Shown piece after piece: positions 1 through 64,000 of a stretch of DNA of 64,000 nucleotides. This DNA comes from Aminobacterium mobile DSM 12262 (GTDB lineage: Bacteria > Synergistota > Synergistia > Synergistales > Aminobacteriaceae). Below the pieces are notes generated by a model. That model worked only from the letters and a program-made list of their open reading frames with translations, was not told where the DNA came from and made no database searches. The translations under genes and the position numbers were made by a program. The stretch covers positions 62,001-126,000 of the forward strand of contig NZ_JAFZ01000001.1 in NCBI RefSeq assembly GCF_000526395.1, given 5' to 3'. Positions within the stretch are counted from its first letter, which is position 1. Each line of letters opens with the position of its first letter.

Positions 1-380
1 TTTTGGGTACGACAAGTATGGGAGAGTTGCTCTATGGGCTCCGAGCCCTGGCTATTCCGCAAAAGCTTGTTCTGCTACTTCATTTCACATATCGATATGC
101 GAGAGTTTTTGTAGAGGAAGCCGAAAAAATCTATACGTCCATGACCCTTCGCATGTTTCATCCATCTCTTTCCCTTGGAACACTCCGATCCTATGGAAAC
201 TTAATAGGGATGCTTCTTGTACGGAGTATCCTTCGGAGTGAACGGGTTGCTCACGCCATGGAATTAAGGGGATTTGATGGTTCTTTTCATTTTCTTGAAT
301 CTCCAGCATCGCCCAAAGAAGGGGACAATTTTCGTTTAGGAGTCCTTTACATCCTTTTAGCGGGGTGCTTCATTCTATGA
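1..380 (+). CDS. cbiQ: ECF-type transporter T component, C-terminal part (CbiQ/EcfT family)
   Basis: The reading frame is open from the window edge, so the N-terminus is missing. The last ~125 residues show the EcfT/CbiQ hallmark near the C-terminus: an Ala-x-x-x-Arg-Gly-Phe box (AMELRGFDG), the coupling helix that contacts the ATPases, followed by a final hydrophobic helix. The family forms the membrane scaffold of energy-coupling-factor vitamin or metal importers. Its TGA stop overlaps the ATG of the ATPase gene (ATGA), so the two are translationally coupled. Co2+/Ni2+ uptake is the usual job of a cbiQ-cbiO pair, but the substrate-binding component lies outside the window, so the substrate is not shown. 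Confidence 0.85.
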   Translation, partial: LGTTSMGELLYGLRALAIPQKLVLLLHFTYRYARVFVEEAEKIYTSMTLRMFHPSLSLGTLRSYGNLIGMLLVRSILRSERVAHAMELRGFDGSFHFLESPASPKEGDNFRLGVLYILLAGCFIL

Positions 381-1033
381 CATCTTTTCTCTCTCTCCAG
401 AACATATCTTTTGCTTATCCTAGCTCTGAACCTCTTTTCTCTCGTCTTAACCTTAATCTTTATCGAGAGGGAAAAATATTTATACGTGGCCGAAATGGCG
501 CTGGAAAAACCACGCTTTTTTCGCTAATTATGGGACTTTTAAAACCTACAGAAGGATCTATCCTCCTTGAAGGAAATCCGATTAAAACAAAAAAAGACAT
601 TCGCCATCTCCGGCGAAAAGTAGGACTCTTATTTCAAGATCCTGATGATCAGCTTTTTTGTCCAACCCTTCTTGATGACATCCTCTTCGGGCCTCTCAAT
701 TTAGGAATGGAGAAAGAGGAAGCCATGGACTCTGCCATGAAAGCTATGAAAGTTTTAAATATTGTTTCCCTTGCTTCGTACCCTCCTTATGCCCTTTCTG
801 GGGGACAAAAACGCTTGGGAGCTCTTGCTGCGCTTCTTTCGATGAAACCAGAACTGCTTCTTCTCGACGAGCCCTCTAACGGTCTTGATGAAGAGGCATG
901 GGAAAACCTCGTCTCCGTTTTACAAAAACTCCCTATAGCCCTCGTAATAGCCTCCCATGATATCCCCTTTCTAGAGCAGGTAACTCATAAAGGCTACGAA
1001 ATGAAGAAAGGGTACCTCCTCTCCTTGAATTAA
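377..1033 (+). CDS. cbiO: ECF-type transporter ATP-binding protein (CbiO/EcfA family)
   Basis: An ABC ATPase of about 218 residues. It has a Walker A (GRNGAGKTT, around residue 38), a Q-loop (LLFQDPDDQLF, the ECF-type form with DPDDQ), the signature LSGGQKR, Walker B LLLLDEPSNGLD and an H-loop (IASHD). The DPDDQ Q-loop and the direct ATGA coupling to the T component place it in the CbiO/EcfA group rather than with importer ATPases such as BtuD. An upstream in-frame GTG at 365 exists, but ATG 377 overlaps the previous stop and is the likelier start. It powers uptake of a metal ion, probably cobalt or nickel; the specificity is inference. Confidence 0.9.
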   Translation: MTSFLSLQNISFAYPSSEPLFSRLNLNLYREGKIFIRGRNGAGKTTLFSLIMGLLKPTEGSILLEGNPIKTKKDIRHLRRKVGLLFQDPDDQLFCPTLLDDILFGPLNLGMEKEEAMDSAMKAMKVLNIVSLASYPPYALSGGQKRLGALAALLSMKPELLLLDEPSNGLDEEAWENLVSVLQKLPIALVIASHDIPFLEQVTHKGYEMKKGYLLSLN

Positions 1034-1036
1034 ATC

Positions 1037-1067
1037 TTGACAACAATCCTCCTCTATGTGGTATTAT
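1037..1067 (+). promoter_or_regulatory. Sigma70-type promoter of the arsR operon
   Basis: A consensus -35 TTGACA (1037-1042) is followed after 19 bp by TATTAT (1062-1067). The spacer is slightly long. The -10 box sits exactly in the centre of a perfect inverted repeat (1049-1082), so a repressor bound there would block polymerase. Confidence 0.7.
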
Positions 1068-1082
1068 TGCCACATAGAGGAG
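1049..1082 (+). promoter_or_regulatory. 13-bp perfect inverted repeat, probable ArsR operator
   Basis: The left arm CTCCTCTATGTGG (1049-1061) and right arm CCACATAGAGGAG (1070-1082) are exact reverse complements, separated by 8 bp that contain the -10 box. The right arm also contains the Shine-Dalgarno GAGGAG used by the TTG start at 1091. ArsR/SmtB-family repressors typically bind imperfect 12-2-12-type dyads over their own promoters, so autoregulation of this cassette is the natural reading. Confidence 0.75.
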
Positions 1083-1090
1083 TGATAGAT

Positions 1091-1471
1091 TTGGAGGCAA
1101 AACTACAACGAGAAAAAGCTGCCGTTCTTAAAGCGTTAGGGCACCCTGTTCGCCTTTCAATTGTAGAAATCCTAGCGAAAAAAGAAATGTGTGCCTGTGA
1201 GATTGCAGACCTTTTCCACTTTGATCGGACGACAATTAGTAAACATCTAGCACTCTTGCGAGATCTCGACATTATAGAGGATCGTAAAGATGGTTTGCAT
1301 ATTTATTATTCCTTAAAGATGAATTGTTTGGCCACATTACTTCAGTGTATTGAGCACGTAGTGCAGGGGCATCCCATATCTGGATATCACCATGCTCCCT
1401 GTTTTTGTGCCATGAGAAAGGAGACACAAGATGAAGATACAAATACTGGGAACAGGCTGTCCAAAGTGTAA
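1091..1471 (+). CDS. ArsR/SmtB-family metal-responsive repressor
   Basis: A winged-helix regulator of about 126 residues. The TTG at 1091 is chosen because GAGGAG lies 8 bases upstream; the longer frame from 1037 would start inside the promoter. It has the ArsR core (KALGHPVRLSIVEIL), the helix-3 Cys pair MCACEIADLF corresponding to the ELCVC metal site of ArsR and CadC, the recognition helix RTTISKHLALLRDL, and a C-terminal HHAPCFCAM segment with two more cysteines that may add metal ligands. It opens a cassette for efflux and redox proteins and overlaps the next gene by 41 bases, whose ribosome site lies inside arsR. A role as metal-released repressor of this operon is strongly suggested; the metal (As, Cd, Zn or Pb) is not determined. 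Confidence 0.88.
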   Translation: MEAKLQREKAAVLKALGHPVRLSIVEILAKKEMCACEIADLFHFDRTTISKHLALLRDLDIIEDRKDGLHIYYSLKMNCLATLLQCIEHVVQGHPISGYHHAPCFCAMRKETQDEDTNTGNRLSKV

Positions 1472-1673
1472 AAAACTTGCGGAAATGGCAGAGAAAGTTG
1501 CAACAGAACTTGGAGTCGACTTCGAAATTGAGAAGGTGACAGACATTAAAGAAATCATGTCTTTCGGAGTTATTGGGACACCAGGCCTTGTTGTAGATGG
1601 AAATGTTTTACTCGCGGGACGAGTTCCCACAGAAGCAACGCTCAAGGAACTCTTGCAAAAGGCAGTAAAATAA
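1431..1673 (+). CDS. Small thioredoxin-like redox protein
   Basis: An 80-residue protein of the 'redox-active disulfide protein 2' thioredoxin-like family. The N-terminal strand is followed by GTGCPKCKK, a CxxC active site, and the cis-proline loop GVIGTPGLVVDG is present. AAAGGAGA precedes the ATG and lies inside arsR. Proteins of this type commonly sit beside ArsR regulators and DUF318/ArsP permeases, where they may reduce or hand over a thiol-bound metal(loid). It is cytoplasmic, with no signal peptide. A transcription terminator follows directly, so this gene and arsR can form a short transcript. Confidence 0.85.
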   Translation: MKIQILGTGCPKCKKLAEMAEKVATELGVDFEIEKVTDIKEIMSFGVIGTPGLVVDGNVLLAGRVPTEATLKELLQKAVK

Positions 1674-1684
1674 CGTAAAAAACT

Positions 1685-1711
1685 CCCCGATGGCTAGCAT
1701 CGGGGTTTTTA
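1685..1711 (+). terminator. Intrinsic terminator after the thioredoxin-like gene
   Basis: A stem CCCCGATG / CATCGGGG (1685-1692 and 1698-1705) with a 5-base loop is followed by TTTTT; an A-run upstream would also let it work in reverse. It separates arsR-trx from the permease and ATPase and may lower their expression. Confidence 0.85.
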
Positions 1712-1764
1712 AGGCTCTTTTATGTGAAGATTTCGCCACTTAAAATACAGGGAGGACGTTTATA

Positions 1765-2928
1765 ATGAGCGACCGGAAAAAGTTTCTATGGATTATTCTA
1801 GCTTTCTTGTTCTTTTATTTCTTACCTGGGGATCACCCTCGAGTAAAAGGAGCCGCTATTGAGTCTATAGCCATGCTCCACGAGTATGCAAGACAACATG
1901 TACTTCTTTGCCTCGTTCCTGCTTTTTTTATAGCTGGTGCTATTTCTGTTTTTATAAGCCAGCAAGCCATAATGAAATATTTAGGAGGCAAGGCTAAAAA
2001 AGTGGTGGCCTACACTGTTGCAGCCGTTTCCGGAACCATCCTCGCCGTATGCTCATGCACCGTCCTCCCTCTTTTTGCAGGGATCTACAGTCGCGGAGCT
2101 GGAATTGGACCAGCTTCCGCTTTTCTTTACTCTGGCCCGGCCATTAATGTGCTTGCTATTATTCTCACCGCCAGGGTTCTTGGCATAGAAATGGGTGTTG
2201 CCCGTGCTATAGGGGCTATTTCCTTTAGTGTCATTATTGGCCTTCTCATGGCCTTTTTCTTCCGTAAAGATGAAGCCATTCGACAGCAGGGATTTGCTGA
2301 GCTTCCTGTGGGAGAACCAGCACGATCTCTATGGCAAACGACTTGGACTATGGCAAGTATGGTTATTTTTCTTGTCTTTGCCAACTGGGCAGCTCCCAAA
2401 ATAGATTCTGGCATCTGGGCAGGAGTATATAGCACGAAATGGGTCATTGCAACCTTGGGGCTTCTGTCCACTCTCTTTGCTGCAAAAAAATGGTTTTCTC
2501 AAGATGAACTGACCGAGTGGCTAAATGCTACATGGGGATATGGCTTACAAGTTTTCCCCCTTCTCTTTTTGGGAGTTCTATTCGCTGGTTTTCTCCTTGG
2601 TCGACCGGGCTATGAGGCTCTTATCCCAAGTCGCTATATTGCAGCTCTCGTAGGAGGGAATTCTATAGCCGCTAACTTTTTTGCATCTGTAGCAGGAGCC
2701 TTTATGTATTTTGCTACACTAACGGAAGTCCCAATTCTTCAAGGCCTTATGGGGGCAGGGATGGGGAAAGGGCCAGCTCTCGCCCTTCTTCTGGCTGGTC
2801 CGGCTCTCTCTCTCCCCAATATGCTGGTTATCCAAAACATTATGGGTACTAAAAAAACGGTCGCCTACGTAAGCCTTGTCGTGTGTCTATCTACTTTTGC
2901 GGGGATTATATATGGAGCTTTTTTCTAG
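1765..2928 (+). CDS. ArsP/DUF318-family metal(loid) permease
   Basis: A 387-residue integral membrane protein with about eight to ten hydrophobic segments. It carries the family hallmark around residue 94, AVCSCTVLPLFAGIYSRGAG, with the CSC pair, and a repeat of the fold in the second half (AFMYFATLTEVPILQGLMG). GGGAGG lies 9-10 bases before the ATG. Members export organoarsenicals (ArsP) or are implicated in Cu/Zn handling, and the cysteines in the membrane are thought to bind the metal(loid). Here it lies between a thiol redox protein and a Zn/Cd-type ATPase, under an ArsR repressor, so metal(loid) efflux is the likely task. The exact substrate is unknown. Confidence 0.85.
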   Translation: MSDRKKFLWIILAFLFFYFLPGDHPRVKGAAIESIAMLHEYARQHVLLCLVPAFFIAGAISVFISQQAIMKYLGGKAKKVVAYTVAAVSGTILAVCSCTVLPLFAGIYSRGAGIGPASAFLYSGPAINVLAIILTARVLGIEMGVARAIGAISFSVIIGLLMAFFFRKDEAIRQQGFAELPVGEPARSLWQTTWTMASMVIFLVFANWAAPKIDSGIWAGVYSTKWVIATLGLLSTLFAAKKWFSQDELTEWLNATWGYGLQVFPLLFLGVLFAGFLLGRPGYEALIPSRYIAALVGGNSIAANFFASVAGAFMYFATLTEVPILQGLMGAGMGKGPALALLLAGPALSLPNMLVIQNIMGTKKTVAYVSLVVCLSTFAGIIYGAFF

Positions 2929-2961
2929 CGTTTTTGATGAATGGGAAGAGGTGTAAAAAAC

Positions 2962-5082
2962 ATGCTGCTCTACAGGCTCCAAGATCTTCATTGTCAAGGA
3001 TGCGCCTCTCTGATTGAAGCAGAGATCATGACTATTTCTGGAGTTATCGGCGTGAAATTTGACTTTGATACAAAAATATTAAGAATTGAAAATGATGGAA
3101 GTAATCTTGATCAAAAAGTCGAGGACATCGTGAGCCGTATAGAACCGAGCGTTACAGTAACATCCATTGACGAAAAAAATATCCCTTCCCCCAGTGTTGC
3201 TACTTCTGGTTGGTTCCTTCTTCTGGAACGCTTTGAAAAAGAAGGGAAAAGGCTTGGAGCAGCAGCCTTCATTTTTACCATAAGCCTCATCTTCAGGAAA
3301 CGACTGGCAGCCACACCCTACGGCATTGGAGAATACGCTTTTTTTCTCACTGCCTATTTTTTGAGCGGCAGCGAGGTACTTTTGAACACTCTGAGGAATT
3401 TAAAAAACCGGAGAGGTCTTGATGAATTCTCCCTCATGTCAATAGCAACCATTGCCGCCATATCTATAGGAGAGCTGCCAGAAGCTGTAGCCGTTATGCT
3501 CTTCTATAGCACAGGAGAGCTACTCCAAGAGATATCGGCTTCAAAATCTCGCAACTCCATACGATCTCTCCTCGCAGCTCGACCACAATATGCCCAGGTT
3601 CTTCGCAAAGGAGCAGAGATAAAAGTAAAACCTGAGAACGTTCATATAAATGAATTGATCTTTGTGCGACCTGGCGAAAAAATACCTCTGGATGGAATTA
3701 TTGAGTCAGGAATATCCCAAATAGATCAGTCGCCTCTCACTGGCGAACCAGTACCTATACGAGCAGAGCCCGGCAAAAAAGTATACGGCGGGAGCATTAA
3801 TTTGCGAGGGGCCCTCACTATTCGTGTGTCCTCCCTCTTCGAAGAGACAACTATTGCTCGTGTCCTCGAAATGGTGGAATTTGCCGTAGCCAGGAAATCG
3901 CCCACAGAACGTTTTATTACAACTTTCGCCAAATATTACACTCCGGCAGTAGTTCTTGGTGCTTTAGCGGTGGCCGCAATTCCCCCCTTATTCGGCGCTG
4001 GAACTTTTACGAACTGGGCATATCGAGCCCTCGTGCTCCTCGTTATTTCTTGTCCCTGCGCTTTAGTGATCAGCATTCCTCTCGGCTATTTTGGAGGAAT
4101 CGGTGCTGCCTCACGTCGAGGTATTCTCATTAAGGGCGGCAATATCCTTGATGCCCTCTCTTCTGCGAAGATCATTGCCTTCGATAAAACTGGAACCCTT
4201 ACAGAAGGAGTTTTCAAGGTAACAGACATTGTCCCCCAACAAGGCGTTTCGGAAGATGAGCTCATTTCTCTGGCTGCCTCTCTGGAAAAGGAATCAAACC
4301 ACCCTATAGCACGCTCTATTGCCGACGCCACAGATGTGAACACATTGCAAACTCCAGAAGGCCTCGAAGAGATGGCGGGAAAAGGGTTGCGAGGCTTTAT
4401 TAAGGGACAGCCTATTCTTGTGGGGAACTCAAAACTTCTAGCAGAAAGTGGCTTCAAAAACATCAAGGATCCAGAACAGGGAACTGTTGTTCATGTAGCC
4501 CAAGGCCATAGATATTTAGGGTACATTACTGTATCTGACATTATTCGTTCTGATGCTATGCATGCAATGCAAGCCCTTCGTGAAAGTGGCTTATCCCAAT
4601 TTATTGTGCTTACAGGAGATACGGACAGCGGCGCAAAATGGGTTGCTCAAAAGGTGGGAGTCGACAAGTACATTGCGAACTTGCTCCCTCAAGGCAAAGT
4701 TTTGGAACTCAATAAAATCAAAGCCCAATTGGGATCCCGAGAAAAAATCGTTTTTGTAGGGGATGGCCTCAACGATGCTCCAGCATTAGCCACTGCCGAT
4801 ATTGGCATCGCCATGGGCGGATTAGGTTCCGAAGCTTCAATAGAAACAGCAGATGTTGTTATTTTAGACGATGCTCTTTCTAAAATTGCAGACGCTCTTC
4901 TTCTTGCTCGGCGGACTCGAAAAATTGTCTGGCAAAACATTATACTTGCCCTTGCGACTAAAGCCTTTTTCATAGCCCTCGGAATAGCCGGCATTGCGGG
5001 AATGTGGGAAGCTGTGTTTGCGGATGTAGGCATTGCCTTACTAGCTGTCTTGAACTCTACACGAACGATCCATTGCAAATGA
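2962..5082 (+). CDS. zntA: P1B-type heavy-metal-transporting ATPase (Zn/Cd/Pb class)
   Basis: About 706 residues. The ATG at 2962 is chosen because AAGAGGTG lies 8 bases upstream; an ATG at 2941 in the same frame has no such site. It has an N-terminal HMA domain with HCQGC (Cys 11 and 14), the actuator motif LTGEP, the membrane CPC motif (SCPCALV), the phosphorylation loop DKTGTLT, the NHP motif (KESNHPIA) and GDGLNDAPA. The last helices contain ATKAFF and FADVGIALLAVLN, whose Lys and Asp correspond to the metal-binding Lys693 and Asp714 of E. coli ZntA, so the P1B-2 class (Zn2+, Cd2+, Pb2+) is favoured over Cu+. It exports cytoplasmic metal using ATP. Confidence 0.92.
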   Translation: MLLYRLQDLHCQGCASLIEAEIMTISGVIGVKFDFDTKILRIENDGSNLDQKVEDIVSRIEPSVTVTSIDEKNIPSPSVATSGWFLLLERFEKEGKRLGAAAFIFTISLIFRKRLAATPYGIGEYAFFLTAYFLSGSEVLLNTLRNLKNRRGLDEFSLMSIATIAAISIGELPEAVAVMLFYSTGELLQEISASKSRNSIRSLLAARPQYAQVLRKGAEIKVKPENVHINELIFVRPGEKIPLDGIIESGISQIDQSPLTGEPVPIRAEPGKKVYGGSINLRGALTIRVSSLFEETTIARVLEMVEFAVARKSPTERFITTFAKYYTPAVVLGALAVAAIPPLFGAGTFTNWAYRALVLLVISCPCALVISIPLGYFGGIGAASRRGILIKGGNILDALSSAKIIAFDKTGTLTEGVFKVTDIVPQQGVSEDELISLAASLEKESNHPIARSIADATDVNTLQTPEGLEEMAGKGLRGFIKGQPILVGNSKLLAESGFKNIKDPEQGTVVHVAQGHRYLGYITVSDIIRSDAMHAMQALRESGLSQFIVLTGDTDSGAKWVAQKVGVDKYIANLLPQGKVLELNKIKAQLGSREKIVFVGDGLNDAPALATADIGIAMGGLGSEASIETADVVILDDALSKIADALLLARRTRKIVWQNIILALATKAFFIALGIAGIAGMWEAVFADVGIALLAVLNSTRTIHCK

Positions 5083-5119
5083 AAAGTAGATTTTATGTTT
5101 GAGAAAGAGGAGGTTACAC

Positions 5120-5371
5120 ATGAATTGGAAAGAAGCACATCAAGAAACAACTGTCTGTTACTGTAAAAACGTGAATAAGCAACAGATTCTTCGTGCAATA
5201 ACAAATGGAGCTAAAACACTACAAGATATTCAAAGCATGACTGGAGCCTGCACAGGGAACCAATGCGCTACATTAAACCCTTCTGGGATATGCTGTTCGA
5301 AAGACATTAATGAGCTCTTGGCTATTTATATTCCTATCTTTGAAAAGCTTTCCAGTGGAAACTGCGGTTGA
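5120..5371 (+). CDS. BFD-like [2Fe-2S]-binding protein
   Basis: An 83-residue protein. AGAGGAGG lies 6 bases before the ATG at 5120, so the longer TTG-started frame (5099) is set aside. It has the BFD-like pattern of four cysteines: VCYC, then about 32 residues later GACTGNQC, and a further cysteine pair (GICC). The helix QQILRAITNGAKTLQDIQ is typical of the BFD fold of bacterioferritin-associated ferredoxin and NAD(P)H-nitrite reductase. It closes the metal cassette and probably acts as an electron carrier or iron-sulfur donor; its partner is unknown. The extra Cys pair may allow metal binding. Confidence 0.75.
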   Translation: MNWKEAHQETTVCYCKNVNKQQILRAITNGAKTLQDIQSMTGACTGNQCATLNPSGICCSKDINELLAIYIPIFEKLSSGNCG

Positions 5372-5429
5372 AAAAAATAGAAATACAAGTCTCGTAGAGG
5401 CTTCAAGATTATAAGAAGCAGGGAGTGGC

Positions 5430-6053
5430 TTACGTCTCTTTCTGCTTCTTGCTCTTTAAAATTTCCTGACACCAGACTAATGCCTGGTCATAAATTCCCT
5501 TATCAGGACAATAGAGGCGAAGAATCGTCTTGTTTTTTTTCTTTAACCCTATAACCCGCCATTTCTCAAAAGGCTCTATAGTTTCCACATTTTGCCAATA
5601 GACTCTCTTCTCCGCTTTTTTATTCATGTCGATACGACCTACAGGGAAGGGGCGAACAGTGAAGAGTGGCACTTTAGAAAACGCCTGTCCACGAACTGTA
5701 GTGTAAAGGATCCCATCATTATCAAGATAATATTTCCCATAGAAACGATTCCCGAAAAAAAGCAGGGCTATACATAAAAACACGCCTGCAAAGAGGGCCG
5801 CTGCAATACCGCCTGCTTGTAATGCGTACGCCAAAACCAAAAAATTGAAGGAATGACTGGCACTTACTATGACAATAAGGGCTATGCCTGTCACTACGAT
5901 CCATATAAAAAGAAAGAACACGACAAATTCCACAAGAACGAAGGGATTTGAGAGCATGGGAATTCCTACCTCCCAGCCGAATTCCTTTATTTCATTTCCT
6001 CTAGGTATCGTTCCCGGCTCTCGTTCCAAAATATCTTTTAATTTAGGTGCCAT
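5430..6053 (-). CDS. Membrane protein with PH-like cytoplasmic domain
   Basis: About 207 residues; the start is taken at the ATG of MAPKLKDI, which follows GGGGAG. Two hydrophobic segments (FVEFVVFFLFIWIVV-type at about 55-80, and a second at about 85-120) are followed by a basic, beta-rich domain (IDMNKKAEKRVYWQNV...WRVIGLKKKNKTILRLYC), which looks like a bacterial PH-like domain. I do not recognise a named family. It follows the ferritin/VIT1 gene by 19 bases on the same strand and is probably cotranscribed with it, so a membrane role linked to iron handling is possible but unproven. Confidence 0.7.
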   Translation of the reverse strand: MAPKLKDILEREPGTIPRGNEIKEFGWEVGIPMLSNPFVLVEFVVFFLFIWIVVTGIALIVIVSASHSFNFLVLAYALQAGGIAAALFAGVFLCIALLFFGNRFYGKYYLDNDGILYTTVRGQAFSKVPLFTVRPFPVGRIDMNKKAEKRVYWQNVETIEPFEKWRVIGLKKKNKTILRLYCPDKGIYDQALVWCQEILKSKKQKET

Positions 6054-6072
6054 TAACGTCTCCCCCCTTTTG

Positions 6073-7200
6073 CTACCCTCCCAGGCCAACGCCAATAAGA
6101 CGACCAATTACATAGGTTACTCCTGCAGCTGAAAGACCAAAAAAAATTTGTCTCAAGCCAGAAAAAAGAAGACTTTTTCCAGTAACGAGAGTAATGCCGG
6201 CCCCAACAAGAAAAAGGCCAACTGTACTTAATAAAGCACTTGTGGCAACTGCTGGAAGCCCCTCTATAAAAAAGAAGGGGAAAACAGGAAAAACAGCGCC
6301 TAAAGAGAAAAGGAGAAAAGAAGTTATTGCCGCTTCCCACGCTGAACCGCCAAGTTCTTCAGGATCAATTCCAAGCTCTTCTCGCGCAAGGGTATCAAGA
6401 GCAGTGTTTGGATCAGAAATCATGTGATATGCCATCTGATGGGCTTTTTCAGGAGCAATCCCCTTAGCCTGATAAATAAGAGCGAGCTCCTCCATTTCCT
6501 CTTCCGGGCTTTCTTCCAGTTCCTCTTTTTCAATACTGATTTGATGTTCATAAAGTTCCCTTGAACTCTGAACAGAAAGCCACTCTCCCAAAGCCATAGA
6601 GATAGCCCCCGCCAAAAGCCCAGCCAACCCGGTAATGAGTATAGAATGGGCGCTCATCTCCGCTCCAGCAACACCCATAACGAGGCTTAAATTCGAGACA
6701 AGCCCATCGTTAGCCCCAAGAACTGCCGCACGAAGAGCATTCCCACCCGTAGCCGGATGGCGCCCTTCAAGACGAGCAACAGCTCCTCCTTCAAGCCCCT
6801 TGCCTTCCCGAGACAGTACCCTGAAAATTCGTGAGTGAGATCGTTCCTGAACAGCCATAGATTGGGCAAGAGAATCGTTTTGCTCAGAATAAGAAGATCC
6901 CGCCCTGCTTTCTATAGCCGCAACAGCGGGAAGGATAAATGATGTCCCAAATATCTTAGAGAGGAAGGTATACGTGCGTAAGCGCCAGCTCCTTTTAAAA
7001 ACCGGAACCACGCCTCCCGCCTCTTCTATTCTAGTTATCCATTTGGAAGCGTGGTTCCTTTCCGTTTCAGCCAAGCGCTTATAGATTTCTATAAGTGCTT
7101 TATTCTTTTCATGAGCAGCCATTATTTCATAAAGTTCTGCAGCCTCTAGCTCTTCGATAAGATTCCTTTTATATCGTTTCAGATCATCTGGCGATGTCAT
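6073..7200 (-). CDS. Ferritin-like/VIT1 fusion iron exporter (Er-VIT1, MbfA-like)
   Basis: About 375 residues. The ATG at 7200 is preceded by GGAGAGGGAG; an ATG six codons earlier would place that site inside the gene. The N-terminal ~150 residues are a rubrerythrin-like four-helix domain with iron-ligand motifs (EELEAAELYE, AETERNH, AVQERSH). The rest is a CCC1/VIT1 transporter with its first-helix signature (GANDGLVSNLSLVMGVAGA) and the amphipathic Glu-rich segment (EEMEELALIYQAKG) before the last helices. This domain order is that of MbfA of rhizobia, a membrane-bound ferritin that exports Fe2+ and protects against iron and peroxide. Here it would limit free iron in an anaerobe. Confidence 0.88.
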   Translation of the reverse strand: MTSPDDLKRYKRNLIEELEAAELYEIMAAHEKNKALIEIYKRLAETERNHASKWITRIEEAGGVVPVFKRSWRLRTYTFLSKIFGTSFILPAVAAIESRAGSSYSEQNDSLAQSMAVQERSHSRIFRVLSREGKGLEGGAVARLEGRHPATGGNALRAAVLGANDGLVSNLSLVMGVAGAEMSAHSILITGLAGLLAGAISMALGEWLSVQSSRELYEHQISIEKEELEESPEEEMEELALIYQAKGIAPEKAHQMAYHMISDPNTALDTLAREELGIDPEELGGSAWEAAITSFLLFSLGAVFPVFPFFFIEGLPAVATSALLSTVGLFLVGAGITLVTGKSLLFSGLRQIFFGLSAAGVTYVIGRLIGVGLGG

Positions 7201-7268
7201 TTCTCCCTCTCCTTCCATACATAAAAAAGACGCCCTTATTGTACTCTCTGGGGGGGGAGGGAAAAAGT

Positions 7269-7820
7269 CTATTCCTTGAAAACAGGCAAATTCCCGAGGT
7301 AAATCAAATCTTCTTTATCATAGCCCCCTTCTTCAAGAAGGACGGCCACTTTAGCGACAACAGTACACTGAACATGTGACAGCAATCTCTCCAGAGCTTT
7401 CAATGATCCTCCTGTAGAGACCACATCGTCTACAATACAAACTCGCTTGTTCGTTAATTTTTCAGCATCTAGACCATCGAGAACAATAATTTGAGGCTCT
7501 CTGGTAGTAATGGACTGCACCTTTTCAATAACCGGGTTCTTCATATACCCCTTTACCGACTTCCTGACAATTACGTAATTAATACCTAAACGTCTGGCAA
7601 TGGCGTGAGTTAAAGGAATTCCCTTGGCTTCAGGACATACAAGGTAATCGATATCATTTGGCAGTTTGCGATAGAGGTCTTCCGCCGTCCGCTCTATAAG
7701 CTCTGTATCGCCCAACATGACAAAAGAAGCAATCACAAGATCATCGCTAATTTTTACTTTTTTCAAGTGCCGAGTTAAACCTGAAATATGAAGCTCATAG
7801 GTATTTTCCATAAGAATCAT
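7269..7820 (-). CDS. Purine-type phosphoribosyltransferase
   Basis: About 183 residues of the type I PRTase fold. The PRPP loop is VCIVDDVVSTGGSLKAL (around residue 128), and the N-terminal part has an adenine phosphoribosyltransferase-like layout (YLVCPEAKGIPLTHAIARRLG). The ATG at 7820 overlaps the permease stop (TGATG), and a shorter start at 7811 lacks a ribosome site. The coupling to an NCS2 purine permease implies salvage: the base enters and is converted to its nucleotide with PRPP. Adenine, xanthine or hypoxanthine cannot be chosen between from sequence alone. Confidence 0.85.
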   Translation of the reverse strand: MILMENTYELHISGLTRHLKKVKISDDLVIASFVMLGDTELIERTAEDLYRKLPNDIDYLVCPEAKGIPLTHAIARRLGINYVIVRKSVKGYMKNPVIEKVQSITTREPQIIVLDGLDAEKLTNKRVCIVDDVVSTGGSLKALERLLSHVQCTVVAKVAVLLEEGGYDKEDLIYLGNLPVFKE

Positions 7821-8923
7821 CACACTCCGAAAAAGAATTTAATAGTAAGGCCGGCCAGAAGCCCAAAAAAAGGATTCCAACGGGCAGAGACCAAGGTCGT
7901 GGCAGCAATAACCATGCCCCATGGACTAAAACCAAAAGGACCAGCAACGTCTGGCACCGACGTAACAGCACCATGGATATTAGTGGCAAAAGTTACAAAA
8001 GTTCCAAGAATAAAAAGGAACCCTGCGATGGAAGAACGATGAACATATCGTCCTATAGTGGGGAGAAGCTTAAAAAGAAGGATCACCGCCATAAATCCCA
8101 TCATGAGTACCGATGACAGAAGGGGATTCGGCGCAGTAGCCGTTCCGGAAATAATAGATTCTACAGGACCTCCGCCAAAAAGAGATGACCCCATATCGGC
8201 AAGACTTGAATAGATAGCAAGATGGTCAATATTTGTATTTGCCCCAGCTATGCTTCCTGTTATTTTCCCGAAACTAATATTGGCTCCAATGTTGAGACAG
8301 GCAAGAGCCAGCGCACCTACAAAAATGCGTGGTTTTCGCCAAAAACACCATTCAATATCGCCAAAAACAAAACGTTCACGAGAAAGGTCTATCTTCGTTT
8401 CCTCAAGCGAAACTTTTTTCCCAGCCTTCAAATAGTTATAGACAGCGGTAGAAACCAGCACTGAAATAATAATCGTCCACGCCAGATCCTTTGTTATAAA
8501 CCAGACGGCAAGACCTGAAACCATAGATGCAGTTCCTGACCATCTCTCTGAATTAAAGAGTTCTATAGCTACGTAAGCAAGCATAATTCCTACACCAGCC
8601 ATCATAGAAAGCACTACCGTAGGCCCAATAAATGTAACTATTGCCTCGTTCAACCCTAAAAGAGATGGAATAAGAAGAAAAGCAGCCCCCCAAAAAACAA
8701 GGCTTAATCGTTCCTGGACATTTCTTCCCATAGTTCCTGCGAGAGTGATAGTCTCTGCCTGAAAAGAAATTGTAGCAACAGAATGAAATGTAAGGGATCC
8801 TATAATACCGATAAGAAAAGCAATAGCAGTGGGGAAAGCAGCAAAACCGAAACTAAGAGCTAACAATCCTTGTGGAATTCCGTTCACAACTACAGCAAAA
8901 GCAGTAAGAATGTTGGTAAGCAT
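7820..8923 (-). CDS. NCS2-family nucleobase permease
   Basis: A 367-residue polytopic membrane protein with at least ten hydrophobic stretches. It resembles NCS2 xanthine/uracil permeases of the short, SulP-like fold; the segment SFQAETITLAG early on and AGANTNIDHLAIYSSLADMGSSLFGGGPVES mid-protein correspond to the substrate-site half-helices. AAGGAG lies about 10 bases before the ATG. It is translationally coupled to a phosphoribosyltransferase, which supports purine base uptake. A 250-base leader with a stem precedes it. Confidence 0.75.
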   Translation of the reverse strand: MLTNILTAFAVVVNGIPQGLLALSFGFAAFPTAIAFLIGIIGSLTFHSVATISFQAETITLAGTMGRNVQERLSLVFWGAAFLLIPSLLGLNEAIVTFIGPTVVLSMMAGVGIMLAYVAIELFNSERWSGTASMVSGLAVWFITKDLAWTIIISVLVSTAVYNYLKAGKKVSLEETKIDLSRERFVFGDIEWCFWRKPRIFVGALALACLNIGANISFGKITGSIAGANTNIDHLAIYSSLADMGSSLFGGGPVESIISGTATAPNPLLSSVLMMGFMAVILLFKLLPTIGRYVHRSSIAGFLFILGTFVTFATNIHGAVTSVPDVAGPFGFSPWGMVIAATTLVSARWNPFFGLLAGLTIKFFFGV

Positions 8924-9023
8924 CGCATCACAATCTCCTTGTGCGTTATTTTGGGAACTTCTTTAACGCTAACATTTTTACTCAAAAAACATTATTTGTA
9001 AAGTTTCAATCTCGCATATGCGT

Positions 9024-9069
9024 CTCTGTACTGCCACTGATGTACACGGATATATCTCTCCCTACAGAG
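9024..9069 (-). promoter_or_regulatory. Stem-closed element in the leader of the NCS2 permease operon
   Basis: On the minus strand CTCTGTA (9069-9063) pairs exactly with TACAGAG (9030-9024), closing a 32-base segment about 100 bases upstream of the permease start. Upstream of purine permeases such leaders are often riboswitches, but I do not recognise a known purine, xanthine or guanidine aptamer consensus here. Confidence 0.3.
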
Positions 9070-9176
9070 CAAAAGAACTATTCGAAGAACACCCCTCAAA
9101 AAAGGATCCCTTGTTTTCTTAAGGAGAATATCGTGCTATTATAATTATAATTCGTAACACAAAAAGGAGGTCTCCC

Positions 9177-9791
9177 ATGAAAATACAGCCTCTCAGCTCC
9201 GAAATTATTGAAGACGTAATACATTTTCACGGGCATTGGTGCCCTGGATTGGCTCTTGGTATTCGTGTGGCACAGATTGCTTTGGCTGAAATAGGACACA
9301 GTTCTGATGAGGAAATAGTAGCAATCTGCGAAACAGATATGTGTGGTGTCGATGCTATTCAATTTCTGACAGGATGCACATTGGGAAAGGGGAACCTCAT
9401 TATCCGTCCCTATGGGAAAATGGCTTTTTCCTTTTACCGAAGGAAAGATGGTAAATCTATACGCGTTGTGCTCAAAAATAACGGGAAAGCGTCAGGAGAT
9501 ATTTATTATAGAGAGTTACAAGAGAAAATGAATTCAGGGACTATCACTGAGAAGGAGCGAGAAACTTTTGCAAAACTTCGGTTTGATCGATGTCACTCTG
9601 TTTTAAATGCCCCTATAGAAGAGTTTTTTATCGTAGAAGAGACAAGAGAGACAGTTCCCCCTCACGCCCCTATGACAGGAAGCGTGAAATGCTGTCAATG
9701 CGGCGAAGGGGTTATGGAGACAAAATCCAGGTTTTTTAAAGGGGAGTTTTACTGCCTCCCCTGCTTCGAAAAATTCATACCTCGTCCTTAA
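9177..9791 (+). CDS. FmdE-family protein with C-terminal zinc ribbon
   Basis: 204 residues. AAAGGAGG precedes the ATG. The FmdE core is seen as HFHGHWCPGLALGIR and the Cys-rich CETDMCGVDAIQFLTGCTLGKGNL, which are the conserved metal-binding residues of the family. The C-terminus has a zinc ribbon (CCQCGEG ... CLPCFEKF). FmdE was named from the molybdenum formylmethanofuran dehydrogenase operon of methanogens, but it is widespread and its function is not settled. It is convergent with an ABC importer of the FecBCD type, an association that suggests Mo/W or another metal cofactor; this is inference. Confidence 0.85.
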   Translation: MKIQPLSSEIIEDVIHFHGHWCPGLALGIRVAQIALAEIGHSSDEEIVAICETDMCGVDAIQFLTGCTLGKGNLIIRPYGKMAFSFYRRKDGKSIRVVLKNNGKASGDIYYRELQEKMNSGTITEKERETFAKLRFDRCHSVLNAPIEEFFIVEETRETVPPHAPMTGSVKCCQCGEGVMETKSRFFKGEFYCLPCFEKFIPRP

Positions 9792-9794
9792 GGG

Positions 9795-10550
9795 TTACCA
9801 TGCAGGAATAATAACTGGATAGCCCTGCACATGATCGATTGTTACAGCAATATCATAAATCTCGGCAATGACGGAAGGAGAGACTTCCGCCCTTCGAAGA
9901 ATGTGGCGAACCTCTCCTTCTTTCATGAAAACAAAACGATCTCCATAGCGAAGAGCCATGGTAAGATCGTGAAGAGACATGACTGCGGAAATCCCATGTC
10001 CTAAGACAATATGTCTTAATGTTTCCATAATGTCGATTTGATTTTTTACATCAAGACTGCTAATGGGCTCATCGAGAAGCAGTAGTTTTGGTTCCTGCAC
10101 AAGAGCCCTGGCAATGGTTACTTTCTGTAACTCTCCTCCACTCATTTCATCAAGGTAGCGGAGAGCTAATGTTTCCAATCCAAGGGTATGAATAATAGCA
10201 TCTACTTTTTTTATATCCTTACCGGATAGACGCCATCCTACATAGGGGCGACGACCAAGGAGAATGGCATCAAAGGCCGTAAGGCGTACTTGTTCACAAC
10301 TTTGCGGCACATATCCCACGTTTTGGGCAATTTCTCGCCCCGACATATGCCGCATATTCCTATCCCCCAAAAAAACTGTCCCCTTTTGAGGTCGATTTAT
10401 GCCATTGAGACAACGAAGCAACGTCGTTTTTCCTGAACCGTTAGGGCCAAGGATCATCACGATTTCCTGTTTTTTCACATGAAGGGAAATATCTTTCAAT
10501 ATTGAACGGTTCCCATACCAAAAAGAGATGGATTTCGCTGAAAGAATCAA
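9795..10550 (-). CDS. FecE/BtuD-type ABC transporter ATP-binding protein
   Basis: 251 residues with Walker A GPNGSGKTT, Q-loop YVPQS, signature MSGGELQK, Walker B LLLLDEPISSLD and the H-loop SLHDL. The TTG start at 10550 has GGAGGGGG 7 bases upstream and overlaps the permease stop. It is the last gene of a three-gene importer (binding protein, permease, ATPase). The family moves ferric siderophores, haem, cobalamin or molybdate. Confidence 0.9.
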   Translation of the reverse strand: MILSAKSISFWYGNRSILKDISLHVKKQEIVMILGPNGSGKTTLLRCLNGINRPQKGTVFLGDRNMRHMSGREIAQNVGYVPQSCEQVRLTAFDAILLGRRPYVGWRLSGKDIKKVDAIIHTLGLETLALRYLDEMSGGELQKVTIARALVQEPKLLLLDEPISSLDVKNQIDIMETLRHIVLGHGISAVMSLHDLTMALRYGDRFVFMKEGEVRHILRRAEVSPSVIAEIYDIAVTIDHVQGYPVIIPAW

Positions 10551-11617
10551 GATCGCCCCCTCCTGGTAATAAGCCAGATAAAGAGAGGCGCTCCTAGAAA
10601 AGAAGTGAGGACGGAAACAGGCAAGACTCTGGGAGCCAACACAAGACGAGCTGCCATATCAGCCCCTAGGAGCAACAGAGAGCCTAATAGTGCAGATCCG
10701 GGAATAAGAAATCTATAGTCATCGCCTATAACTCGACGAACTATATGCGGACAGACAAGACCTACAAAACCTATAACCCCTACGAAGGCTACGATAACCG
10801 ACGAGATAAGAGAGGCAAAAACCATCCCGAACAATCGCACCTGCCGCACTTTGACCCCTAACCCCATCGCTGTTTCTTCCCCCGCATCAATAGCATTGTA
10901 ATCCCAGCGATGAGCAAAAAAGTAGAGAAGAGATATGAAAACAAAAGCAGTTATAATTGTTAATTCTCGCCACCCAGCCCGCGCCACGTCCCCAAAGGTC
11001 CAGAAAACCATGGCTGCAAGTTGGGTATCGTCAGCAAAATACTGTAAAAGCATGGTACCAGCCGTAAAAAGAGAGGCCAGCGCAACTCCTGATAAAGCCA
11101 TGGACTCAGGAGTTGCACCGCGAGTTCTAGACAAGAGAAGGATAACACCTGTAGCCACAAGGCTAGAGAAAAAAGCCGCTCCTGTAGCGGCGAAAGGAGA
11201 CAAAATAGAAACTGCATCAGATTGGCTGCTCAACATGCGTCCCGCCCCTAACACCATAACCGACAGAGCAGCCCCAAAAGCTGCTGCATTTGAAATGCCA
11301 AGGGTAAAGGGGGACCCTAGAGGATTTCGCAAAATAGATTGCATCACAGCTCCAGCAACAGAAAGGCCAGCCCCAGCAACAACAGCAGCCAGTGTTTGGG
11401 GTAAACGGACATTCCAGATAATAATAGCCCAACGCTTCGTATCCCCCCGGCCTAAAAGGGTAAAAAGCACGTCAAGAGGGGGAATACGTACGGCTCCCAC
11501 GGAAATGGAGAGTACAATTACGCCACAGAGCAAGACTCCCCCAGAAAAAAGCCAAAGAATCTTTCGCGCCTGATATTCCTTATAGAGAGGAGAAAGAGTT
11601 CCTTCTTCCAAGTGCAT
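10547..11617 (-). CDS. FecCD/BtuC-type ABC transporter permease
   Basis: 356 residues with about ten transmembrane segments. It has the FecCD family signatures: RLPQTLAAVVAGAGLSVAGAVMQ after the first helices, NPLGSPFTLGISNAAAFGA, and near the C-terminus GVIGFVGLVCPHIVRR, the coupling-helix region. It starts 12 bases after the binding protein stop and is coupled to the ATPase downstream. It forms the channel for a chelated metal or oxyanion. Confidence 0.92.
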   Translation of the reverse strand: MHLEEGTLSPLYKEYQARKILWLFSGGVLLCGVIVLSISVGAVRIPPLDVLFTLLGRGDTKRWAIIIWNVRLPQTLAAVVAGAGLSVAGAVMQSILRNPLGSPFTLGISNAAAFGAALSVMVLGAGRMLSSQSDAVSILSPFAATGAAFFSSLVATGVILLLSRTRGATPESMALSGVALASLFTAGTMLLQYFADDTQLAAMVFWTFGDVARAGWRELTIITAFVFISLLYFFAHRWDYNAIDAGEETAMGLGVKVRQVRLFGMVFASLISSVIVAFVGVIGFVGLVCPHIVRRVIGDDYRFLIPGSALLGSLLLLGADMAARLVLAPRVLPVSVLTSFLGAPLFIWLITRRGRS

Positions 11618-11629
11618 AGGTACACGACC

Positions 11630-12757
11630 CTATTTCAAGGATATTTTCGTGAAAGCTAAATCTTGAAATTGATCGTTCATTTCCTGGAAAACGTTCTTAC
11701 CTACAAGGAACCGGTAAATTTCATCGGCTTTTTGGGCAGGATCCACATCAAGAAAGCGGTCAGGATAGAGTACTTTCCCCACGAAGTAAGCATCTGCCAG
11801 AATAGATCCGAAATTTTGAGTATACCAATTGTAAGGCAACACCCCATAAATCTCCCCATTTTTAACGGCAGAAAGTTCCTGGTAGATAGGGTCATTTTTC
11901 AGTTGGGAAAGGGCATTCGTCCGATCATCAGCATTCAACGTGGAAAGATCGACAAAAATGACATCAGGATCCCACTCCAACAACTTTTCTTTCGACACAT
12001 CTGCGTGGGTATTCTTCTCCTCCTGCCCATTTTTAGGAGCCGCTACATGCACAGCACCTGTGAACACGAAAGGAGGATAGGCCAATTCGGTAGAACTGAA
12101 ACCATGAGGCCCACGAGAAGCAATGCCACCTACATAACAAGTTTTACGTTCTTGCGGAGCTATACCTTGCGTCCTTTTCTGTAGATCGGCAATATGTTCT
12201 TCGAAAAAAGAAACAACAGATTCTCCTCGCTCTTCATGCCCAATAATCTTCCCCATGAGTCGAAGGGAACTATAGAGCATTTCTCTACCATGTGCCAGGT
12301 TTCCATATCCTAACCCTATGACAGGGATACCTGTTTTTTCTTCAAGAACATGAACTGGAATTCCCGATTCCAGATAAGTTTTAAAAATTACCTGTGGAAG
12401 AGGCTGCACCCCTAAAATCAACTCCGGATTTGCATTCCCTCGAAACTCTCCCATCAACGGCAGGTCTTTCAACCATGGGTTGGCTAAGGCATAGGGGCGA
12501 GGACCGAAATTCCCTTTCTTTTCGTTATCTTCTACAGCAACGACTCTATTTTGCCCCTGAAGGTATACTAGAAGTCGTAAACATCCTGATCCTGAACATA
12601 TAACTCGTTCGGCGGGAACAGAAATCTGTATTTCTCTTCCAATAGAATCAGAAACCCTTATTGTATGTGTAGACTGCGCAAAACTTTCCCCTGCAAAAAA
12701 TAAAACCGCAAACGCACAAAAAACAATGACAAAAACAGTTGCCAATCTGCGCTTCAT
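11630..12757 (-). CDS. Periplasmic binding protein of a FecBCD-type importer
   Basis: About 375 residues. GGGAGG lies 8 bases before the ATG at 12757. It has a signal peptide (MKRRLATVFVIVFCAF..., cleavage after SFA). The cluster A helical-backbone fold (PF01497 type) is seen as VSDSIGREIQISVPAERVIC, then LLVYLQGQNRVVAVED and the second lobe LLEWDPDVIFVDLSTL. In this group the ligand can be a siderophore, haem, cobalamin, molybdate or tungstate (Haemophilus MolA is a precedent). Next to FmdE, a Mo/W or unusual metal ligand is plausible but unproven. Confidence 0.85.
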   Translation of the reverse strand: MKRRLATVFVIVFCAFAVLFFAGESFAQSTHTIRVSDSIGREIQISVPAERVICSGSGCLRLLVYLQGQNRVVAVEDNEKKGNFGPRPYALANPWLKDLPLMGEFRGNANPELILGVQPLPQVIFKTYLESGIPVHVLEEKTGIPVIGLGYGNLAHGREMLYSSLRLMGKIIGHEERGESVVSFFEEHIADLQKRTQGIAPQERKTCYVGGIASRGPHGFSSTELAYPPFVFTGAVHVAAPKNGQEEKNTHADVSKEKLLEWDPDVIFVDLSTLNADDRTNALSQLKNDPIYQELSAVKNGEIYGVLPYNWYTQNFGSILADAYFVGKVLYPDRFLDVDPAQKADEIYRFLVGKNVFQEMNDQFQDLAFTKISLK

Positions 12758-12850
12758 CAGCATAACCTCCCTTACGATTTTATAATAGCACGAAATAACA
12801 AAATCGTAGCACAGTGGAAATAAAAGCGCAAATAGCTTTACAAGAATTTG

Positions 12851-13969
12851 TCAGATATTTAAAGCTGAAAGCACCGCATCTGCCACTGCTTTTGCCGCAT
12901 GAGGGAAAGCGAGCTTTCTCGCGTTTGCCCGTATAATTTGCAATTTTTCAGGCGAACTATAGAGATCCCGGAGGTGGTGAATAGCTTCTGATGCAGAACG
13001 AGCCCAGATGCCTGCATTGTGGGATTCTATGTATTTGGCATTATTAATTTCCTGCTTTGGAATGGGATTAATCATAAGAAGAGGCGCTCCTGCACAAAAA
13101 GCTTCGCTTACTGTAAGCCCACCAGGCTTAGTAATCATTACATCTGCTTCAGCCATATAGTCGTAAAGATTCTCTACAAAACCAAGGAGTTGAAATTTGA
13201 CCCTGGAAGGAATCGTTATTCGTTCCAGTTGTTCTATAAGGTCTTCGTTCCGCCCGGCCACGACTGAAAGGGAAAGAGACATACCCGATTCTATAACTCC
13301 TTCAAGGATATCAAGGACAAGGGAGTTAGGAACACTACTTGCTACAAAAAGAATCGAAAATTCGTTGCTTTTATAGAACTGGCGGTCTCGATGGTAAAGC
13401 TCTCCGTATCTTTTCATCACTGGAATTCCAGACATAATAATTTTATGTTCAGGAATCCCTGCCTGTAGGAGATCTTCCTTCACAGAAGCTCCTCCTACAA
13501 AGTAAGAATCTACAAATTGGCTGATCCACATTCTATGAAGACCATAATCGGTAACAATACCGTATATTTTCCCTCTGTAGAGCCCCTGTTCCTTCATGTG
13601 AGACAAGACAGAGAGAGGGAAAAAATGGGTTCCCACACAAACATCTGGCTGGTTTTCAGTAAGATACCTCATAAACTTTTTCACATTCTCCATATTAATC
13701 TTTTCCAGCAGTCTTAAGACAGCGCTTTCTTCCCTATCTTGATCCGTCAATTCGTACATCACTTTACAAGCGATATGGGCATGTTCGCTCACGAAAGCAT
13801 AGACATCGCTATAGGACCATTTAAAGAGATCACTCGAAAAATCGAGCAGATCCATCATCACATTTGGAATTTTCCGAGCATCGAGTTCTTCTTGCACGGC
13901 TCTCGCCGCCGCTCGATGCCCACCACCAGCAGAAACATAAACAAGATGAACCGGTCTCACTTTTCTCAA
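12851..13969 (-). CDS. Processive diacylglycerol glycosyltransferase (UgtP/MGDG synthase family)
   Basis: 372 residues. The N-terminal MGDG-synthase domain begins with VSAGGGHRAAARAV, the glycine-rich loop of GT28 enzymes. The C-terminal GT-B half has the UDP-sugar site ADVMITKPGGLTVSEAFCAGAPLLMINP with the family's KPGGxT(x)E motif. It transfers a sugar from a UDP-sugar to diacylglycerol at the inner membrane face, making glycolipid. It has no signal peptide. No close operon partner is seen, as msrA lies 200 bases upstream on the same strand. Confidence 0.88.
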   Translation of the reverse strand: MRKVRPVHLVYVSAGGGHRAAARAVQEELDARKIPNVMMDLLDFSSDLFKWSYSDVYAFVSEHAHIACKVMYELTDQDREESAVLRLLEKINMENVKKFMRYLTENQPDVCVGTHFFPLSVLSHMKEQGLYRGKIYGIVTDYGLHRMWISQFVDSYFVGGASVKEDLLQAGIPEHKIIMSGIPVMKRYGELYHRDRQFYKSNEFSILFVASSVPNSLVLDILEGVIESGMSLSLSVVAGRNEDLIEQLERITIPSRVKFQLLGFVENLYDYMAEADVMITKPGGLTVSEAFCAGAPLLMINPIPKQEINNAKYIESHNAGIWARSASEAIHHLRDLYSSPEKLQIIRANARKLAFPHAAKAVADAVLSALNI

Positions 13970-14169
13970 CCTCCCTCAATAGCCGAGCCCGCTTGCCTGT
14001 GGAATACCCTTTTCATATTATTATAACGTTTCTCCATTTCTAGTTTTCTGTAAAATGGCGGGTTTTAAAGACCTCATGAGGCCGATCAACGTAATAAATG
14101 CATTTCAAGTTAAAATCAATTATGACTGATCGTCAGGTCAGGTTCCTTTATACACATGTCGTTTTCTGT

Positions 14170-14865
14170 CTAATCTCGATTTTGCACAACGTTTTTTAAA
14201 CGCCGCTGCCCCTCATCCGATAGCCCGAGACCAGGCACATCTTTTTCTAGCATAGAAAGAGTCCCTTCTCCGCCAAGATATCCATTCACACGAGCGACAG
14301 ACGTAGAATTCAAGAAATCTTCGTACTGTGGGTATTGAACTTGATACTCCCGCAAAAGTTCGCGATGAAGCCGAAGCCAATATTTTTGATGATAGGCTTC
14401 CGCAAGATAGAAAACCTTAAGAGGCATAATTTTTGTCACAACCGGGCGATTTCCTTGACGGTTCATAGCTTCCTTCCAAGCAAAAGCTTCTTCTCTTTGC
14501 TTTTCATCGCTATAAAAAATTGCCGACATATATTGTCGTGCAAAAGAAACACGAGTAGAGTCGTGACTCTCCGCGAAAATGGAAAGTAACTTTTTAAAAG
14601 AAATTACTTGAGAATCATAATCTATTTGAATGCTTTCTATATGGTTCCCCAGATTATGATACGTGGGGTCCTCTGTATCTCCCCCTGCATATCCAACACG
14701 TGTACTAAGAACCCCTCGAATGATCCCGAACCGGGCATCTGGTCCCCAGAATCACCCGAGGGCAAATGTAACAGTAGCACGGGAAGAGGCAGAGCTGGGT
14801 AAAACTATCCCTAAAATGGCAAGTACGGCTATAGAGATAATAAAAAGGCCTTTTAGGAAAATCAT
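14170..14865 (-). CDS. msrA: Exported peptide methionine sulfoxide reductase A, selenocysteine-containing
   Basis: 231 residues when the in-frame TGA at 14752-14754 (codon 38) is read as selenocysteine. GGAGGAG precedes the ATG at 14865. Residues 1-30 form a signal peptide (hydrophobic core FIISIAVLAILGIVL). The MsrA active site follows as ALG-Sec-FWGPDARFG, where nearly all MsrA have Cys. Further family motifs are in frame: TRVGYAGGDTEDPTYHN, HIESIQIDYD, QYMSAIFY and AYHQKYWLRLH. The frame has no other stop and the protein has no cysteine, so there is no resolving thiol. A stem-loop lies right after the UGA. Ordinary gene finders would start it at 14529 and lose the active site. Sec-MsrA is known in Clostridium-related bacteria and algae. 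It repairs oxidised methionine outside the cytoplasm. Confidence 0.87.
14709..14745 (-). promoter_or_regulatory. Candidate bacterial SECIS stem-loop downstream of the msrA UGA
   Basis: On the minus strand, 20 bases after the UGA, lies an apical loop GUU closed by CCCG/CGGG. Below it GAU pairs with AUC across one bulged G (14722-14739). A lower helix GGACC (14745-14741) with GGUUC (14713-14709) is possible. A G at the start of the apical loop and a UGA-to-loop distance of 16-37 bases match what is described for SelB-dependent bacterial SECIS elements. Confidence 0.6.
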
Positions 14866-14991
14866 TTTTCTCTCCTCCTTTTCTTTTCTTCACGCCCTTT
14901 AAAAATTATTTTACATGGAAAAGGATCTCTGGCATACCTATAAAAGAACTCTCTTTCTGCCATATTTTTAACCAATCGATTTTTTAACGCA

Positions 14992-15020
14992 TTGACAGTT
15001 TAAAGGTCTTTCTCTATAAT
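14992..15020 (+). promoter_or_regulatory. Consensus sigma70 promoter of the amino acid ABC operon
   Basis: TTGACA (14992-14997), a 17-base spacer and TATAAT (15015-15020): both hexamers are perfect consensus. Transcription should begin near 15027, giving a leader of about 68 bases. Confidence 0.9.
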
Positions 15021-15043
15021 CTTTGATCGACTGGCACTTTAGC

Positions 15044-15058
15044 ATGATAAATTATCAT
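15044..15058 (+). promoter_or_regulatory. 15-base palindrome in the leader of the amino acid ABC operon
   Basis: ATGATAA and TTATCAT flank a single central A. It lies about 17-31 bases downstream of the predicted transcription start, where a bound repressor could block a promoter that is otherwise full consensus. No regulator is identified. Confidence 0.4.
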
Positions 15059-15094
15059 CTTGAAAAATAAAAAAATTATGAGGGGGCATGAGGT

Positions 15095-15850
15095 ATGAAA
15101 AAAAAGTTAGCAATAATCATGGGCTGTCTTCTTCTTGTTCTGGCAGCCAGCGGAGTAATGGCAGCGGAAAAGAAGACGTACATCGTAGGAATTGATGGGG
15201 ATTATTATCCCTACTCTTTTATTGGCCAAGATGGTAAACCCACAGGATTTGACGTGGAATCTATCGAGTGGATCGCTCAAGAGATGGGTTTTGAAGTAAA
15301 GGTACAGCCTATGGCATGGGATGGCATTATTCCTGCCCTTCTCGCAAAGAAAATAGACATGGTCTATTCGGGAATGACAGCCTCTCCTGAACGGAGAAAA
15401 GTAGTTGATTTCAGCAAGGTATACTGGATCATTAATCAGGCTGTCTGCGTAAAAGCCGAATCGGAAATCAATATGGGGAATCTCTTCGACGGCAAAAAAA
15501 CTATAGGAACTCAACGAGGTTGCACAGCAGCTTTGTGGTTGGAAGATTATCTTGTAAAAACAGGAATTCTCCCAAAAGAAAATCTTAAACTCTACGATAA
15601 CTTTCCTCTAGCTGCAAAAGACCTGGAAAACGGCCGGATCAATGCTGCCATGATGGACGATGTTATTGTTGCTAAGGCAGTAGAGGGGAAACCTCTCAAA
15701 GTTATTGGAACAATCTCTACGGGAGAAGAATACGCCGTAGCAATTCGGAAAGAGGATTCGGACCTCAAAGAATTAATCAATACCGGTCTTGATCGTCTCA
15801 TGAGCTCTCCGAAATGGAATGAACTCAAAGCAAAATACAAGATGTTCTAG
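15095..15850 (+). CDS. Polar amino acid ABC transporter substrate-binding protein
   Basis: 251 residues: a signal peptide (KKKLAIIMGCLLLVLAASGVMA) and an SBP_bac_3 domain. Family features are the first strand VGIDGDYYPYSFI, GFDVESIEWIAQEMG, the ligand-gripping WDGIIPALLAKKIDM and MTASPERRKVVDFS with the conserved Arg. The start has GAGGGGGC upstream. It captures a polar or charged amino acid in the periplasm for the two permeases and ATPase that follow. A hairpin after the gene may keep its expression above the rest of the operon. The exact amino acid is not evident. Confidence 0.9.
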   Translation: MKKKLAIIMGCLLLVLAASGVMAAEKKTYIVGIDGDYYPYSFIGQDGKPTGFDVESIEWIAQEMGFEVKVQPMAWDGIIPALLAKKIDMVYSGMTASPERRKVVDFSKVYWIINQAVCVKAESEINMGNLFDGKKTIGTQRGCTAALWLEDYLVKTGILPKENLKLYDNFPLAAKDLENGRINAAMMDDVIVAKAVEGKPLKVIGTISTGEEYAVAIRKEDSDLKELINTGLDRLMSSPKWNELKAKYKMF

Positions 15851-15877
15851 GCATCTTTAAATTCAAAACTGACCTGA

Positions 15878-15909
15878 AGGGGAATGATTTTCCTTCATTC
15901 CCCTCTTTT
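15878..15909 (+). terminator. Terminator/attenuator between binding protein and permease
   Basis: A 10-bp stem AGGGGAATGA / TCATTCCCCT (15878-15887, 15895-15904) with a 7-base loop, followed by CTTTT. It lies inside the operon, so partial read-through is the likely role. Confidence 0.75.
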
Positions 15910-15945
15910 GATTTAGAAATATAAACAGAGGGAGTGCGTAAGAAC

Positions 15946-16620
15946 ATGGGAAGTCTGGAGGTTATTTTCATATCGTTACCATATCTACTTCAAGGAGCTC
16001 TTGTAACTCTAAGAATTGTGGCTCTTTCACTAGGGCTAGGGCTTTGTATGGGATTGCCTCTGGCTGTAGGACAAGTATATGGCTCTCCTCTTACACAAAA
16101 AATAGTAAAATTCTATGTGTGGATTTTCCGAGGCCTTCCGAACCTTGTTCTTCTCTTTCTCTTCTTTTTCGGCATTTTCCCTTCCATTGGAATTGATGCC
16201 TCAGCCTTCACAACGGCAGTAGTAGTTCTGGGGCTTCGAAGTGCAGCCTATCAATCCCAGATTTTTAGGGGAAGTATCTTATCCCTTGGAGAAGGACAAA
16301 TGTTGGCGGCGCGCTCTTTAGGCATGAGCAAAGGACAGGCTATTAAATCTATTATTTTACCCCAGGCCATACGACTGGCTCTTCCTGGATGGTCTAACGA
16401 ATACCCCATCCTTCTCACCGATTCCTCGGTTACATATGCCATTGGCGTACTGGAAATATTGACCCGGGCTAATCTGGTTGTCTCCAGAACATATCAGCCC
16501 ATGCCTATTTTTCTCACATGCGCCATTATCTTTATTTTGTTGAATTACGGAGGAATGCGACTCCTTCACTATGCAGAAGGTAAGTTTCGTATTCCTGGTT
16601 TTGGAAATGGAGAACGGTAA
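15946..16620 (+). CDS. Polar amino acid ABC transporter permease (first of two)
   Basis: About 224 residues with five transmembrane segments. The HisM/GlnP-type motif RSAAYQSQIFRGSILSLGEGQMLAARSLGMSKGQ, the EAA loop that binds the ATPase, lies mid-protein. GAGGGAG stands about 10 bases before the ATG at 15946; an in-frame GTG at 15934 would abut that site. It pairs with the permease at 17401 to form a heterodimeric channel. Confidence 0.9.
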   Translation: MGSLEVIFISLPYLLQGALVTLRIVALSLGLGLCMGLPLAVGQVYGSPLTQKIVKFYVWIFRGLPNLVLLFLFFFGIFPSIGIDASAFTTAVVVLGLRSAAYQSQIFRGSILSLGEGQMLAARSLGMSKGQAIKSIILPQAIRLALPGWSNEYPILLTDSSVTYAIGVLEILTRANLVVSRTYQPMPIFLTCAIIFILLNYGGMRLLHYAEGKFRIPGFGNGER

Positions 16621-16622
16621 CC

Positions 16623-17408
16623 ATGACGACATTAACGCAACAAGAAGACGTTATCTTACGAGTAGAGAATATTCATAAATCCTATGGGAACGTAGAAGTA
16701 CTGAAGGGAGTTTCCTTTTCTGTCAGGAAAGGAGAGACAAAAGTCTTCATAGGCCCTTCTGGTACAGGAAAAAGTACGCTGCTTCGTTGTATCAACCAAC
16801 TGACCATCCCGGATAAAGGGCAAATTTGGCTTCATGGAGAAGAGGTAACTCACTCTAAAAAAAATATTAATTTTTTTCGGCAGAAGATGGGAATGGTTTT
16901 TCAGAATTTTTACCTCTTCGATCACCTTACAGCGCTTCGTAATGTGGAGATCGCTCTTATCAAGGTGAAGGGAATGAAAAAAGACGCTGCTCGGGATAAA
17001 GCCATGGAAGAACTCTCTCGTGTAGGAATGGACTCTTTCGCTCAACACTACCCTTCCCAGCTTTCTGGAGGTCAGGCTCAGCGAGTTTCTATCGCCAGGG
17101 CCTTAGCCATGGATCCTGACGTCATGCTTTTTGATGAGCCTACATCTGCCTTGGATCCTGAACTCATAGGGGAAGTGCTGGAAGTCATGAAAGATCTCGC
17201 CAGAGGAGGGATGACCATGCTTGTAGTTACACACGAGATGGGATTTGCCTGCTCTGTAGCCAATGAAATCATGTTTATGGAGGAGGGGACAATTTTGGAA
17301 AGTGGGAGTCCGGAAAAACTATTAAACGCCCCTCAATATGAAAGGACTCGCCAATTTTTAAGAAAATTAACAGATCTTTACGGAGAGTTGGGAAAAGTAA
17401 ATGGATAA
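16623..17408 (+). CDS. glnQ: Polar amino acid ABC transporter ATP-binding protein
   Basis: 261 residues with Walker A GPSGTGKST, Q-loop MVFQNFYLF, signature LSGGQAQR, Walker B VMLFDEPTSALDPE and H-loop VTHEM. The FxLFxHLTALRNVEIAL segment is typical of the GlnQ/HisP class. It starts 2 bases after the first permease and overlaps the second by 8 bases. Confidence 0.93.
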   Translation: MTTLTQQEDVILRVENIHKSYGNVEVLKGVSFSVRKGETKVFIGPSGTGKSTLLRCINQLTIPDKGQIWLHGEEVTHSKKNINFFRQKMGMVFQNFYLFDHLTALRNVEIALIKVKGMKKDAARDKAMEELSRVGMDSFAQHYPSQLSGGQAQRVSIARALAMDPDVMLFDEPTSALDPELIGEVLEVMKDLARGGMTMLVVTHEMGFACSVANEIMFMEEGTILESGSPEKLLNAPQYERTRQFLRKLTDLYGELGKVNG

Positions 17409-18072
17409 TCTGCTCTTCATTCAAAAAGATGTACTTCCGGCTTTGTTGGAAGGACTCATTGTATCGATCAAGCTTATTATATGGTCGATTCCCTTTGGCT
17501 TGGTAACAGGGACACTTATAGCGGTTGGAAGAGTGTACGGGAACAAGTCCATTTCTTTTTTTTGTAAGCTTTACGTCATTTTCTTCAAGGGAACTCCCCT
17601 TTTAATTTTACTTTTTATGCTCTATTTCGGTCTACCGTCCATGGGGATTTCTCTCAGCCCTTTCGCAGCTTCAGTTCTGGGATTTGTCCTCTGTAACGGC
17701 GCCTATAATTCAGAGTATATTCGAGGGGCTATACAATCTGTAAAAGGCGGCCAGCTCATAGCCGCGCAAGCTTTAGGCATGACACGAGCCCAAGCTGTCT
17801 GGAATATTATTCTTCCTCAAGCGTTACGACGAGCTATTCCAGGGTGCTCTAATGAAATGATCTACCTGATCAAATATTCGTCTCTGGCATATATGCTCAC
17901 GTGCATAGAGCTCACTGGCGCCGGGAAAATAATAGCAGGGCGTTCTTTTAGGTACACCCTTGTCTTTTCCGTCGTAGGCATCATCTATCTCTTTATGGTA
18001 ACTCTTGCCAGTTGGCTTCTATCGATCCTCGAAAAAAAACTTTACATCCCTGGATGGAGCCAAGAAAGCTAA
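17401..18072 (+). CDS. Polar amino acid ABC transporter permease (second of two)
   Basis: 223 residues, five membrane segments, with the EAA loop NSEYIRGAIQSVKGGQLIAAQALGMTRAQ. The sequence is related to the permease at 15946 but clearly distinct, so the importer uses two different permease subunits, as in HisQM. The ATG lies inside the end of the ATPase gene. No obvious terminator follows before the convergent panE-like gene. Confidence 0.9.
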   Translation: MDNLLFIQKDVLPALLEGLIVSIKLIIWSIPFGLVTGTLIAVGRVYGNKSISFFCKLYVIFFKGTPLLILLFMLYFGLPSMGISLSPFAASVLGFVLCNGAYNSEYIRGAIQSVKGGQLIAAQALGMTRAQAVWNIILPQALRRAIPGCSNEMIYLIKYSSLAYMLTCIELTGAGKIIAGRSFRYTLVFSVVGIIYLFMVTLASWLLSILEKKLYIPGWSQES

Positions 18073-18265
18073 AGGGGACGAGCGACAAAGGGTCAAGCTC
18101 TCCCCTCCCTATAGCTTGACGTATAGGTATATCTTCACGAAACTGAATGCCCTTTACAAAAACAAGCTTCTTTAAACATATCACCTTGCGTCAAATGGTA
18201 GGAGAAATGGAACTTGACTGCTTTATTTACATGCACTCTTTCTATTTTTTTATAGACAGCAGCCC

Positions 18266-19210
18266 CTACCTTCTCTCTTTCCCTGAAGTTAAAATTTTGT
18301 TATGAAGGCGTCGATATATTTGATCATACACGGGAACTGAAACTTGAAGCGAAGATGCCAAATGAACGACAGCCCCTACAAATGTTTCGAGCTCAACTCG
18401 ACGTCCCCTGGAATAGTCCAGCTCCATAGAGGATCGCGTCCCCGAAGGGAAAGACCGGGCTTGGGCAAGAGAGCGATCTACAATATCTTCAGGGAGAGAA
18501 ATATTTTTCTTCTGGGCTAATTTATGAAGCTCCTCCATAAGTTCGCGGAGTGTCTGCTTTAAGTAGGGATCGGACAATACCTCCCCGAATGTTTTTTCAA
18601 CCAACGTAGTTATGGCCGCCATAGGGCTCATAAAAATAAATTTTGTCCATACCGCTTCTTCCACATGAGGCGTCAGTTCAAAAGAGATACCTGCCTCTTT
18701 CATTACACTTTCAAGCTCTCCATATCGTTCAACCCTTCCATCGAGAGGGCCTGCCACCATTTTACAACTGCCCCCTACCTGACGTACCTCTCCAGGCGCC
18801 GATATATACGCAGAAATATATACGCATCCGTTGAAGAAGACCCCTTTTAAACTCGCTTTCTCCAAGAGATGCGGATTATCGATGCCATTTCCCACAGGAA
18901 TAAGCAATGTGCGGTCATGACAAAGAGAATGAACTGTTTCGGCCATATTGAAGAGATCATACCCCTTCACCGCAAAAAAGATTACATCCACAGGGCCAAT
19001 GTCCACAGGAGACGAAGAAACCATATGGGGAATTGCACGGAACGTATCAGAGGGGGTCTTAACAATCAATCCTTCTTTTTTAATTTGCGTCATATGCTCT
19101 CCACGGCAAAGGAAAGAAACTCTATGTTGTTGCGACTTTCCATAGGCTGAAGCCAACCGCCCCCCAAAACATCCACCAACACCACCAAGACCCGCAATAC
19201 AAAAATCCAC
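18266..19210 (-). CDS. panE: 2-dehydropantoate 2-reductase family oxidoreductase
   Basis: About 314 residues from the GTG at 19210, which follows GGAGGGGAG; a longer frame to 19258 has no such site. The N-terminal Rossmann motif is AGLGGVGGCFGGRLA. The ApbA/PanE C-terminal domain has the catalytic helix region EEAVWTKFIFMSPMAAITTL and, near the end, SSMELDYSRGRRVELETFVGAVVHLA, where family members have the Ser-Met-x-x-Asp motif that binds substrate. The usual reaction is NADPH reduction of ketopantoate in pantothenate synthesis, but many paralogs act on other 2-oxo acids. It stands alone. Confidence 0.82.
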   Translation of the reverse strand: MDFCIAGLGGVGGCFGGRLASAYGKSQQHRVSFLCRGEHMTQIKKEGLIVKTPSDTFRAIPHMVSSSPVDIGPVDVIFFAVKGYDLFNMAETVHSLCHDRTLLIPVGNGIDNPHLLEKASLKGVFFNGCVYISAYISAPGEVRQVGGSCKMVAGPLDGRVERYGELESVMKEAGISFELTPHVEEAVWTKFIFMSPMAAITTLVEKTFGEVLSDPYLKQTLRELMEELHKLAQKKNISLPEDIVDRSLAQARSFPSGTRSSMELDYSRGRRVELETFVGAVVHLASSLQVSVPVYDQIYRRLHNKILTSGKERR

Positions 19211-19269
19211 GAAGCTCCCCTCCTCTTCTCTTCTCTGATGAAAATTATTTTGAATCAAGTCTATTGTAA

Positions 19270-19298
19270 TGGACAGAGACTTTTTTGCGGGCTATAAT
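19270..19298 (+). promoter_or_regulatory. Sigma70 promoter of pstS
   Basis: TGGACA (19270-19275), a 17-base spacer and TATAAT (19293-19298). A Pho-box (repeats of CTTTAACA-like sequence) is not evident upstream. Confidence 0.75.
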
Positions 19299-19341
19299 CT
19301 TGTTGCAAATAAGGAATATATAATATAGGAGGTAGTTATAG

Positions 19342-20223
19342 TTGAACAAAAAGATCCGCTTTTTATGTTTGTATCTTGCGGTTTTAGGGCTTTTTTCCCT
19401 TGGGAAAGTACGCGCTCATGCTGCGGATGGGCAACTTTTTTTTAAAGGATCCTCTACGCTGGCCCCTGTTGTTTCTCAAATATCCAAGCAATTTATAGAG
19501 AAATATGAAACTTGGGATAAAGTGGATTCCTCCTTACCAAATACAAAAATTGAAATTTTCGTATCAGGCGGCGGTTCTGGAGAAGGAGTAAAGGCGATTC
19601 TTGATGGCACCAGCAATTTGGGCATGACAGCTCGAGCAGTATCGGAAAAAGAGAAAAAATCTGTGGGAGATTATCACGAGTTCCATCTTGGGACAGATGC
19701 TCTTACAATTTCGGTCCATCCTGATAACAAGGTACATGAGATCAAGCCCAACCTCACTAAAGAAGAGTTAGTCAAGATATTCAGTGGCGAGTATAAATAT
19801 TGGAATGATTTGGATTCCAGCCTTCCTAAAGATGAAATCGTTATTGTAATTCGAGATATTGGCGGTGGCGCTCATGAGGTGTTCCAGAAAACTGTCATGG
19901 GAAAAGTAGACGTAACTCCCAATGCCATACAGGCACCTTCCATGGGAGCACTTGTAACAAAAGTTATGGAGAATAAAAACGCTATTGGATATGCTTCCTT
20001 CGGAATGGTCAATATGAATAAAGGGAAAATCATTCCCCTTAAAGTAGATGGTGTTGAACCCACTGCTGAAAACATTCTCAACGGCTCCTACACTATAGCT
20101 CGACCTCTTCTTATAATAAAGAAAGGTGCCATGAGCGCTAATGAAAAAGCTTTTGTAGACAGTCTTCTCTCTGAAGAAGGAATGGCTGTTGTAGAACAAA
20201 TGGGCTTCGTACCGGCCCAATAG
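19342..20223 (+). CDS. pstS: Phosphate ABC transporter substrate-binding protein
   Basis: 293 residues starting with TTG 13-14 bases after AGGAGG. A signal peptide (cleavage near AHA) is followed by the phosphate-site strand FKGSSTLAPVVSQISKQF, the SGGGSGEGVKAILDGTSNLGMTARAV segment, and RDIGGGAHEVFQKTVM, which supply the phosphate hydrogen-bond donors in PstS. It binds orthophosphate in the periplasm for PstCAB. A strong hairpin follows, so binding protein can outnumber the channel. Confidence 0.9.
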   Translation: MNKKIRFLCLYLAVLGLFSLGKVRAHAADGQLFFKGSSTLAPVVSQISKQFIEKYETWDKVDSSLPNTKIEIFVSGGGSGEGVKAILDGTSNLGMTARAVSEKEKKSVGDYHEFHLGTDALTISVHPDNKVHEIKPNLTKEELVKIFSGEYKYWNDLDSSLPKDEIVIVIRDIGGGAHEVFQKTVMGKVDVTPNAIQAPSMGALVTKVMENKNAIGYASFGMVNMNKGKIIPLKVDGVEPTAENILNGSYTIARPLLIIKKGAMSANEKAFVDSLLSEEGMAVVEQMGFVPAQ

Positions 20224-20243
20224 CGATTAATAAACGTTATATT

Positions 20244-20280
20244 AAAGAGGCCGGAGACATTGTTCTCCGGCCTCTTTTGT
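20244..20280 (+). terminator. Terminator/attenuator after pstS
   Basis: A 14-bp perfect stem (AAAGAGGCCGGAGA with its complement, 20244-20257 and 20264-20277) around a 6-base loop, followed by a short T-run. Confidence 0.9.
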
Positions 20281-20341
20281 TAATGATACACAAATTTTTA
20301 GCATATCTGGCTCGGAAACATTATTTAGGAGGTTCTTGCTT

Positions 20342-21238
20342 ATGAAAAACTCTTCTTATCTTTTCGTCGAGGAGGATAAAAGAGGGAGGTTTTTTGTAAT
20401 AATATGTAAAGGAGTCACTCTCCTTTCTGTCTCCCTTTTATTTTTTATGTTCCTTTTCATAGCAAAAGAAAGCCTGATATTTTTTCAAAATACCCCTCTA
20501 CGGGCCTTTCTTACAGGGCAGCGTTGGAATCCACTTGCTACGCCTCCAGCTTTTGGTCTAGCGCCAATGATTGCAGCTACTGTTTATGTTTCAGTGCTGG
20601 CCACCGTCATAGCTTTCCCTATCGGAGTAGGAGTTGCCATATTTCTTTCTGTACTAGCAGGCAATAAACTCCCAAACATCTGTCTTCCGCTTATTGACCT
20701 TATGGCTGGAATCCCTTCTGTAGTATACGGATTCGCAGGGCTTTTAATCATCGTAAAATTTTTTGAGACCCACTTCTCTTTCTCGTCTGGAGAATCAATA
20801 TTGGCAGGAGGGATTCTTTTGTCTGTTATGATTCTGCCCTACATTATCTCTACATGTCACGAATCTGCAACAAAAATTCTTCGCCGCTACAAACACGTTT
20901 CTACTGCCCTTGGAGTCTCCCGTTGGCATATGATCCGGTATTTGCTCTTCCCCTCCATGTCTAAGGCCCTTTTTTCTGCTCTGATTCTTTCTTTTTCCAG
21001 AGCTATGGGAGAAACGATGGCCGTCATGATGGTGATAGGGAACAGTCCCATTTTTCCCAAGCTTCTTCATAAAGCACAAACAATTCCCGGCCTTATCGCT
21101 CTGGAAATGGGGGGAGCCCACGTTGGAAGCCCCCATTATCGTGCTCTTTTCGCCGCTGGATTCGTACTCATGTTCGTTTTGTTTGTTTTTAATACCCTGT
21201 TTTTCATAATCGAAAAAAGTCTCGAAGGAGATGCGTAA
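20342..21238 (+). CDS. pstC: Phosphate ABC transporter permease PstC
   Basis: About 298 residues with six transmembrane segments. GGAGG lies 9 bases before the ATG; a TTG at 20336 in the same frame is too close. PstC-type features: VSVLATVIAFPIGVGVAIFLS, LMAGIPSVVYGFAGL, and the EAA loop ATALGVSRWHMIRYLLFPSM-like segment, then SRAMGETMAVMMVIGN, a near-invariant PstC motif. Its stop overlaps the next start (TAATG). Confidence 0.93.
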   Translation: MKNSSYLFVEEDKRGRFFVIICKGVTLLSVSLLFFMFLFIAKESLIFFQNTPLRAFLTGQRWNPLATPPAFGLAPMIAATVYVSVLATVIAFPIGVGVAIFLSVLAGNKLPNICLPLIDLMAGIPSVVYGFAGLLIIVKFFETHFSFSSGESILAGGILLSVMILPYIISTCHESATKILRRYKHVSTALGVSRWHMIRYLLFPSMSKALFSALILSFSRAMGETMAVMMVIGNSPIFPKLLHKAQTIPGLIALEMGGAHVGSPHYRALFAAGFVLMFVLFVFNTLFFIIEKSLEGDA

Positions 21239-22071
21239 TGAATAGATTCCGTCGTTACCGGGGAATTCGAATTTGGCTTTTCATAAGTATATGCCTGACC
21301 TTCGCATCACTGGCCATTATTCTAGGCGATATATTCATTCATGGAATTAACGAGCTTTCCATCCAGTTTCTGCTGGGAACACCCCAAGGATTCCCTCTTG
21401 GGATAGAGGGGGGAATTTGGCCTGCCATTATGGGAAGTCTCGGTTTTACAAGCATTGCTTGCCTTTTCGGATCCATACTTGCCATTCCTACAGCTATTTG
21501 GCTGGTTTTTTACAATAAAAATCTTTGCATTACCAGTCTTTGTCACTTTTTTATTCACTCTATGGCAGGAGTACCTTCTATTATTTTGGGGCTCTTTGGG
21601 TACGCTTTTTTCGTAGTTACTCTCAAGTTAGGCGTATCGCTTCTTTCAGGGGGACTTATTCTCGGTGTTATGATCTTTCCTTTTATAGAGGTCCGCGTTG
21701 AGAAATCTTTTCGGGAATTTCCTCCTCAACTTGTCCAAGCTTCATTAGCATTAGGCGTTACAAGGACCTGGACTCTTTTCCACCTTGTTTTCCCTGCAAG
21801 TTTAGGAGATATAGCTAGCGCCATCGCTTTGGGGGGCAGTTTTGCCATGGGAGCTACAGCACCTATACTCTTTACTGGAGCAGTCCTCTTCGCCCCTGTG
21901 CCTCGTAGTCTTTTCTCTCCTGCCATGGCTTTACCTAATCATCTTTATATTCTTGTAGGACAAGGAATCTCTTTAAGCAAAGCTTATGGGACAGCTCTCG
22001 TCCTTATCATTATCCTGTTAGCCTTAAACAGTGTGCCCATCTTTATAAGAATGCACAGAAAGGAAGGATAG
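21238..22071 (+). CDS. pstA: Phosphate ABC transporter permease PstA
   Basis: 277 residues, six membrane segments, with PSIILGLFGYAFFVV, the EAA loop ASLALGVTRTWTLFHLVFPASLG and GGSFAMGATAPILFTGAVL, where PstA commonly reads RAxGETAPLLFT. The Glu of that GET motif is changed here to Ala/Thr spacing (GATAP), a small departure from the usual pattern. It is coupled to pstC by TAATG. Confidence 0.9.
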   Translation: MNRFRRYRGIRIWLFISICLTFASLAIILGDIFIHGINELSIQFLLGTPQGFPLGIEGGIWPAIMGSLGFTSIACLFGSILAIPTAIWLVFYNKNLCITSLCHFFIHSMAGVPSIILGLFGYAFFVVTLKLGVSLLSGGLILGVMIFPFIEVRVEKSFREFPPQLVQASLALGVTRTWTLFHLVFPASLGDIASAIALGGSFAMGATAPILFTGAVLFAPVPRSLFSPAMALPNHLYILVGQGISLSKAYGTALVLIIILLALNSVPIFIRMHRKEG

Positions 22072-22074
22072 CAA

Positions 22075-22821
22075 ATGGATCCTATTCTTGAAACCCACAA
22101 CCTATCTGTATCCTTTGGGGGGAAGGTTATATTGAAAGGAATAAACGTTTCTATCCCTCCTCGCCAGATTACAGCCATTATTGGCCCTTCAGGGTGCGGA
22201 AAATCTACTTTTCTAAAAAGTTTGAATCGACTTATTAGCGAGGAGGAAGGTGCCATTACAGAAGGACACGTTTTACTCGATGGAGAAAATATTCTCTCAC
22301 TACAACCTGAAAAGGTTCGCCGAAGAATTGGTATGGTTTTTCAAGCACCAACACCTTTTCCCCTCTCCATATTCGATAATATGGCCTATCCTCTTCGATA
22401 TTATGGATATAAAAAAGAGAATATTCATACTATCATTATAGAAAAGCTAAAAATAGCGGGGCTTTATGAAGAGGTACAAAATAATCTTTCTATGAAAGCA
22501 ACTCTCCTCTCCGGAGGACAACAGCAGCGATTGTGTATCGCAAGAGCTCTTACCGTAGAGCCGGAAATCCTGCTTCTTGATGAGCCATGCTCTGCTTTGG
22601 ATATAAAAAATACTCTGAACATAGAAACTATGCTCGCGAAGCTTTGTGAACACTATACGATTATTATCGTAACTCATAATCTATTCCAAGCGCGACGATT
22701 AGCTCATAAAACTCTCTTCATGCTCGATGGAGAAATAGTAGAAGAAGGCTGTACCTCGACTATTTTTAGTCAGCCTCAGGATGAACGGACAGCTGAATAT
22801 ATTTCGGGGATTTACGGCTAA
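22075..22821 (+). CDS. pstB: Phosphate ABC transporter ATP-binding protein PstB
   Basis: 248 residues with Walker A GPSGCGKST, PstB-type LNRLISEEEGAITEGHVLLDGENI, Q-loop MVFQAPTPFPLSIFDN (diagnostic of PstB), signature LSGGQQQR and Walker B LLLDEPCSALD. It follows pstA by 3 bases. No phoU, phoB or phoR gene is adjacent; a PhoU-like domain occurs only in the Na/Pi cotransporter at 27309. Confidence 0.94.
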   Translation: MDPILETHNLSVSFGGKVILKGINVSIPPRQITAIIGPSGCGKSTFLKSLNRLISEEEGAITEGHVLLDGENILSLQPEKVRRRIGMVFQAPTPFPLSIFDNMAYPLRYYGYKKENIHTIIIEKLKIAGLYEEVQNNLSMKATLLSGGQQQRLCIARALTVEPEILLLDEPCSALDIKNTLNIETMLAKLCEHYTIIIVTHNLFQARRLAHKTLFMLDGEIVEEGCTSTIFSQPQDERTAEYISGIYG

Positions 22822-22872
22822 AGACAGCTCCTAGCTTACATTTCTCCCACGACAATAATTATTGGAATGAAG

Positions 22873-22881
22873 TGCTATAAT
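22873..22881 (+). promoter_or_regulatory. Extended -10 promoter upstream of birA
   Basis: TGCTATAAT, an extended -10 box (TGnTATAAT) without a clear -35 hexamer. Transcription would begin near 22888, immediately before a GGCG/CGCC hairpin element. Confidence 0.5.
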
Positions 22882-22888
22882 TTTTATT

Positions 22889-22945
22889 GGCGATGGCGTT
22901 CCGCCTCGAACCACTGTTGTTGTATGGGCAGGCATAATGTTTGGG
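22889..22945 (+). ncRNA. Possible fluoride-riboswitch-like (crcB-like) leader element
   Basis: The first bases of the predicted transcript read GGCGATGGCGTTCCGCC and shortly after GAACC. This matches the 5' half of the crcB/fluoride aptamer (GG-n-GAUGG-n-GUUC-n-CC ... AACC), with GGCG pairing CGCC. The 3' half (consensus UGAUG followed by the complement of the GGNGUU stem) is poorly matched: only a UAAUG-like string is present. The downstream gene is birA, not a fluoride exporter. It may be a decayed or unrelated element. Confidence 0.2.
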
Positions 22946-23050
22946 AGAACAATACCCCTATAAATTGTTTTGATCGCACAGCCCAAGACAAGACATAGTT
23001 TATGGCAAGGATGATATCTCTATACATCGTTATGGTAAGGGAGCGATTTT

Positions 23051-24034
23051 TTGAGAAAACATATTATAAATATTTTAAAAAGGGCTCGGGGAACATACGT
23101 TTCAGGACAAGCTCTCTGCGAGGATCTCGGGGTCAGCCGCACTGCTATATGGAAACATATCCAGCAATTACGAGAAGAGGGATATGAAATAGACTCCTCT
23201 TCCCGTAAAGGCTATCGTCTTATACATGTTCCAGACCTGCTCAACTCTTACGAAATAGAACCTCTCCTGACCACAACCCATCTCGGTCACCCTATTTTGC
23301 ACTATAAGGAGCTAGATTCCACTAACATAGAGGCTCGGAAACTAGCTCGCGAAGGAGCAACACACGGAAGCGTCGTCGTGGCAGAGCACCAAACTACAGG
23401 ACGTGGTCGTTCTGGCCGAGGATGGTTTTCCACACCTGGTACAGCCATCCAGATGTCTCTCATCCTTCGTCCAGATCTAGCTCCGTTCCTAGCTGCTTCC
23501 ATTACTCAGGTAGGAGCTGCTGCTGTAGCTACGGCTCTTCAGGAATTAGGGTTGTCTCCGCAAATCAAGTGGCCCAACGATGTTCTTTTATCGAAGCGTA
23601 AGGTATGTGGCATTCTCACTGAAATGAGCTGCGAACTTGACCACATTGAACATATCATTATTGGCATAGGAATAAATGTCAACACCCCCTCTTTCCCAAC
23701 AGACATTCGTTCTGTTGCTACATCGGTACAGATAGAAAAAGGCGCCCCATGTGATCGTAAAAGCCTCATGGCCGCTATTCTCAACACCTTTGAGCCTCTC
23801 TATCAGGGTTTTCTTGAAGGACATCCCTATCCTGCCTATCTGCGCATCTGTCGGGAGCTTTCTATTCTCATCGGAGAGGAAATTACATATGAAAGCCCTC
23901 AGGGAGTCACCACTGCCACTGCAATAGACATCGATTCGTCAGGCCATCTTGTTGTGCGCCATAAAGATGGCTCTACCGAAGCTCTTCTCTCTGGAGAAGT
24001 CCATTTGGGGGCAGGGTTATATCGTGAGCCCTAG
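23051..24034 (+). CDS. birA: Biotin operon repressor / biotin-protein ligase
   Basis: 327 residues starting with TTG, with AAGGGAG upstream. An N-terminal winged-helix domain (GQALCEDLGVSRTAIWKHIQQLREEGYEI) is followed by the ligase domain with the biotinyl-AMP loop TTGRGRSGRGWFSTPG, KWPNDVLL and GIGINVN, then an SH3-like C-terminal domain. It activates biotin to biotinyl-5'-AMP, biotinylates carboxylase carriers, and as holo-repressor shuts off biotin genes. Its 3' end overlaps the convergent bioB by 62 bases, both frames being intact. Confidence 0.94.
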   Translation: MRKHIINILKRARGTYVSGQALCEDLGVSRTAIWKHIQQLREEGYEIDSSSRKGYRLIHVPDLLNSYEIEPLLTTTHLGHPILHYKELDSTNIEARKLAREGATHGSVVVAEHQTTGRGRSGRGWFSTPGTAIQMSLILRPDLAPFLAASITQVGAAAVATALQELGLSPQIKWPNDVLLSKRKVCGILTEMSCELDHIEHIIIGIGINVNTPSFPTDIRSVATSVQIEKGAPCDRKSLMAAILNTFEPLYQGFLEGHPYPAYLRICRELSILIGEEITYESPQGVTTATAIDIDSSGHLVVRHKDGSTEALLSGEVHLGAGLYREP

Positions 24035-24986
24035 CCGAGAACCCGGCGGAAGTAATCATCTTTAAATCTTCCTCTATCGATCGTCCAGTTGTCGTAAGAT
24101 AATCACCTGTGAGAAGGCCATTTATTCCGCCGTGGAGTCCCTCTACCACGTGGACACCAAGGGCCTTTCGCCCCCCTGCATAACGAAGGGTAACGTGGGG
24201 GAGAAGGAAACGAATAAGAGCTCCCGATAGTAGTATTTCGTGCACTTGAGGAATGCGGCAATTCTGAAGAGGAGTTCCTGGAATAGGAGTGAGAATATTC
24301 AAGGGGAACGAGACAGCCCCTGCCTGAGCAACAAGAGACGCCATTTCGAGACGATCTTGAAGGGTCTCTCCCAACCCCATAATCCCTCCTGAACAAAGCT
24401 CAAGACCTGCTCGACGAGCACAAGAGAGGGTTTTCAACTTATCTTCTATCGTATGGGTAGAACAAATGGAGGGAAAAAAGTTCGGTCCAGTTTCCAAATT
24501 ACAGTGATATCGGCTTACTCCAGCTGAAACTAGTTGACGAGCCTGTTTCTCAGTAATCAGGCCATGAGACCCACAGAGACGCAACGATGTTTTTGAAGCA
24601 AGCCCTTCATATACTCGACAGAGATGGTCCGTATCTTCAACAGAAAGACAACGACCACTTGTAACGAGGGAAAAACGATGAACGCCCTTCGCTTCGCACT
24701 GTTGAGCTTCATAAAGAGCCTCGCGAAAAGAGATAAGGGGTTTCGGAGCGCAATGTGTATTCCACCAAGCCGACTGAGCGCAGAAAGCGCAGTCCTCACT
24801 ACATCGACCAGACCTGGCATTCAAAATAGAACAAAGTTCTACACCTGTACCAGCATATTTTTGTTTCACAGTATCAGCGGCTTCTAAAATCTCTTTAAGG
24901 GGAACTGTCTCTGCCCAAGAAAGAAGTTTTTTCAATGGTATTGATATAGTACCTGTGCGACGAATATACTCATATATTGACTCCAT
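23973..24986 (-). CDS. bioB: Biotin synthase
   Basis: 337 residues of the radical SAM superfamily. The AdoMet cluster motif is CSEDCAFCAQS, and further conserved parts are RFSLVTSGR, YHCNLETGPNFF and CSGGIMGLGET, with the [2Fe-2S] Cys/Arg positions present. It inserts sulfur into dethiobiotin. No other biotin synthesis gene is near, so the cell may import dethiobiotin or keep the rest elsewhere. It converges on birA with overlapping 3' ends and has its own promoter. Confidence 0.94.
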   Translation of the reverse strand: MESIYEYIRRTGTISIPLKKLLSWAETVPLKEILEAADTVKQKYAGTGVELCSILNARSGRCSEDCAFCAQSAWWNTHCAPKPLISFREALYEAQQCEAKGVHRFSLVTSGRCLSVEDTDHLCRVYEGLASKTSLRLCGSHGLITEKQARQLVSAGVSRYHCNLETGPNFFPSICSTHTIEDKLKTLSCARRAGLELCSGGIMGLGETLQDRLEMASLVAQAGAVSFPLNILTPIPGTPLQNCRIPQVHEILLSGALIRFLLPHVTLRYAGGRKALGVHVVEGLHGGINGLLTGDYLTTTGRSIEEDLKMITSAGFSARAHDITLPPNGLLQREELR

Positions 24987-25067
24987 AACACATCCGCTCC
25001 AATTCTGCAGGCGATTGAGCGTTTACGAAATGCAACGCCAGACATGCGTCCATCCACGTCTTAATGC

Positions 25068-25097
25068 ACTATAAACGAAGGCATCTTTATATGTCAA
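25068..25097 (-). promoter_or_regulatory. Promoter of bioB
   Basis: On the minus strand TTGACA (25097-25092), an 18-base spacer and TATAGT (25073-25068). A BirA-type dyad of the E. coli kind (TTGTAAACC/GGTTTACAA) is not obvious here. Confidence 0.65.
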
Positions 25098-25160
25098 CCA
25101 TATATAAAAAATAGATGACAATTCTCTTTAAAACCATTTTTTATGGGGAAATGGAAAGGA

Positions 25161-25217
25161 TATAATAGAGAATGGAGGAGACTCCCCGGGAATGCCCCCG
25201 AATTTGCATCCCCGGGG
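25161..25217 (+). promoter_or_regulatory. -10 box and GC-rich hairpin in the leader of the radical SAM gene
   Basis: TATAAT (25161-25166) is followed by an inverted repeat: CCCCGGGAATGC (25184-25195) and GCATCCCCGGGG (25206-25217) pair at 11 of 12 positions around a 10-base loop. It begins within about 12 bases of the predicted transcript start and 57 bases before the gene. It has no T-run, so it is not a simple terminator. Confidence 0.5.
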
Positions 25218-25273
25218 CTGCAGCCGTCCCCGAACCATAATAACAGTATCCTATGAGAATGGAAGGGGAAAAA

Positions 25274-26524
25274 ATGGACACGGAAGGGAAACTTATTATT
25301 CTTGCTGATGCAGCTAAATACGATGTATCATGTTCTTCCAGCGGAAGCCAACGTAAAAATCCGTCAGGAATAGGCAACGCCAGCCTTGGAGGAATATGTC
25401 ATTCGTGGACTGCTGATGGCCGGTGTGTCTCTCTTCTGAAAGTTCTTTTCTCAAACGATTGTATCTATGACTGTGCCTATTGTGTAAATCGACGAAGTGT
25501 CGACCGCCCACGAGCTACGTTCACTCCAGAGGAGCTTGCCGTACTCACCATTAATTTTTATCGCCGTAACTATATAGAAGGTCTATTCTTGAGCTCTGGC
25601 GTGTATAAATCTCCTAACCATACAATGGAGTGTTTGCTTCAAACACTTTTGCTTCTTCGGAAAAAGTATAGATTCGGCGGATATATACACACAAAGGTAA
25701 TTCCAGGTTCTGATCCAGCGCTCGTCGATGCTTTTGGACAATACACTGATCGCATGAGCGTCAATATTGAACTCCCCACAGAAAAAAGCCTTACATTGCT
25801 CGCTCCCCAAAAAAACAAGGAGTCGATCTTGCGTCCTATGAAACACCTCACGAAACGCATTAAAGAAAATCAACTGGAAAAGCCAACATGGCGTGGCAGG
25901 AAAGCCCCTCTTTTCGTTCCGGCAGGACAAAGTACACAGCTTATTGTAGGGGCAACCCCAGAAGATGATCTTACTGTCCTTCGTCTTTCTGAAAACCTTT
26001 ACTCTCACTACAACCTCAAGCGAGTATATTATTCTGCCTATGTTCCGGTCTCTGATAACCCGTTACTTCCAGCACTATCAACACCCCCCTTGCGGAGAGA
26101 GAACAGGCTGTACCAAGCTGACTGGCTACTTCGCTTCTATCGTTTCAAAGCTAGTGAGCTTCTTGATGAAAAGAGGCCCTATTTTGACCTGGATCTCGAT
26201 CCCAAAACAGATTGGGCTCTGCGGAACCTCCAATTTTTCCCTGTGGAGGTCAACAAAGCTTCGTACGAGCAGCTTCTTCGAGTTCCAGGCATTGGCGTAA
26301 AATCCGCCAAGAGAATCGTTGTTGCGAGAAAAAACAATATCATCTCTTTCGAGTTACTCTCCCGCCTCGGAGTCGTTATAAAGCGAGCTCAGTATTTTAT
26401 TACATGCAATGGAGTATTTCGCGGAGATAAAACTATGGATAAGACAAGACTCCGCCACCACTTTCTAGCAGAGCGGAGTAAATTCACATCGTATGGGCAG
26501 CAGCTCTTTCTCTTTGAATCATGA
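25274..26524 (+). CDS. Radical SAM protein of the putative DNA modification/repair family
   Basis: About 416 residues. The ATG at 25274 has GGAAGGGG just upstream; an ATG at 25253 in frame lacks one. The radical SAM motif is CIYDCAYC (around residue 72), and the C-terminal third has a helix-hairpin-helix (LLRVPGIGVKSAKRIVVARKNN), which implies nucleic acid binding. An early CHSWTADGRCVSLLKVLFSNDC adds more cysteines. This matches a family annotated as a putative DNA modification/repair radical SAM protein (TIGR03916 as I recall it). Its stop overlaps the start of its usual partner. The chemistry is unknown. Confidence 0.88.
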   Translation: MDTEGKLIILADAAKYDVSCSSSGSQRKNPSGIGNASLGGICHSWTADGRCVSLLKVLFSNDCIYDCAYCVNRRSVDRPRATFTPEELAVLTINFYRRNYIEGLFLSSGVYKSPNHTMECLLQTLLLLRKKYRFGGYIHTKVIPGSDPALVDAFGQYTDRMSVNIELPTEKSLTLLAPQKNKESILRPMKHLTKRIKENQLEKPTWRGRKAPLFVPAGQSTQLIVGATPEDDLTVLRLSENLYSHYNLKRVYYSAYVPVSDNPLLPALSTPPLRRENRLYQADWLLRFYRFKASELLDEKRPYFDLDLDPKTDWALRNLQFFPVEVNKASYEQLLRVPGIGVKSAKRIVVARKNNIISFELLSRLGVVIKRAQYFITCNGVFRGDKTMDKTRLRHHFLAERSKFTSYGQQLFLFES

Positions 26525-27312
26525 TCATTTACAGTTACGATAGCACTTTTGATGGTCTTTTATGCACTATTTTTGAAGCTTCTTTAAGGCAGCTTCGGCC
26601 AGAGAACATTATCAGAAGGCTTCAAGAGAGAGAGCAACAAAACCTTTTCCAGACTATTCATGTGGACACTCGCCCTAAAATAGCAGGGGCTGTTTATACT
26701 TTATTGAAGGAGCAAGGAGGACAGGAAGCTCTCACAACTGCATATTATGCCTTTCACGGGGATTTTCCTCAGATAGATATGGCCATTTTTAATTATTTGG
26801 AAATGGTTTGGAAAAGAGGGAAAGAAGCTCAAACTCTATTTTCTAATGAAAGTGTTCTACAAACACTTGACGCACAAAGGAAAGTATCGAGAGAACGCCA
26901 TATGTTTTGCGGCATTTTACGTTTCAAAGACCTCGGAGGTATTTTTTACGCCCCTATCGCCCCGGAACACTATATATTGCCTCTACTCGGTAACCACTTC
27001 GCTCACAGAATGGCTGATCAAAATTGGGTCATTCACGACACGGGGAGAGGCAAGGCATTGATTTACGATCAGCGATGTTGGTATGAAACGGACTTTCATC
27101 TCCAAAAATCTCTCAATATCCCACAAAGCGAGAAAGAGTATCAAAAGCTCTGGAAAACCTTTTTCAACAGCGTTACTATAACATCCCGAAGGAACAAAGG
27201 ACTCCAGAAAAGGAATATGCCAATGAAGTACTGGCGCTACCTTACAGAAATGGATGACTCCATCTCTCTTACTCCCCCTCGCTTTACTGATCCGAAAGAC
27301 AACAAAGATTAA
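26521..27312 (+). CDS. Partner DNA metabolism protein (DUF4130/TIGR03915 family)
   Basis: 263 residues, coupled by ATGA to the radical SAM gene. It has the N-terminal YSYDSTFDGLLCTIFEA typical of the family and the central FCGILRFKDLGGIFYAPIAPEHYILPLLGNHFAHRM with WVIHDTGRGKALIYD, the DUF4130 core. In some genomes this domain is fused to a uracil-DNA glycosylase, which is why the pair is linked with DNA repair. Biochemical function is not established. Its stop codon overlaps that of the convergent Na/Pi cotransporter by 4 bases. Confidence 0.85.
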   Translation: MIIYSYDSTFDGLLCTIFEASLRQLRPENIIRRLQEREQQNLFQTIHVDTRPKIAGAVYTLLKEQGGQEALTTAYYAFHGDFPQIDMAIFNYLEMVWKRGKEAQTLFSNESVLQTLDAQRKVSRERHMFCGILRFKDLGGIFYAPIAPEHYILPLLGNHFAHRMADQNWVIHDTGRGKALIYDQRCWYETDFHLQKSLNIPQSEKEYQKLWKTFFNSVTITSRRNKGLQKRNMPMKYWRYLTEMDDSISLTPPRFTDPKDNKD

Positions 27313-28925
27313 TGGCGATGAGTTTTAGCTATATCGATAGCTATAAAGGAAAGATTATGGGCATGGTCTCCAATTCTTTCCAAGTTACTTAAAATATCGA
27401 TGAAAATAACTCCTGCAGACGGCTGGCATTCCCCTCGGTTCAATCTCCTGATATGGCTTTTCCGAAGAGATTTCTCTTTTCTATCCACCTCTACCTCTAA
27501 CACGTCTATCACTTCATGAGCTTTATTTATATCTTCTTCTGCCACCGATTCGAGACTGAGGGTTACGGAACGGAAGACCGTATCGAACATATCTTCAAAC
27601 TCCGACAAGGCTACAGGAGAAAAATCCAGACGATGTTCCACCTTATACTCGTATAGTTCTATTAAATTTTGGCAGTGGTCGCCAACTCTTTCTATGTCGC
27701 TAATTCCATTCACATAAGAAGAAAGAACTGTGGAAAGATCACTTGGCAAGCCTTCTTGCCATATTTCCGCAGCATATTTTGCGATAGCATGGGTAAGCTC
27801 ATTCAATATTTTTTCCGATTCATTTACCTCTTCGACCATCTTTGAATCGTTCTCAAGAAAAGCTTTTTTTACCCCCTGTAACATAGAAAGAGCCACAACC
27901 CCCATACGAGCAATTTCTTTTTTAATAGCATCTACAGCTGCCGCAGGAGATGCCACAACAAGCTTGGGATCCAAATATTGAGGCCCAACCCGTATTCCAT
28001 TATCCTTAGTGGGAACCATCTTTTGAATAACTTTTACAAAAGGCGAAGTAAAGGGGAGGAAAAGAAGTGTATTAACAACATTAAAAAGAGTGTGGGCATT
28101 GGCAAGTTGTCGGGCAATTTCCGATGATGTAAGAACTACCGCCGTCTTGAAAATTGGTAAAAATAGCACGAAAATAAATACCCCGATAAGGTTAAACATC
28201 ACATGAGCCGCTGCCGCTTGTTTTGCAGACCTATTAGACCCTAAAGACGCGATAACAGCCGTTATAGTCGTACCTATATTATCTCCAAGAAGGATAGGAA
28301 TTGCCGCATCAAGAGTTAGAAGTCCCTGGCTTGCCATGGCAATGGTAAGACCAATGGTAGCAGAGCTTGCCTGAACAACCATAGTAACTAAAGTTCCTAC
28401 TAAAACACCTAAAAGGGGATTATGACCAAAAAGCAAGAAGAGGTCTTTTCGACCCTGAAGAAAGGACATTGCACTTTCCATAGTCTGCATTCCTAAAAAA
28501 AGGAGACCAAAACCTACCAGTCCATTCCCAATATACTTTCGCCGTTTAGATTTGCCAAAAACGGCAAGAATCATGCCTATCCCAATAACCGGGAGAGCAA
28601 AACTTTTAAACTTAAAGGCAATAATCTGGGCTGTTACAGTCGTCCCTATGTTAGCTCCCATAATAACCCCTACTGCCTGTTTCAGGGTCATTAAACCTGC
28701 ATGAACAAAACTTACAGTCATAACCGTTGTTCCGCTACTACTTTGAATAAGTATTGTCACTAATGTCCCAATAAGAACGCCTCGAACTGGTGTGCTGGTA
28801 AGCGAGCCAATCAACTTGCGTAATCTGTCTCCTGCCAAATCTTGCAAGGCATCGCTCATAAGCTTAATTCCAAACAGAAAAAGCCCAACACCACCCAGAA
28901 CTTGAAATATGCTTGAGAGTGGCAC
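27309..28925 (-). CDS. Na+/phosphate cotransporter with PhoU-like domain
   Basis: 538 residues starting with GTG after GGGGGG. Two inverted NptA-type repeats are seen, each with the QSS motif: LIQSSSGTTVMTVSFV near residue 60 and VVQASSATIGLTIAMAS near 185. About eight to nine membrane helices precede a cytoplasmic C-terminal ~190 residues with two PhoU-like three-helix repeats (SYVNGISDIERVGDHCQNL and SNLERIGDHAHNL). It imports phosphate with sodium, a second route beside PstSCAB, and its PhoU part probably senses or regulates. Confidence 0.9.
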   Translation of the reverse strand: MPLSSIFQVLGGVGLFLFGIKLMSDALQDLAGDRLRKLIGSLTSTPVRGVLIGTLVTILIQSSSGTTVMTVSFVHAGLMTLKQAVGVIMGANIGTTVTAQIIAFKFKSFALPVIGIGMILAVFGKSKRRKYIGNGLVGFGLLFLGMQTMESAMSFLQGRKDLFLLFGHNPLLGVLVGTLVTMVVQASSATIGLTIAMASQGLLTLDAAIPILLGDNIGTTITAVIASLGSNRSAKQAAAAHVMFNLIGVFIFVLFLPIFKTAVVLTSSEIARQLANAHTLFNVVNTLLFLPFTSPFVKVIQKMVPTKDNGIRVGPQYLDPKLVVASPAAAVDAIKKEIARMGVVALSMLQGVKKAFLENDSKMVEEVNESEKILNELTHAIAKYAAEIWQEGLPSDLSTVLSSYVNGISDIERVGDHCQNLIELYEYKVEHRLDFSPVALSEFEDMFDTVFRSVTLSLESVAEEDINKAHEVIDVLEVEVDRKEKSLRKSHIRRLNRGECQPSAGVIFIDILSNLERIGDHAHNLSFIAIDIAKTHRH

Positions 28926-29021
28926 CTGTACAATCCCCCCGGATAATAGAAATATAAAAACGCCCTACATACAAAAATTTGCTTTAAGCTCTTATCTTTA
29001 AACGTACTTTATAATCTCTCT

Positions 29022-29822
29022 TTATTGTATAAGTGATCGATTTTCTTCCACAATTGCAAGCATTTCATTGTGAATGAACCCGTTACTACAGAGAACATCC
29101 TGATTTCCAAGCCCCTGAATAGAATTGCCACTCCAATCTGTTACAAGCCCTCCAGCTTCCTCAAGAAGAAGAATTCCCCCATAAAAATCCCAAGGTTTCA
29201 GATCCATTTCAAGATAGCTATCAAGCCTTCCACAAGCTACATAAGCAACATCCAGAGAGGCCGCTCCTCTCCGACGCACGTCATGACACTGCTCATAGAC
29301 TTTCATTACAAGAGAAATTTCTTTTTTCCCGAGCTCTTTATTGTAAGCAGTTCCGAAACCGACAAGACTTTCTGAAAGAGTTGATGTTGTCGAAACATGA
29401 ATAGGTGTGCCATTTAAAAAAGCCCCTTTTCCTCTCACAGCAGAAAAAAACTCTTCATTAATGGGATCGTAAATATAACTCCTTTGAACAGTTCCCCTCT
29501 CAACATATGCTAGAGAAATGGCGAAAGCAGGATAGTTATGATAAAAATTTACCGTTCCATCGATAGGGTCAAGCACAAATGCCTTATTGCAAAGTTGAGC
29601 TTTATCGCGAGACGATGACGATTCTTCAGCTACAATAACACTTTCCGGGGAAAGCTTTTGGAGATGACTAACTATAAATCGCTCTACTTCTATATCCGTT
29701 GCCGTTGTATAGTCTGACAACGATCTTCGACGAGCAATATATGTACTTTTTCGTTCTTTAATAATATCTCCCGCCTCTTTCAATAAAGAGATCAAAGATG
29801 CGGATAAAACGTCAATAACCAA
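29022..29822 (-). CDS. Inositol monophosphatase family protein
   Basis: 266 residues starting with TTG, 7 bases after GGAG. It has the metal-binding motifs of the family: VAEES (around 60-64), DPIDGTVNF and WDFYGGILLLEEAGG. It needs Mg2+ and removes phosphate from inositol-1-phosphate or related substrates such as fructose-1,6-bisphosphate or 3'-phosphoadenosine compounds. Specificity cannot be set from sequence. A small unknown gene lies just upstream on the same strand. Confidence 0.9.
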   Translation of the reverse strand: MVIDVLSASLISLLKEAGDIIKERKSTYIARRRSLSDYTTATDIEVERFIVSHLQKLSPESVIVAEESSSSRDKAQLCNKAFVLDPIDGTVNFYHNYPAFAISLAYVERGTVQRSYIYDPINEEFFSAVRGKGAFLNGTPIHVSTTSTLSESLVGFGTAYNKELGKKEISLVMKVYEQCHDVRRRGAASLDVAYVACGRLDSYLEMDLKPWDFYGGILLLEEAGGLVTDWSGNSIQGLGNQDVLCSNGFIHNEMLAIVEENRSLIQ

Positions 29823-29852
29823 AGTATGTCTCCTTTTTACCTAGAGTTTCTT

Positions 29853-30095
29853 CTACTTTTCTATATAAAGAGAAACTCTTTTACCATAATTTTTTTTCGC
29901 TTTTTTTAAATATTCTGTTACTGCCTCAAAAGGCAAATTTCTATCGACTGCGAGAGCTGTTATCTCATCACCAATTTGCTGCCAAAAAATATGACTTTTT
30001 AAGCCTCTCTTTTCTTCCTCTTCTTCAGGAATCATGGAGTATAGACATTGATGTTCACTCTCTTCTGGAAGATCAGAAATTATTATCTTCCACAT
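29853..30095 (-). CDS. Small unknown acidic protein
   Basis: About 80 residues. The ATG at 30095 has GGGGGAAG about 12 bases upstream; the frame extends to 30128 without a better start. No signal peptide or membrane segment. The sequence is acidic in the first half (PEESEHQCLYSMIPEEEEEKRG) and basic at the end (YLKKAKKNYGKRVSLYIEK). I do not recognise a family. It precedes the inositol phosphatase by 30 bases and may be cotranscribed. Confidence 0.6.
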   Translation of the reverse strand: MWKIIISDLPEESEHQCLYSMIPEEEEEKRGLKSHIFWQQIGDEITALAVDRNLPFEAVTEYLKKAKKNYGKRVSLYIEK

Positions 30096-30219
30096 GCTAT
30101 ACACATCGCTTCCCCCTTGTCTCTTCAATCCTTTTATTTCAAGCTACACAGACGGCTTTGATCATATACCGAACCCTACGTAAATGGAAGGGTCCATTCA
30201 TAACTCAGGGAATGTTTTC

Positions 30220-30248
30220 TTGACTAAATTATTGTACAGTGTTACTAT
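30220..30248 (+). promoter_or_regulatory. Promoter of the glycine betaine operon
   Basis: TTGACT (30220-30225), 17 bases, TACTAT (30243-30248). It would give a leader of almost 400 bases before the first start codon. Confidence 0.55.
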
Positions 30249-30254
30249 TTGCCC

Positions 30255-30330
30255 CATCATGCTCACGGGCCCTACGAAGCAAGCAACCTTACGCTCACGA
30301 AGGGAGGTGGCTGAAAGGGTTGGAGAGTTA
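30255..30330 (+). ncRNA. Candidate SAM-I (S-box)-like leader element
   Basis: The 5' end of the predicted transcript contains GGGCCCTACGAAGC and then GCAACC, close to the S-box core GGCCC-n-AYGAAGC...GCAACC seen in B. subtilis yitJ-type leaders. A small CCTT/AAGG hairpin follows and then AGGTGGCTGAA, a partial match to AGGTGCTAA. The 5' strand of P1/P2 is not evident, so the element is incomplete or a variant. A betaine importer could supply methyl groups for methionine, which would fit SAM control; this is inference. Confidence 0.3.
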
Positions 30331-30464
30331 GACAACAAAATTATAAAAAAGAGAAATTTGAGCATTACTTGTTCTATACTTCACAGTAATCACGCTGCAA
30401 ATATCGTTTTTAAACGAAACACTCATATGTTGAAACAAAATATATAAGCGTTTTTTCAGTAGAT

Positions 30465-30489
30465 GGGAGTTATAATATCTCCCCTTTTT
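30465..30489 (+). terminator. Terminator-like hairpin in the betaine leader
   Basis: GGGAG (30465-30469) pairs with CTCCC (30479-30483) over a 9-base AT-rich loop and is followed by CTTTTT. The stem is short, as expected if it competes with another structure. Confidence 0.45.
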
Positions 30490-30647
30490 CTGTGTTGTAT
30501 ATTCCCCTATTCAATACTACCAATGAGTATTTATTTTAAGGCACTTTCCTTTAAATTAAGGGAGAAGTCTCTTTTTTATATTCAGAAATACCCGCTCTAT
30601 TTCCCTCACCAGCATATCTACTATCCCATCAAAAGGAGTGGATACAT

Positions 30648-31667
30648 TTGAAGAAAAACCTTTTAAAGAAAACCATACTTATAGGCGTATGTCTGTTGAT
30701 TATTTTCAGTGCCGAAACCTTGCCATTACGAGCAGCAGAAGGGAAAGTAACTTTCATTGACTTCAGCTGGGATAGCGTACAAATACACAATCGGATAGCT
30801 GGCTACATCATAACGTATGGCTATGGGAGAGAAACTGATTATATGTTTGCTGAATCTCTTCCAGGGCTTCTTGGTATCGAACGGGGAGATGCCCAAATCA
30901 CTATGGAACTTTGGGCAGATAATGTTCATGAATGGTGGCAAAAAGCACAAAAGAAGGGGAAAGTTGTATCCCTCGGAGAGAATTTCCCCGATGCACCGCA
31001 AGGATGGTATGTACCCACCTATGTAATCAAAGGGGACAAAGCCCGCAAGTTACAACCTGTAGCTCCCCTTCTGAAAAACGTAAAGGATCTCCCAAAATAT
31101 TGGAAGTTGTTTAGAGATCCGGAGGAACCATCAAAAGGTCGATTTTACAATGGCCCGGCAGGGTGGAAAGTTCATAGCATCAACCTTAATAAGTTAAAAG
31201 CTTACAATCTTTATAAAACATATGAAGCTTTTGACCCTGGTTCTCAGACAGCTCTTGCATCAGCCATCGCTTCAGCTTACGAAAAAGGTGAACCTGTTTT
31301 GGCCTACTATTGGGAGCCTACAGCCATTATGGGTAAATATTCCATGACAAAGTTAGAGGAGCCTCCCTACAATAAAAAAATATGGGAAACCACTCGAAAA
31401 TGTGCTTTCCCTTCGGCAAAGGTCTTAATTTTGGCAAACTCCCAATTCGTTCTATCCAACCCTGATATTGCAGAATTTTTAAAAAGATATCAAACCACTA
31501 TCGACCAAAATAACAACGCTCTAGCTTACATGAGAGACACGAATTCCACTGTTATGGAAACAGCGATCTGGTTTTTAAAAACATATTCGAGTGTTTGGAA
31601 GGAATGGGTTCAAGATGAATTGATAATTAAAAAAATTGAAATGGCCCTTGAAAAGGGGACATTTTAG
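30648..31667 (+). CDS. opuAC: Glycine betaine/proline ABC transporter substrate-binding protein
   Basis: 339 residues starting with TTG after AAAAGGAG. A signal peptide (cleavage near RAA) is followed by an OpuAC domain: VTFIDFSWDSVQIHNRIAGYI, ITMELWADNVHEWW and PNGPAG-like FYNGPAGWKVHSINL. Trp and Tyr residues for a quaternary-amine cage are plentiful (WDS, WYVPTYV, YYWEPTAIMGKY). It binds glycine betaine, proline betaine or a related compound in the periplasm. Confidence 0.88.
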   Translation: MKKNLLKKTILIGVCLLIIFSAETLPLRAAEGKVTFIDFSWDSVQIHNRIAGYIITYGYGRETDYMFAESLPGLLGIERGDAQITMELWADNVHEWWQKAQKKGKVVSLGENFPDAPQGWYVPTYVIKGDKARKLQPVAPLLKNVKDLPKYWKLFRDPEEPSKGRFYNGPAGWKVHSINLNKLKAYNLYKTYEAFDPGSQTALASAIASAYEKGEPVLAYYWEPTAIMGKYSMTKLEEPPYNKKIWETTRKCAFPSAKVLILANSQFVLSNPDIAEFLKRYQTTIDQNNNALAYMRDTNSTVMETAIWFLKTYSSVWKEWVQDELIIKKIEMALEKGTF

Positions 31668-31668
31668 G

Positions 31669-32532
31669 ATGATACAGAACCAGAACAATCAAAATCTAGA
31701 AACAGTCCTTGAAATAAAAGATCTATGGAAGGTCTACGCAAGAAACAATATGAACATAGATGTAGAAAACAAGGACTTGATTGCTCAACTTGACAAATCA
31801 GAAGACACTATAGTGGCCATACGAGGTGTATCCCTCTCAGTCAGACGGGGAGAGGTTTTTGTCATTATGGGCCTTTCAGGAAGTGGAAAATCTACATTAA
31901 TTCGATGCATTCTCCGCCTCATTGAACCGACATCTGGGAAAATACAGGCAAACGGGCAAGAAGTTACAGCTCTTTCCCAAAAAGAACTTATCGAGTTCCG
32001 GAGAAAGCACGTAGCTATGGTCTTTCAGCATTACGGATTACTACCCCATAAGACAATACTCCAAAATGTAGCTTTTGGGCTGAAACTACAGGGTATTCCA
32101 AAAGAAGAAAGAGAGGAACGTTCTCGCTCCACTTTGAACCATGTCGGCTTGGAAGGATGGGAGAATTATTACCCTCAATCTCTAAGTGGAGGAATGAGAC
32201 AACGTGTAGGCATTGCGCGAGCTCTTGTAATGGACGCTCCTATTTTGCTTATGGATGAGCCTTTCAGTGGCCTTGACCCCCTTATAAGAAGGGAGATGCA
32301 AGACGAACTTGCCCGCCTCCAACAAGAGCTTCATAAGACTATCTTTTTCGTCACGCATGATTTGGATGAAGCCATACAACTTGGAGACAGGATGGCCATC
32401 ATGAAAAACGGGACTATTGTTCAAACAGGTCGTCCTACCCATATTCTTGCAAATCCAGCTGATAGCTACGTTGCGAGATTTGTCCAAGATAAACGGCATC
32501 AGTTAGAAAGAGCGAATAAAGAATCTTTTTAA
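31669..32532 (+). CDS. opuAA: Glycine betaine/proline ABC transporter ATP-binding protein
   Basis: About 287 residues. The ATG lies 1 base after the preceding stop. Walker A GLSGSGKST, Q-loop MVFQHYGLLPHKT (the QHxxLxPH form typical of OpuAA/ProV), signature LSGGMRQR, Walker B ILLMDEPFSGLDP and H-loop VTHDLDEA are present. It is shorter than ProV (about 400) and lacks the C-terminal CBS pair used for osmosensing in OpuA, so activity may not be osmotically gated. Confidence 0.92.
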   Translation: MIQNQNNQNLETVLEIKDLWKVYARNNMNIDVENKDLIAQLDKSEDTIVAIRGVSLSVRRGEVFVIMGLSGSGKSTLIRCILRLIEPTSGKIQANGQEVTALSQKELIEFRRKHVAMVFQHYGLLPHKTILQNVAFGLKLQGIPKEEREERSRSTLNHVGLEGWENYYPQSLSGGMRQRVGIARALVMDAPILLMDEPFSGLDPLIRREMQDELARLQQELHKTIFFVTHDLDEAIQLGDRMAIMKNGTIVQTGRPTHILANPADSYVARFVQDKRHQLERANKESF

Positions 32533-32578
32533 TAGGGAAACAATATCAACGAGATATAAAAGGAAGGGGAGAAAAACC

Positions 32579-33430
32579 ATATTTCCGGAAACGCTTGAAT
32601 TTCATATTGCAGATTTCGTAAATAGTGGAGTGGACTATCTTCTTGAAAAGTTAGCCCCTACCTTCGACAGTATCGCCAACGGCATTTTAGAGGTACTTCT
32701 AGGAATAGAAAACTTGTTAAGCGCAATCCCTTGGTGGGGCTATGTGTTCCTTGTAGGTTTCTTAGCTTGGAAAGCTACAAAACGTTTATGCTCAACGATC
32801 ATTTTACCCATGTCTATCCTGATTATAGGAATCTTTGGATTATGGGAACTTGCTATAGGAACACTCTCCATCGTCGTTGCAGCAGTAATTTTAGCACTTT
32901 TGATGGGAGTCCCCCTGGGAATACTCATAGCAAAAGTTCACTGTGTAGGGCCTATTTTTCATCCTATTTTGGATGCCATGCAAACGATGCCAAGTTTTGT
33001 TTATCTCATTCCAGCCATGATGTTTTTTGGTTTGGGGAAAGTCCCAGCCGTACTGGCCACCCTTATCTATTCTCTACCGCCAGTAATACGCTTAACAGCT
33101 CTTGGGCTCAAACAAGTTCCCAAACCAGCTCAAGAAGCGGCTATCGCGTATGGAGCGACGTCGTGGCAATTGTTAAAAGAGGTGCAACTTCCGCTAGCTA
33201 TGCCCACTATTATGGCTGGAGTTAACCAAACAACAATGATGGCGCTGTCTATGGTAGTTGTAGCCTCAATGATCGGCGCTCAAGGGTTGGGGCAGGAGGT
33301 TCTTCTTTCTATTAACCGTATCGATATGGGACGCGGTTTCGAAGCAGGAATCAGCATTGTCATTATGGCTATTGCCATAGATAGGATCACCCAGGGTTTT
33401 GCTCGTCACCTGGATCCGACGAAACGTTAA
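32579..33430 (+). CDS. opuAB: Glycine betaine/proline ABC transporter permease, probable AUA start
   Basis: 283 residues if started at ATA 32579, which follows AGGAAGGGGAG by 8 bases. The first ordinary start is GTG 32630, which has no clear ribosome site and would remove the family's usual N-terminal stretch (EFHIADFVNSGVDYLLE, like the amphipathic start of OpuAB/ProW before FVDW). No ATG, GTG or TTG lies between the previous stop and 32579 in this frame. It has about six membrane segments and the EAA loop KPAQEAAIAYGATSWQLLKEVQLP. It forms the channel with OpuAA. Confidence 0.85.
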   Translation: MFPETLEFHIADFVNSGVDYLLEKLAPTFDSIANGILEVLLGIENLLSAIPWWGYVFLVGFLAWKATKRLCSTIILPMSILIIGIFGLWELAIGTLSIVVAAVILALLMGVPLGILIAKVHCVGPIFHPILDAMQTMPSFVYLIPAMMFFGLGKVPAVLATLIYSLPPVIRLTALGLKQVPKPAQEAAIAYGATSWQLLKEVQLPLAMPTIMAGVNQTTMMALSMVVVASMIGAQGLGQEVLLSINRIDMGRGFEAGISIVIMAIAIDRITQGFARHLDPTKR

Positions 33431-33458
33431 AGGATCTTTAAATAAACAACTTTTCGAA

Positions 33459-33484
33459 AAGGGGCTGTACAGCCCCTTCTTTTG
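33459..33484 (+). terminator. Terminator of the betaine operon
   Basis: A 20-base perfect palindrome (AAGGGGCTGT with its complement, 33459-33478) followed by CTTTT. Confidence 0.85.
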
Positions 33485-33487
33485 TAC

Positions 33488-33496
33488 TGATATAAT
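33488..33496 (+). promoter_or_regulatory. Extended -10 promoter of the helicase gene
   Basis: TGATATAAT (TGnTATAAT) just after the upstream terminator; no good -35 hexamer. Confidence 0.5.
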
Positions 33497-33550
33497 ATAA
33501 AAATAATAAGTTGGAAGGTATTATCTAAGTAAAGGGAGATCTCAGTAGAT

Positions 33551-35149
33551 ATGGTAAAAAGCTTCTACCCGTGGCAAATAGAGGCATATAAAAAAATACG
33601 GGAAGAAAATGCCGTTCTTTCTGCCCCTACAGGGTCAGGCAAAACTCTTGTTGCCTATCTTTGGTCTGGACTCCTTGATGAAGAAGGGAACCCGCAAATT
33701 CCCGATATATCAAGGGTTATATTTACAGCTCCCATAAAAGCATTGAGCAATGAAAGATATATGGACCTTCGACGTATGGGATTCGATGTAGGGATCGAAA
33801 CTGGCGACTTCAAAAGAAACGAAGAGGCCCCTATTATTTGCTGCACTCAGGAAATCTATACCCTAAAATATACAAAGACTCCTCACCAAAAATTGATTAT
33901 TGACGAATTTCACTATATTTTTGAGGATCCAGACCGAGCGCGGACCTATATAGACGGCATTCGAGAAACGGCCCCCACTACCTCAATTCTCGTCATGTCC
34001 GCAACCTTCAGCGAACCGGGAGCTATCGGAAGGTATTTAGAGTCTATTACCAAACGTTCTTTTGTGGTTTACCAAGGGGAGGAACGGGCTACAGAGTTGA
34101 TTTATACCCCTAAAAAACCCGCTCAAATCTACAATATAAATGATTCCCTCGTCTTTGTTTTCTCTCAGCGAGGAGCCATGGATCTAGCTTACTCCATTGC
34201 AAGAACTCGTCGCCGCATTCCTAAAGATCAACGAACTCGACTCTATGAACTGGCTACGATTCTTGATGTCCCCAAGGTCCAAATGCCTCTCTTATGCGGG
34301 GTAGGAATCTATCATGGAAGCATGCTTCCCAAAGAGAAGCTTCTTGTAGAGTCCGCTTTTCGCGAACGTATTCTCGATGTAGTTGTGGGAACTAATGCTC
34401 TAGCTCTTGGTGTCAACCTGCCAGCAGAAAGCGTTATTTTTGCCCAGCTCGTGCAGTTTCATGACAATGCGCCTATCAGCAAAAACGCATTTTTACAGAT
34501 GGCCGGGCGGGCAGGACGAAAAGGCCTCTTTGAAACAGGATATGTAACATGGCTTTCTCAATCTCCTTGCGAGCATCGAGGCTATGAGACAGGGGACGTT
34601 TTTAAGGAATTGCTCCATATTGACCCAGAAGCAGCTTCAGTCTCTTTACGCCCAGCGTGGGGGCAACTTCTCCGCCGAGAAATACATATTAACGATGAGG
34701 CAGATTATATTAGTAAATATTCTCTCCCTCCTATGGATCCGGCCATTCTCAGAGGGGAACTCCGCCAAGGACTGCAACGTATAGATCGGGCTCTGCGACG
34801 AATGGTACGTCCCCAGCACCGGAAACGATTTAGAACCCTTTTGGCAGAAATTTGGTACGAAGAAATGAGCGCTGATGAAAATCTGGAAATGGCAAGACTC
34901 TTTTTTGCAGAAGAAAAGCCAGAAGCTCTTTTTGCCGCTCAACTTATCGCTCCTTATGAACGAAATTATCTTCAATCTCTTTTAAAAATTAAACGGTATG
35001 CCAATCATCTTCCCCCGGGATATTCTTTCCGCAGCATGAGGGAATTAAATCAGACAGTCGATGATATTGATCCTACAATTTATGGTTTTGAAGAGAAAAT
35101 CAACGAAATCGAAGGATCCTTACGAGGAGACGAACCTCCTTCGTTATAA
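33551..35149 (+). CDS. Ski2-like SF2 RNA/DNA helicase
   Basis: 532 residues. Motif I is APTGSGKT (residues about 25-32), Ia TAPIKALSNERY, II DEFH (with IIDEFHYIFEDPDRA), III MSATF, IV VFSQR, V GTNALALGVNLPAESV and VI QMAGRAGRKG. The DEFH box and the NLPAE/QMAGRAGR motifs place it with Ski2/Mtr4/Brr2-type helicases rather than DEAD-box proteins. A C-terminal helical part of ~130 residues follows; the arch domain of Mtr4 is absent. It stands alone, between two terminators. Its substrate, RNA or DNA, is unknown. Confidence 0.85.
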   Translation: MVKSFYPWQIEAYKKIREENAVLSAPTGSGKTLVAYLWSGLLDEEGNPQIPDISRVIFTAPIKALSNERYMDLRRMGFDVGIETGDFKRNEEAPIICCTQEIYTLKYTKTPHQKLIIDEFHYIFEDPDRARTYIDGIRETAPTTSILVMSATFSEPGAIGRYLESITKRSFVVYQGEERATELIYTPKKPAQIYNINDSLVFVFSQRGAMDLAYSIARTRRRIPKDQRTRLYELATILDVPKVQMPLLCGVGIYHGSMLPKEKLLVESAFRERILDVVVGTNALALGVNLPAESVIFAQLVQFHDNAPISKNAFLQMAGRAGRKGLFETGYVTWLSQSPCEHRGYETGDVFKELLHIDPEAASVSLRPAWGQLLRREIHINDEADYISKYSLPPMDPAILRGELRQGLQRIDRALRRMVRPQHRKRFRTLLAEIWYEEMSADENLEMARLFFAEEKPEALFAAQLIAPYERNYLQSLLKIKRYANHLPPGYSFRSMRELNQTVDDIDPTIYGFEEKINEIEGSLRGDEPPSL

Positions 35150-35194
35150 AACAGGCGAAGAAGTTCTTCTATATTTTTATAAACTTGTTTTTTA

Positions 35195-35238
35195 TAGACC
35201 CCCAGTCATCCAAAAAGATGACTGGGGGTCTATTTTTG
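35195..35238 (+). terminator. Terminator after the helicase gene
   Basis: A 16-bp perfect stem (35195-35210 with 35217-35232, core GACCCCCAGTCATC) and a 6-base loop, followed by TTTTTGTT. It is among the strongest hairpins in the window. Confidence 0.95.
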
Positions 35239-35239
35239 T

Positions 35240-35531
35240 TCAGTTATTTTTAAACATCGTTACAGATATAAATAGATTGAATCTCAAAATCTTAATATTC
35301 CCATTTTCTTTATTCTCGAATTTAGGGCATAAAAATTTATTGGTATACTAGTTTGAGATAAATAAAAGATAAAAACTATTAGCCTCCTCTTTAGGTGATG
35401 ACAAAAAATATTTTTTGTTTTATAAATATCATGTAAACATGCTTAAACACTAGTTTTTTTATCTTGCTATACATTCTAATTACAGACCTGTATAAGAAAC
35501 TAAAAAATCTTTTTTATTGGTGGTATGCCAG
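35240..35531 (+). other. AT-rich intergenic region before the GntR operon
   Basis: About 290 bases with no credible gene. It contains TATACATTCTA (35468-35478), an 11-base string also found on the minus strand in the motif upstream of nhaC (54932-54951). No clear promoter pair can be fixed. No ribosome site of note precedes the GntR start beyond a weak GGTGG. Confidence 0.4.
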
Positions 35532-36206
35532 ATGAAGAATAATAGTTTAGCTTTATCTGTATATCAAAAAATAAAAACCTCCATCCTCTCTCTCGAATAC
35601 CCCCCTGAAGCTATTCTCCAAGAGCGAGTTCTTGCAGACTCTTTAGGGGTAAGTCGCACTCCCGTTCGTGAAGCTCTTCATCGTCTTTCTCAGGAAGGAT
35701 GGTTAAAAATTCATGCCCGAAAAAATATTCAGGTTCGTTCTGTCTCAGTGGAAGACCTCAAAGAAGTCTTCCAGGTTCGACGCACTCTTGAAACAGCTAT
35801 GCTAAATCTTATTTTCAATGCAAAACTCCACCGACAGGCAGCCGATGTTATGAGCGAACATATTTCACAGATGAAAGACTCCATGGACAACCTGTACTCT
35901 TTCATATCTTCAGACCAAAACTTTCATTCAGCGAATTTCTCGGTTTTTGGGAATGTTCGATTCCAAAAATTTTGGAATGCTATCAGCGAAGAAATGATAT
36001 GGCTTGGAGTCATGGCTATGGCCGCAGGGAAAGAGCGTTTTCCCAGAGTCCTTGCTGATCATTCTGTTTTTTGCAGTGCTGTTCGAAATGGACAGAGGCG
36101 GGAAGCCAAAAAAGCCCTACTGGCACATCTCGACGATACAGAATTGATTCTCCATAAGCGCATGGTAGCTATGGATCAAGCTCTATATGACAAAAAAATG
36201 TCCTAA
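35532..36206 (+). CDS. GntR-family (FadR/FCD subfamily) transcriptional regulator
   Basis: About 224 residues. The ATG at 35532 is favoured over an upstream frame start at 35517. An N-terminal winged helix (LQERVLADSLGVSRTPVREALHRLSQEGWLKI) is followed by an all-helical FCD domain with metal-ligand-type residues (SDQNFHSANFS, LADHSVF). It opens an operon with a DUF2848 protein, a nitrilase-type amidase and a TRAP importer, so it is probably the local repressor responding to their substrate. Confidence 0.9.
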   Translation: MKNNSLALSVYQKIKTSILSLEYPPEAILQERVLADSLGVSRTPVREALHRLSQEGWLKIHARKNIQVRSVSVEDLKEVFQVRRTLETAMLNLIFNAKLHRQAADVMSEHISQMKDSMDNLYSFISSDQNFHSANFSVFGNVRFQKFWNAISEEMIWLGVMAMAAGKERFPRVLADHSVFCSAVRNGQRREAKKALLAHLDDTELILHKRMVAMDQALYDKKMS

Positions 36207-36233
36207 TCCAGAAAGGAGGAAAAGGAAAAGCTC

Positions 36234-36929
36234 ATGAATTTTCATAGTATTGCTTTAAGAGATAACGGAAGGTTTGAAGAAATTTGCCTCGAATGGGACC
36301 TTTGTGTAGCCATTGGTTATGCTGGTCGGGATCAAGCCGGTGTTATGGCCCACGTAGAGGAGTTGAGAAAAATTGGCGTCCCTGCACCAGAAAAAACTCC
36401 AAGTATGTACTGGATCGATCCGGAACGTATAACCACTAATACCATTTTATGGGTGGTAGGAAATGGCTGTTCTGGTGAAGTAGAATTTTTTGTTGCTGCA
36501 GATAAGGGCGGCAACCTCTTTATGACAGTTGCCAGCGATCATACAGATCGGGCATTGGAGACCGTCTCTGTTTCAAAGGCCAAGCAAGCCTGCAGCAAGG
36601 TGATTGGAAACGTTTTTTGGAAAATGAGCGATATTCGCCCTCATTGGGATGAAATAGAGCTACGATCTTGGGTTCGAAAAACACCACAAGAAGAGGAGTA
36701 TCTTTATCAGGAGGGAACCCTCGCGAGCCTTCTGATACCAGAACGACTTCTAGAACTGGCAACAGAAGATAAACCTTATCCCGGGAAATTTTCCTATTTC
36801 AGTGGAACGTTACCTCTCAAAGGCGAAATCTGTTACGAAGGCGATTTCAGGATGGAACTGAATGATCCCGTCCTAAAGCGGTCTATAAGCCATACGTACA
36901 CTGTTCGTAGGTTGCCAGATCGGAATTAA
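36234..36929 (+). CDS. DUF2848-family protein
   Basis: 231 residues, cytoplasmic, with AAAGGAGG upstream. The sequence resembles the DUF2848 family (YAGRDQAGVMAHVEELRKIGVPAPEKTPSMYWIDPERIT and GCSGEVEFFVAAD are its recognisable parts). No enzyme activity is established for the family to my knowledge. The position between a GntR regulator and a carbon-nitrogen hydrolase, followed by a TRAP importer, implies a step in breaking down an imported organic acid or amide. Confidence 0.8.
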   Translation: MNFHSIALRDNGRFEEICLEWDLCVAIGYAGRDQAGVMAHVEELRKIGVPAPEKTPSMYWIDPERITTNTILWVVGNGCSGEVEFFVAADKGGNLFMTVASDHTDRALETVSVSKAKQACSKVIGNVFWKMSDIRPHWDEIELRSWVRKTPQEEEYLYQEGTLASLLIPERLLELATEDKPYPGKFSYFSGTLPLKGEICYEGDFRMELNDPVLKRSISHTYTVRRLPDRN

Positions 36930-36941
36930 GGAGGAGTGCCT

Positions 36942-37733
36942 ATGCTCAGAATTGGAATGCTGCAGCTTGATATAAAAATAGGGGACAGAGAAGCCAATCG
37001 CCTTAATATACAAAAATGGTTAGAACGGACTCTTACCCCAACGGAGATTCCGACAGCTATTGTCCTTCCAGAGATATGGGACGTAGGTTACGCATTGGAA
37101 CAAGCTGAAGAGCTTGCAGACCCTGAGGGGAAAGGAGCCGCACATTTTCTTGGTGAGTTAGCACGCACATATAATGTGTGGTTTGTAGGAGGGTCTGTCC
37201 TAGCCAAGAGTGGGAATAGGTTCGTTAACCGCGCCCAAGTTATTTCTCCGGAAGGTGAACTTATTGCTTTTTACGATAAGGTACATCTTATCGGCCTTAT
37301 GGGCGAAGATACATATCTGGCCCCAGGCAAAAAATCTTGCCTCTTCTCCATCGATGGGACAAAAGCTGGGTGTGTTATTTGTTACGATATCCGCTTTTGT
37401 GAATGGCTTCGAACCTATGCCGTTAATGGAGCCGAAGTACTTTTCGTTAGTGCAGAATGGCCTACTGTGCGTATTGACCACTGGGAAAATATCCTTCAAA
37501 CAAGAGCCATCGAAAATCAGATGTACGTTGTGGCATGTAACCGTGTGGGGACATCAAAAGGGACCCTTTTTGGTGGATCCTCTATGGTGATTGATCCTTG
37601 GGGACAGGTTGTATATAAAGCAGGAGACGGAGAAGAAGCTGGCTTCGTCACTATTGACACGAAGAAAGTTGAAGAGATACGCACCTATATGCCCATCTTT
37701 AAAGATAGAGTCCCTGAAATCTATCTGAAATAA
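36942..37733 (+). CDS. Carbon-nitrogen hydrolase (nitrilase superfamily amidase)
   Basis: About 263 residues from the ATG at 36942, which follows AAGGAGGAG. The catalytic Glu-Lys-Cys triad is visible: Glu in VLPEIWD, Lys in FYDKVHLIG and Cys in CVICYDIRF. The second Glu near the active site (WPTVRIDHWENIL) is in its usual region. It resembles omega-amidase/YafV-like and carbamoylase-like members that hydrolyse small amides or N-carbamoyl compounds. Gene context with DUF2848 and a TRAP importer suggests an imported amide or carbamoyl acid as substrate, which is inference. Confidence 0.9.
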   Translation: MLRIGMLQLDIKIGDREANRLNIQKWLERTLTPTEIPTAIVLPEIWDVGYALEQAEELADPEGKGAAHFLGELARTYNVWFVGGSVLAKSGNRFVNRAQVISPEGELIAFYDKVHLIGLMGEDTYLAPGKKSCLFSIDGTKAGCVICYDIRFCEWLRTYAVNGAEVLFVSAEWPTVRIDHWENILQTRAIENQMYVVACNRVGTSKGTLFGGSSMVIDPWGQVVYKAGDGEEAGFVTIDTKKVEEIRTYMPIFKDRVPEIYLK

Positions 37734-37805
37734 CATGGGAGGCACAAGCAGGAGCGGCACTATGCCCACTGTTTTTATATCCATATTGTGAGGGGGTACG
37801 TAAAA

Positions 37806-38792
37806 GTGAAGAAAATTGTAGCAATGTTAGCAGTAACGATGTTGTTCGTTCTTTCCGGTACTTCTATGGCAGCAGTGGAGTTGAAATTTGCCCATGGAGG
37901 AAGCCTTGAACACCAATATCAGATTGGCGCAGAATATTTTAAGAAATTAGTTGAAGAAAGATCTAATGGAGAAATTAAAGTAAATATTTTCCCGCAAGGA
38001 CAGTTAGGAGGCAGTGAACGTGAACTTCTTGAAGGGGTTCGCATGGGAACGATCGAAATAGTTTCTATTGCTGCCGGAGGAGCTCTTCCAAGCTTCGTAC
38101 CAGAGTTTCAGGTTCTGGGGATTCCCTACCTCTTCCAATCTAGAGAGCAAGTCTATGCCGTCCTTGATGGTGAGGTTGGAGATGAACTCGGTGCCCTTAT
38201 GTTGGGGAAAGGCTTCCAGAATCTTGCTTTCTGGGAAGTTGGTTTCCGTAACTTCACAAACAACATTCGACCTATTGAAAAACCAGAGGATATAAAAGGT
38301 CTAAAAATCCGCGTTCAGGAATCAAAAAGCTGGATGGAGTTTATTAAAATGCTCGGTGGTATCCCCACACCTATTTCTTTCGGTGAACTCTATAGCGCCC
38401 TTCAGCAGAAAGTAGTGGACGGACAAGAGAACCCCATCGCTACTATTTATTCCATGAAATATTATGAGGTTCAAAAATATCTTACATTAGATGGCCATAC
38501 ATATGAGGCTGCAGCTATTATTGCTAACCCCAAATGGTTCAGTTCTCTCTCTGAAGAGCATCAGAAAATTATTAAAGATGCTGCCAGAGATGCAGCTACG
38601 TACCAACGAGAAAAACTTTTTGAGATGGATCAGGAACGCCTGGATTTCATACGCAAAGCTGGTGTAGAGATAGTAGAGAACCCCGATAAGGAGGCTTTTG
38701 CCCAAGCAACAGCAGACCTTTACAAAGTTCTCGATAACGTTCCTGAAGAACTCATCAACAAGATTAAGGATGCTGCGGCGAAGGTAAAATAG
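37806..38792 (+). CDS. dctP: TRAP transporter substrate-binding protein DctP
   Basis: About 328 residues. GTG 37806 follows GAGGGGG. A signal peptide (cleavage after SMA) precedes a DctP domain: FAHGGSLEHQYQIGAEYFKKLVEERSNGEI, IFPQGQLGGSERELLEGVRMG and GLKIRVQES, whose Arg normally binds the substrate carboxylate. It delivers an organic acid to DctQM. The neighbouring amidase suggests an amide-bearing acid. Confidence 0.92.
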   Translation: MKKIVAMLAVTMLFVLSGTSMAAVELKFAHGGSLEHQYQIGAEYFKKLVEERSNGEIKVNIFPQGQLGGSERELLEGVRMGTIEIVSIAAGGALPSFVPEFQVLGIPYLFQSREQVYAVLDGEVGDELGALMLGKGFQNLAFWEVGFRNFTNNIRPIEKPEDIKGLKIRVQESKSWMEFIKMLGGIPTPISFGELYSALQQKVVDGQENPIATIYSMKYYEVQKYLTLDGHTYEAAAIIANPKWFSSLSEEHQKIIKDAARDAATYQREKLFEMDQERLDFIRKAGVEIVENPDKEAFAQATADLYKVLDNVPEELINKIKDAAAKVK

Positions 38793-38801
38793 CTTTTATC
38801 A

Positions 38802-38828
38802 GGTGAGGGCTTTTGCCCTCACCCTTTT
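38802..38828 (+). terminator. Hairpin between dctP and dctQ
   Basis: GGTGAGGGC (38802-38810) and GCCCTCACC (38815-38823) with a TTTT loop, followed by CTTTT. It sits inside the operon and probably reduces dctQM relative to dctP. Confidence 0.75.
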
Positions 38829-38868
38829 CCATTTTGCGCTCGTCGTCGCGCTAGAGAGGTGACCTCTA

Positions 38869-39342
38869 TTGAAAAAGATCGAGCAACTTTTTTCTGTATT
38901 AACTGGCATCAGCCTTGTTGTTCTATTCCTCGTCACTTTTGCACAGGTGATCCAACGTTATGTATTTCAGATGCCCATGCCATGGGCAACTGATGTTATT
39001 CGTATTTTTTTCGTCTATTCCGTTTTTTTTGGCATGGCTGTAGGGCTCTTTAAGAAATCACACCTCAACATCGATGTGCTTTTACAGGTTTTCCCTTCGA
39101 AAACCCGCCCTTATTTCGACCTGATCTCTAATGTGGTGATTTTTATCTTTTTGGCATGTTTGCTTCGCTACAGCATTCCCTTTATGCAAGCGAACGCTGA
39201 TCAATACACTCCATATCTCATGTTTCCTATGAGTTATGTTTATGCGGTCATTCCAATTACTGTATTAAGTATGCTTATTTTTCTTACTATCGATTCCTTT
39301 CAAATTGTGGGTGGCTTCTTCAAGCACACCCCCAAGGCTTAG
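38869..39342 (+). CDS. dctQ: TRAP transporter small membrane subunit DctQ
   Basis: 157 residues, TTG start after AGAGGTGAC. Four membrane helices. The DctQ signature lies in the first half: QVIQRYVFQMPMPWATDVIRIFFVYSVFFGMAVG, followed by KKSHLNIDVL. It pairs with DctM 12 bases downstream. Confidence 0.9.
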   Translation: MKKIEQLFSVLTGISLVVLFLVTFAQVIQRYVFQMPMPWATDVIRIFFVYSVFFGMAVGLFKKSHLNIDVLLQVFPSKTRPYFDLISNVVIFIFLACLLRYSIPFMQANADQYTPYLMFPMSYVYAVIPITVLSMLIFLTIDSFQIVGGFFKHTPKA

Positions 39343-39354
39343 GAGGGGTGAACT

Positions 39355-40626
39355 ATGGGTTGGATTCTTGGTCTTTTTGCTATATTTCTTGTGGGGATCC
39401 CCATCTCCTTCTCTTTGGGCTTCGTCACGCTTGTAGGGTTGCTCGGAACATCTTTACCATTAGAGGTTATTGTGCAGCGAATGTTTACGGGCGTAGACAA
39501 TTTTGCCTTTATCGCTATTCCCCTCTTTATTCTCGCTGGAGATCTTATGGCAGCTGGAGGAATATCGAAAAGGCTTACTAACTTCTCTGAATCTCTTGTG
39601 GGACATTGGCCAGGCGGGTTAGGTATGGTCACCATCGTAGCCTCTATGATTTTTGCTGCCGTTACCGGATCCGCTATCGCTGCTACTGCTGCCATCGGTG
39701 GCATTCTCATATCGGAAATGGTTAATAAAAATTATTCTCCGGCATACTCAGCAGCTCTCGTTGCCACAGCAGGATCCATAGGCCCCATTATTCCACCAAG
39801 CATTCCCTTAGTCGTCTATGGTGTTATTGTTAGTGCTTCTATCGCCAAACTCTTCATGGGCGGAATCGTTCCAGGAGTCCTTATGGGCATCTTTCTTATG
39901 ATATCTAACTGGTTCATCAGTAAACAGCGAGGATATCAAGGGAGCAAAACTCGAGCTACTGTCGCAGAGCGTCGAGCAGGACTTAAAGATGCTATTTTAG
40001 CCTTGCTCATGCCCATTATTATCATTGGAGGTATTATTGGCGGCATCTTTACTCCAACAGAATCAGCAGCAGTAGCTGTTGCTTATGCCCTCATCGTCGG
40101 TGGATTAGTTTATAGAGAGCTTTCATGGAAGAAAATATGGAAAGCGTTCGTGAATGCCGCCATTATGAACGGTATTATCTTGACGGTGCTTATGACTGCA
40201 AATCTTTTTATATGGTTCATGACCGTAAAAATGGTTCCTCAAGAAGTAGCAGCAACACTTATGTCTCTTGTACACAGTAAATGGGGAGCTCTTTTTATCA
40301 TTAATATAGTATTGCTTATCGCAGGGACCTTTATTGACACAACGAGTGCGCTGACTATTTTTGTGCCACTATTCCTTCCTATAGTCAAAGCCTTCAACAT
40401 CGACTTAATACACTTCGGAGTGGTTGTGGCTGTAAACCTCACTATTGGAATGTGCACTCCACCACTTGGCGTGTGCCTTTTTGTGGCATGTGGCATTGCA
40501 AAAATAACTATACGGGAGATGCTTAAAGATCTTTGTATTTTGCTCATACCTTTATTGATACTGCTGGCACTCATCACGTATATTCCAGCTACTGTTACGT
40601 GGCTACCTAACATTCTCGGACTTTAA
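39355..40626 (+). CDS. dctM: TRAP transporter large membrane subunit DctM
   Basis: 423 residues with about twelve membrane segments; GGAGGGG lies before the ATG. Family motifs: PLFILAGDLMAAGGISKRL, the Na+-site region AAVTGSAIAATAAIGGILISEM, and IGPIIPPSIPLVVYG; a second half repeats the fold (GTFIDTTSALTIFVPLFLPI). It drives Na+-coupled uptake of the DctP-bound solute. Confidence 0.94.
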   Translation: MGWILGLFAIFLVGIPISFSLGFVTLVGLLGTSLPLEVIVQRMFTGVDNFAFIAIPLFILAGDLMAAGGISKRLTNFSESLVGHWPGGLGMVTIVASMIFAAVTGSAIAATAAIGGILISEMVNKNYSPAYSAALVATAGSIGPIIPPSIPLVVYGVIVSASIAKLFMGGIVPGVLMGIFLMISNWFISKQRGYQGSKTRATVAERRAGLKDAILALLMPIIIIGGIIGGIFTPTESAAVAVAYALIVGGLVYRELSWKKIWKAFVNAAIMNGIILTVLMTANLFIWFMTVKMVPQEVAATLMSLVHSKWGALFIINIVLLIAGTFIDTTSALTIFVPLFLPIVKAFNIDLIHFGVVVAVNLTIGMCTPPLGVCLFVACGIAKITIREMLKDLCILLIPLLILLALITYIPATVTWLPNILGL

Positions 40627-40637
40627 GGAATTTTCTT

Positions 40638-40672
40638 CGGAGGGAAGGGAGATATTATCCCCCTTCCCTCCG
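40638..40672 (+). terminator. Terminator of the TRAP operon
   Basis: A 12-bp stem CGGAGGGAAGGG / CCCTTCCCTCCG (40638-40649, 40661-40672) followed by GTTTATATT. Confidence 0.75.
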
Positions 40673-40729
40673 TTTATATTCTCTTCCTCGTCTACAGAAT
40701 ATAAGGGAAAAGAAAGTAAAAAAAGTTGT

Positions 40730-41572
40730 CTAAAGCCTGATTTTTTTCAAATTTTTTTGTGCAAGGACAATTGCAGAGATAGTAGCCGCCATAGATTCAA
40801 ATTTTTTAGAGGCATCCCCCATTACTACAACAGAACGCTCCATTTCGTCAGAAGTTTCCGTTATTTGAAGAGCACCGTCAGTCATTGTATTCCGCACTTG
40901 TTCCAAAAAAACCTTATTTTCGGTTAAATATTCTGCAAAAGACGTTAAAGAATCTCGAATCGTTTTAAACATGCTTCCCACTCGCTGGACACTCTCTACG
41001 GCTTCATTAACTGAACGAGATATTTCGTTTACCTTAGATGTGATATTTTCAGAGGCGACTTTAGTTTCCGCCGCTAACTCCTGAACATTTTTTGCGACAA
41101 TAGCAAAACCCCGCCCATGATCCCCAGCTCGAGCTGCTTCAATAGAGGCATTGAGGGCTAGGAGGTTCGTTTGCTTCGCAATTCTCTGAATTTCCCGAGA
41201 CATTTTTTCTACCTCTAGAAAAGATTCCAACGTCCCGGAAGTCGTATGAACGGTACGATCCACATCGTTACTCATTCCTTCAAGATCCGTGCCAGAACGT
41301 TTTAAATCTTCCATAAGTGTCTGGTTCATTCTATGAATCTCTTCCATGCTCTTTTGAGTCTGCTCACTCTTTTTTTCAAAATCTTTCACCATTTCTCCAA
41401 GAGAAACGTTCAATCTTATAAATTCTTCCGCTGTTTCCGAGATCTCTCGTTCCACCTGCCGAACACGTCTCACCAACACTTCGTCGAGTTGAGTCATAAA
41501 GGAATTCATCATAGTGTCGGCAAAAAAAGCCGTACTCAACCGTCGAATAATGTCTTCATATTTTTTATCCAT
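40730..41572 (-). CDS. Soluble chemoreceptor (methyl-accepting chemotaxis signalling domain)
   Basis: About 280 residues from the ATG at 41572 (a G-run ribosome site lies upstream); no transmembrane segment. The central part is the MCP hairpin tip: EIQRIAKQTNLLALNASIEAARAGDHGRGFAIVAKNVQELA, the highly conserved CheA/CheW-contact region. N- and C-terminal coiled-coil arms flank it. The first ~60 residues (DIIRRLSTAFFADTMMNSFM) may dock a partner. The gene directly follows an ODP-type diiron protein in the same operon. A receptor without its own sensor domain beside ODP recalls the Treponema denticola pair in which ODP senses O2/Fe for chemotaxis. Confidence 0.88.
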   Translation of the reverse strand: MDKKYEDIIRRLSTAFFADTMMNSFMTQLDEVLVRRVRQVEREISETAEEFIRLNVSLGEMVKDFEKKSEQTQKSMEEIHRMNQTLMEDLKRSGTDLEGMSNDVDRTVHTTSGTLESFLEVEKMSREIQRIAKQTNLLALNASIEAARAGDHGRGFAIVAKNVQELAAETKVASENITSKVNEISRSVNEAVESVQRVGSMFKTIRDSLTSFAEYLTENKVFLEQVRNTMTDGALQITETSDEMERSVVVMGDASKKFESMAATISAIVLAQKNLKKIRL

Positions 41573-41613
41573 TAGAATGAATCCCCCCCCTTGTTGAGCA
41601 TATGAAGCATCCC

Positions 41614-42384
41614 TTAGGCTCCGTATATTGTTCCGAGAAGATCCATTCCACACTGGAGATTTTCGAACCAGGAAAGAAATTTCTTCACGTCGTTACCCTT
41701 GATAACAGCTCCGTGTTGTGGCGCAATAGCTGCTATATCCAAAGAAGAGATTTGTTTCACCCAGCGTCGACAAACATTGTTGGAAGCCATGTACCGTTTA
41801 TGAAATCCCTCCATGTACTGAATATGTTTTTCAAAATTTTCTACCACGGGATATCGGCCATTTTGAGGGAAAATCGCAGCACCAATATCTCCCGTAAAGA
41901 GAATCCTCGAGGTAGGGTCATAAAGGGAAAAAGCCCCCGTCGAGTGAAGGAAATGAGAAGGAATCAGCTTCATAGTCCGGCCATTGGAAAGAGATATGAC
42001 GCCGCCCTTATCAGGGATAGCTGTAATCCTTCTATGATCGTATATTCCAAAGTGAGGAAGGAATCGGGTCCAAAGCCCCGAAATATAAACCTGAGATCGC
42101 TCTGTCATAGACAACCAGAGAGTAATGCCAGACGATACATCTGGGTCTTGGTGAGAATAAAAAATATGTTTAATGTCTTTAAGCTCAAAGAGTTCTGCCA
42201 CGTTGGCAAGTACTCTGGGAAAAACATGAGCCCCACCTGGATCGAGCAATACAACGTCCTTACCTGAAAGGATAACGTATTGATTCGTCTGGACAACTCC
42301 TTCTTCTTCCTGTTCTTCCCATCCGAGAAGATAAAACTTGTGATCTTCCTGCTCATAGAGCGTGATGGAACTTTGATGATCCAT
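41614..42384 (-). CDS. ODP-type diiron metallo-beta-lactamase-fold oxygen sensor
   Basis: About 256 residues. AAGGAG lies before the ATG at 42384. The metallo-beta-lactamase fold has the diiron motif SHQDPDVSSG (His, Asp, Asp) in place of the HxExDH of FprA flavodiiron proteins, then IPSHFLHSTGAFSLYD (His), LFTGDIGAAIFP (Asp bridge) and IAPQHGAVI (His). It lacks the flavodoxin domain, so it is not an O2 reductase of the FprA type. This pattern fits the ODP family (oxygen-binding diiron protein) studied with a chemoreceptor in T. denticola. Here it lies 41 bases upstream of a soluble chemoreceptor. Confidence 0.83.
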   Translation of the reverse strand: MDHQSSITLYEQEDHKFYLLGWEEQEEEGVVQTNQYVILSGKDVVLLDPGGAHVFPRVLANVAELFELKDIKHIFYSHQDPDVSSGITLWLSMTERSQVYISGLWTRFLPHFGIYDHRRITAIPDKGGVISLSNGRTMKLIPSHFLHSTGAFSLYDPTSRILFTGDIGAAIFPQNGRYPVVENFEKHIQYMEGFHKRYMASNNVCRRWVKQISSLDIAAIAPQHGAVIKGNDVKKFLSWFENLQCGMDLLGTIYGA

Positions 42385-42406
42385 GAAGACCCACTCCTTT
42401 ATTATG

Positions 42407-44482
42407 TTAGGCATGATAATAGTTTTTTATGAAATTTGGGACTTCTACTGCAGGAAGGGGACGACTCAGAATATACCCCTGAATTACATCGCAGTGTACG
42501 TTTTCAAGAAAGCACTGTTGCTCCGCAGTTTCCACTCCTTCAGCTATCACGCTACGTTCCAAAGAATGTGCTAAGTTGATTATAGTTTTAACAAGTAATT
42601 CATCACTGCTATTCTTCCCAATTCCATCAATAAAAGACTTATCTATTTTTATAACATCTACAGGGAAACGGCTAAGATACGCTAATGAAGAATATCCTGT
42701 ACCAAAATCATCGATAAAAAGCCGACAACCGAAGCTTTTTAATTTCTGAAGTATTGTCAGAGAAAAATCTCCGTTCTTCATAATTCCAGATTCTGTAATT
42801 TCAAAAGCAATTTGGCCCGGTTCAATAGAATATTTTTCAAGGGTATTTTTTATTTCATCAATGAAATTTTTCTGGTAGATCTGTTTAGGAGAAATATTTA
42901 CGCTCACTTCGATGGAACCGAGAAAGCGATCGTTCCATCGATTCTTTTGCTTACACGCCATAGAAAGTATTTTTTCTCCTAAAGGTAATATAAGACCTGT
43001 CTCTTCCGCTGTAGGAATAAAGTCTCCAGGAGCGATAAGCCCTCGCTTCCCATGTTTCCATCGTACTAATGCCTCTACTCCACAAACATGCTTTTTCACC
43101 ATATCGAGTTGCGGCTGGTAATAGAGAAAAAACTCGTTATATAAAAGCCCTCTTCGAAGATCGCTTTCCAGTAAAAGGCGCTCACCGGTCTGAACACCAA
43201 GTTCACCTTTAAAAAATTGATGCGCATTTAAACCCGTTTCTTTCGCTCTAAAAAGAGCAATATCTGCTTTTTGAAGTAAAATCTCCTCGTCTGTTCCATC
43301 GTCTGGAAATACGCTAATACCAACCCGTGCTGTTAGGAAAAAACGCGTACCATTTACATCAAAGGGCTCATTGAAGCACTCTAAAAGCATCTTTGCTATC
43401 TGAGCTATCTCCATAACATTTTTAGCCTGATGGGCAAGAATATAAAAAATATCTCCACTGATACGAGCTACCGTATTTATTTCTCCAGCAGCTTTTTGAA
43501 GACGTTGAGCTACATGCTGTAAAAGAAGATCGCCGGAAAAATGACCTAAACTCTCATTTACAGCTTTAAAACGATTTATATTCAGAAATAAAACTCCCAA
43601 AAAAGGGGCATCTTTTGATCTTTTCTTCATCTCCCGACGTAAAAGGTCAAGAAACATCTCCTTGTTCGGTAGTCCCGTAAGCTGATCGTACCAAGATTTT
43701 AGGCGAATTTGGGCATCCTTCGTCTTCATTGTGGAAAGATCGCTAAAAACAGAGATATATTCCGTAACTTGCCCTTTCTCATCGTATACGCTAGTAACAT
43801 AAAGCCACTCAGGGTACACTTCCCCATCCTTACGGCGATTCCAAATCTCGCCTTCCCAATATCCTTTCTCAATAAGAGATTTCCAAAAATTCATATAAAA
43901 GTTCTTTGTGTGCTTATTCGACTTCAATATTCTTGGGTTTTTCCCTATCACTTCATGAGATTCATAGCCAGTAATAGTTGTAAAGGCAGGGTTCACCATT
44001 GTAATCGTTCCATAGGAATCGGTTATAACCACACCTTCCAAGGCGTGGTTCATAACACCTAAAGTCAATTGAACGATTTTCTCTCGTTTCTTTCTATACG
44101 TAACATCCCGAATAACCCCTACCATTTCCCGAACATTGTTCTGCTCATCGAAAAGGGGGGTTTTTTGAAGGCTAAAAGAGCTTTTTCCCGTTGTTTCCGT
44201 GATGAAAATCTCTTTCTTTACCTCTCCTCCTTCAAACCATCTTTTCTGGTCATCTTCCAGCCAATAGAGTAAATGCCCTCTTAATTTTTTTTCATGAAGA
44301 GCAAAAATCTGTACAGCCTGCTCATTGCCCCATATCCAGCGCCCAGATCCATCGCTTAAAACAACGGCCTCATGAGAATTGACAAAAAGTTGCTGTATCA
44401 CTTGTTGCGTATTTTCTTTATTATCCATTTTATTAATCATATTTAATCTAAGCATGTTTATAGAAACGTCCAGGTCTTCCAA
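42407..44482 (-). CDS. PAS-PAS-GGDEF-EAL protein, probable c-di-GMP phosphodiesterase
   Basis: 691 residues if started at TTG 44482, one base after the MOSC stop; the start is uncertain because no ribosome site is clear. Two PAS domains (about 25-140, 145-255) are followed by a GGDEF domain whose active-site motif is SGDIF, so cyclase activity is unlikely. The EAL domain is intact: EALVRW, the metal-binding Glu in FEITESG, IDDFGTGYSSLAYL and EGVET. It should cleave c-di-GMP under PAS control. The location upstream of the ODP/receptor genes suggests a common redox or oxygen-linked signalling task. Confidence 0.9.
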   Translation of the reverse strand: MEDLDVSINMLRLNMINKMDNKENTQQVIQQLFVNSHEAVVLSDGSGRWIWGNEQAVQIFALHEKKLRGHLLYWLEDDQKRWFEGGEVKKEIFITETTGKSSFSLQKTPLFDEQNNVREMVGVIRDVTYRKKREKIVQLTLGVMNHALEGVVITDSYGTITMVNPAFTTITGYESHEVIGKNPRILKSNKHTKNFYMNFWKSLIEKGYWEGEIWNRRKDGEVYPEWLYVTSVYDEKGQVTEYISVFSDLSTMKTKDAQIRLKSWYDQLTGLPNKEMFLDLLRREMKKRSKDAPFLGVLFLNINRFKAVNESLGHFSGDLLLQHVAQRLQKAAGEINTVARISGDIFYILAHQAKNVMEIAQIAKMLLECFNEPFDVNGTRFFLTARVGISVFPDDGTDEEILLQKADIALFRAKETGLNAHQFFKGELGVQTGERLLLESDLRRGLLYNEFFLYYQPQLDMVKKHVCGVEALVRWKHGKRGLIAPGDFIPTAEETGLILPLGEKILSMACKQKNRWNDRFLGSIEVSVNISPKQIYQKNFIDEIKNTLEKYSIEPGQIAFEITESGIMKNGDFSLTILQKLKSFGCRLFIDDFGTGYSSLAYLSRFPVDVIKIDKSFIDGIGKNSSDELLVKTIINLAHSLERSVIAEGVETAEQQCFLENVHCDVIQGYILSRPLPAVEVPNFIKNYYHA

Positions 44483-44483
44483 A

Positions 44484-44909
44484 CTAACGGAAGATCACTT
44501 CATCACCTAAAAAAGCTGTACCTCCACTCAAAACCTTAAGGAAATATCCGCAGAGAGGCAGAAGGCACCATCCTTTATAGTCATAAGAGTGGGGTTCGCC
44601 AGGTTTTTTCCCTTTTCCCACAACCTGGAGGATTACATCCTTTCCTATTTGCAATAGAGCTCCTGAAGGCATCTCGCTCGGCAAGCCTTCCACAATCAGA
44701 TTTTCAGCAAGAGAACCTGGTGGGAAAGAAAAGCCTGCCTTTTGTTCCGCATCCTCTATATCTTCACGACGAAGGAGGCTCACTTCTCGCTCGCTTAAAC
44801 CATAGTGCGAGTCTCCTTCAATTCCACCTGGAATAAAAGAGGCCTCATTCTGTAGTCTTTTAGGTTCATTTCTTTTCTCACTCACACAAATTGCAAGTAT
44901 TTTCGCCAC
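44484..44909 (-). CDS. MOSC-domain protein
   Basis: 141 residues, a stand-alone MOSC domain. Family features: FIPGGIEGDSHYG, REVSLLRREDIE, PPGSLAENLIVEGL and the C-terminal LSGGTAFLGDEVIFR. The conserved sulfur-carrier Cys of the family is seen near WCLLPLCGYF. MOSC proteins handle molybdenum cofactor or its sulfur. It is the first gene of the operon leading to the EAL protein, ODP and receptor, an unexplained combination. Confidence 0.85.
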   Translation of the reverse strand: MAKILAICVSEKRNEPKRLQNEASFIPGGIEGDSHYGLSEREVSLLRREDIEDAEQKAGFSFPPGSLAENLIVEGLPSEMPSGALLQIGKDVILQVVGKGKKPGEPHSYDYKGWCLLPLCGYFLKVLSGGTAFLGDEVIFR

Positions 44910-45027
44910 TCTCTTCTCTCCTTCCTATTTGGGAAATACTTAATATTTAATATATCATAAAATTTTCATAGATCGACAAACAAGTGTTAAAATAAAGAAC
45001 AAATAATCTTGTAAAGGAGGGCGGAAC

Positions 45028-45459
45028 ATGTTCGATGTGCGGAATATATTGACACCAGGTCTCTTTGCTACTGTAAAGAAAACCGTGGAAGTGGACGACA
45101 CTGTGGGGAATAAAAATGTTCATCTCAACCAGCTTCTTTCCACCTCGTCGTGTGTTCAATCTATTATTGAGGCATGTATGAAAACAGTGGACCATCTTCT
45201 GCCCGAAGGATATATCTCTATTGGAAAATCTATTGAAGTTGTTCATGAAGCCACCGCTATGCTCGGAGTCTCTCTGGAATTCAAAGCGACTCTCGCCGAA
45301 ATAGAGGGGAATCGCTTACTCTTTCAAATTTCTGCAAACGATGCCCTCGGAATTATTTTAACTGCCACACATGAGCGAGTCGTGGTCAACCATATGGCAC
45401 TTATGGATCGTGCTATTGAACGTGCCCAAAAATTAAAGAAAATTCGAGAACTACTCTAA
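45028..45459 (+). CDS. FlK-like hotdog thioesterase
   Basis: 143 residues, GGAGGGCGG before the ATG. It resembles FlK-type thioesterases: VDDTVGNKNVHLNQLLSTSSCVQSIIEACM, SIGKSIEVVHEATAMLG and ANDALGIILTATHERVVV. The FlK catalytic Thr, Glu and His have counterparts (STSS, SIIEA, VVHEA). It hydrolyses a small acyl-CoA; fluoroacetyl-CoA is known only for FlK itself, so the substrate here is open. It stands alone with a terminator after it. Confidence 0.8.
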   Translation: MFDVRNILTPGLFATVKKTVEVDDTVGNKNVHLNQLLSTSSCVQSIIEACMKTVDHLLPEGYISIGKSIEVVHEATAMLGVSLEFKATLAEIEGNRLLFQISANDALGIILTATHERVVVNHMALMDRAIERAQKLKKIRELL

Positions 45460-45488
45460 AGAAGGCCCTCCTGTAGAGAGGGCCTTCT
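45460..45488. terminator. Hairpin between convergent thioesterase and dehydrogenase genes
   Basis: An 11-bp stem (GAAGGCCCTC/GAGGGCCTTC plus one pair) around a 7-base loop. Its T-runs are weak on both sides (TTTAGAG on the minus side), so it may work in both directions. Confidence 0.65.
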
Positions 45489-45511
45489 CCATTTGCTCTA
45501 TAAATTTTCTC

Positions 45512-46405
45512 TTATTCTTTGTCGCTATAAAGACGGAAGAGGGCCTGGGTCCCATCATTTTCGTGTCCCAAAGACGCTAATTTCTTATACATGGAAAGAG
45601 CCATCTCCAAACCAGGAGTGTCAAGGCTCATTCCATCAGCCGCTTCCAGTGCAATCTTCATATCCTTAATAAAATGTTTTATATAAAAGCCTGGGTCGAA
45701 GTTGCCGGCAATCATACGAGGGGCAAGATTCGATAGAGACCAGCTGCCAGCGGCACCTTGGCTAATACTAGCAAGAACTTTTTCCGGGTCAAGGCCAGCT
45801 TTAAGAGCATAAGAAATAGCTTCGCACACCCCGATCATGTTGGAAGCGATGGCGATTTGGTTGGCCATTTTAGTATGTTGACCACTCCCAGCCCTGCCCT
45901 GGTAAACAATATTCTTTCCCATGACCTGGAAAAGAGGGAGAACCGCTTTAAACGTGTCTTCTTTGCCCCCAACCATTATGGAGAGAGAGCCCTCCCTTGC
46001 CCCCTTATCCCCACCAGAGACAGGAGCATCCAATGCGTGAAGTTGTTTGCGTTCCGCCGCTTCATAAATACGAAGAGCCAGACTCGGACTTGAGGTCGTC
46101 ATATCAACAAGAAATGTGCCATGTTTTGTATTCTCAATCAGCCCTTGAGACCCAAAGTATATTTCCTCTACATCTCTGGGGAACCCCACCATTGTGATAA
46201 CACCATTGCATTTTCTCGCAAGATCAGCTACTTTTTCTTCCCAGATAGCGCCCTGTTCTACGAGGTCCTTTCCTTTCTCACGAGTCCTGTTGTAGATATG
46301 TAGTTCATATCCTGCATCGAGAATATGCTTCGCCATACTACCTCCCATAACGCCTAACCCTATAAAACCGATAACAGAAGTTTTTGGTGCAAGAACGTCT
46401 TCCAT
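45512..46405 (-). CDS. 3-hydroxyisobutyrate dehydrogenase-family oxidoreductase
   Basis: About 297 residues from the ATG at 46405. The Rossmann motif is FIGLGVMGGSMAKHILDAG, followed by the substrate motif DAPVSGGDKGAREGSLSIMVGG, the catalytic Lys in GQHTKMANQIAIA and FDPGFYIKHFIKDMKIA. The family includes 3-hydroxyisobutyrate dehydrogenase and tartronate semialdehyde reductase. The basic/polar residue after strand 2 (YNRTREKG) favours NADP+. Exact substrate unknown. Confidence 0.88.
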   Translation of the reverse strand: MEDVLAPKTSVIGFIGLGVMGGSMAKHILDAGYELHIYNRTREKGKDLVEQGAIWEEKVADLARKCNGVITMVGFPRDVEEIYFGSQGLIENTKHGTFLVDMTTSSPSLALRIYEAAERKQLHALDAPVSGGDKGAREGSLSIMVGGKEDTFKAVLPLFQVMGKNIVYQGRAGSGQHTKMANQIAIASNMIGVCEAISYALKAGLDPEKVLASISQGAAGSWSLSNLAPRMIAGNFDPGFYIKHFIKDMKIALEAADGMSLDTPGLEMALSMYKKLASLGHENDGTQALFRLYSDKE

Positions 46406-46573
46406 AAGCGTCATCTCCTCTCTCCGCTTTCTAGTTAACTATATAACGTATGGTATCACATGATGGCTTGAATTCATTGGGTATCATGGTTATGATGGAA
46501 TTGTTTTTACACCATATTCTCTTCTGCTTCGCTCTTTTTTGAAGAAATCCAGAAAAGAAAGAAGGGATAAATT

Positions 46574-47638
46574 ATGTCGCAGTATCTGGACGAAATTGGG
46601 GAAATTCTTGGGCCTGAAAGGGAATCTCTCCTCACATATACGTGTTGGGGAATTCCTTCCGATATGCTTGTTGTTCCTGGCCCAGATTTTGTAGATCGCT
46701 TTGCGGCTGAGACAGACCGCCCTACCCCTGTGCTGAGATCTCTCCAGACACTTTTTGACCATGGCAGACTTAAAGGGACAGGATATCTTTCTATTCTTCC
46801 TGTAGATCAAGGCGTGGAACACTCTGCCGGCGCTAGTTTTGCAGCTAATCCAATCTATTTTGATCCAGAAAACATTGTGAAACTTGCTATAGAAGCCGAA
46901 TGCAGCGCAGTAGCCAGCACACTTGGCGTGTTGGGAGCCATGGCTAGAAAATATGCCCACCGCATTCCCTTTATACTTAAAATAAATCATAACCAACTTC
47001 TTTCATATCCCAACACCTACGACCAGATTCTTTTTGCGTCGGTAAAACAAGCTCGAGATTTGGGGGCAGTGGCGGTAGGCGCGACTATTTATTTTGGAAG
47101 CCCAGAGTCGCCTCGCCAAATTCAAGAAGTTTCCGCAGCGTTCCAAGCAGCTCATGAAATGGGCATGGCCACCATCCTTTGGTGTTACTTACGAAACAAG
47201 GCCTTTAAAACTAAAGAAAAGGATTATCATCTCGCTGCTGATCTGACAGGACAGGCAAACTATTTAGGTGTTACGCTTGAAGCAGATATTATTAAACAAA
47301 AACTTCCTATGACAAATGGAGGCTTTCGAGATCTTCATTTTGGGAAAACATCGCCAGAGCTTTATGAAAAATTTGTTACCGATCACCCTATAGACCTTCT
47401 TCGTTACCAAGTAGCGAACTGCTATATGGGACGAATTGGTCTCATCAGCTCAGGGGGGGCTTCTTTAGGTGCTAGCGATCTTAGAGAGGCTGTAAGAACT
47501 GCGGTAATCAACAAAAGAGGAGGTGGTCTGGGGCTCATTCTTGGTCGAAAAGCCTTTCAGAAACCTTTTAAAGAAGGCATTGATCTTATTCATTCCGTAC
47601 AAAATGTTTATCTTGAGAAGGGAATTTCTCTAGCTTGA
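46574..47638 (+). CDS. Class I fructose-bisphosphate aldolase (DhnA/FbaB family)
   Basis: 354 residues; GAAGGG lies upstream. It has the archaeal-type class I aldolase layout: [10 protein letters not shown] near the N-terminal third, [11 protein letters not shown], and [31 protein letters not shown], where Schiff-base and phosphate-site residues lie. It cleaves fructose-1,6-bisphosphate (or the reverse in gluconeogenesis). The two genes that follow on the same strand act on cell-envelope substrates and are likely only neighbours. Confidence 0.88.
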
Positions 47639-47651
47639 GCACACTAAAACT

Positions 47652-48446
47652 ATGAAAAAAAGATACGTGAGTTACCCTTTTTTCTTTATCATTATGGTAT
47701 ATACATATCTTTTACTCCCTGCTGGGGAGGTTTTTTCTTCCCCTGTACCCCGGTTGTGGGGAGAAACTATTCCTGGGGTTTGTACTCGCATGAAAACCGA
47801 GGAGCCTGTAGTAGCGCTCACGTTAGATGCTTGCGGAGGGAAAAGAGGGAACGGATTTGACAGGGAGCTTATTGAATGGCTTGAGAAGGAAAAAATTCCC
47901 GCCACTCTCTTTGTTACAGGACGATGGATAGAGGTAAACGAAGAAGTTTTTTTAAATCTCGCTTCCTCTCCCCTCTTTCAAATAGAGAACCATGGGATGA
48001 ACCACAAACCTGCTTCTGTTTCTGGCCAATCTGCATACGGAATTAAAGGGTCTTGCTCCATAGATGAATTATTGGAAGAGGTAGATAAAGGCGCTGCTTC
48101 AATTTACAACAGGACTCGGCGACATCCTAAGCTATTTCGTTCAGGAACAAATTATTACGACGATATAGCTCTTTCCATTATTAAGGAACGGGGCTACTCT
48201 GTTGTAGGATACACAATTGCCGGCGATGGCGGGGCCTCTTTTTCGAAAAAAGAAATTATCTCTGTTCTTTTAAAGGCTCGCCCTGGAGACATTATTCTTT
48301 GTCATATGAACCATCCCGAAAGCAGCACCGCTGAAGGGCTTATGAGCGTAATTCCGCTACTGCAAGAGAAAGGATTCCGTTTCGTTAAACTTCAAGACTA
48401 TCCTCTTTTCTCGCAGGAAAATGATAAAAAGGAAGGAGAAAAATGA
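47652..48446 (+). CDS. Exported polysaccharide deacetylase (NodB domain)
   Basis: 264 residues with a signal peptide (hydrophobic core FFIIMVYTYLLLPAG). The NodB domain shows motif 1 as LTLDACGG (in place of TFDDG), motif 2 as ENHGMNHKPASV with the zinc His pair, and motif 3 FRSGTNYYDD (where RxPxG is usual), then VGYTIAGDG and ILCHMNHP. The active-site Asp-Ala-Cys-Gly-Gly form occurs in a distinct subgroup. It likely removes acetyl groups from peptidoglycan or another glycan outside the cell. Its stop overlaps the next start (ATGA). Confidence 0.85.
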   Translation: MKKRYVSYPFFFIIMVYTYLLLPAGEVFSSPVPRLWGETIPGVCTRMKTEEPVVALTLDACGGKRGNGFDRELIEWLEKEKIPATLFVTGRWIEVNEEVFLNLASSPLFQIENHGMNHKPASVSGQSAYGIKGSCSIDELLEEVDKGAASIYNRTRRHPKLFRSGTNYYDDIALSIIKERGYSVVGYTIAGDGGASFSKKEIISVLLKARPGDIILCHMNHPESSTAEGLMSVIPLLQEKGFRFVKLQDYPLFSQENDKKEGEK

Positions 48447-49318
48447 TTGGATCTGCAATTCTTTTAGGAATCGTTTCCATGCTCTTGCTCCCTCTTGAAA
48501 TGTCAGCAGCTATTCTTATTGCCCTGACCCTTTGGCTGACTTTTCGTGGGGGCGTTTTGTTCTGCATTTTCCTAGGATGGGTTTTAGGCGTTTTTTTGGG
48601 GATGGTTCGAGCGGAAACACACCTTTGGACTATTCTTTCGCTAATACCTGTGGGCATATGGTTCTTCATTAACTGGCGCTACAAAATAGCTTCAGATATA
48701 ACTTTCGTAACTCGCGCCTTTCGAGAACCTCTCGTTCGCCGAAAATTACTCCGATATGGGGGGCTGATTTTTCCCTGCATTATCTACCCGTTTGGTGGCT
48801 CAGGCGTCATGAATAAATACCTTATGATTGCTACAGTTTTCTCTTTCGCTCTTGAGAAAATAAGTTGCCATGTCCCTTTCCTGTCTAAATGGCTAACTGT
48901 CATATCTCCAGAACCTTACGAGAGAAAAGAAAAATCTATTTCTGGCACAACGTGCTATCTTCTCGGCGCTTTTGTTGCGTCCCTTTTTCCAGATCCCGCT
49001 TCAGTTCAAGCCCTCGTCATGGCTACCATCGGAGATGCCTGGGCCGTACTTGTAGGACAGCGTTGGGGGAAAATTCCATGGCTGGAAGGCAAGACTCTCG
49101 AAGGAAGCTTGGCATGTTTTTGTGGTGCTATCTCTGGAGGATACGTTTTTGGACTGTTGGTTCCTATGGGACAGGCACCATGGCTCATATTACTCTGGGG
49201 CAGTTTGGCAACGCTCTTTACAGAAGGTCTTTTCAAACATGAGCTGGACAACCTTCTCACTGCACCAGTAAGTGCCGCAGTTATGACTGCCGTTATATGG
49301 GTGGCTTATATCCTTTAA
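48443..49318 (+). CDS. Sec59/VTE5-like membrane lipid kinase
   Basis: 291 residues with about eight to nine membrane segments. The C-terminal half has the CTP-dependent kinase pattern of dolichol/phytol/diacylglycerol kinases: SISGTTCYLLGAFVASLFP, then ATIGDAWAVLVGQRWGKIPW and KTLEGSLACFCGA, where the Gly-Asp-x-x-Ala and Lys-Thr-x-Glu-Gly motifs bind CTP/Mg2+. It probably phosphorylates a polyprenol or diacylglycerol. It is coupled to the deacetylase gene, so a role in lipid-carrier recycling for the envelope is possible. Confidence 0.82.
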   Translation: MIGSAILLGIVSMLLLPLEMSAAILIALTLWLTFRGGVLFCIFLGWVLGVFLGMVRAETHLWTILSLIPVGIWFFINWRYKIASDITFVTRAFREPLVRRKLLRYGGLIFPCIIYPFGGSGVMNKYLMIATVFSFALEKISCHVPFLSKWLTVISPEPYERKEKSISGTTCYLLGAFVASLFPDPASVQALVMATIGDAWAVLVGQRWGKIPWLEGKTLEGSLACFCGAISGGYVFGLLVPMGQAPWLILLWGSLATLFTEGLFKHELDNLLTAPVSAAVMTAVIWVAYIL

Positions 49319-49327
49319 AGTAAAAGA

Positions 49328-49945
49328 CTATACACGTACATATCGGTCTACATCATAGACTACGGGATAAACATTTCCTGTTTTAATAGCACCAATAAAA
49401 TCCTCTTCACTCCTCACAATACCAGGGAAAGCGGTGGCATAACGCCCTACTCTATTGACAAGATGAGCATCGCTACCGCCAAGGCAAGGAAGATCCAGCT
49501 CGCAAGCAAGATTATGAGCTCTAAAATTATGAGTAAGGCGAGTACTTCCGTTGAAAGATTCCACTCCATTAAGTCCAGGAAGAGAGCGAATAAAATTCCC
49601 CATACCTCTGCCATTATCCCGGAAAGGATGGGCACTCACAGCTATTCCTCCTTGTTGGGCAACAATATCCACCACATCAATAGCATGCATTTTCTTCTGA
49701 GGAACAGCGTCAAGACCAAAAATAAGAAGATCGCCTTCGTAAGTTAAAAGCTCAAGACCTACCAACACAAGAAAATTATGTTTTTTCGACAGTTCCTGAG
49801 CAAAAGCACGCATTCCCATGCTTTCATGGTCTGTGACACAAATACCATTAAGCCCAAGAGCTTGACCTCTTTGGATGGCTTCTTCTATGGGAAGAAAGCT
49901 ATCGGAAGAAAATTCTTCTGAGTGAAGATGCGTATCTATAACCAG
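49328..49945 (-). CDS. PHP-domain phosphoesterase, probable CUG start
   Basis: 205 residues if started at CTG 49945, 7 bases after GGAGG. An ATG-started frame (49819) would lose the essential N-terminal metal motif DTHLHSEE and the VTDHES motif, which are in frame upstream. No ATG, GTG or TTG lies between the frame's upstream stop (49970-49972) and these motifs. Later motifs are VGLELLTYEGDLL, SAHPFRDN and GGSDAHLVNRVG. PHP proteins are metal-dependent phosphoesterases; this small stand-alone type may act on nucleotides or oligonucleotides. Confidence 0.85.
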   Translation of the reverse strand: MVIDTHLHSEEFSSDSFLPIEEAIQRGQALGLNGICVTDHESMGMRAFAQELSKKHNFLVLVGLELLTYEGDLLIFGLDAVPQKKMHAIDVVDIVAQQGGIAVSAHPFRDNGRGMGNFIRSLPGLNGVESFNGSTRLTHNFRAHNLACELDLPCLGGSDAHLVNRVGRYATAFPGIVRSEEDFIGAIKTGNVYPVVYDVDRYVRV

Positions 49946-50147
49946 GGTTATTCCTCCTAAAATATTTCTTTATATGTTTTATAATATCATGTTATTTCAA
50001 TAGCGATTATAAAGAAGCCTCTTCTTCTGTCAAGGACAATGTGTTCCTCCATATGCCATATCTGCCCAACTTTTGGGATGTACTTCAGAACCGCTTTTTA
50101 TTTATGGTAGACTAAAGCGCTATGTATTTCTTATGCTAAGATGAAGT

Positions 50148-50165
50148 GGGTATACGTTACTATGC
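50148..50165 (+). promoter_or_regulatory. GGGTATAC motif before the GntR gene
   Basis: GGGTATACGTTACTATGC lies 15 bases before the GntR start. A near copy, GGGTATACATTCTAGTATGC, is on the minus strand upstream of nhaC (54951-54932). Both halves (GGGTATAC and TATGC) are shared, with 2 bases more between them at nhaC, so a GntR operator with autoregulation is a reasonable guess. Confidence 0.4.
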
Positions 50166-50180
50166 AGAGGAGGAAAAATT

Positions 50181-50891
50181 GTGGCTGAACGTTCAGGAGC
50201 AAGCGATCGAGCTTTCCAAAAAATCATAGGACTTGTTTTGTCTCATGAACTTAAACCTGGAGATAGAATTTATGAAACAAACCTGGCTGAAGAACTCGAT
50301 ATGAGCAGAACTCCCGTGAGGGAGGCTCTCTCTCGTTTAGCTTCAACAGGCTTTATTGAAAAAATGCCTAAGCAAAAAGGATATTTGATCCCTACTCTTT
50401 CTCCGGACGATATGGAACAAATTTACTACATGCGCATAACACTGGAGGGGAAAGCCGCACGAATTGCTGCGCGAATTGCTGACAAGAGAATGGCCGAAAC
50501 CCTGACACGCATCAATGAAGAAGAGAAAAAGAGATATCTCGCTAACGAAAAAGATGAATATGCTGCCTTGAACGAGAAGTTCCATATGGCCATTGCTAAA
50601 ATGTCAGGAAATACGTATCTGTATCGCTATATACAACAACTTTTTTGGCGTTCCAACCTCTATGTTTTCTTTTTCATGAGTTTTTATAATCTGGCCCAAC
50701 TCAATAAGGTCCAGCCTGGATCCCAAATAAGGTTAAGCTACGAAGAACACCATAAAATTGTAGAAGCTATCACCGCTAACGACCCTGTTGCTGCAGAAAA
50801 GGCCATGCAAGAGCATCTTGTTATCGCCTATAACTCAATGCTTAATCCCCAAAAAAGTCCGCATATGTCCTTTGGAGAATTTGATATGTAG
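50181..50891 (+). CDS. GntR-family (FadR/FCD subfamily) transcriptional regulator
   Basis: 236 residues, GTG start after GAGGAGG. The winged helix is ETNLAEELDMSRTPVREALSRLASTGFIEK and the FCD domain follows (NEKFHMAIAKMSGNTYLY, SYEEHHKIVEAI, with the metal-binding Asp/His positions). It is convergent with the first isoaspartyl dipeptidase gene of the peptide island and shares an upstream motif with nhaC, so it may control that island. Confidence 0.9.
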   Translation: MAERSGASDRAFQKIIGLVLSHELKPGDRIYETNLAEELDMSRTPVREALSRLASTGFIEKMPKQKGYLIPTLSPDDMEQIYYMRITLEGKAARIAARIADKRMAETLTRINEEEKKRYLANEKDEYAALNEKFHMAIAKMSGNTYLYRYIQQLFWRSNLYVFFFMSFYNLAQLNKVQPGSQIRLSYEEHHKIVEAITANDPVAAEKAMQEHLVIAYNSMLNPQKSPHMSFGEFDM

Positions 50892-50899
50892 AGAAATAG

Positions 50900-50948
50900 A
50901 GGCCCTCCCTCTAGAGCTAGTAGAGGGCCTTCTTTTTTATTGTTCCTC
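50900..50948 (+). terminator. Terminator after the GntR gene
   Basis: AGGCCCTC (50900-50907) pairs with GAGGGCCT (50933-50940), with an inner CTCTAGAG palindrome, followed by CTTTTTT. It overlaps the end of the convergent iadA gene. Confidence 0.85.
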
Positions 50949-52121
50949 AAAAAGTCCTCTTTTTATCACTCGTCCCTTTTCAAACATAATCTCTCCGCGA
51001 GCTATGACTGTGTGAAGAGAAAGTTCATCTTCACTTAAAAGGAGAAGATCCGCGTCACCACCTTCGACAATTCTTCCCTTTTCGAAAAGGCAAAGATGAT
51101 CAGCTACATTCGTCGATACAATCCGAACTGCCGTTTCTATAGCTATCCCCTCGCGAATCATTTGCGTAAATTCTTCAAATAAAGCCTTCACCGGCGCGAT
51201 AAGTGGTTGTAGTGTACCTGTATCGGGATTATGGACAGTCATGACTCCGTTGCCATCTGAACTCATAGTAATGCGGTTTTCAGCCACTCCTTGTTTCAAA
51301 AGCAATGCTACAGCTTGGCTGGGATTTACAGCTGAAATAAAACCATAACGACTCGAAACCCCAGCACTTATATCCACATATCCCCCTTCCCTTCCCCAAA
51401 AAACAGCTTCTTGAAGAACCTCCTGAGATCTGTTGAGGTGGGTTGGAGCGAATTGGTGAATAGGAATATCAGTTGTCTCTACAATATCTAAAAATGGACG
51501 AAGACGATGAGTTCCTTCCCCTATATGGATCATCACAACTCCAGATTTTCCAGAGAGGATGCCACCTACCCGTGCCTGTGATACAGTTTCTTGAAGGGTT
51601 TGTCGACTCACATGCGAAGACCGATGATCTGAAAAGGCAATTTTAAGACCTATTACTTTATCGATGAGCATTATATCGCTTGTAATATCACTTGTCAGAA
51701 CAGGGCTGGGGATCTGATAGGCTCCTGTAAATATCTTTGTGGTTATACCTTCCATCTCTAAGGCACGGGCCTTCATGAGCAACTCTCGCAAAGAACGAGC
51801 AACACCATCCGTTCCTAGCAATCCCACAGCTGTTGTTATGCCCGCTTTAACGAGTAGGGAGAGAGGGGTAGGCGGTGTTCGGTAGAGAGGGCCTCCCTCT
51901 CCTCCGGCTCCATTAAAGTGTACATGTTGATCAATAAGCCCCGGAACAGCTAGAAGTTGGTCCCCCTCTATAATGCGAAAAACGAGGCCTGTTTCTTTCA
52001 ATGCATTACAAGAAACATGGTCTTCAATCTTTATGATTTTCCCCCCGAAAATAAAAATATCCTTATAGCCCAAAGAGTTTGGAGCATAGACACGAACATT
52101 CCTAATTACAAGACCATTCAT
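50937..52121 (-). CDS. iadA: Isoaspartyl dipeptidase (beta-aspartyl peptidase), copy 1
   Basis: About 394 residues. ATG 52121 is favoured over 52127, which lies too close to the G-run. Amidohydrolase-fold metal ligands are all present: DQHVHFNGAGGEGG (His-x-His), the Lys of DKVIGLKIAFSDHRSS (carbamylated in IadA), MIHIGEG (His), PTHLNRS (His) and MSSDGNG (catalytic Asp). It cleaves beta-aspartyl dipeptides left from damaged proteins. A related, non-identical copy lies just upstream in the transcript. Confidence 0.92.
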   Translation of the reverse strand: MNGLVIRNVRVYAPNSLGYKDIFIFGGKIIKIEDHVSCNALKETGLVFRIIEGDQLLAVPGLIDQHVHFNGAGGEGGPLYRTPPTPLSLLVKAGITTAVGLLGTDGVARSLRELLMKARALEMEGITTKIFTGAYQIPSPVLTSDITSDIMLIDKVIGLKIAFSDHRSSHVSRQTLQETVSQARVGGILSGKSGVVMIHIGEGTHRLRPFLDIVETTDIPIHQFAPTHLNRSQEVLQEAVFWGREGGYVDISAGVSSRYGFISAVNPSQAVALLLKQGVAENRITMSSDGNGVMTVHNPDTGTLQPLIAPVKALFEEFTQMIREGIAIETAVRIVSTNVADHLCLFEKGRIVEGGDADLLLLSEDELSLHTVIARGEIMFEKGRVIKRGLFEEQ

Positions 52122-52149
52122 TATCATAGTCCCCCTCTTCTTTTAAAAA

Positions 52150-52181
52150 TCAAGAAGAGCTCCTATTTTCACAGGAGCTCT
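52150..52181 (-). terminator. Terminator between the two iadA genes
   Basis: On the minus strand AGAGCTCCT pairs with AGGAGCTCT (52181-52173, 52164-52156) and is followed by a short T-run. It separates copy 2 (upstream) from copy 1. Confidence 0.8.
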
Positions 52182-52189
52182 CTAAACTT

Positions 52190-52224
52190 ATCTTTTATCT
52201 TTTATCTTTTATCTTTTATCTTTT
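52190..52224. repeat. Five tandem 7-bp repeats between the iadA genes
   Basis: Five perfect copies of ATCTTTT (AAAAGAT on the transcribed strand) lie between the stop of iadA copy 2 and its terminator. Such short tandem runs can change length by slippage; here it is in a 3' untranslated stretch. Confidence 0.9.
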
Positions 52225-52247
52225 GCTTTCTATCTTCGGCCTGCAAT

Positions 52248-53426
52248 CTAGCAGGACTCAAAGGTTCCTTTGCGAATAATCGTCCCTTCTCTCATCATTA
52301 TAACTCCCTTAGCCACTACATAACGTAATGTTATATCGCTAGGCGTGATGATAAGAAGATCTGCATCATTCCCTGCAGAGAGACGTCCTTTATTGGCTAG
52401 TTTCAACCGATCGGCTACATTACTTGTCACTAAAGCGAGAGCTTCCTCTGTAGAGACTCCCGATTCCAGAAGAATCTCCCGCAGCGCCGTAAAGAGAGTT
52501 ATAGGCTCGCCAATTCCCATACCTACAAGTTCACCTGCTTTATTAAACACTGGCATACTTCCATTGCCATCTGTGCTCATAGTAAACCTGGAAAGGGGGA
52601 TATTTCGCAACCGCGCCTGACGCACTCCATCGCAGGGCTTCACCGAGTCACTATCACTTCCCATACTTGTAGTCATATCCGCAACTCCACCCTGTTCGCA
52701 ATATTTAAGGGCTTCGTCAAAAAGCTTTTGATTTCTATTTACATGTGTAGGTACAATCTGACTCATAGGAATTTGTGTTCCAGCAAGAGCTTCTTGGATA
52801 ATACCAAGCCCCCACTCTTCAGCTCCCATATGAGCTTCTACAATCCCCGCCTTCCCAGCCAGCATACCACCAACTCTCGCATCAGAAATCAATCTTCGCA
52901 ACTCTTCTACTGTGGGATGGGATGACCGATGATCTGAAAGGGCCACCTTGGCTCCAATAACCTTATCGATAAGAACAATGTCTGTCATAACGTTTTCGGT
53001 AATGCTTACTGATGGAAGTCGATACGCACCGCTGTACATATAGGTACTTATCCCTTCGTTTTCGAGAGAACGTGCTTTTGCAAGAAGCTCTCTTAACGAT
53101 CGAGACACACCGTCTGTACCAAGAGGCGCCACTGCCGTGGTAATACCGGCCTGAATAAAACTGCTTAGTTGGAGGGGCGGAGTTCGAAAATGAGGACCAC
53201 CCTCTCCTCCAGCACCATTAAAATGGATATGGCTATCCATAAGGCCAGGTGTAACCCAGGCCCCTTCAGCGTCAATAATGGCAGCGTTTTTATCTAATGC
53301 CCGTACCGCCTCTTCCGAAATGTGAGTATCTATAGACAAAATAGAACGTCCTGCTATAAGTATATCTTTTCTCCCCAGAGATGTTGGCCCATAAACATGA
53401 CCATTTTTAATCAGTAAAAGCCCCAT
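52248..53426 (-). CDS. iadA: Isoaspartyl dipeptidase (beta-aspartyl peptidase), copy 2
   Basis: 392 residues, roughly half identical to copy 1 by eye. Metal and catalytic residues are intact (DSHIHFNGAGGEGG, DKVIGAKVALSDHRSS, EAHMGAEEWG, PTHVNRN, MSTDGNG). It starts 9 bases after nhaC, so it is cotranscribed with that antiporter. The loops between the catalytic motifs differ from copy 1 (for example TTSMGSDSDSVKPCDG here), which suggests different dipeptide preference. Confidence 0.92.
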   Translation of the reverse strand: MGLLLIKNGHVYGPTSLGRKDILIAGRSILSIDTHISEEAVRALDKNAAIIDAEGAWVTPGLMDSHIHFNGAGGEGGPHFRTPPLQLSSFIQAGITTAVAPLGTDGVSRSLRELLAKARSLENEGISTYMYSGAYRLPSVSITENVMTDIVLIDKVIGAKVALSDHRSSHPTVEELRRLISDARVGGMLAGKAGIVEAHMGAEEWGLGIIQEALAGTQIPMSQIVPTHVNRNQKLFDEALKYCEQGGVADMTTSMGSDSDSVKPCDGVRQARLRNIPLSRFTMSTDGNGSMPVFNKAGELVGMGIGEPITLFTALREILLESGVSTEEALALVTSNVADRLKLANKGRLSAGNDADLLIITPSDITLRYVVAKGVIMMREGTIIRKGTFESC

Positions 53427-53435
53427 ACCTATCGC

Positions 53436-54848
53436 CTAGCCTCTCGCCTTAGATTTATCTGAAGGCCAAATGGCTATACCAGTAAAGCCGTAAAACCAGG
53501 CTGTTAAGAAACCGAGGTAGCATAAGAAGGCCCATGGCGCATAAGAAAACACCGGCACATCAAGAACGGTGGACATATAGATACCGGCAGCAGACCATGG
53601 GATGAGGGGAACTACCACAGTTCCAGAGTCCTCAAGAGTCCTGGAAAGAACTCGTCTTGAAACATTCATCTCATCACACAATTCGCGATACATAGTACCA
53701 GGAACAATTTCACTCAAGTACGAATTTCCCGTTCCCAGACCTGTCATGATACCTGAAAGAGAGATAGAGAAAACAAGTTTTCCCTTATTTCCACGAATAA
53801 ACTTATCTCGCAATGCCGTGCTTATCCTGCTAAAAGTACCAGAATACTCAAGTTGACCGGCAAAAATATAAGCAAAGAAAACAACTGCAACAGACCCTGC
53901 CATGAACGAAAGTCCCCCACGGCTCAGTAACTTATCGACACTGGCCACACCTGTAGCAATTTTAGGGCCATTAGCCATTATCTTGACAACTTCAGGAACT
54001 GTATACCCTTGCATCATAGCTAAAGGTACTGCAGCCATCATGGCAACCCAAAGAACAGGAAGAGTGGGCTTCCTCATATAAGCAAGGATAAGAAGAACGA
54101 CAGGTGGAATGAGAACGATTGGTGTCAGCGTAAACGTATTTTGTAACGCTGTCAGGATTTCGTTAATCTGACTCATATCGATAGCCCCGGAAGCTCTGGA
54201 CCCAACAAGGGAATAGATCAAAAGGCTAATAATAAAGGCTGGAGCCGTAGTCCATATCATAGAGCGAATGTGATCAATAACATCTACTTCTGCCGTAGCA
54301 GCCGCCAAAACAGTGGTGTCAGAAACAGGGCTCAGCTTATCACCGAAATATGAACCAGCCACAATAGCACCAGCAGCCGCTGCGGGAGAAACTCCTAATC
54401 CCATGGCTATACCCATAAAAGCCACTCCAAAAGTCGCAGCAGATCCCCAGGATGTTCCCGTTACAGTAGAAGATATACACGTAACGATAAAAGCGGCAAG
54501 AAGAAAAGTTTTAGGAGTAAGAAGTTGAAGGCCAAGATAGATAATGTAAGGAATTGTTCCAGAAATCATCCAAGCTGCAATCATAGGCCCCACGGTGAGG
54601 AGTATCATAATAGCTCCCGAAGCTCTGGCCACCATGGGAACAATACCTCCATTAAAAAGTTCATCCCAGGTAAATTTATATCCAAAAACATACACAAAGG
54701 ACGTAAACATAGAAACAATCATTAAGAGAAGAGCCGTATCGAAACCAAAAAACAATTTCCCTACCATGATTATTGCAAGAATTGCGCTAAAAATTCCAAT
54801 GGAACCTGCTAAGCCAACTTCGCGATGTTCTTTTTCCACGGTCATCAT
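53436..54848 (-). CDS. nhaC: NhaC-family antiporter
   Basis: 470 residues with about eleven to twelve membrane segments; AAGGAGGG precedes the ATG. NhaC features: CISSTVTGTSWGSAATFGVAFMGIA and GSYFGDKLSPVSDTTVLAAATAEVDVIDHI, the ion-site region, and ASVDKLLSRGGLSFMAGS. The family includes Na+/H+, malate/lactate and amino-acid related antiporters. It leads an operon with isoaspartyl dipeptidase, so it might exchange a peptide product or amino acid rather than only Na+/H+. Confidence 0.88.
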   Translation of the reverse strand: MMTVEKEHREVGLAGSIGIFSAILAIIMVGKLFFGFDTALLLMIVSMFTSFVYVFGYKFTWDELFNGGIVPMVARASGAIMILLTVGPMIAAWMISGTIPYIIYLGLQLLTPKTFLLAAFIVTCISSTVTGTSWGSAATFGVAFMGIAMGLGVSPAAAAGAIVAGSYFGDKLSPVSDTTVLAAATAEVDVIDHIRSMIWTTAPAFIISLLIYSLVGSRASGAIDMSQINEILTALQNTFTLTPIVLIPPVVLLILAYMRKPTLPVLWVAMMAAVPLAMMQGYTVPEVVKIMANGPKIATGVASVDKLLSRGGLSFMAGSVAVVFFAYIFAGQLEYSGTFSRISTALRDKFIRGNKGKLVFSISLSGIMTGLGTGNSYLSEIVPGTMYRELCDEMNVSRRVLSRTLEDSGTVVVPLIPWSAAGIYMSTVLDVPVFSYAPWAFLCYLGFLTAWFYGFTGIAIWPSDKSKARG

Positions 54849-54931
54849 ATATTCCCTCCTTAATTATGGTTGTTCTTAAAAAACGCTACAAAATTTTTCT
54901 CACCGTCACCTCCATAGAAAAAATAATAAAT

Positions 54932-54951
54932 GCATACTAGAATGTATACCC
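54932..54951 (-). promoter_or_regulatory. GGGTATAC motif upstream of nhaC
   Basis: GGGTATACATTCTAGTATGC on the minus strand, containing the partial dyad ATAC/GTAT. It matches the motif at the GntR gene (50148-50165), and its TATACATTCTA part recurs at 35468-35478 before the other GntR gene. Confidence 0.4.
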
Positions 54952-55032
54952 AAATTTGTTCCTAAGAAGAAATAAGGATATTCTATCAAAAAGATGCCTC
55001 GAAGCATACCTACCGATTTTTAAAGGCTACAC

Positions 55033-55062
55033 TTGACAAAAAAAGAATACGGAATGTACAAT
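55033..55062 (+). promoter_or_regulatory. Promoter of the SSS symporter operon
   Basis: TTGACA (55033-55038), an 18-base spacer and TACAAT (55057-55062). Transcription would begin near 55069. Confidence 0.75.
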
Positions 55063-55071
55063 AACATTATT

Positions 55072-55095
55072 AATGGATATAGTTGTGTATCCATT
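55072..55095 (+). promoter_or_regulatory. Hairpin/dyad at the start of the symporter transcript
   Basis: AATGGATA (55072-55079) and TATCCATT (55088-55095) are perfect complements around 8 bases. It lies just downstream of the promoter, so it may be an operator or a protective 5' stem. Confidence 0.5.
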
Positions 55096-55318
55096 GATGA
55101 GCAGGGGGATGCATATACATTATCTGTTCTTGACATTGCCCTTTACATATATTTTGCTTTCATCCTTACTTTTTGCGCATTACATCCTTGAAATCTTGCA
55201 ATGCATCCCCATTTTTCTCTTCAACTTGGAGTTTTGTGCTCTATGGAAGGGAGTGATGCCTGAAGAAACGACAAAAACGTCTTATAATCTCATCTCAGCT
55301 AAGAGGAGGTCGTTCTTC

Positions 55319-55567
55319 ATGGGTGTTTTCAGTAATGCTTTTGAAAAGAAATGGTTTTGGATCTTCATGTTTATGTACGTTTTAATTATGATTCCTTTCC
55401 CCTTTTTTTTCTCCACGAAGTACATTCCGTCAATAGCAGGACTTCCCTTGTTTATCGTAGGTTGGACCCTTCATACGGCAGCGACAATGGTTCTCATCTA
55501 CATTTTTTATAAGCAGGCCATGTCTCGTCCCGAGTACCACGAATTCGACGAAGATAGTGGAAAATAG
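55319..55567 (+). CDS. Small membrane subunit of a sodium:solute symporter
   Basis: 82 residues from the ATG at 55319, which follows AGAGGAGG. Two membrane helices (FWIFMFMYVLIMIPFPFFF and LPLFIVGWTLHTAATMVLIY) and an acidic tail (YHEFDEDSGK). Small DUF3311-like proteins of this size commonly precede SSS symporter genes, as here, 12 bases upstream. It probably assists or stabilises the symporter. Confidence 0.75.
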   Translation: MGVFSNAFEKKWFWIFMFMYVLIMIPFPFFFSTKYIPSIAGLPLFIVGWTLHTAATMVLIYIFYKQAMSRPEYHEFDEDSGK

Positions 55568-55579
55568 GAGGGAATAATC

Positions 55580-57058
55580 ATGGATGCTGTATCTACATTA
55601 ATCCACCCAATGCCTGGTGCTTTTTATTCTATTCTTGGTTTTTATTTTATTTTAATGGCGCTCATTGGTTACTACTCTGCCAAAAACACAAATACGCTCC
55701 AAGACTTCTTTGTTATGAGTGGTAAGGCTGGAGCTATTGTAAGTGGTATTGCATACTTCTCTACTCAATACAGCATGAGTACCTTCATGGGATGCCCAGC
55801 TACTTGCTATAAGGTGGGGTTTGCAGGCCTCTCTATATCCGTCCCCGGCCTTGTTTTCAGCATGATTATCCCTGCACTCTTTGTAGGGAGGAAATTAGTC
55901 CACCTCGGCCATAAATACAAATTTCTTACTATGGCCGATTATCTTGCAGATCGTTTTGAATCTGACGGATTGCGCGTTCTCCTTGCTGTTCTTATGATCA
56001 TTTTTCTTATCCCCATGATGGGTGCGCAAACTATTGGTGCCGGCATTATTCTGCGTACCTTTACTGGTGCACCTGAATGGGTAGGTATTGTAGCCATGGG
56101 AGTCATTGTCATCTTATACTGCATGAGCGGTGGAATTCGCGGCGCCATGCTCACAGACGTGGTGCAGGGGTCTCTCATGGTTCTTACAGCTATCGTAACC
56201 TTCATTATTTCAGTGAAAATAGGGGGAGGCTTCTCCTCTATTTCCCAAAAACTTCTAGAGCTAAACCCAGAGTATATGAGCCATCCTGGGGTCGGGGGAT
56301 CCTATGGCTGGGGAAATTATGTTTCCATGATCGTTATGTGGAGCTTTTTCTCTATTGGCCAACCCACGTTATTCACAAAATTTTTTGCTATGAAAGATTA
56401 TAAGGTCATGTTCAAAGCCGTGATTCTGGGAACAATCGGCATGTGGCTTGCCGCAACTCTTATTGAGTGGTCTGGCGTCAATGCTATTGTATCCATCCCT
56501 CTCCTGGAAGGAAAACAAATCGATTTCGTTGTTCCTCTTATTTTGCAGCAAGGTGTTTCCCCCTTCATATCTTCTCTCCTCATAGCAGGCATTATGGCTG
56601 CAGGAATGTCCACAATCGATAGCCTCCTTATCGTCTCTACTGGCGCAGTAACGAGAGATATATATCAGAAGCTTTTTAATCCTGAAGCTACCGATGCTCA
56701 TATCCTTAAAATATCGCGGTACGTTACAGTCATTATTGGGGTCATCGCCATTCTTTTTGGTATATCCCGGCCAGCAACTATCTTTAAGCTCATTCTCTTC
56801 GCCTTCGGTGGATTAGGAATTTGGGCTGCGCCTATTATCTTGGGAATGTACTGGAAAGGCGCTACAAAAGCTGGCGCTTTTGCTTCAGTTGTTGTAGGAG
56901 AGATACTCTTTGTTCTTATGACTCTCAAATTCAAGTCTTGGGCTTTCGGATTTAACCCCTTAATCGTTTGCTGGATCTATGCAATGATCGTTATGGTCAT
57001 CGTCAGCAAGTGTACTCGTCCAGCTTCCCAAGAAACTTTAGAGAAGCACTTCGCATAA
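55580..57058 (+). CDS. SSS-family sodium:solute symporter
   Basis: 492 residues, about thirteen membrane helices, AGGAGGG before the ATG. Family signatures: SGKAGAIVSGIAYFSTQYSMSTFMG with the Na2-site helix, GGIRGAMLTDVVQGSLMV (the SSS motif), and SSLLIAGIMAAGMSTIDSLLIVSTGAVTRDIYQ. It moves an organic solute with Na+. With creatininase and an M28-like peptidase next, a peptide, amide or amino acid derivative is a likely substrate. Confidence 0.92.
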   Translation: MDAVSTLIHPMPGAFYSILGFYFILMALIGYYSAKNTNTLQDFFVMSGKAGAIVSGIAYFSTQYSMSTFMGCPATCYKVGFAGLSISVPGLVFSMIIPALFVGRKLVHLGHKYKFLTMADYLADRFESDGLRVLLAVLMIIFLIPMMGAQTIGAGIILRTFTGAPEWVGIVAMGVIVILYCMSGGIRGAMLTDVVQGSLMVLTAIVTFIISVKIGGGFSSISQKLLELNPEYMSHPGVGGSYGWGNYVSMIVMWSFFSIGQPTLFTKFFAMKDYKVMFKAVILGTIGMWLAATLIEWSGVNAIVSIPLLEGKQIDFVVPLILQQGVSPFISSLLIAGIMAAGMSTIDSLLIVSTGAVTRDIYQKLFNPEATDAHILKISRYVTVIIGVIAILFGISRPATIFKLILFAFGGLGIWAAPIILGMYWKGATKAGAFASVVVGEILFVLMTLKFKSWAFGFNPLIVCWIYAMIVMVIVSKCTRPASQETLEKHFA

Positions 57059-57072
57059 CCTTACCCTACTCT

Positions 57073-57106
57073 AAAAAGCCCTGGCCGTTTACAGCCAGGG
57101 CTTTTT
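57073..57106 (+). terminator. Terminator after the symporter gene
   Basis: A 13-bp stem AAAAAGCCCTGGC / GCCAGGGCTTTTT with an 8-base loop, ending in a T-run. Confidence 0.92.
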
Positions 57107-57149
57107 ATAAAAATAAGCTTTAGTTTCACTCAGAAAGGAGCCAATACTA

Positions 57150-57935
57150 ATGTATTTAGCCTCTCTTACATGGAAAAAACTCGAGGAAAGTATTTCTGAA
57201 GAAACCATAGGACTTATTCCCTTAGGGAGCGTGGAACAGCATGGCCCTCTCGGCCCTCTCGGAACCGATTATATGATCCCTGAAGAGCTGGCAAAACGAA
57301 TAGAAGCCGCATACCCAGATCGAGTGCTTCTTGTACCAACAATGCCTTACGGAGTCTGTCCCTATCACACTTCTTTCCCCGGGACTATCGATATGGGGCT
57401 CGAAGTTCTAGCAGAAGTTATGACCCGAATAGCGATGGGCCTTATGAATGCAGGTATTAAAAAAATAATTTTTCTTAATGGACATGGTGGCAATGGTCCT
57501 TCGTTAGATAAAGCGGCATTAGCTGTTTACAATCGCGGCGGTATAGCTGCAATTGTAGATTGGTGGGTCCTTGCGGGACAACTGAATTCTACGTGGGCTG
57601 GCGGACACGGAGCTGGTCAAGAGACATCAGTCATGATGGCCATTAAACCAGATTTGGTACATATGAAGGACTTTTTCCCTGCAGAAATACACCACCTCAG
57701 TGATACCCTTCAGAATACCCATATCAGCACTGTCTTTTTCGGCAAAGGTTCTGTAAGAGTTATCCGGAACGTGAAAGATGTTACATCTAATGGCGCTTAT
57801 GGTGGAACGGATGTCCCTGAAAAAGCGAATGCGCCATGGGGGAAAGAAATTATTGAAGGAGTCTCCGCATACCTTGTTAATTTTACTGAAGAGTTTCTGA
57901 AAGTCTCTCATATCTATCGCTCTGATGAGGCTTAG
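57150..57935 (+). CDS. Creatininase-family amidohydrolase
   Basis: 261 residues, AAAGGAG upstream. Metal and active-site motifs of creatininase: PLGSVEQHGPLGPLGTD (Glu, His, Asp), PYHTSFPGT, FLNGHGGN and GGHGAGQETS (His, Glu). The family opens small cyclic amides (creatinine) or deforms formamide-type bonds in riboflavin/F420-related and mycofactocin pathways. No such pathway genes are adjacent; here it precedes an M28-like peptidase by 2 bases and is probably coupled with it. Confidence 0.9.
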   Translation: MYLASLTWKKLEESISEETIGLIPLGSVEQHGPLGPLGTDYMIPEELAKRIEAAYPDRVLLVPTMPYGVCPYHTSFPGTIDMGLEVLAEVMTRIAMGLMNAGIKKIIFLNGHGGNGPSLDKAALAVYNRGGIAAIVDWWVLAGQLNSTWAGGHGAGQETSVMMAIKPDLVHMKDFFPAEIHHLSDTLQNTHISTVFFGKGSVRVIRNVKDVTSNGAYGGTDVPEKANAPWGKEIIEGVSAYLVNFTEEFLKVSHIYRSDEA

Positions 57936-57937
57936 AT

Positions 57938-59620
57938 ATGCTTTCCCCAACAGAAAAGGAACTATGCGCTTCTCTCTCAGGGCCTCGGCTTTTTGACGAT
58001 ACAAAAACTATTGCTTCTTTTAATCGACTTTCTGGAAGCCAAGGAGAAGCAGGAGCCCTAGATTTCATAGAAAATCAGCTTCAGGCAACTGGGGTTCCTT
58101 TCCAGCGTCATTATTTTCCGGCTATTTTAAGTACCCCCCAAGAGGCGCAATTTTCCTATGTTGACGCTCAGGGAGAAAAGAGGAGCGTTCCTTGTAAAAC
58201 ATGGAGTTTCACACCTTCCACAGCTCCTCAAGGCATTACGGCTCCATTACGGCTTATGGCCCCTCAAGCATTGGAACATCATCCCCTTACCTTTTGGGCA
58301 GAACGAGACCCTTCTGAACATAAAAAAGATCTTGAAGGAATCATAGTCGTCTCAAGAACATCGAATCCCGTAGCCATTATGGATGCCGAGCGTCGTGGAG
58401 CCATTGCTTTTGTTATTCTCTGGTCTCAAGGCGATGAGGAACTTATTCATGAAGGAAATGTAAACATGGTATGGGGTACGCCAGAGCCGGAACAGACAGG
58501 AATGTATACTTCCATTCCCGTCATTGTTCTCTCAAAACCCGTAAGTGACACTCTCGCATCGACGCTACAAAAGGAAACTCTCCAGGGAACAATATATACA
58601 AACGTTCTCCAGGCTGTAACAAACATACCCGTTCTTGAAGCTGTAATTTCCTCGGATACAGAATCTCCGTATTATCTTCTCGTTGGAAGCCATCTAGATT
58701 CTTGGCACTATGGAGCATCTGACAACGCCACCGGCAATGCGATTGCCCTAGCGTTGGCAGAAACCTTTGCGAAATTGAGAGGGAAAAAATTTGGACTTCG
58801 AATTTGTTGGTGGTCAGGTCATTCAAACGGACGTTATGCTGGATCATCCGCTTTCGCATCTCGTAACTTCCTTTCTCTTAACAGACATTGCTTAGCCTAT
58901 TCAAATATCGATATGCCAGGAATGAGAGGGGCTTCAGATTTTTCTCGAATAACAGTGGGCTCTGACCTCATGAATTGGGTCGCACCTGTTATAGAGGATC
59001 TCACTGGACAAAAAGGTGTCTGGGGAGCCCATGTTCGAGGGTGGGATCAATCTTTTCAAAATATCGGCATTTCTCCATACCTTATTTGGTCCTCCACTCT
59101 CCCAGAAGGCAGTCCCTATACCACCTCCAACAGCTTCATGAGTTGGTGGTGGCATACAGAAAAAGATCTTCCCCAGTACACCGATAGCTCCATTTTGAAG
59201 CAAGATGGGCAAATTTATCTTCTCGCCCTTGCGCGAATATTATGCGCCTCGTCTTTCTCGTACAATATCCACGCTCTTATTAAGACTATTACAGTACGTC
59301 TCGACCAGGCTCTTTTCAAGGAATTTAAAAAGAAAGACGGTGCAAACTCCATAACTCAAGAACTTCAAAGAATCCAAAAGACCCTGAGAGATCCCTTGCC
59401 TCTCGAGAAGCAATTATCTTACATAAGGAATCTCAATCGAATTCTCTATGCTTTTAAAGCTCCGGAACTACAAGATTGGGCTATTAATCTTGATTACATC
59501 CCCGGCCTCTCTTTAGCCCTTTCCTCCTCTCCGCAAACTTCAAGAGGGCATATTATTGTGCGGCATTTTATGGAAAATCAACTCAACAGAATTATATTAT
59601 TGCTTCAACAACTTCAATAA
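57938..59620 (+). CDS. M28-family-like peptidase with altered active site
   Basis: 560 residues, cytoplasmic by sequence (no signal peptide). A PA-like insert region (about 100-220) precedes the M28 zinc fold. GSHLDSWHYGASDNATGNA (about 249-267) has the first zinc His/Asp and bridging Asp. The position where M28 enzymes carry a Glu-Glu pair (general base and zinc ligand) reads WWSGHSNGRYAGS (about 291-303), so both Glu are replaced by His-Ser. Later, IDMPGMRG and WWWHTEKDLPQYTD give the last Asp/His ligands. A His may act as ligand and another residue as base. The same WW-x-GHS pattern occurs in a subgroup of relatives, so this is not a random loss. It may cleave a peptide or amide imported by the symporter. 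Confidence 0.8.
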   Translation: MLSPTEKELCASLSGPRLFDDTKTIASFNRLSGSQGEAGALDFIENQLQATGVPFQRHYFPAILSTPQEAQFSYVDAQGEKRSVPCKTWSFTPSTAPQGITAPLRLMAPQALEHHPLTFWAERDPSEHKKDLEGIIVVSRTSNPVAIMDAERRGAIAFVILWSQGDEELIHEGNVNMVWGTPEPEQTGMYTSIPVIVLSKPVSDTLASTLQKETLQGTIYTNVLQAVTNIPVLEAVISSDTESPYYLLVGSHLDSWHYGASDNATGNAIALALAETFAKLRGKKFGLRICWWSGHSNGRYAGSSAFASRNFLSLNRHCLAYSNIDMPGMRGASDFSRITVGSDLMNWVAPVIEDLTGQKGVWGAHVRGWDQSFQNIGISPYLIWSSTLPEGSPYTTSNSFMSWWWHTEKDLPQYTDSSILKQDGQIYLLALARILCASSFSYNIHALIKTITVRLDQALFKEFKKKDGANSITQELQRIQKTLRDPLPLEKQLSYIRNLNRILYAFKAPELQDWAINLDYIPGLSLALSSSPQTSRGHIIVRHFMENQLNRIILLLQQLQ

Positions 59621-59622
59621 CA

Positions 59623-59661
59623 AATAAAGCCGATCGATGTGTTCATTCGATCGGCTTTATT
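59623..59661 (+). terminator. Terminator after the M28-like gene
   Basis: A 15-bp perfect stem AATAAAGCCGATCGA with its complement (59623-59637, 59647-59661), 9-base loop. Confidence 0.92.
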
Positions 59662-59738
59662 GTGGATAACTTACCCACCTGTGTGTATATATTTCTATAG
59701 GGTGCTCATATCCGTTTCATTTCTGATATTTTTAATAC

Positions 59739-59767
59739 TTGACTGATTATTAAAAGCAGTATATAAA
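59739..59767 (+). promoter_or_regulatory. Promoter of abgT
   Basis: TTGACT (59739-59744), 17 bases, TATAAA (59762-59767). Confidence 0.7.
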
Positions 59768-59857
59768 AACATACGTATTGCTTTTGCACGACGACTCTTA
59801 GAGAATCGTTCCCCCCTTGTAATAGTAAAGATACAACATAGCAAAGGAGGGCTTTAT

Positions 59858-61441
59858 ATGGTAGAAAACAAGAAAAAGTCGTCAGCAAGTGGCCCAGGTC
59901 TTTTCCAACGCTTCATCAAAGGTATTGAAATTATCGGAAATAAACTTCCTCATCCGTTCTGGCTCTTCGTCATCCTCTCACTTATCGTCATTATTCTTTC
60001 ATTCCTACTCTCAAAAGCAGGGGTATCTGTCACATACATGGCTGCTGGGAAAGGAGGAGAGGCAGCAAAAGAAACCACTGTGGCCGTTACCAACTTGATT
60101 AGTTATAAAGCGCTTCGTCCTTTCTTTGCAAACTTTGTAAAAACGTATGTAGGGTTTGCGCCTCTGGGTCTTATTATGACTATGATGCTTGGGATTGGGC
60201 TCATTGAACAAACAGGCCTCATTTCAGCTCTCATGAGAAAAACTATTATGGGGGCACCCTCTTTTCTTGTCACAGCGGTTCTTGCCTTCGTAGGTATCAA
60301 CGCTAATCTGGCATCTGATGCCGGCATCATTTTTACCCCTGCCATTGGTGCTGCTGTTTTCAAAGCATTGGGGCGAAATCCGTGGGTCGGAATCGTCACA
60401 GGTTATGCCGCTGCCTCTGGAGGCTTTACCGCAAATCTGTTTATTGCCGGAACAGACGCTCTTTTAGCCGGAATCACAGAATCTGTAACTAAGGGCATGA
60501 ACATTCCTGGTCCTACCCATCCCCTTATCAACTGGTATTTCCTTATTGGAGCAACGTTTATCGTAACTTTTGTAACGACCTTTGTAACGGAACGATTCAC
60601 AGTCAAAATTCTTGGCGATACTCATGGACATGAAGATGAATCGGAACTTCTGAAACATGCTGTTACTCCAGAGGAAAATCGCGGACTTCGTTATGCCCTC
60701 ATTGCCGCTATTATATGCATCGGCCTTCTTCTCTATCTCACAGTACCTCAAGGCTCCTTCTTCAGAGCTGACGATGGCACCATTGTTCCCAAGTCTCCTC
60801 TTCTATCTGGCGTCGTAGCTATTATCTTCTTCCTTTTCTTTTTTGTGGGAATTGCTTATGGATATGGGTCAGGCAGCATCAAAGAAGCTTCTGATATTCC
60901 GAAGCTTATGCAAAAAGGATTGCAAGGCAGCCTGAGCTTTTTGGTTGTGGCATTACCTGCCTCTCTTTTCATTAACCTTTTCAACACAAGCAATATGGCT
61001 ACTATCCTTTCTGTACGAGGTGCAGAATGGCTTGAAGCCATGAATCTTGGAGGGATCCCCCTCCTTGTCATGTATATATTGCTCTGCACATTCCTCAATC
61101 TCTTTATCATGAGCGGTTCTGCAAAGTGGCTTATTTTAGCCCCCATATTCGTCCCCATGTTCTCCATGGTAGGCTTTTCTCCCGCCCTCACTCAGCTTGC
61201 CTACCGAATTGGAGACTCATCTTCAAATATTATTACCCCTCTTTCCTACTATCTTCCAGTGGTTATTGGTCTAATGGAGCAATATAAACCTGAAGGACAC
61301 ACAGAACCTGTAGGAATGGGCACTGTTATCTCTTTGGCCATGCCTTATACTATTGCTTACCTCATTTTCTTTACTCTTCAGCTTATCGTATGGTACATGT
61401 TCAACATCCCCATTGGGCCGGGAGCAAGTTTGTTTCTATAA
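59858..61441 (+). CDS. abgT: AbgT-family transporter
   Basis: 527 residues, AAAGGAGG upstream. About eleven membrane segments. Family marks: IEIIGNKLPHPFWLFVILS, FAPLGLIMTMMLGIGLIEQTGL, SDAGIIFTPAIGAAVF, and NLFIMSGSAKWLILAPIFVPMF with RIGDSSSNIITPLSYYLPV. E. coli AbgT takes up p-aminobenzoyl-glutamate; relatives export sulfonamides. In this peptide-rich setting, uptake of an acyl-amino acid or dipeptide is plausible. It has its own promoter and terminator. Confidence 0.92.
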   Translation: MVENKKKSSASGPGLFQRFIKGIEIIGNKLPHPFWLFVILSLIVIILSFLLSKAGVSVTYMAAGKGGEAAKETTVAVTNLISYKALRPFFANFVKTYVGFAPLGLIMTMMLGIGLIEQTGLISALMRKTIMGAPSFLVTAVLAFVGINANLASDAGIIFTPAIGAAVFKALGRNPWVGIVTGYAAASGGFTANLFIAGTDALLAGITESVTKGMNIPGPTHPLINWYFLIGATFIVTFVTTFVTERFTVKILGDTHGHEDESELLKHAVTPEENRGLRYALIAAIICIGLLLYLTVPQGSFFRADDGTIVPKSPLLSGVVAIIFFLFFFVGIAYGYGSGSIKEASDIPKLMQKGLQGSLSFLVVALPASLFINLFNTSNMATILSVRGAEWLEAMNLGGIPLLVMYILLCTFLNLFIMSGSAKWLILAPIFVPMFSMVGFSPALTQLAYRIGDSSSNIITPLSYYLPVVIGLMEQYKPEGHTEPVGMGTVISLAMPYTIAYLIFFTLQLIVWYMFNIPIGPGASLFL

Positions 61442-61469
61442 AATAAGAACTACTCTATAGGGGGGAATA

Positions 61470-61502
61470 CCAAAGAGGCTGCTATTAAGGCAGCCTCTTT
61501 GG
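61470..61502. terminator. Bidirectional terminator between abgT and the acetamidase gene
   Basis: A 13-bp perfect stem CCAAAGAGGCTGC / GCAGCCTCTTTGG with a 7-base loop, between convergent genes. Confidence 0.85.
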
Positions 61503-61515
61503 TTATTGGTTATTC

Positions 61516-62808
61516 TTAGCACTGGCAATAATGTTCCAACATAATGTTCCAAAGATCGAGTCTCTCTAAAACTGATCGAGGTACTAACATGGAAATCTGT
61601 ACAACCCCAGGAAGTCTGCCAATATCTACCTGACCAGTAAGGGTACATCGATTTCTAACCTCTGGCAGCATCATTCCTGTTAGGGAAACCATACGCATAA
61701 GTCCATTATCAACAGCTTCGTTAAGATTTTTCCCCGTTCCTACTACTTGAAGAGGTAAAACCTCCTGTTCGAGATCAAAACCCCACGAAGCAGCAATATT
61801 TAAAGCTTTTTCCATTATTTCTGGGGAACGAAGTTTTACAATATCCGGGAGGTCATTATGAATGGGGAGAATAATTGGTCCATCAAGAGTCAGCCCTTTA
61901 ATGACATGAACTTCAATAATTACTTCTGCTGATACATCAGTTGTGTGGCCAGCGATCTCTCCATCTCCCATCATGGCATGGACATCTCCAACATAAATAC
62001 CGCCGCCAAAAATCTTCACGGGAACAATGACGAGAGAACCTTCCACAACCTCATTCACGTCCATGTGGCCATCGGTACGATCCTTCAATGCCTCTTCAGT
62101 TAAGGCATACTTATGAGAAGCACCTACAAGGAAACTTCCAAAATCACCTGCATTATGAGATGCTGGCATAGCCACTGCTGGGCAACTCCCCATATTCCCT
62201 ACCATAGGGCGCAACGGAACAATAATACCCGGCAGATCTCCACGAGCAATAATATTTGCCGAGTACTGTCTGGATTCTGGAGGAAGAGCACTAAAATGCG
62301 CCGCATCACAAGCTATCTCTGCTGCTACATCAGGAGGAACCGTTACCGCCACATTTCTGTCTTCGTCCATCACTACGGTATAAGCACTTTCAAGCTTAAA
62401 GGGATGTACAGGAACACCACACTGTTTACAACGTATGGCATCTTCTCCTATTCCTTCTATATATGTTTCGGGATTTATGACTCCACAGGAAGGACATCGT
62501 TTCGCTACAAAAGGATCCCCTTGAAAATGCCCTTCCTGAGGCTTATCGGTGCCAGATGTAGTGGCTAATGAAAGGACATGTATTTTTCGTACTTTTAACG
62601 CAATGGCATCTCCAACCTCTGCTCCTTCCACAGCTATAGGCCGGGTCACCTCATGACCACTTGGGAAATCTGGAGTAATCATCGCTCCCCAGCATCCCGG
62701 ACTTACACGAGCAACAATAACACCCCCATCTCTCACGGGACCATCAAAAGTTTCAGAAGGATCTAAGACCCACACCATATCTCTCGTATTTACAATACTC
62801 CGAGTCAT
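61516..62808 (-). CDS. Acetamidase/formamidase family protein with zinc ribbon
   Basis: 430 residues, GAAGGAGG upstream. FmdA/AmdA family features: VARVSPGCWGAMITPDF-type N-terminal beta strands, MVGNMGSCPAVAMPASHNAGDFG, and GGIYVGDVHAMMGDGEIAGHTTDVSAEV, which carries the metal/active-site His and Glu. A zinc-ribbon insert (RCPSCGV ... RCKQCGV, about 95-130) is extra to the classic formamidase. It hydrolyses a small amide to acid and ammonia. It is one of several amide-cleaving enzymes in this island. Confidence 0.9.
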   Translation of the reverse strand: MTRSIVNTRDMVWVLDPSETFDGPVRDGGVIVARVSPGCWGAMITPDFPSGHEVTRPIAVEGAEVGDAIALKVRKIHVLSLATTSGTDKPQEGHFQGDPFVAKRCPSCGVINPETYIEGIGEDAIRCKQCGVPVHPFKLESAYTVVMDEDRNVAVTVPPDVAAEIACDAAHFSALPPESRQYSANIIARGDLPGIIVPLRPMVGNMGSCPAVAMPASHNAGDFGSFLVGASHKYALTEEALKDRTDGHMDVNEVVEGSLVIVPVKIFGGGIYVGDVHAMMGDGEIAGHTTDVSAEVIIEVHVIKGLTLDGPIILPIHNDLPDIVKLRSPEIMEKALNIAASWGFDLEQEVLPLQVVGTGKNLNEAVDNGLMRMVSLTGMMLPEVRNRCTLTGQVDIGRLPGVVQISMLVPRSVLERLDLWNIMLEHYCQC

Positions 62809-62845
62809 GATATACCTCCTTCTTTAGTCAATAGAGATCAAATTC

Positions 62846-63283
62846 TTAATACCCTTTTATAAGGGTCACAGCTATCCAAAAATTCTCAAAGGAAGTCAGA
62901 GCTTCCAATAAAATTTTTCCAGAAAGAGGTTTCTCTACGAATCGAACCATATAATCAGCCGTTTCGAAAGGAATCATTTCACCAGGAGTGGAAATAAAAA
63001 TAATGGGGAGATAAAAAAAGGCTGGCTCACTTCGTATTTCCGACAAAAGCTCCTCACAGCCATGATTAGGCAACGCACAATCTGTAATCACCACATCAGG
63101 CTCGGAACGATCCCAATATTTACCTACTTGGCGAATATAATCGAGAGCCTCATATTGATTACAAACAATGTGTAAAGAGTTAACGATCTTTTCTTCTCTC
63201 AACAGTTTTCGCATTTCTTGGGCATACTGTTGATCCCTTTCCACCAAAAGAACTTCCACTACTTTTACACGTTTACCTCCCAT
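62846..63283 (-). CDS. Single-domain response regulator receiver
   Basis: 145 residues, a lone REC domain. Acidic pocket: LLVERDQQ (Glu, Asp), phospho-acceptor Asp in VVITDCALPNHG, switch Ser/Thr in IFISTPGE, and Lys in RFVEKPLSG. It has no output domain, so it acts by binding a partner, as CheY or Rcp1-type regulators do. No histidine kinase gene is adjacent. It lies 37 bases downstream (in coordinates upstream on the strand's reverse) of the acetamidase start and reads the same way, so cotranscription toward the acetamidase is possible. Confidence 0.88.
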   Translation of the reverse strand: MGGKRVKVVEVLLVERDQQYAQEMRKLLREEKIVNSLHIVCNQYEALDYIRQVGKYWDRSEPDVVITDCALPNHGCEELLSEIRSEPAFFYLPIIFISTPGEMIPFETADYMVRFVEKPLSGKILLEALTSFENFWIAVTLIKGY

Positions 63284-63399
63284 AAAAAATCTCCCCCTTT
63301 AAAAAACCGGGGGACGACGAAAGAATCAGGGTTTTTATATACTAGCATCCATTTCCGAATTTTGCGAATTTAAAAATAAAGAGAACCGCCAATGTCCCA

Positions 63400-63438
63400 C
63401 CCTCCAAATGCTGGACAGAAAATCCAGCATTTGGAGGG
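63400..63438. repeat. Long perfect inverted repeat in an intergenic gap
   Basis: A 16-bp perfect stem (CCCTCCAAATGCTGGA with its complement, 63400-63415 and 63423-63438) around a 7-base loop, with TGTCC/GGACA also able to pair just outside. There is no T-run on the minus strand, where it would follow the CGGC gene. It may be a terminator of an unusual kind, a REP-like element or a small structured RNA. Confidence 0.8.
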
Positions 63439-63472
63439 GACACGTCACGAAGGCAGCTCTTTTTATTTTTAA

Positions 63473-63919
63473 TTAATTATACGCTAAACGTATCTCTTCA
63501 TCGCCAATAACAGCGGAGATCAGGTCTTGCCACATTGGAGAGTTCCATGTGCCTAGAGCGGAGTGAACAGTGTAGTATTTCTCAGGAATGGGGTGAGTCC
63601 CCACTACAACGTCAAGGCCAAAAGCTTCTTTAATATATTTTTTAAAATAATCAATTCTCGGACATGGAGGATAGCCAACAACCATACCTGTAGCAAGATG
63701 CACAACATCCGCTCCATTTTTCTTCATCTCTGCCGGAGCATATTCCACATTTCCACCGGGACATCCATTACACGTCGTGTACCCCACAAGTTCTAATTCT
63801 CTGTCTTTGTAACGGGCGAATCCTCCCTCTCTGTTATGAAGGGCTCTGAGACATTTCCCTCCTGCGCAAGTTCCATATCTATTACAAATAATAATACCAA
63901 TGCGTACGACGTCTTTCAT
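63473..63919 (-). CDS. CGGC-domain protein
   Basis: About 148 residues from the ATG at 63919 (GGAGGGGG upstream); the frame continues to the window edge without a clear start, but the extra part is unlikely to be coding. It has Cys-rich blocks typical of the CGGC domain family: IICNRYGTCAGGKCLRAL, GYTTCNGCPGGNVEYAP and VGYPPCPRIDYF. Such proteins are presumed to bind metal, often zinc or iron-sulfur, with no known reaction. The end of another gene may lie upstream, outside the window. Confidence 0.85.
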   Translation of the reverse strand: MKDVVRIGIIICNRYGTCAGGKCLRALHNREGGFARYKDRELELVGYTTCNGCPGGNVEYAPAEMKKNGADVVHLATGMVVGYPPCPRIDYFKKYIKEAFGLDVVVGTHPIPEKYYTVHSALGTWNSPMWQDLISAVIGDEEIRLAYN

Positions 63920-64000
63920 TCCCAATTCCCCCTCCGTCTTTATATAGTATTGACTTCTATAGGTCATCATGACGGAAACAGCCTCGCCGACGGCCACAAT

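Follow-up and report, generated by a model that had tools for sequence, protein, structure and literature searches.

On the reverse strand of the window, the 64,000-nucleotide stretch of Aminobacterium mobile DNA analysed here, lies a frame of 231 codons that is interrupted by a single TGA. When read through, the frame translates as MIFLKGLFIISIAVLAILGIVLPSSASSRATVTFALG-stop-FWGPDARFG... and continues to a TAG, the sole internal stop being the TGA at 14754-14752, between the ALG and FWG of what would be the active site of a methionine-S-sulfoxide reductase, MsrA. This is the codon at which an earlier note, made from the sequence, had looked for the catalytic cysteine and found TGA instead. As that note also had it, the frame is open on both sides of the TGA and begins behind a good ribosome site, with inspection of the sequence revealing AGGAGG upstream of the ATG. 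No Cys codon is present anywhere in the read-through frame, bearing out the description of the product as a one-Sec enzyme without a resolving thiol; this 1-Cys-type, thiol-free state is already known for the enzyme from Clostridium oremlandii (PMC4333827, PMC4479559). The features of the gene, msrA(Sec), are collected in Table 1.

Table 1. Features of msrA(Sec), with positions numbered along the window
Feature	Positions	Strand	Basis
msrA(Sec), 231 residues, selenoprotein methionine-S-sulfoxide reductase (highly likely)	14170..14865	-	read-through, PF01625, closest structures
Start ATG; stop TAG	14865-14863; 14172-14170	-	read-through translation
Shine-Dalgarno region AAGGAGGAG, 5' of the msrA ATG	14872..14880	-	sequence
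Predicted cleavable signal peptide MIFLKGLFIISIAVLAILGIVLPSSA, predicted cleavage around SSA-SS, after residue 26 or 27	14788..14865	-	sequence, hydrophobicity
MsrA catalytic domain, residues 31-165	14371..14775	-	PF01625; C. oremlandii active-site matches
Sec38, catalytic residue of GUFWG, in-frame TGA	14752..14754	-	reading frame; TGA in 23 other genomes
Bacterial SECIS apical hairpin CCCG-GUU-CGGG (alignment stem CCC-GGUUC-GGG)	14725..14740	-	synonymous freezing, covariation
MsrA_helical domain (PF20939), residues 185-220, C-terminal, typical of selenoprotein MsrA	14206..14313	-	profile + alignment

Plain ORF calling returns just a 119-residue piece downstream of the TGA (14170-14529), the fragment that standard annotation had been expected to report. 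Genes of this kind are prone to wrong annotation, since the half of the protein that bears the active site escapes standard gene callers. A scan of the 64-kb window for other TGA-interrupted frames gave none that was gene-like besides msrA. The contig to which the window belongs (C1) is part of a 2.11-Mb genome that is 99.7% complete. About 200 bp downstream of msrA and on the same strand is an MGDG-synthase-like glycosyltransferase gene (PF06925, 12851-13969 (-)). Further along are a gene for an FmdE-like protein with a dksA/traR zinc finger (PF02663, 9177-9791 (+)), the host being presumed to be a fermenting organism, and, adjoining it, an apparent iron-type ABC transporter at 9795-12763.

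In profile searches residues 31-165 match the PMSR family (PF01625; E-value 1e-39, 136.6 bits, cut-off 23.7), and the protein matches the MsrA model TIGR00401 at 113 bits (cut-off 108.1). The helical domain is matched with an E-value of 4.7e-5 and 23.5 bits, 0.2 below the curated cut-off of 23.7. The closest solved structures found by phmmer, 4u66, 7c13 and 4lwj-4lwm, align with the window MsrA without gaps over residues 31-227, and the alignment to 4u66 covers the helical domain. These structures are of C. oremlandii MsrA (CoMsrA), a protein of 209 residues with one Sec and no Cys, in which the helical domain is essential (PMC4333827). The CoMsrA active site, made up of GCFWG, Tyr47, Glu55, Gln89, Tyr90, His137 and Tyr140 (PMC4333827), is kept entire in the window protein at an offset of 22, as Sec38, Y69, E77, Q111, Y112, H159 and Y162. 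We consider it highly likely that the window gene encodes a selenoprotein MsrA of the 1-Cys type and of the helical-domain family; the enzyme kind, the C. oremlandii type of helical-domain Sec-MsrA, is already known. A divergent MsrA-like group among the relatives (L026-L030) has the helical tail and an altered active site, with the sequences GCFRR, SCFLS and GSFQD; one of these has serine at the catalytic place, and the proteins are possibly not reductases.

The hairpin downstream of the TGA

The first 60 nt 3' of the UGA align without gaps across 24 TGA genes, and the codon choice at codons -6 to +30 was compared with the codon usage of the same 24 genes. At each of codons +6 to +9 the synonymous codons vary far less than that usage would predict (p<1/5000 for each); codon +10 has p=0.002 and no other codon from -6 to +30 has p<0.01, although, as the sequences are related, the p-values of the hairpin tests are not those of independent trials. 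Codon +6 is GCC or TCC in all 24 genes, codon +7 is CGG or CAG, mostly the former, codon +8 is TTC in 22 and codon +9 is GGG in 23. Together the frozen codons make up CCC-GGUUC-GGG. The next pair in the stem, 19-31, covaries from G-C to U-A in seven genes, with U-G in one more, and in L004 the replacement of CGG by AGG is accompanied by that of GGG by GGA, leaving a stem that is shifted by one base and still paired. The freezing of these codons extends to TGA genes from other phyla; in the Cys homologues it is relaxed. At codon +9, GGG is found in 72 of 79 TGA genes versus 2 of 12 Cys genes (Fisher p=1.7e-7); it accounts for 24% of the other glycine codons in the TGA genes.

The loop of this hairpin is 20 nt from the UGA. 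The stem-loop that the earlier note had reported at this distance is thereby identified as CCCG-GUU-CGGG, an element of the bSECIS type conserved among the relatives. The published bSECIS model has an energy limit of -7.5 and a loop starting with G (PMC13188914). The msrA hairpin fits it, with a GUU loop, G first, at 20 nt, and with an energy that comes within the limit only if flanking bases are included (the 24-nt core gives -7.2 kcal/mol and a 50-nt stretch -14.4). The hairpin energy is no better than that of shuffled sequence (z -0.08 to -1.3) and is not counted as evidence for that reason, the proof being the conservation among relatives. An RNAalifold consensus in which the UGA lies inside a different stem was rejected, as its pairs hardly vary and the synonymous freezing marks the other hairpin.

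Selenocysteine machinery and the catalytic codon in relatives

A search of the genome for selA, selB, selD and tRNA-Sec had been proposed as a check, and all four are above their cut-offs. In profile searches selA, selB and selD were detected, with selA adjoining selB, and tRNA-Sec scores 67.7 bits (cut-off 47), with the anticodon TCA according to ARAGORN. The selD gene (L048, G000:C1:1102593-1103528) carries an in-frame TGA of its own, and SelD is therefore probably a selenoprotein as well. The Synergistota are a selenoprotein-rich phylum (PMC5029168), and the congener Aminobacterium sp. MB27-C1, with 13 known selenoprotein genes, has served as a test genome for deep-Sep (PMC12013277).

Among 101 genomes (the window genome and 100 relatives), 24 have an MsrA interrupted by a single TGA, in each case at the catalytic codon. 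In 22 of these selA is above the cut-off; in the remaining two it is either cut by a contig end (G076) or not seen in a genome that is 56% complete (G095). Among the 101, no well-sequenced genome lacking selA was found to have a TGA-MsrA. Contigs of GTDB genomes, when scanned, yielded 80 MsrA loci from many phyla, most of them with TGA. The catalytic codon of the homologues is Cys or UGA, the two states that had been anticipated, and never Trp. Cys versions of the same family from haloarchaea and Salinivenus (L107, L111-L116) cluster beside the bacterial Sec versions, a pattern that would fit the transfer of a Sec enzyme followed by its conversion to Cys.

A single base parts TGA from TGC or TGT, and the truncated ORF of the plain annotation is what would be seen if an ordinary Cys-MsrA had suffered a mutation or a sequencing error at this codon. 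Such a pseudogene or error is very improbable, however, given that 23 other genomes of the order and most of the 80 loci share the TGA at this codon, that the hairpin is under synonymous selection, that the genome has the Sec machinery, and that the rest of the frame is intact with all of its active-site residues. Reading of the UGA as Trp or another amino acid, through a changed code or a suppressor, is scarcely credible, and nothing was found in its favour: the homologues have Cys or UGA at this position and never Trp, the use of Sec by the enzyme from C. oremlandii is established, the genes selA, selB and selD and the tRNA-Sec are all present, and normal genes of the window also end in TGA, for example at 12853. 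The comparison of sequences indicates that TGA38 is a genuine selenocysteine codon and not a mutation, and we infer that selenocysteine is inserted there in the cell.

Predicted export and putative second starts

By a hydrophobicity rule the N-terminus of the window MsrA has a hydrophobic region scoring 3.3 over 12 residues, and an SSA-S site follows it. Cleavage at the predicted site would leave about 11 residues before the Sec, like the cytoplasmic homologues L074 and L098. Signal peptides are also found in most of the Synergistales relatives. The closest relative, the congener L002, is apparently without one, and localisation thus seems to be labile within the genus. Export and cleavage are predicted here from hydrophobicity and comparison, and on this basis the window MsrA is probably exported. 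It might instead be that the UGA is read as Sec and that the protein does not leave the cytoplasm, or is merely held in the inner membrane by an uncleaved N-terminal anchor; this would be in keeping with the apparently cytoplasmic L002, with a hydrophobic stretch that no linker separates from the first strand, and with the known enzyme, which works with cytoplasmic glutaredoxin (PMC4479559). We regard this as unlikely, since the AGGAGG directs the start ahead of the hydrophobic segment, no further start preceded by a ribosome site follows, and a plausible cleavage site lies just before the mature domain.

Exported Sec-MsrA had been thought rare by the earlier note; it turns out to be recurrent, with about half of 79 TGA members having a signal or lipoprotein peptide. 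By one rule 37 of these genes have a signal-like start, 36 are cytoplasmic and six are undecided; the rule overlooks some members (L059, L061 and L083, for example, have the look of exported proteins) and may be too generous with others (such as L106). Clear lipoproteins, with LSGC, LTGC and TSC, are found among the TGA members (L064, L082 and L084). On a 90-row maximum-likelihood tree, whose bootstrap is not fully settled, the exported state changes at least 17 times and the Sec/Cys state four times; the window gene and two congeners group with a support of 100/99.

In the linkers that join the hydrophobic stretch to the catalytic domain, 48 TGA genes have 23 in-frame ATG codons with a Shine-Dalgarno match of at least 5, under rules for the hydrophobic segment and the Shine-Dalgarno sequence that were fixed after some of the sequences had been seen. 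The two other frames of the same linkers together have one such ATG, and in the mature part a match of this strength accompanies 13 of 218 in-frame ATG codons. Synonymous recoding of the linkers gave a mean of 10.9 genes and a maximum of 17 over 300 runs, against 22 seen. These results are good evidence for the retention, in many relatives, of a second start from which a cytoplasmic form would be made, and they suggest that one gene gives rise to both exported and cytoplasmic forms.

Of 50 members with a hydrophobic N-terminus, 25 have an internal Shine-Dalgarno sequence and start codon, in frame and downstream of the signal or lipoprotein peptide, for example L004, L008, L056, L064, L066, L075 and L084; Desulfosarcina alkanivorans is one of the two-start relatives. 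The window msrA has no such second start. Within the genus, the window gene has the exported-type start only, that of MB27-C1 the cytoplasmic start only, and that of A. colombiense both.

Proposed mechanism and comparison with known systems

In the mechanism we propose, UGA38 would be decoded as selenocysteine by SelB and tRNA-Sec, aided by the hairpin 20 nt downstream, and the N-terminal signal peptide would carry MsrA out of the cytoplasm, where the enzyme would repair Met-S-sulfoxide in envelope proteins. The lack of a resolving thiol means that resetting of the oxidised Sec probably falls to a thioredoxin-like protein or proceeds through a dimer; the former would be fed from the membrane, by way of a CcdA/Sec-thioredoxin pair, and the latter would be transient. 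CoMsrA is reset by glutaredoxin and not by thioredoxin, and is able to dimerise through Cys16-Cys16 (PMC4479559). The glutaredoxin of the window genome has 78 residues and no signal peptide. The only MsrB (SelR) found in this genome (L132:1384-1854 (+), G000:C2:364269-364613) has a signal-like N-terminus, MRCTLLSLLVGSIIFFMATQTYA-A, and both of its Msr enzymes thus look to be exported, as far as their N-termini indicate.

Two CcdA genes are present in the genome, each adjoining a membrane-anchored thioredoxin-like protein. One of these thioredoxins has a UPAC (UxxC) motif with the TGA in frame (L136:1468-1872 (-), G000:C1:513437-513841) and is directly followed by a gene for a CcdA/DsbD-type membrane protein (G000:C1:512797-513372). 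Its TGA, which is kept in both of the other Aminobacterium genomes, is followed by a 6-bp hairpin, GUCCAA-AGUU-UUGGAC, with the loop 23 nt downstream. The pair is linked to MsrA by presence in the same genome and not by gene neighbourhood, and the co-occurrence of the two says nothing, because relatives of this kind of thioredoxin are found in 92 of the 101 genomes. That the CcdA/Sec-thioredoxin pair supplies electrons to MsrA outside the cytoplasm is a possibility against which we would lean slightly. It would seem close to evenly balanced whether, jointly, the compartment of helical-domain Sec-MsrA is set by the start, through tandem ribosome sites (exported or lipoprotein, then cytoplasmic) of which lineages have repeatedly kept one, with the exported Sec being reset by a CcdA-fed Sec-thioredoxin.

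Studies of the 1-Cys Sec-MsrA have so far dealt with an enzyme that has no signal peptide and depends on glutaredoxin for its recycling. If a strict anaerobe exports a selenoenzyme free of thiols, the question is which outside reductant resets the lone selenenic acid, and the family would provide a clean case of start-site choice switching the location of a protein in bacteria. In the part of the literature searched, neither an exported bacterial Sec-MsrA nor a bacterial two-start MsrA was found. As far as that search shows, the exported form seems to be new, and the repeated switching among exported, cytoplasmic and apparently two-start versions likewise seems not to have been described before.

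Methionine sulfoxide repair outside the cytoplasm, as proposed for the window MsrA, is also carried out by the exported PilB-type MsrA/MsrB and by the periplasmic MsrPQ system. PilB uses Cys and a fused thioredoxin-like domain and MsrP a molybdenum cofactor, and neither has Sec. With CoMsrA (Clostridium (Alkaliphilus) oremlandii OhILAs; PDB 4LWJ-4LWM, 4U66 and 7C13) the window protein shares the Sec at GUFWG, the absence of Cys, the catalytic and essential C-terminal helical domains and every active-site residue; CoMsrA, with its Sec at residue 16, begins at the catalytic domain, whereas the window MsrA has a predicted signal peptide before it. The nearest relatives, from Aminobacterium sp. 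MB27-C1 (PMC12013277) and A. colombiense (PMC3035294), are 61% and 60% identical over the matched part and have the TGA at the same codon and a Cys-free catalytic part. The MB27-C1 MsrA appears to be without the signal peptide predicted for the window protein, and that of A. colombiense has, in addition to a signal peptide, a second, internal ribosome site and ATG that the window gene lacks. In mammals or flies one gene yields forms of MsrA or MsrB that go to different compartments (PMC1431549). A single msr gene there serves two compartments by means of different N-termini, and the same seems to be true of the two-start relatives; the eukaryotic genes use alternative first exons, while the bacterial relatives have tandem ribosome sites and the window gene a single start.
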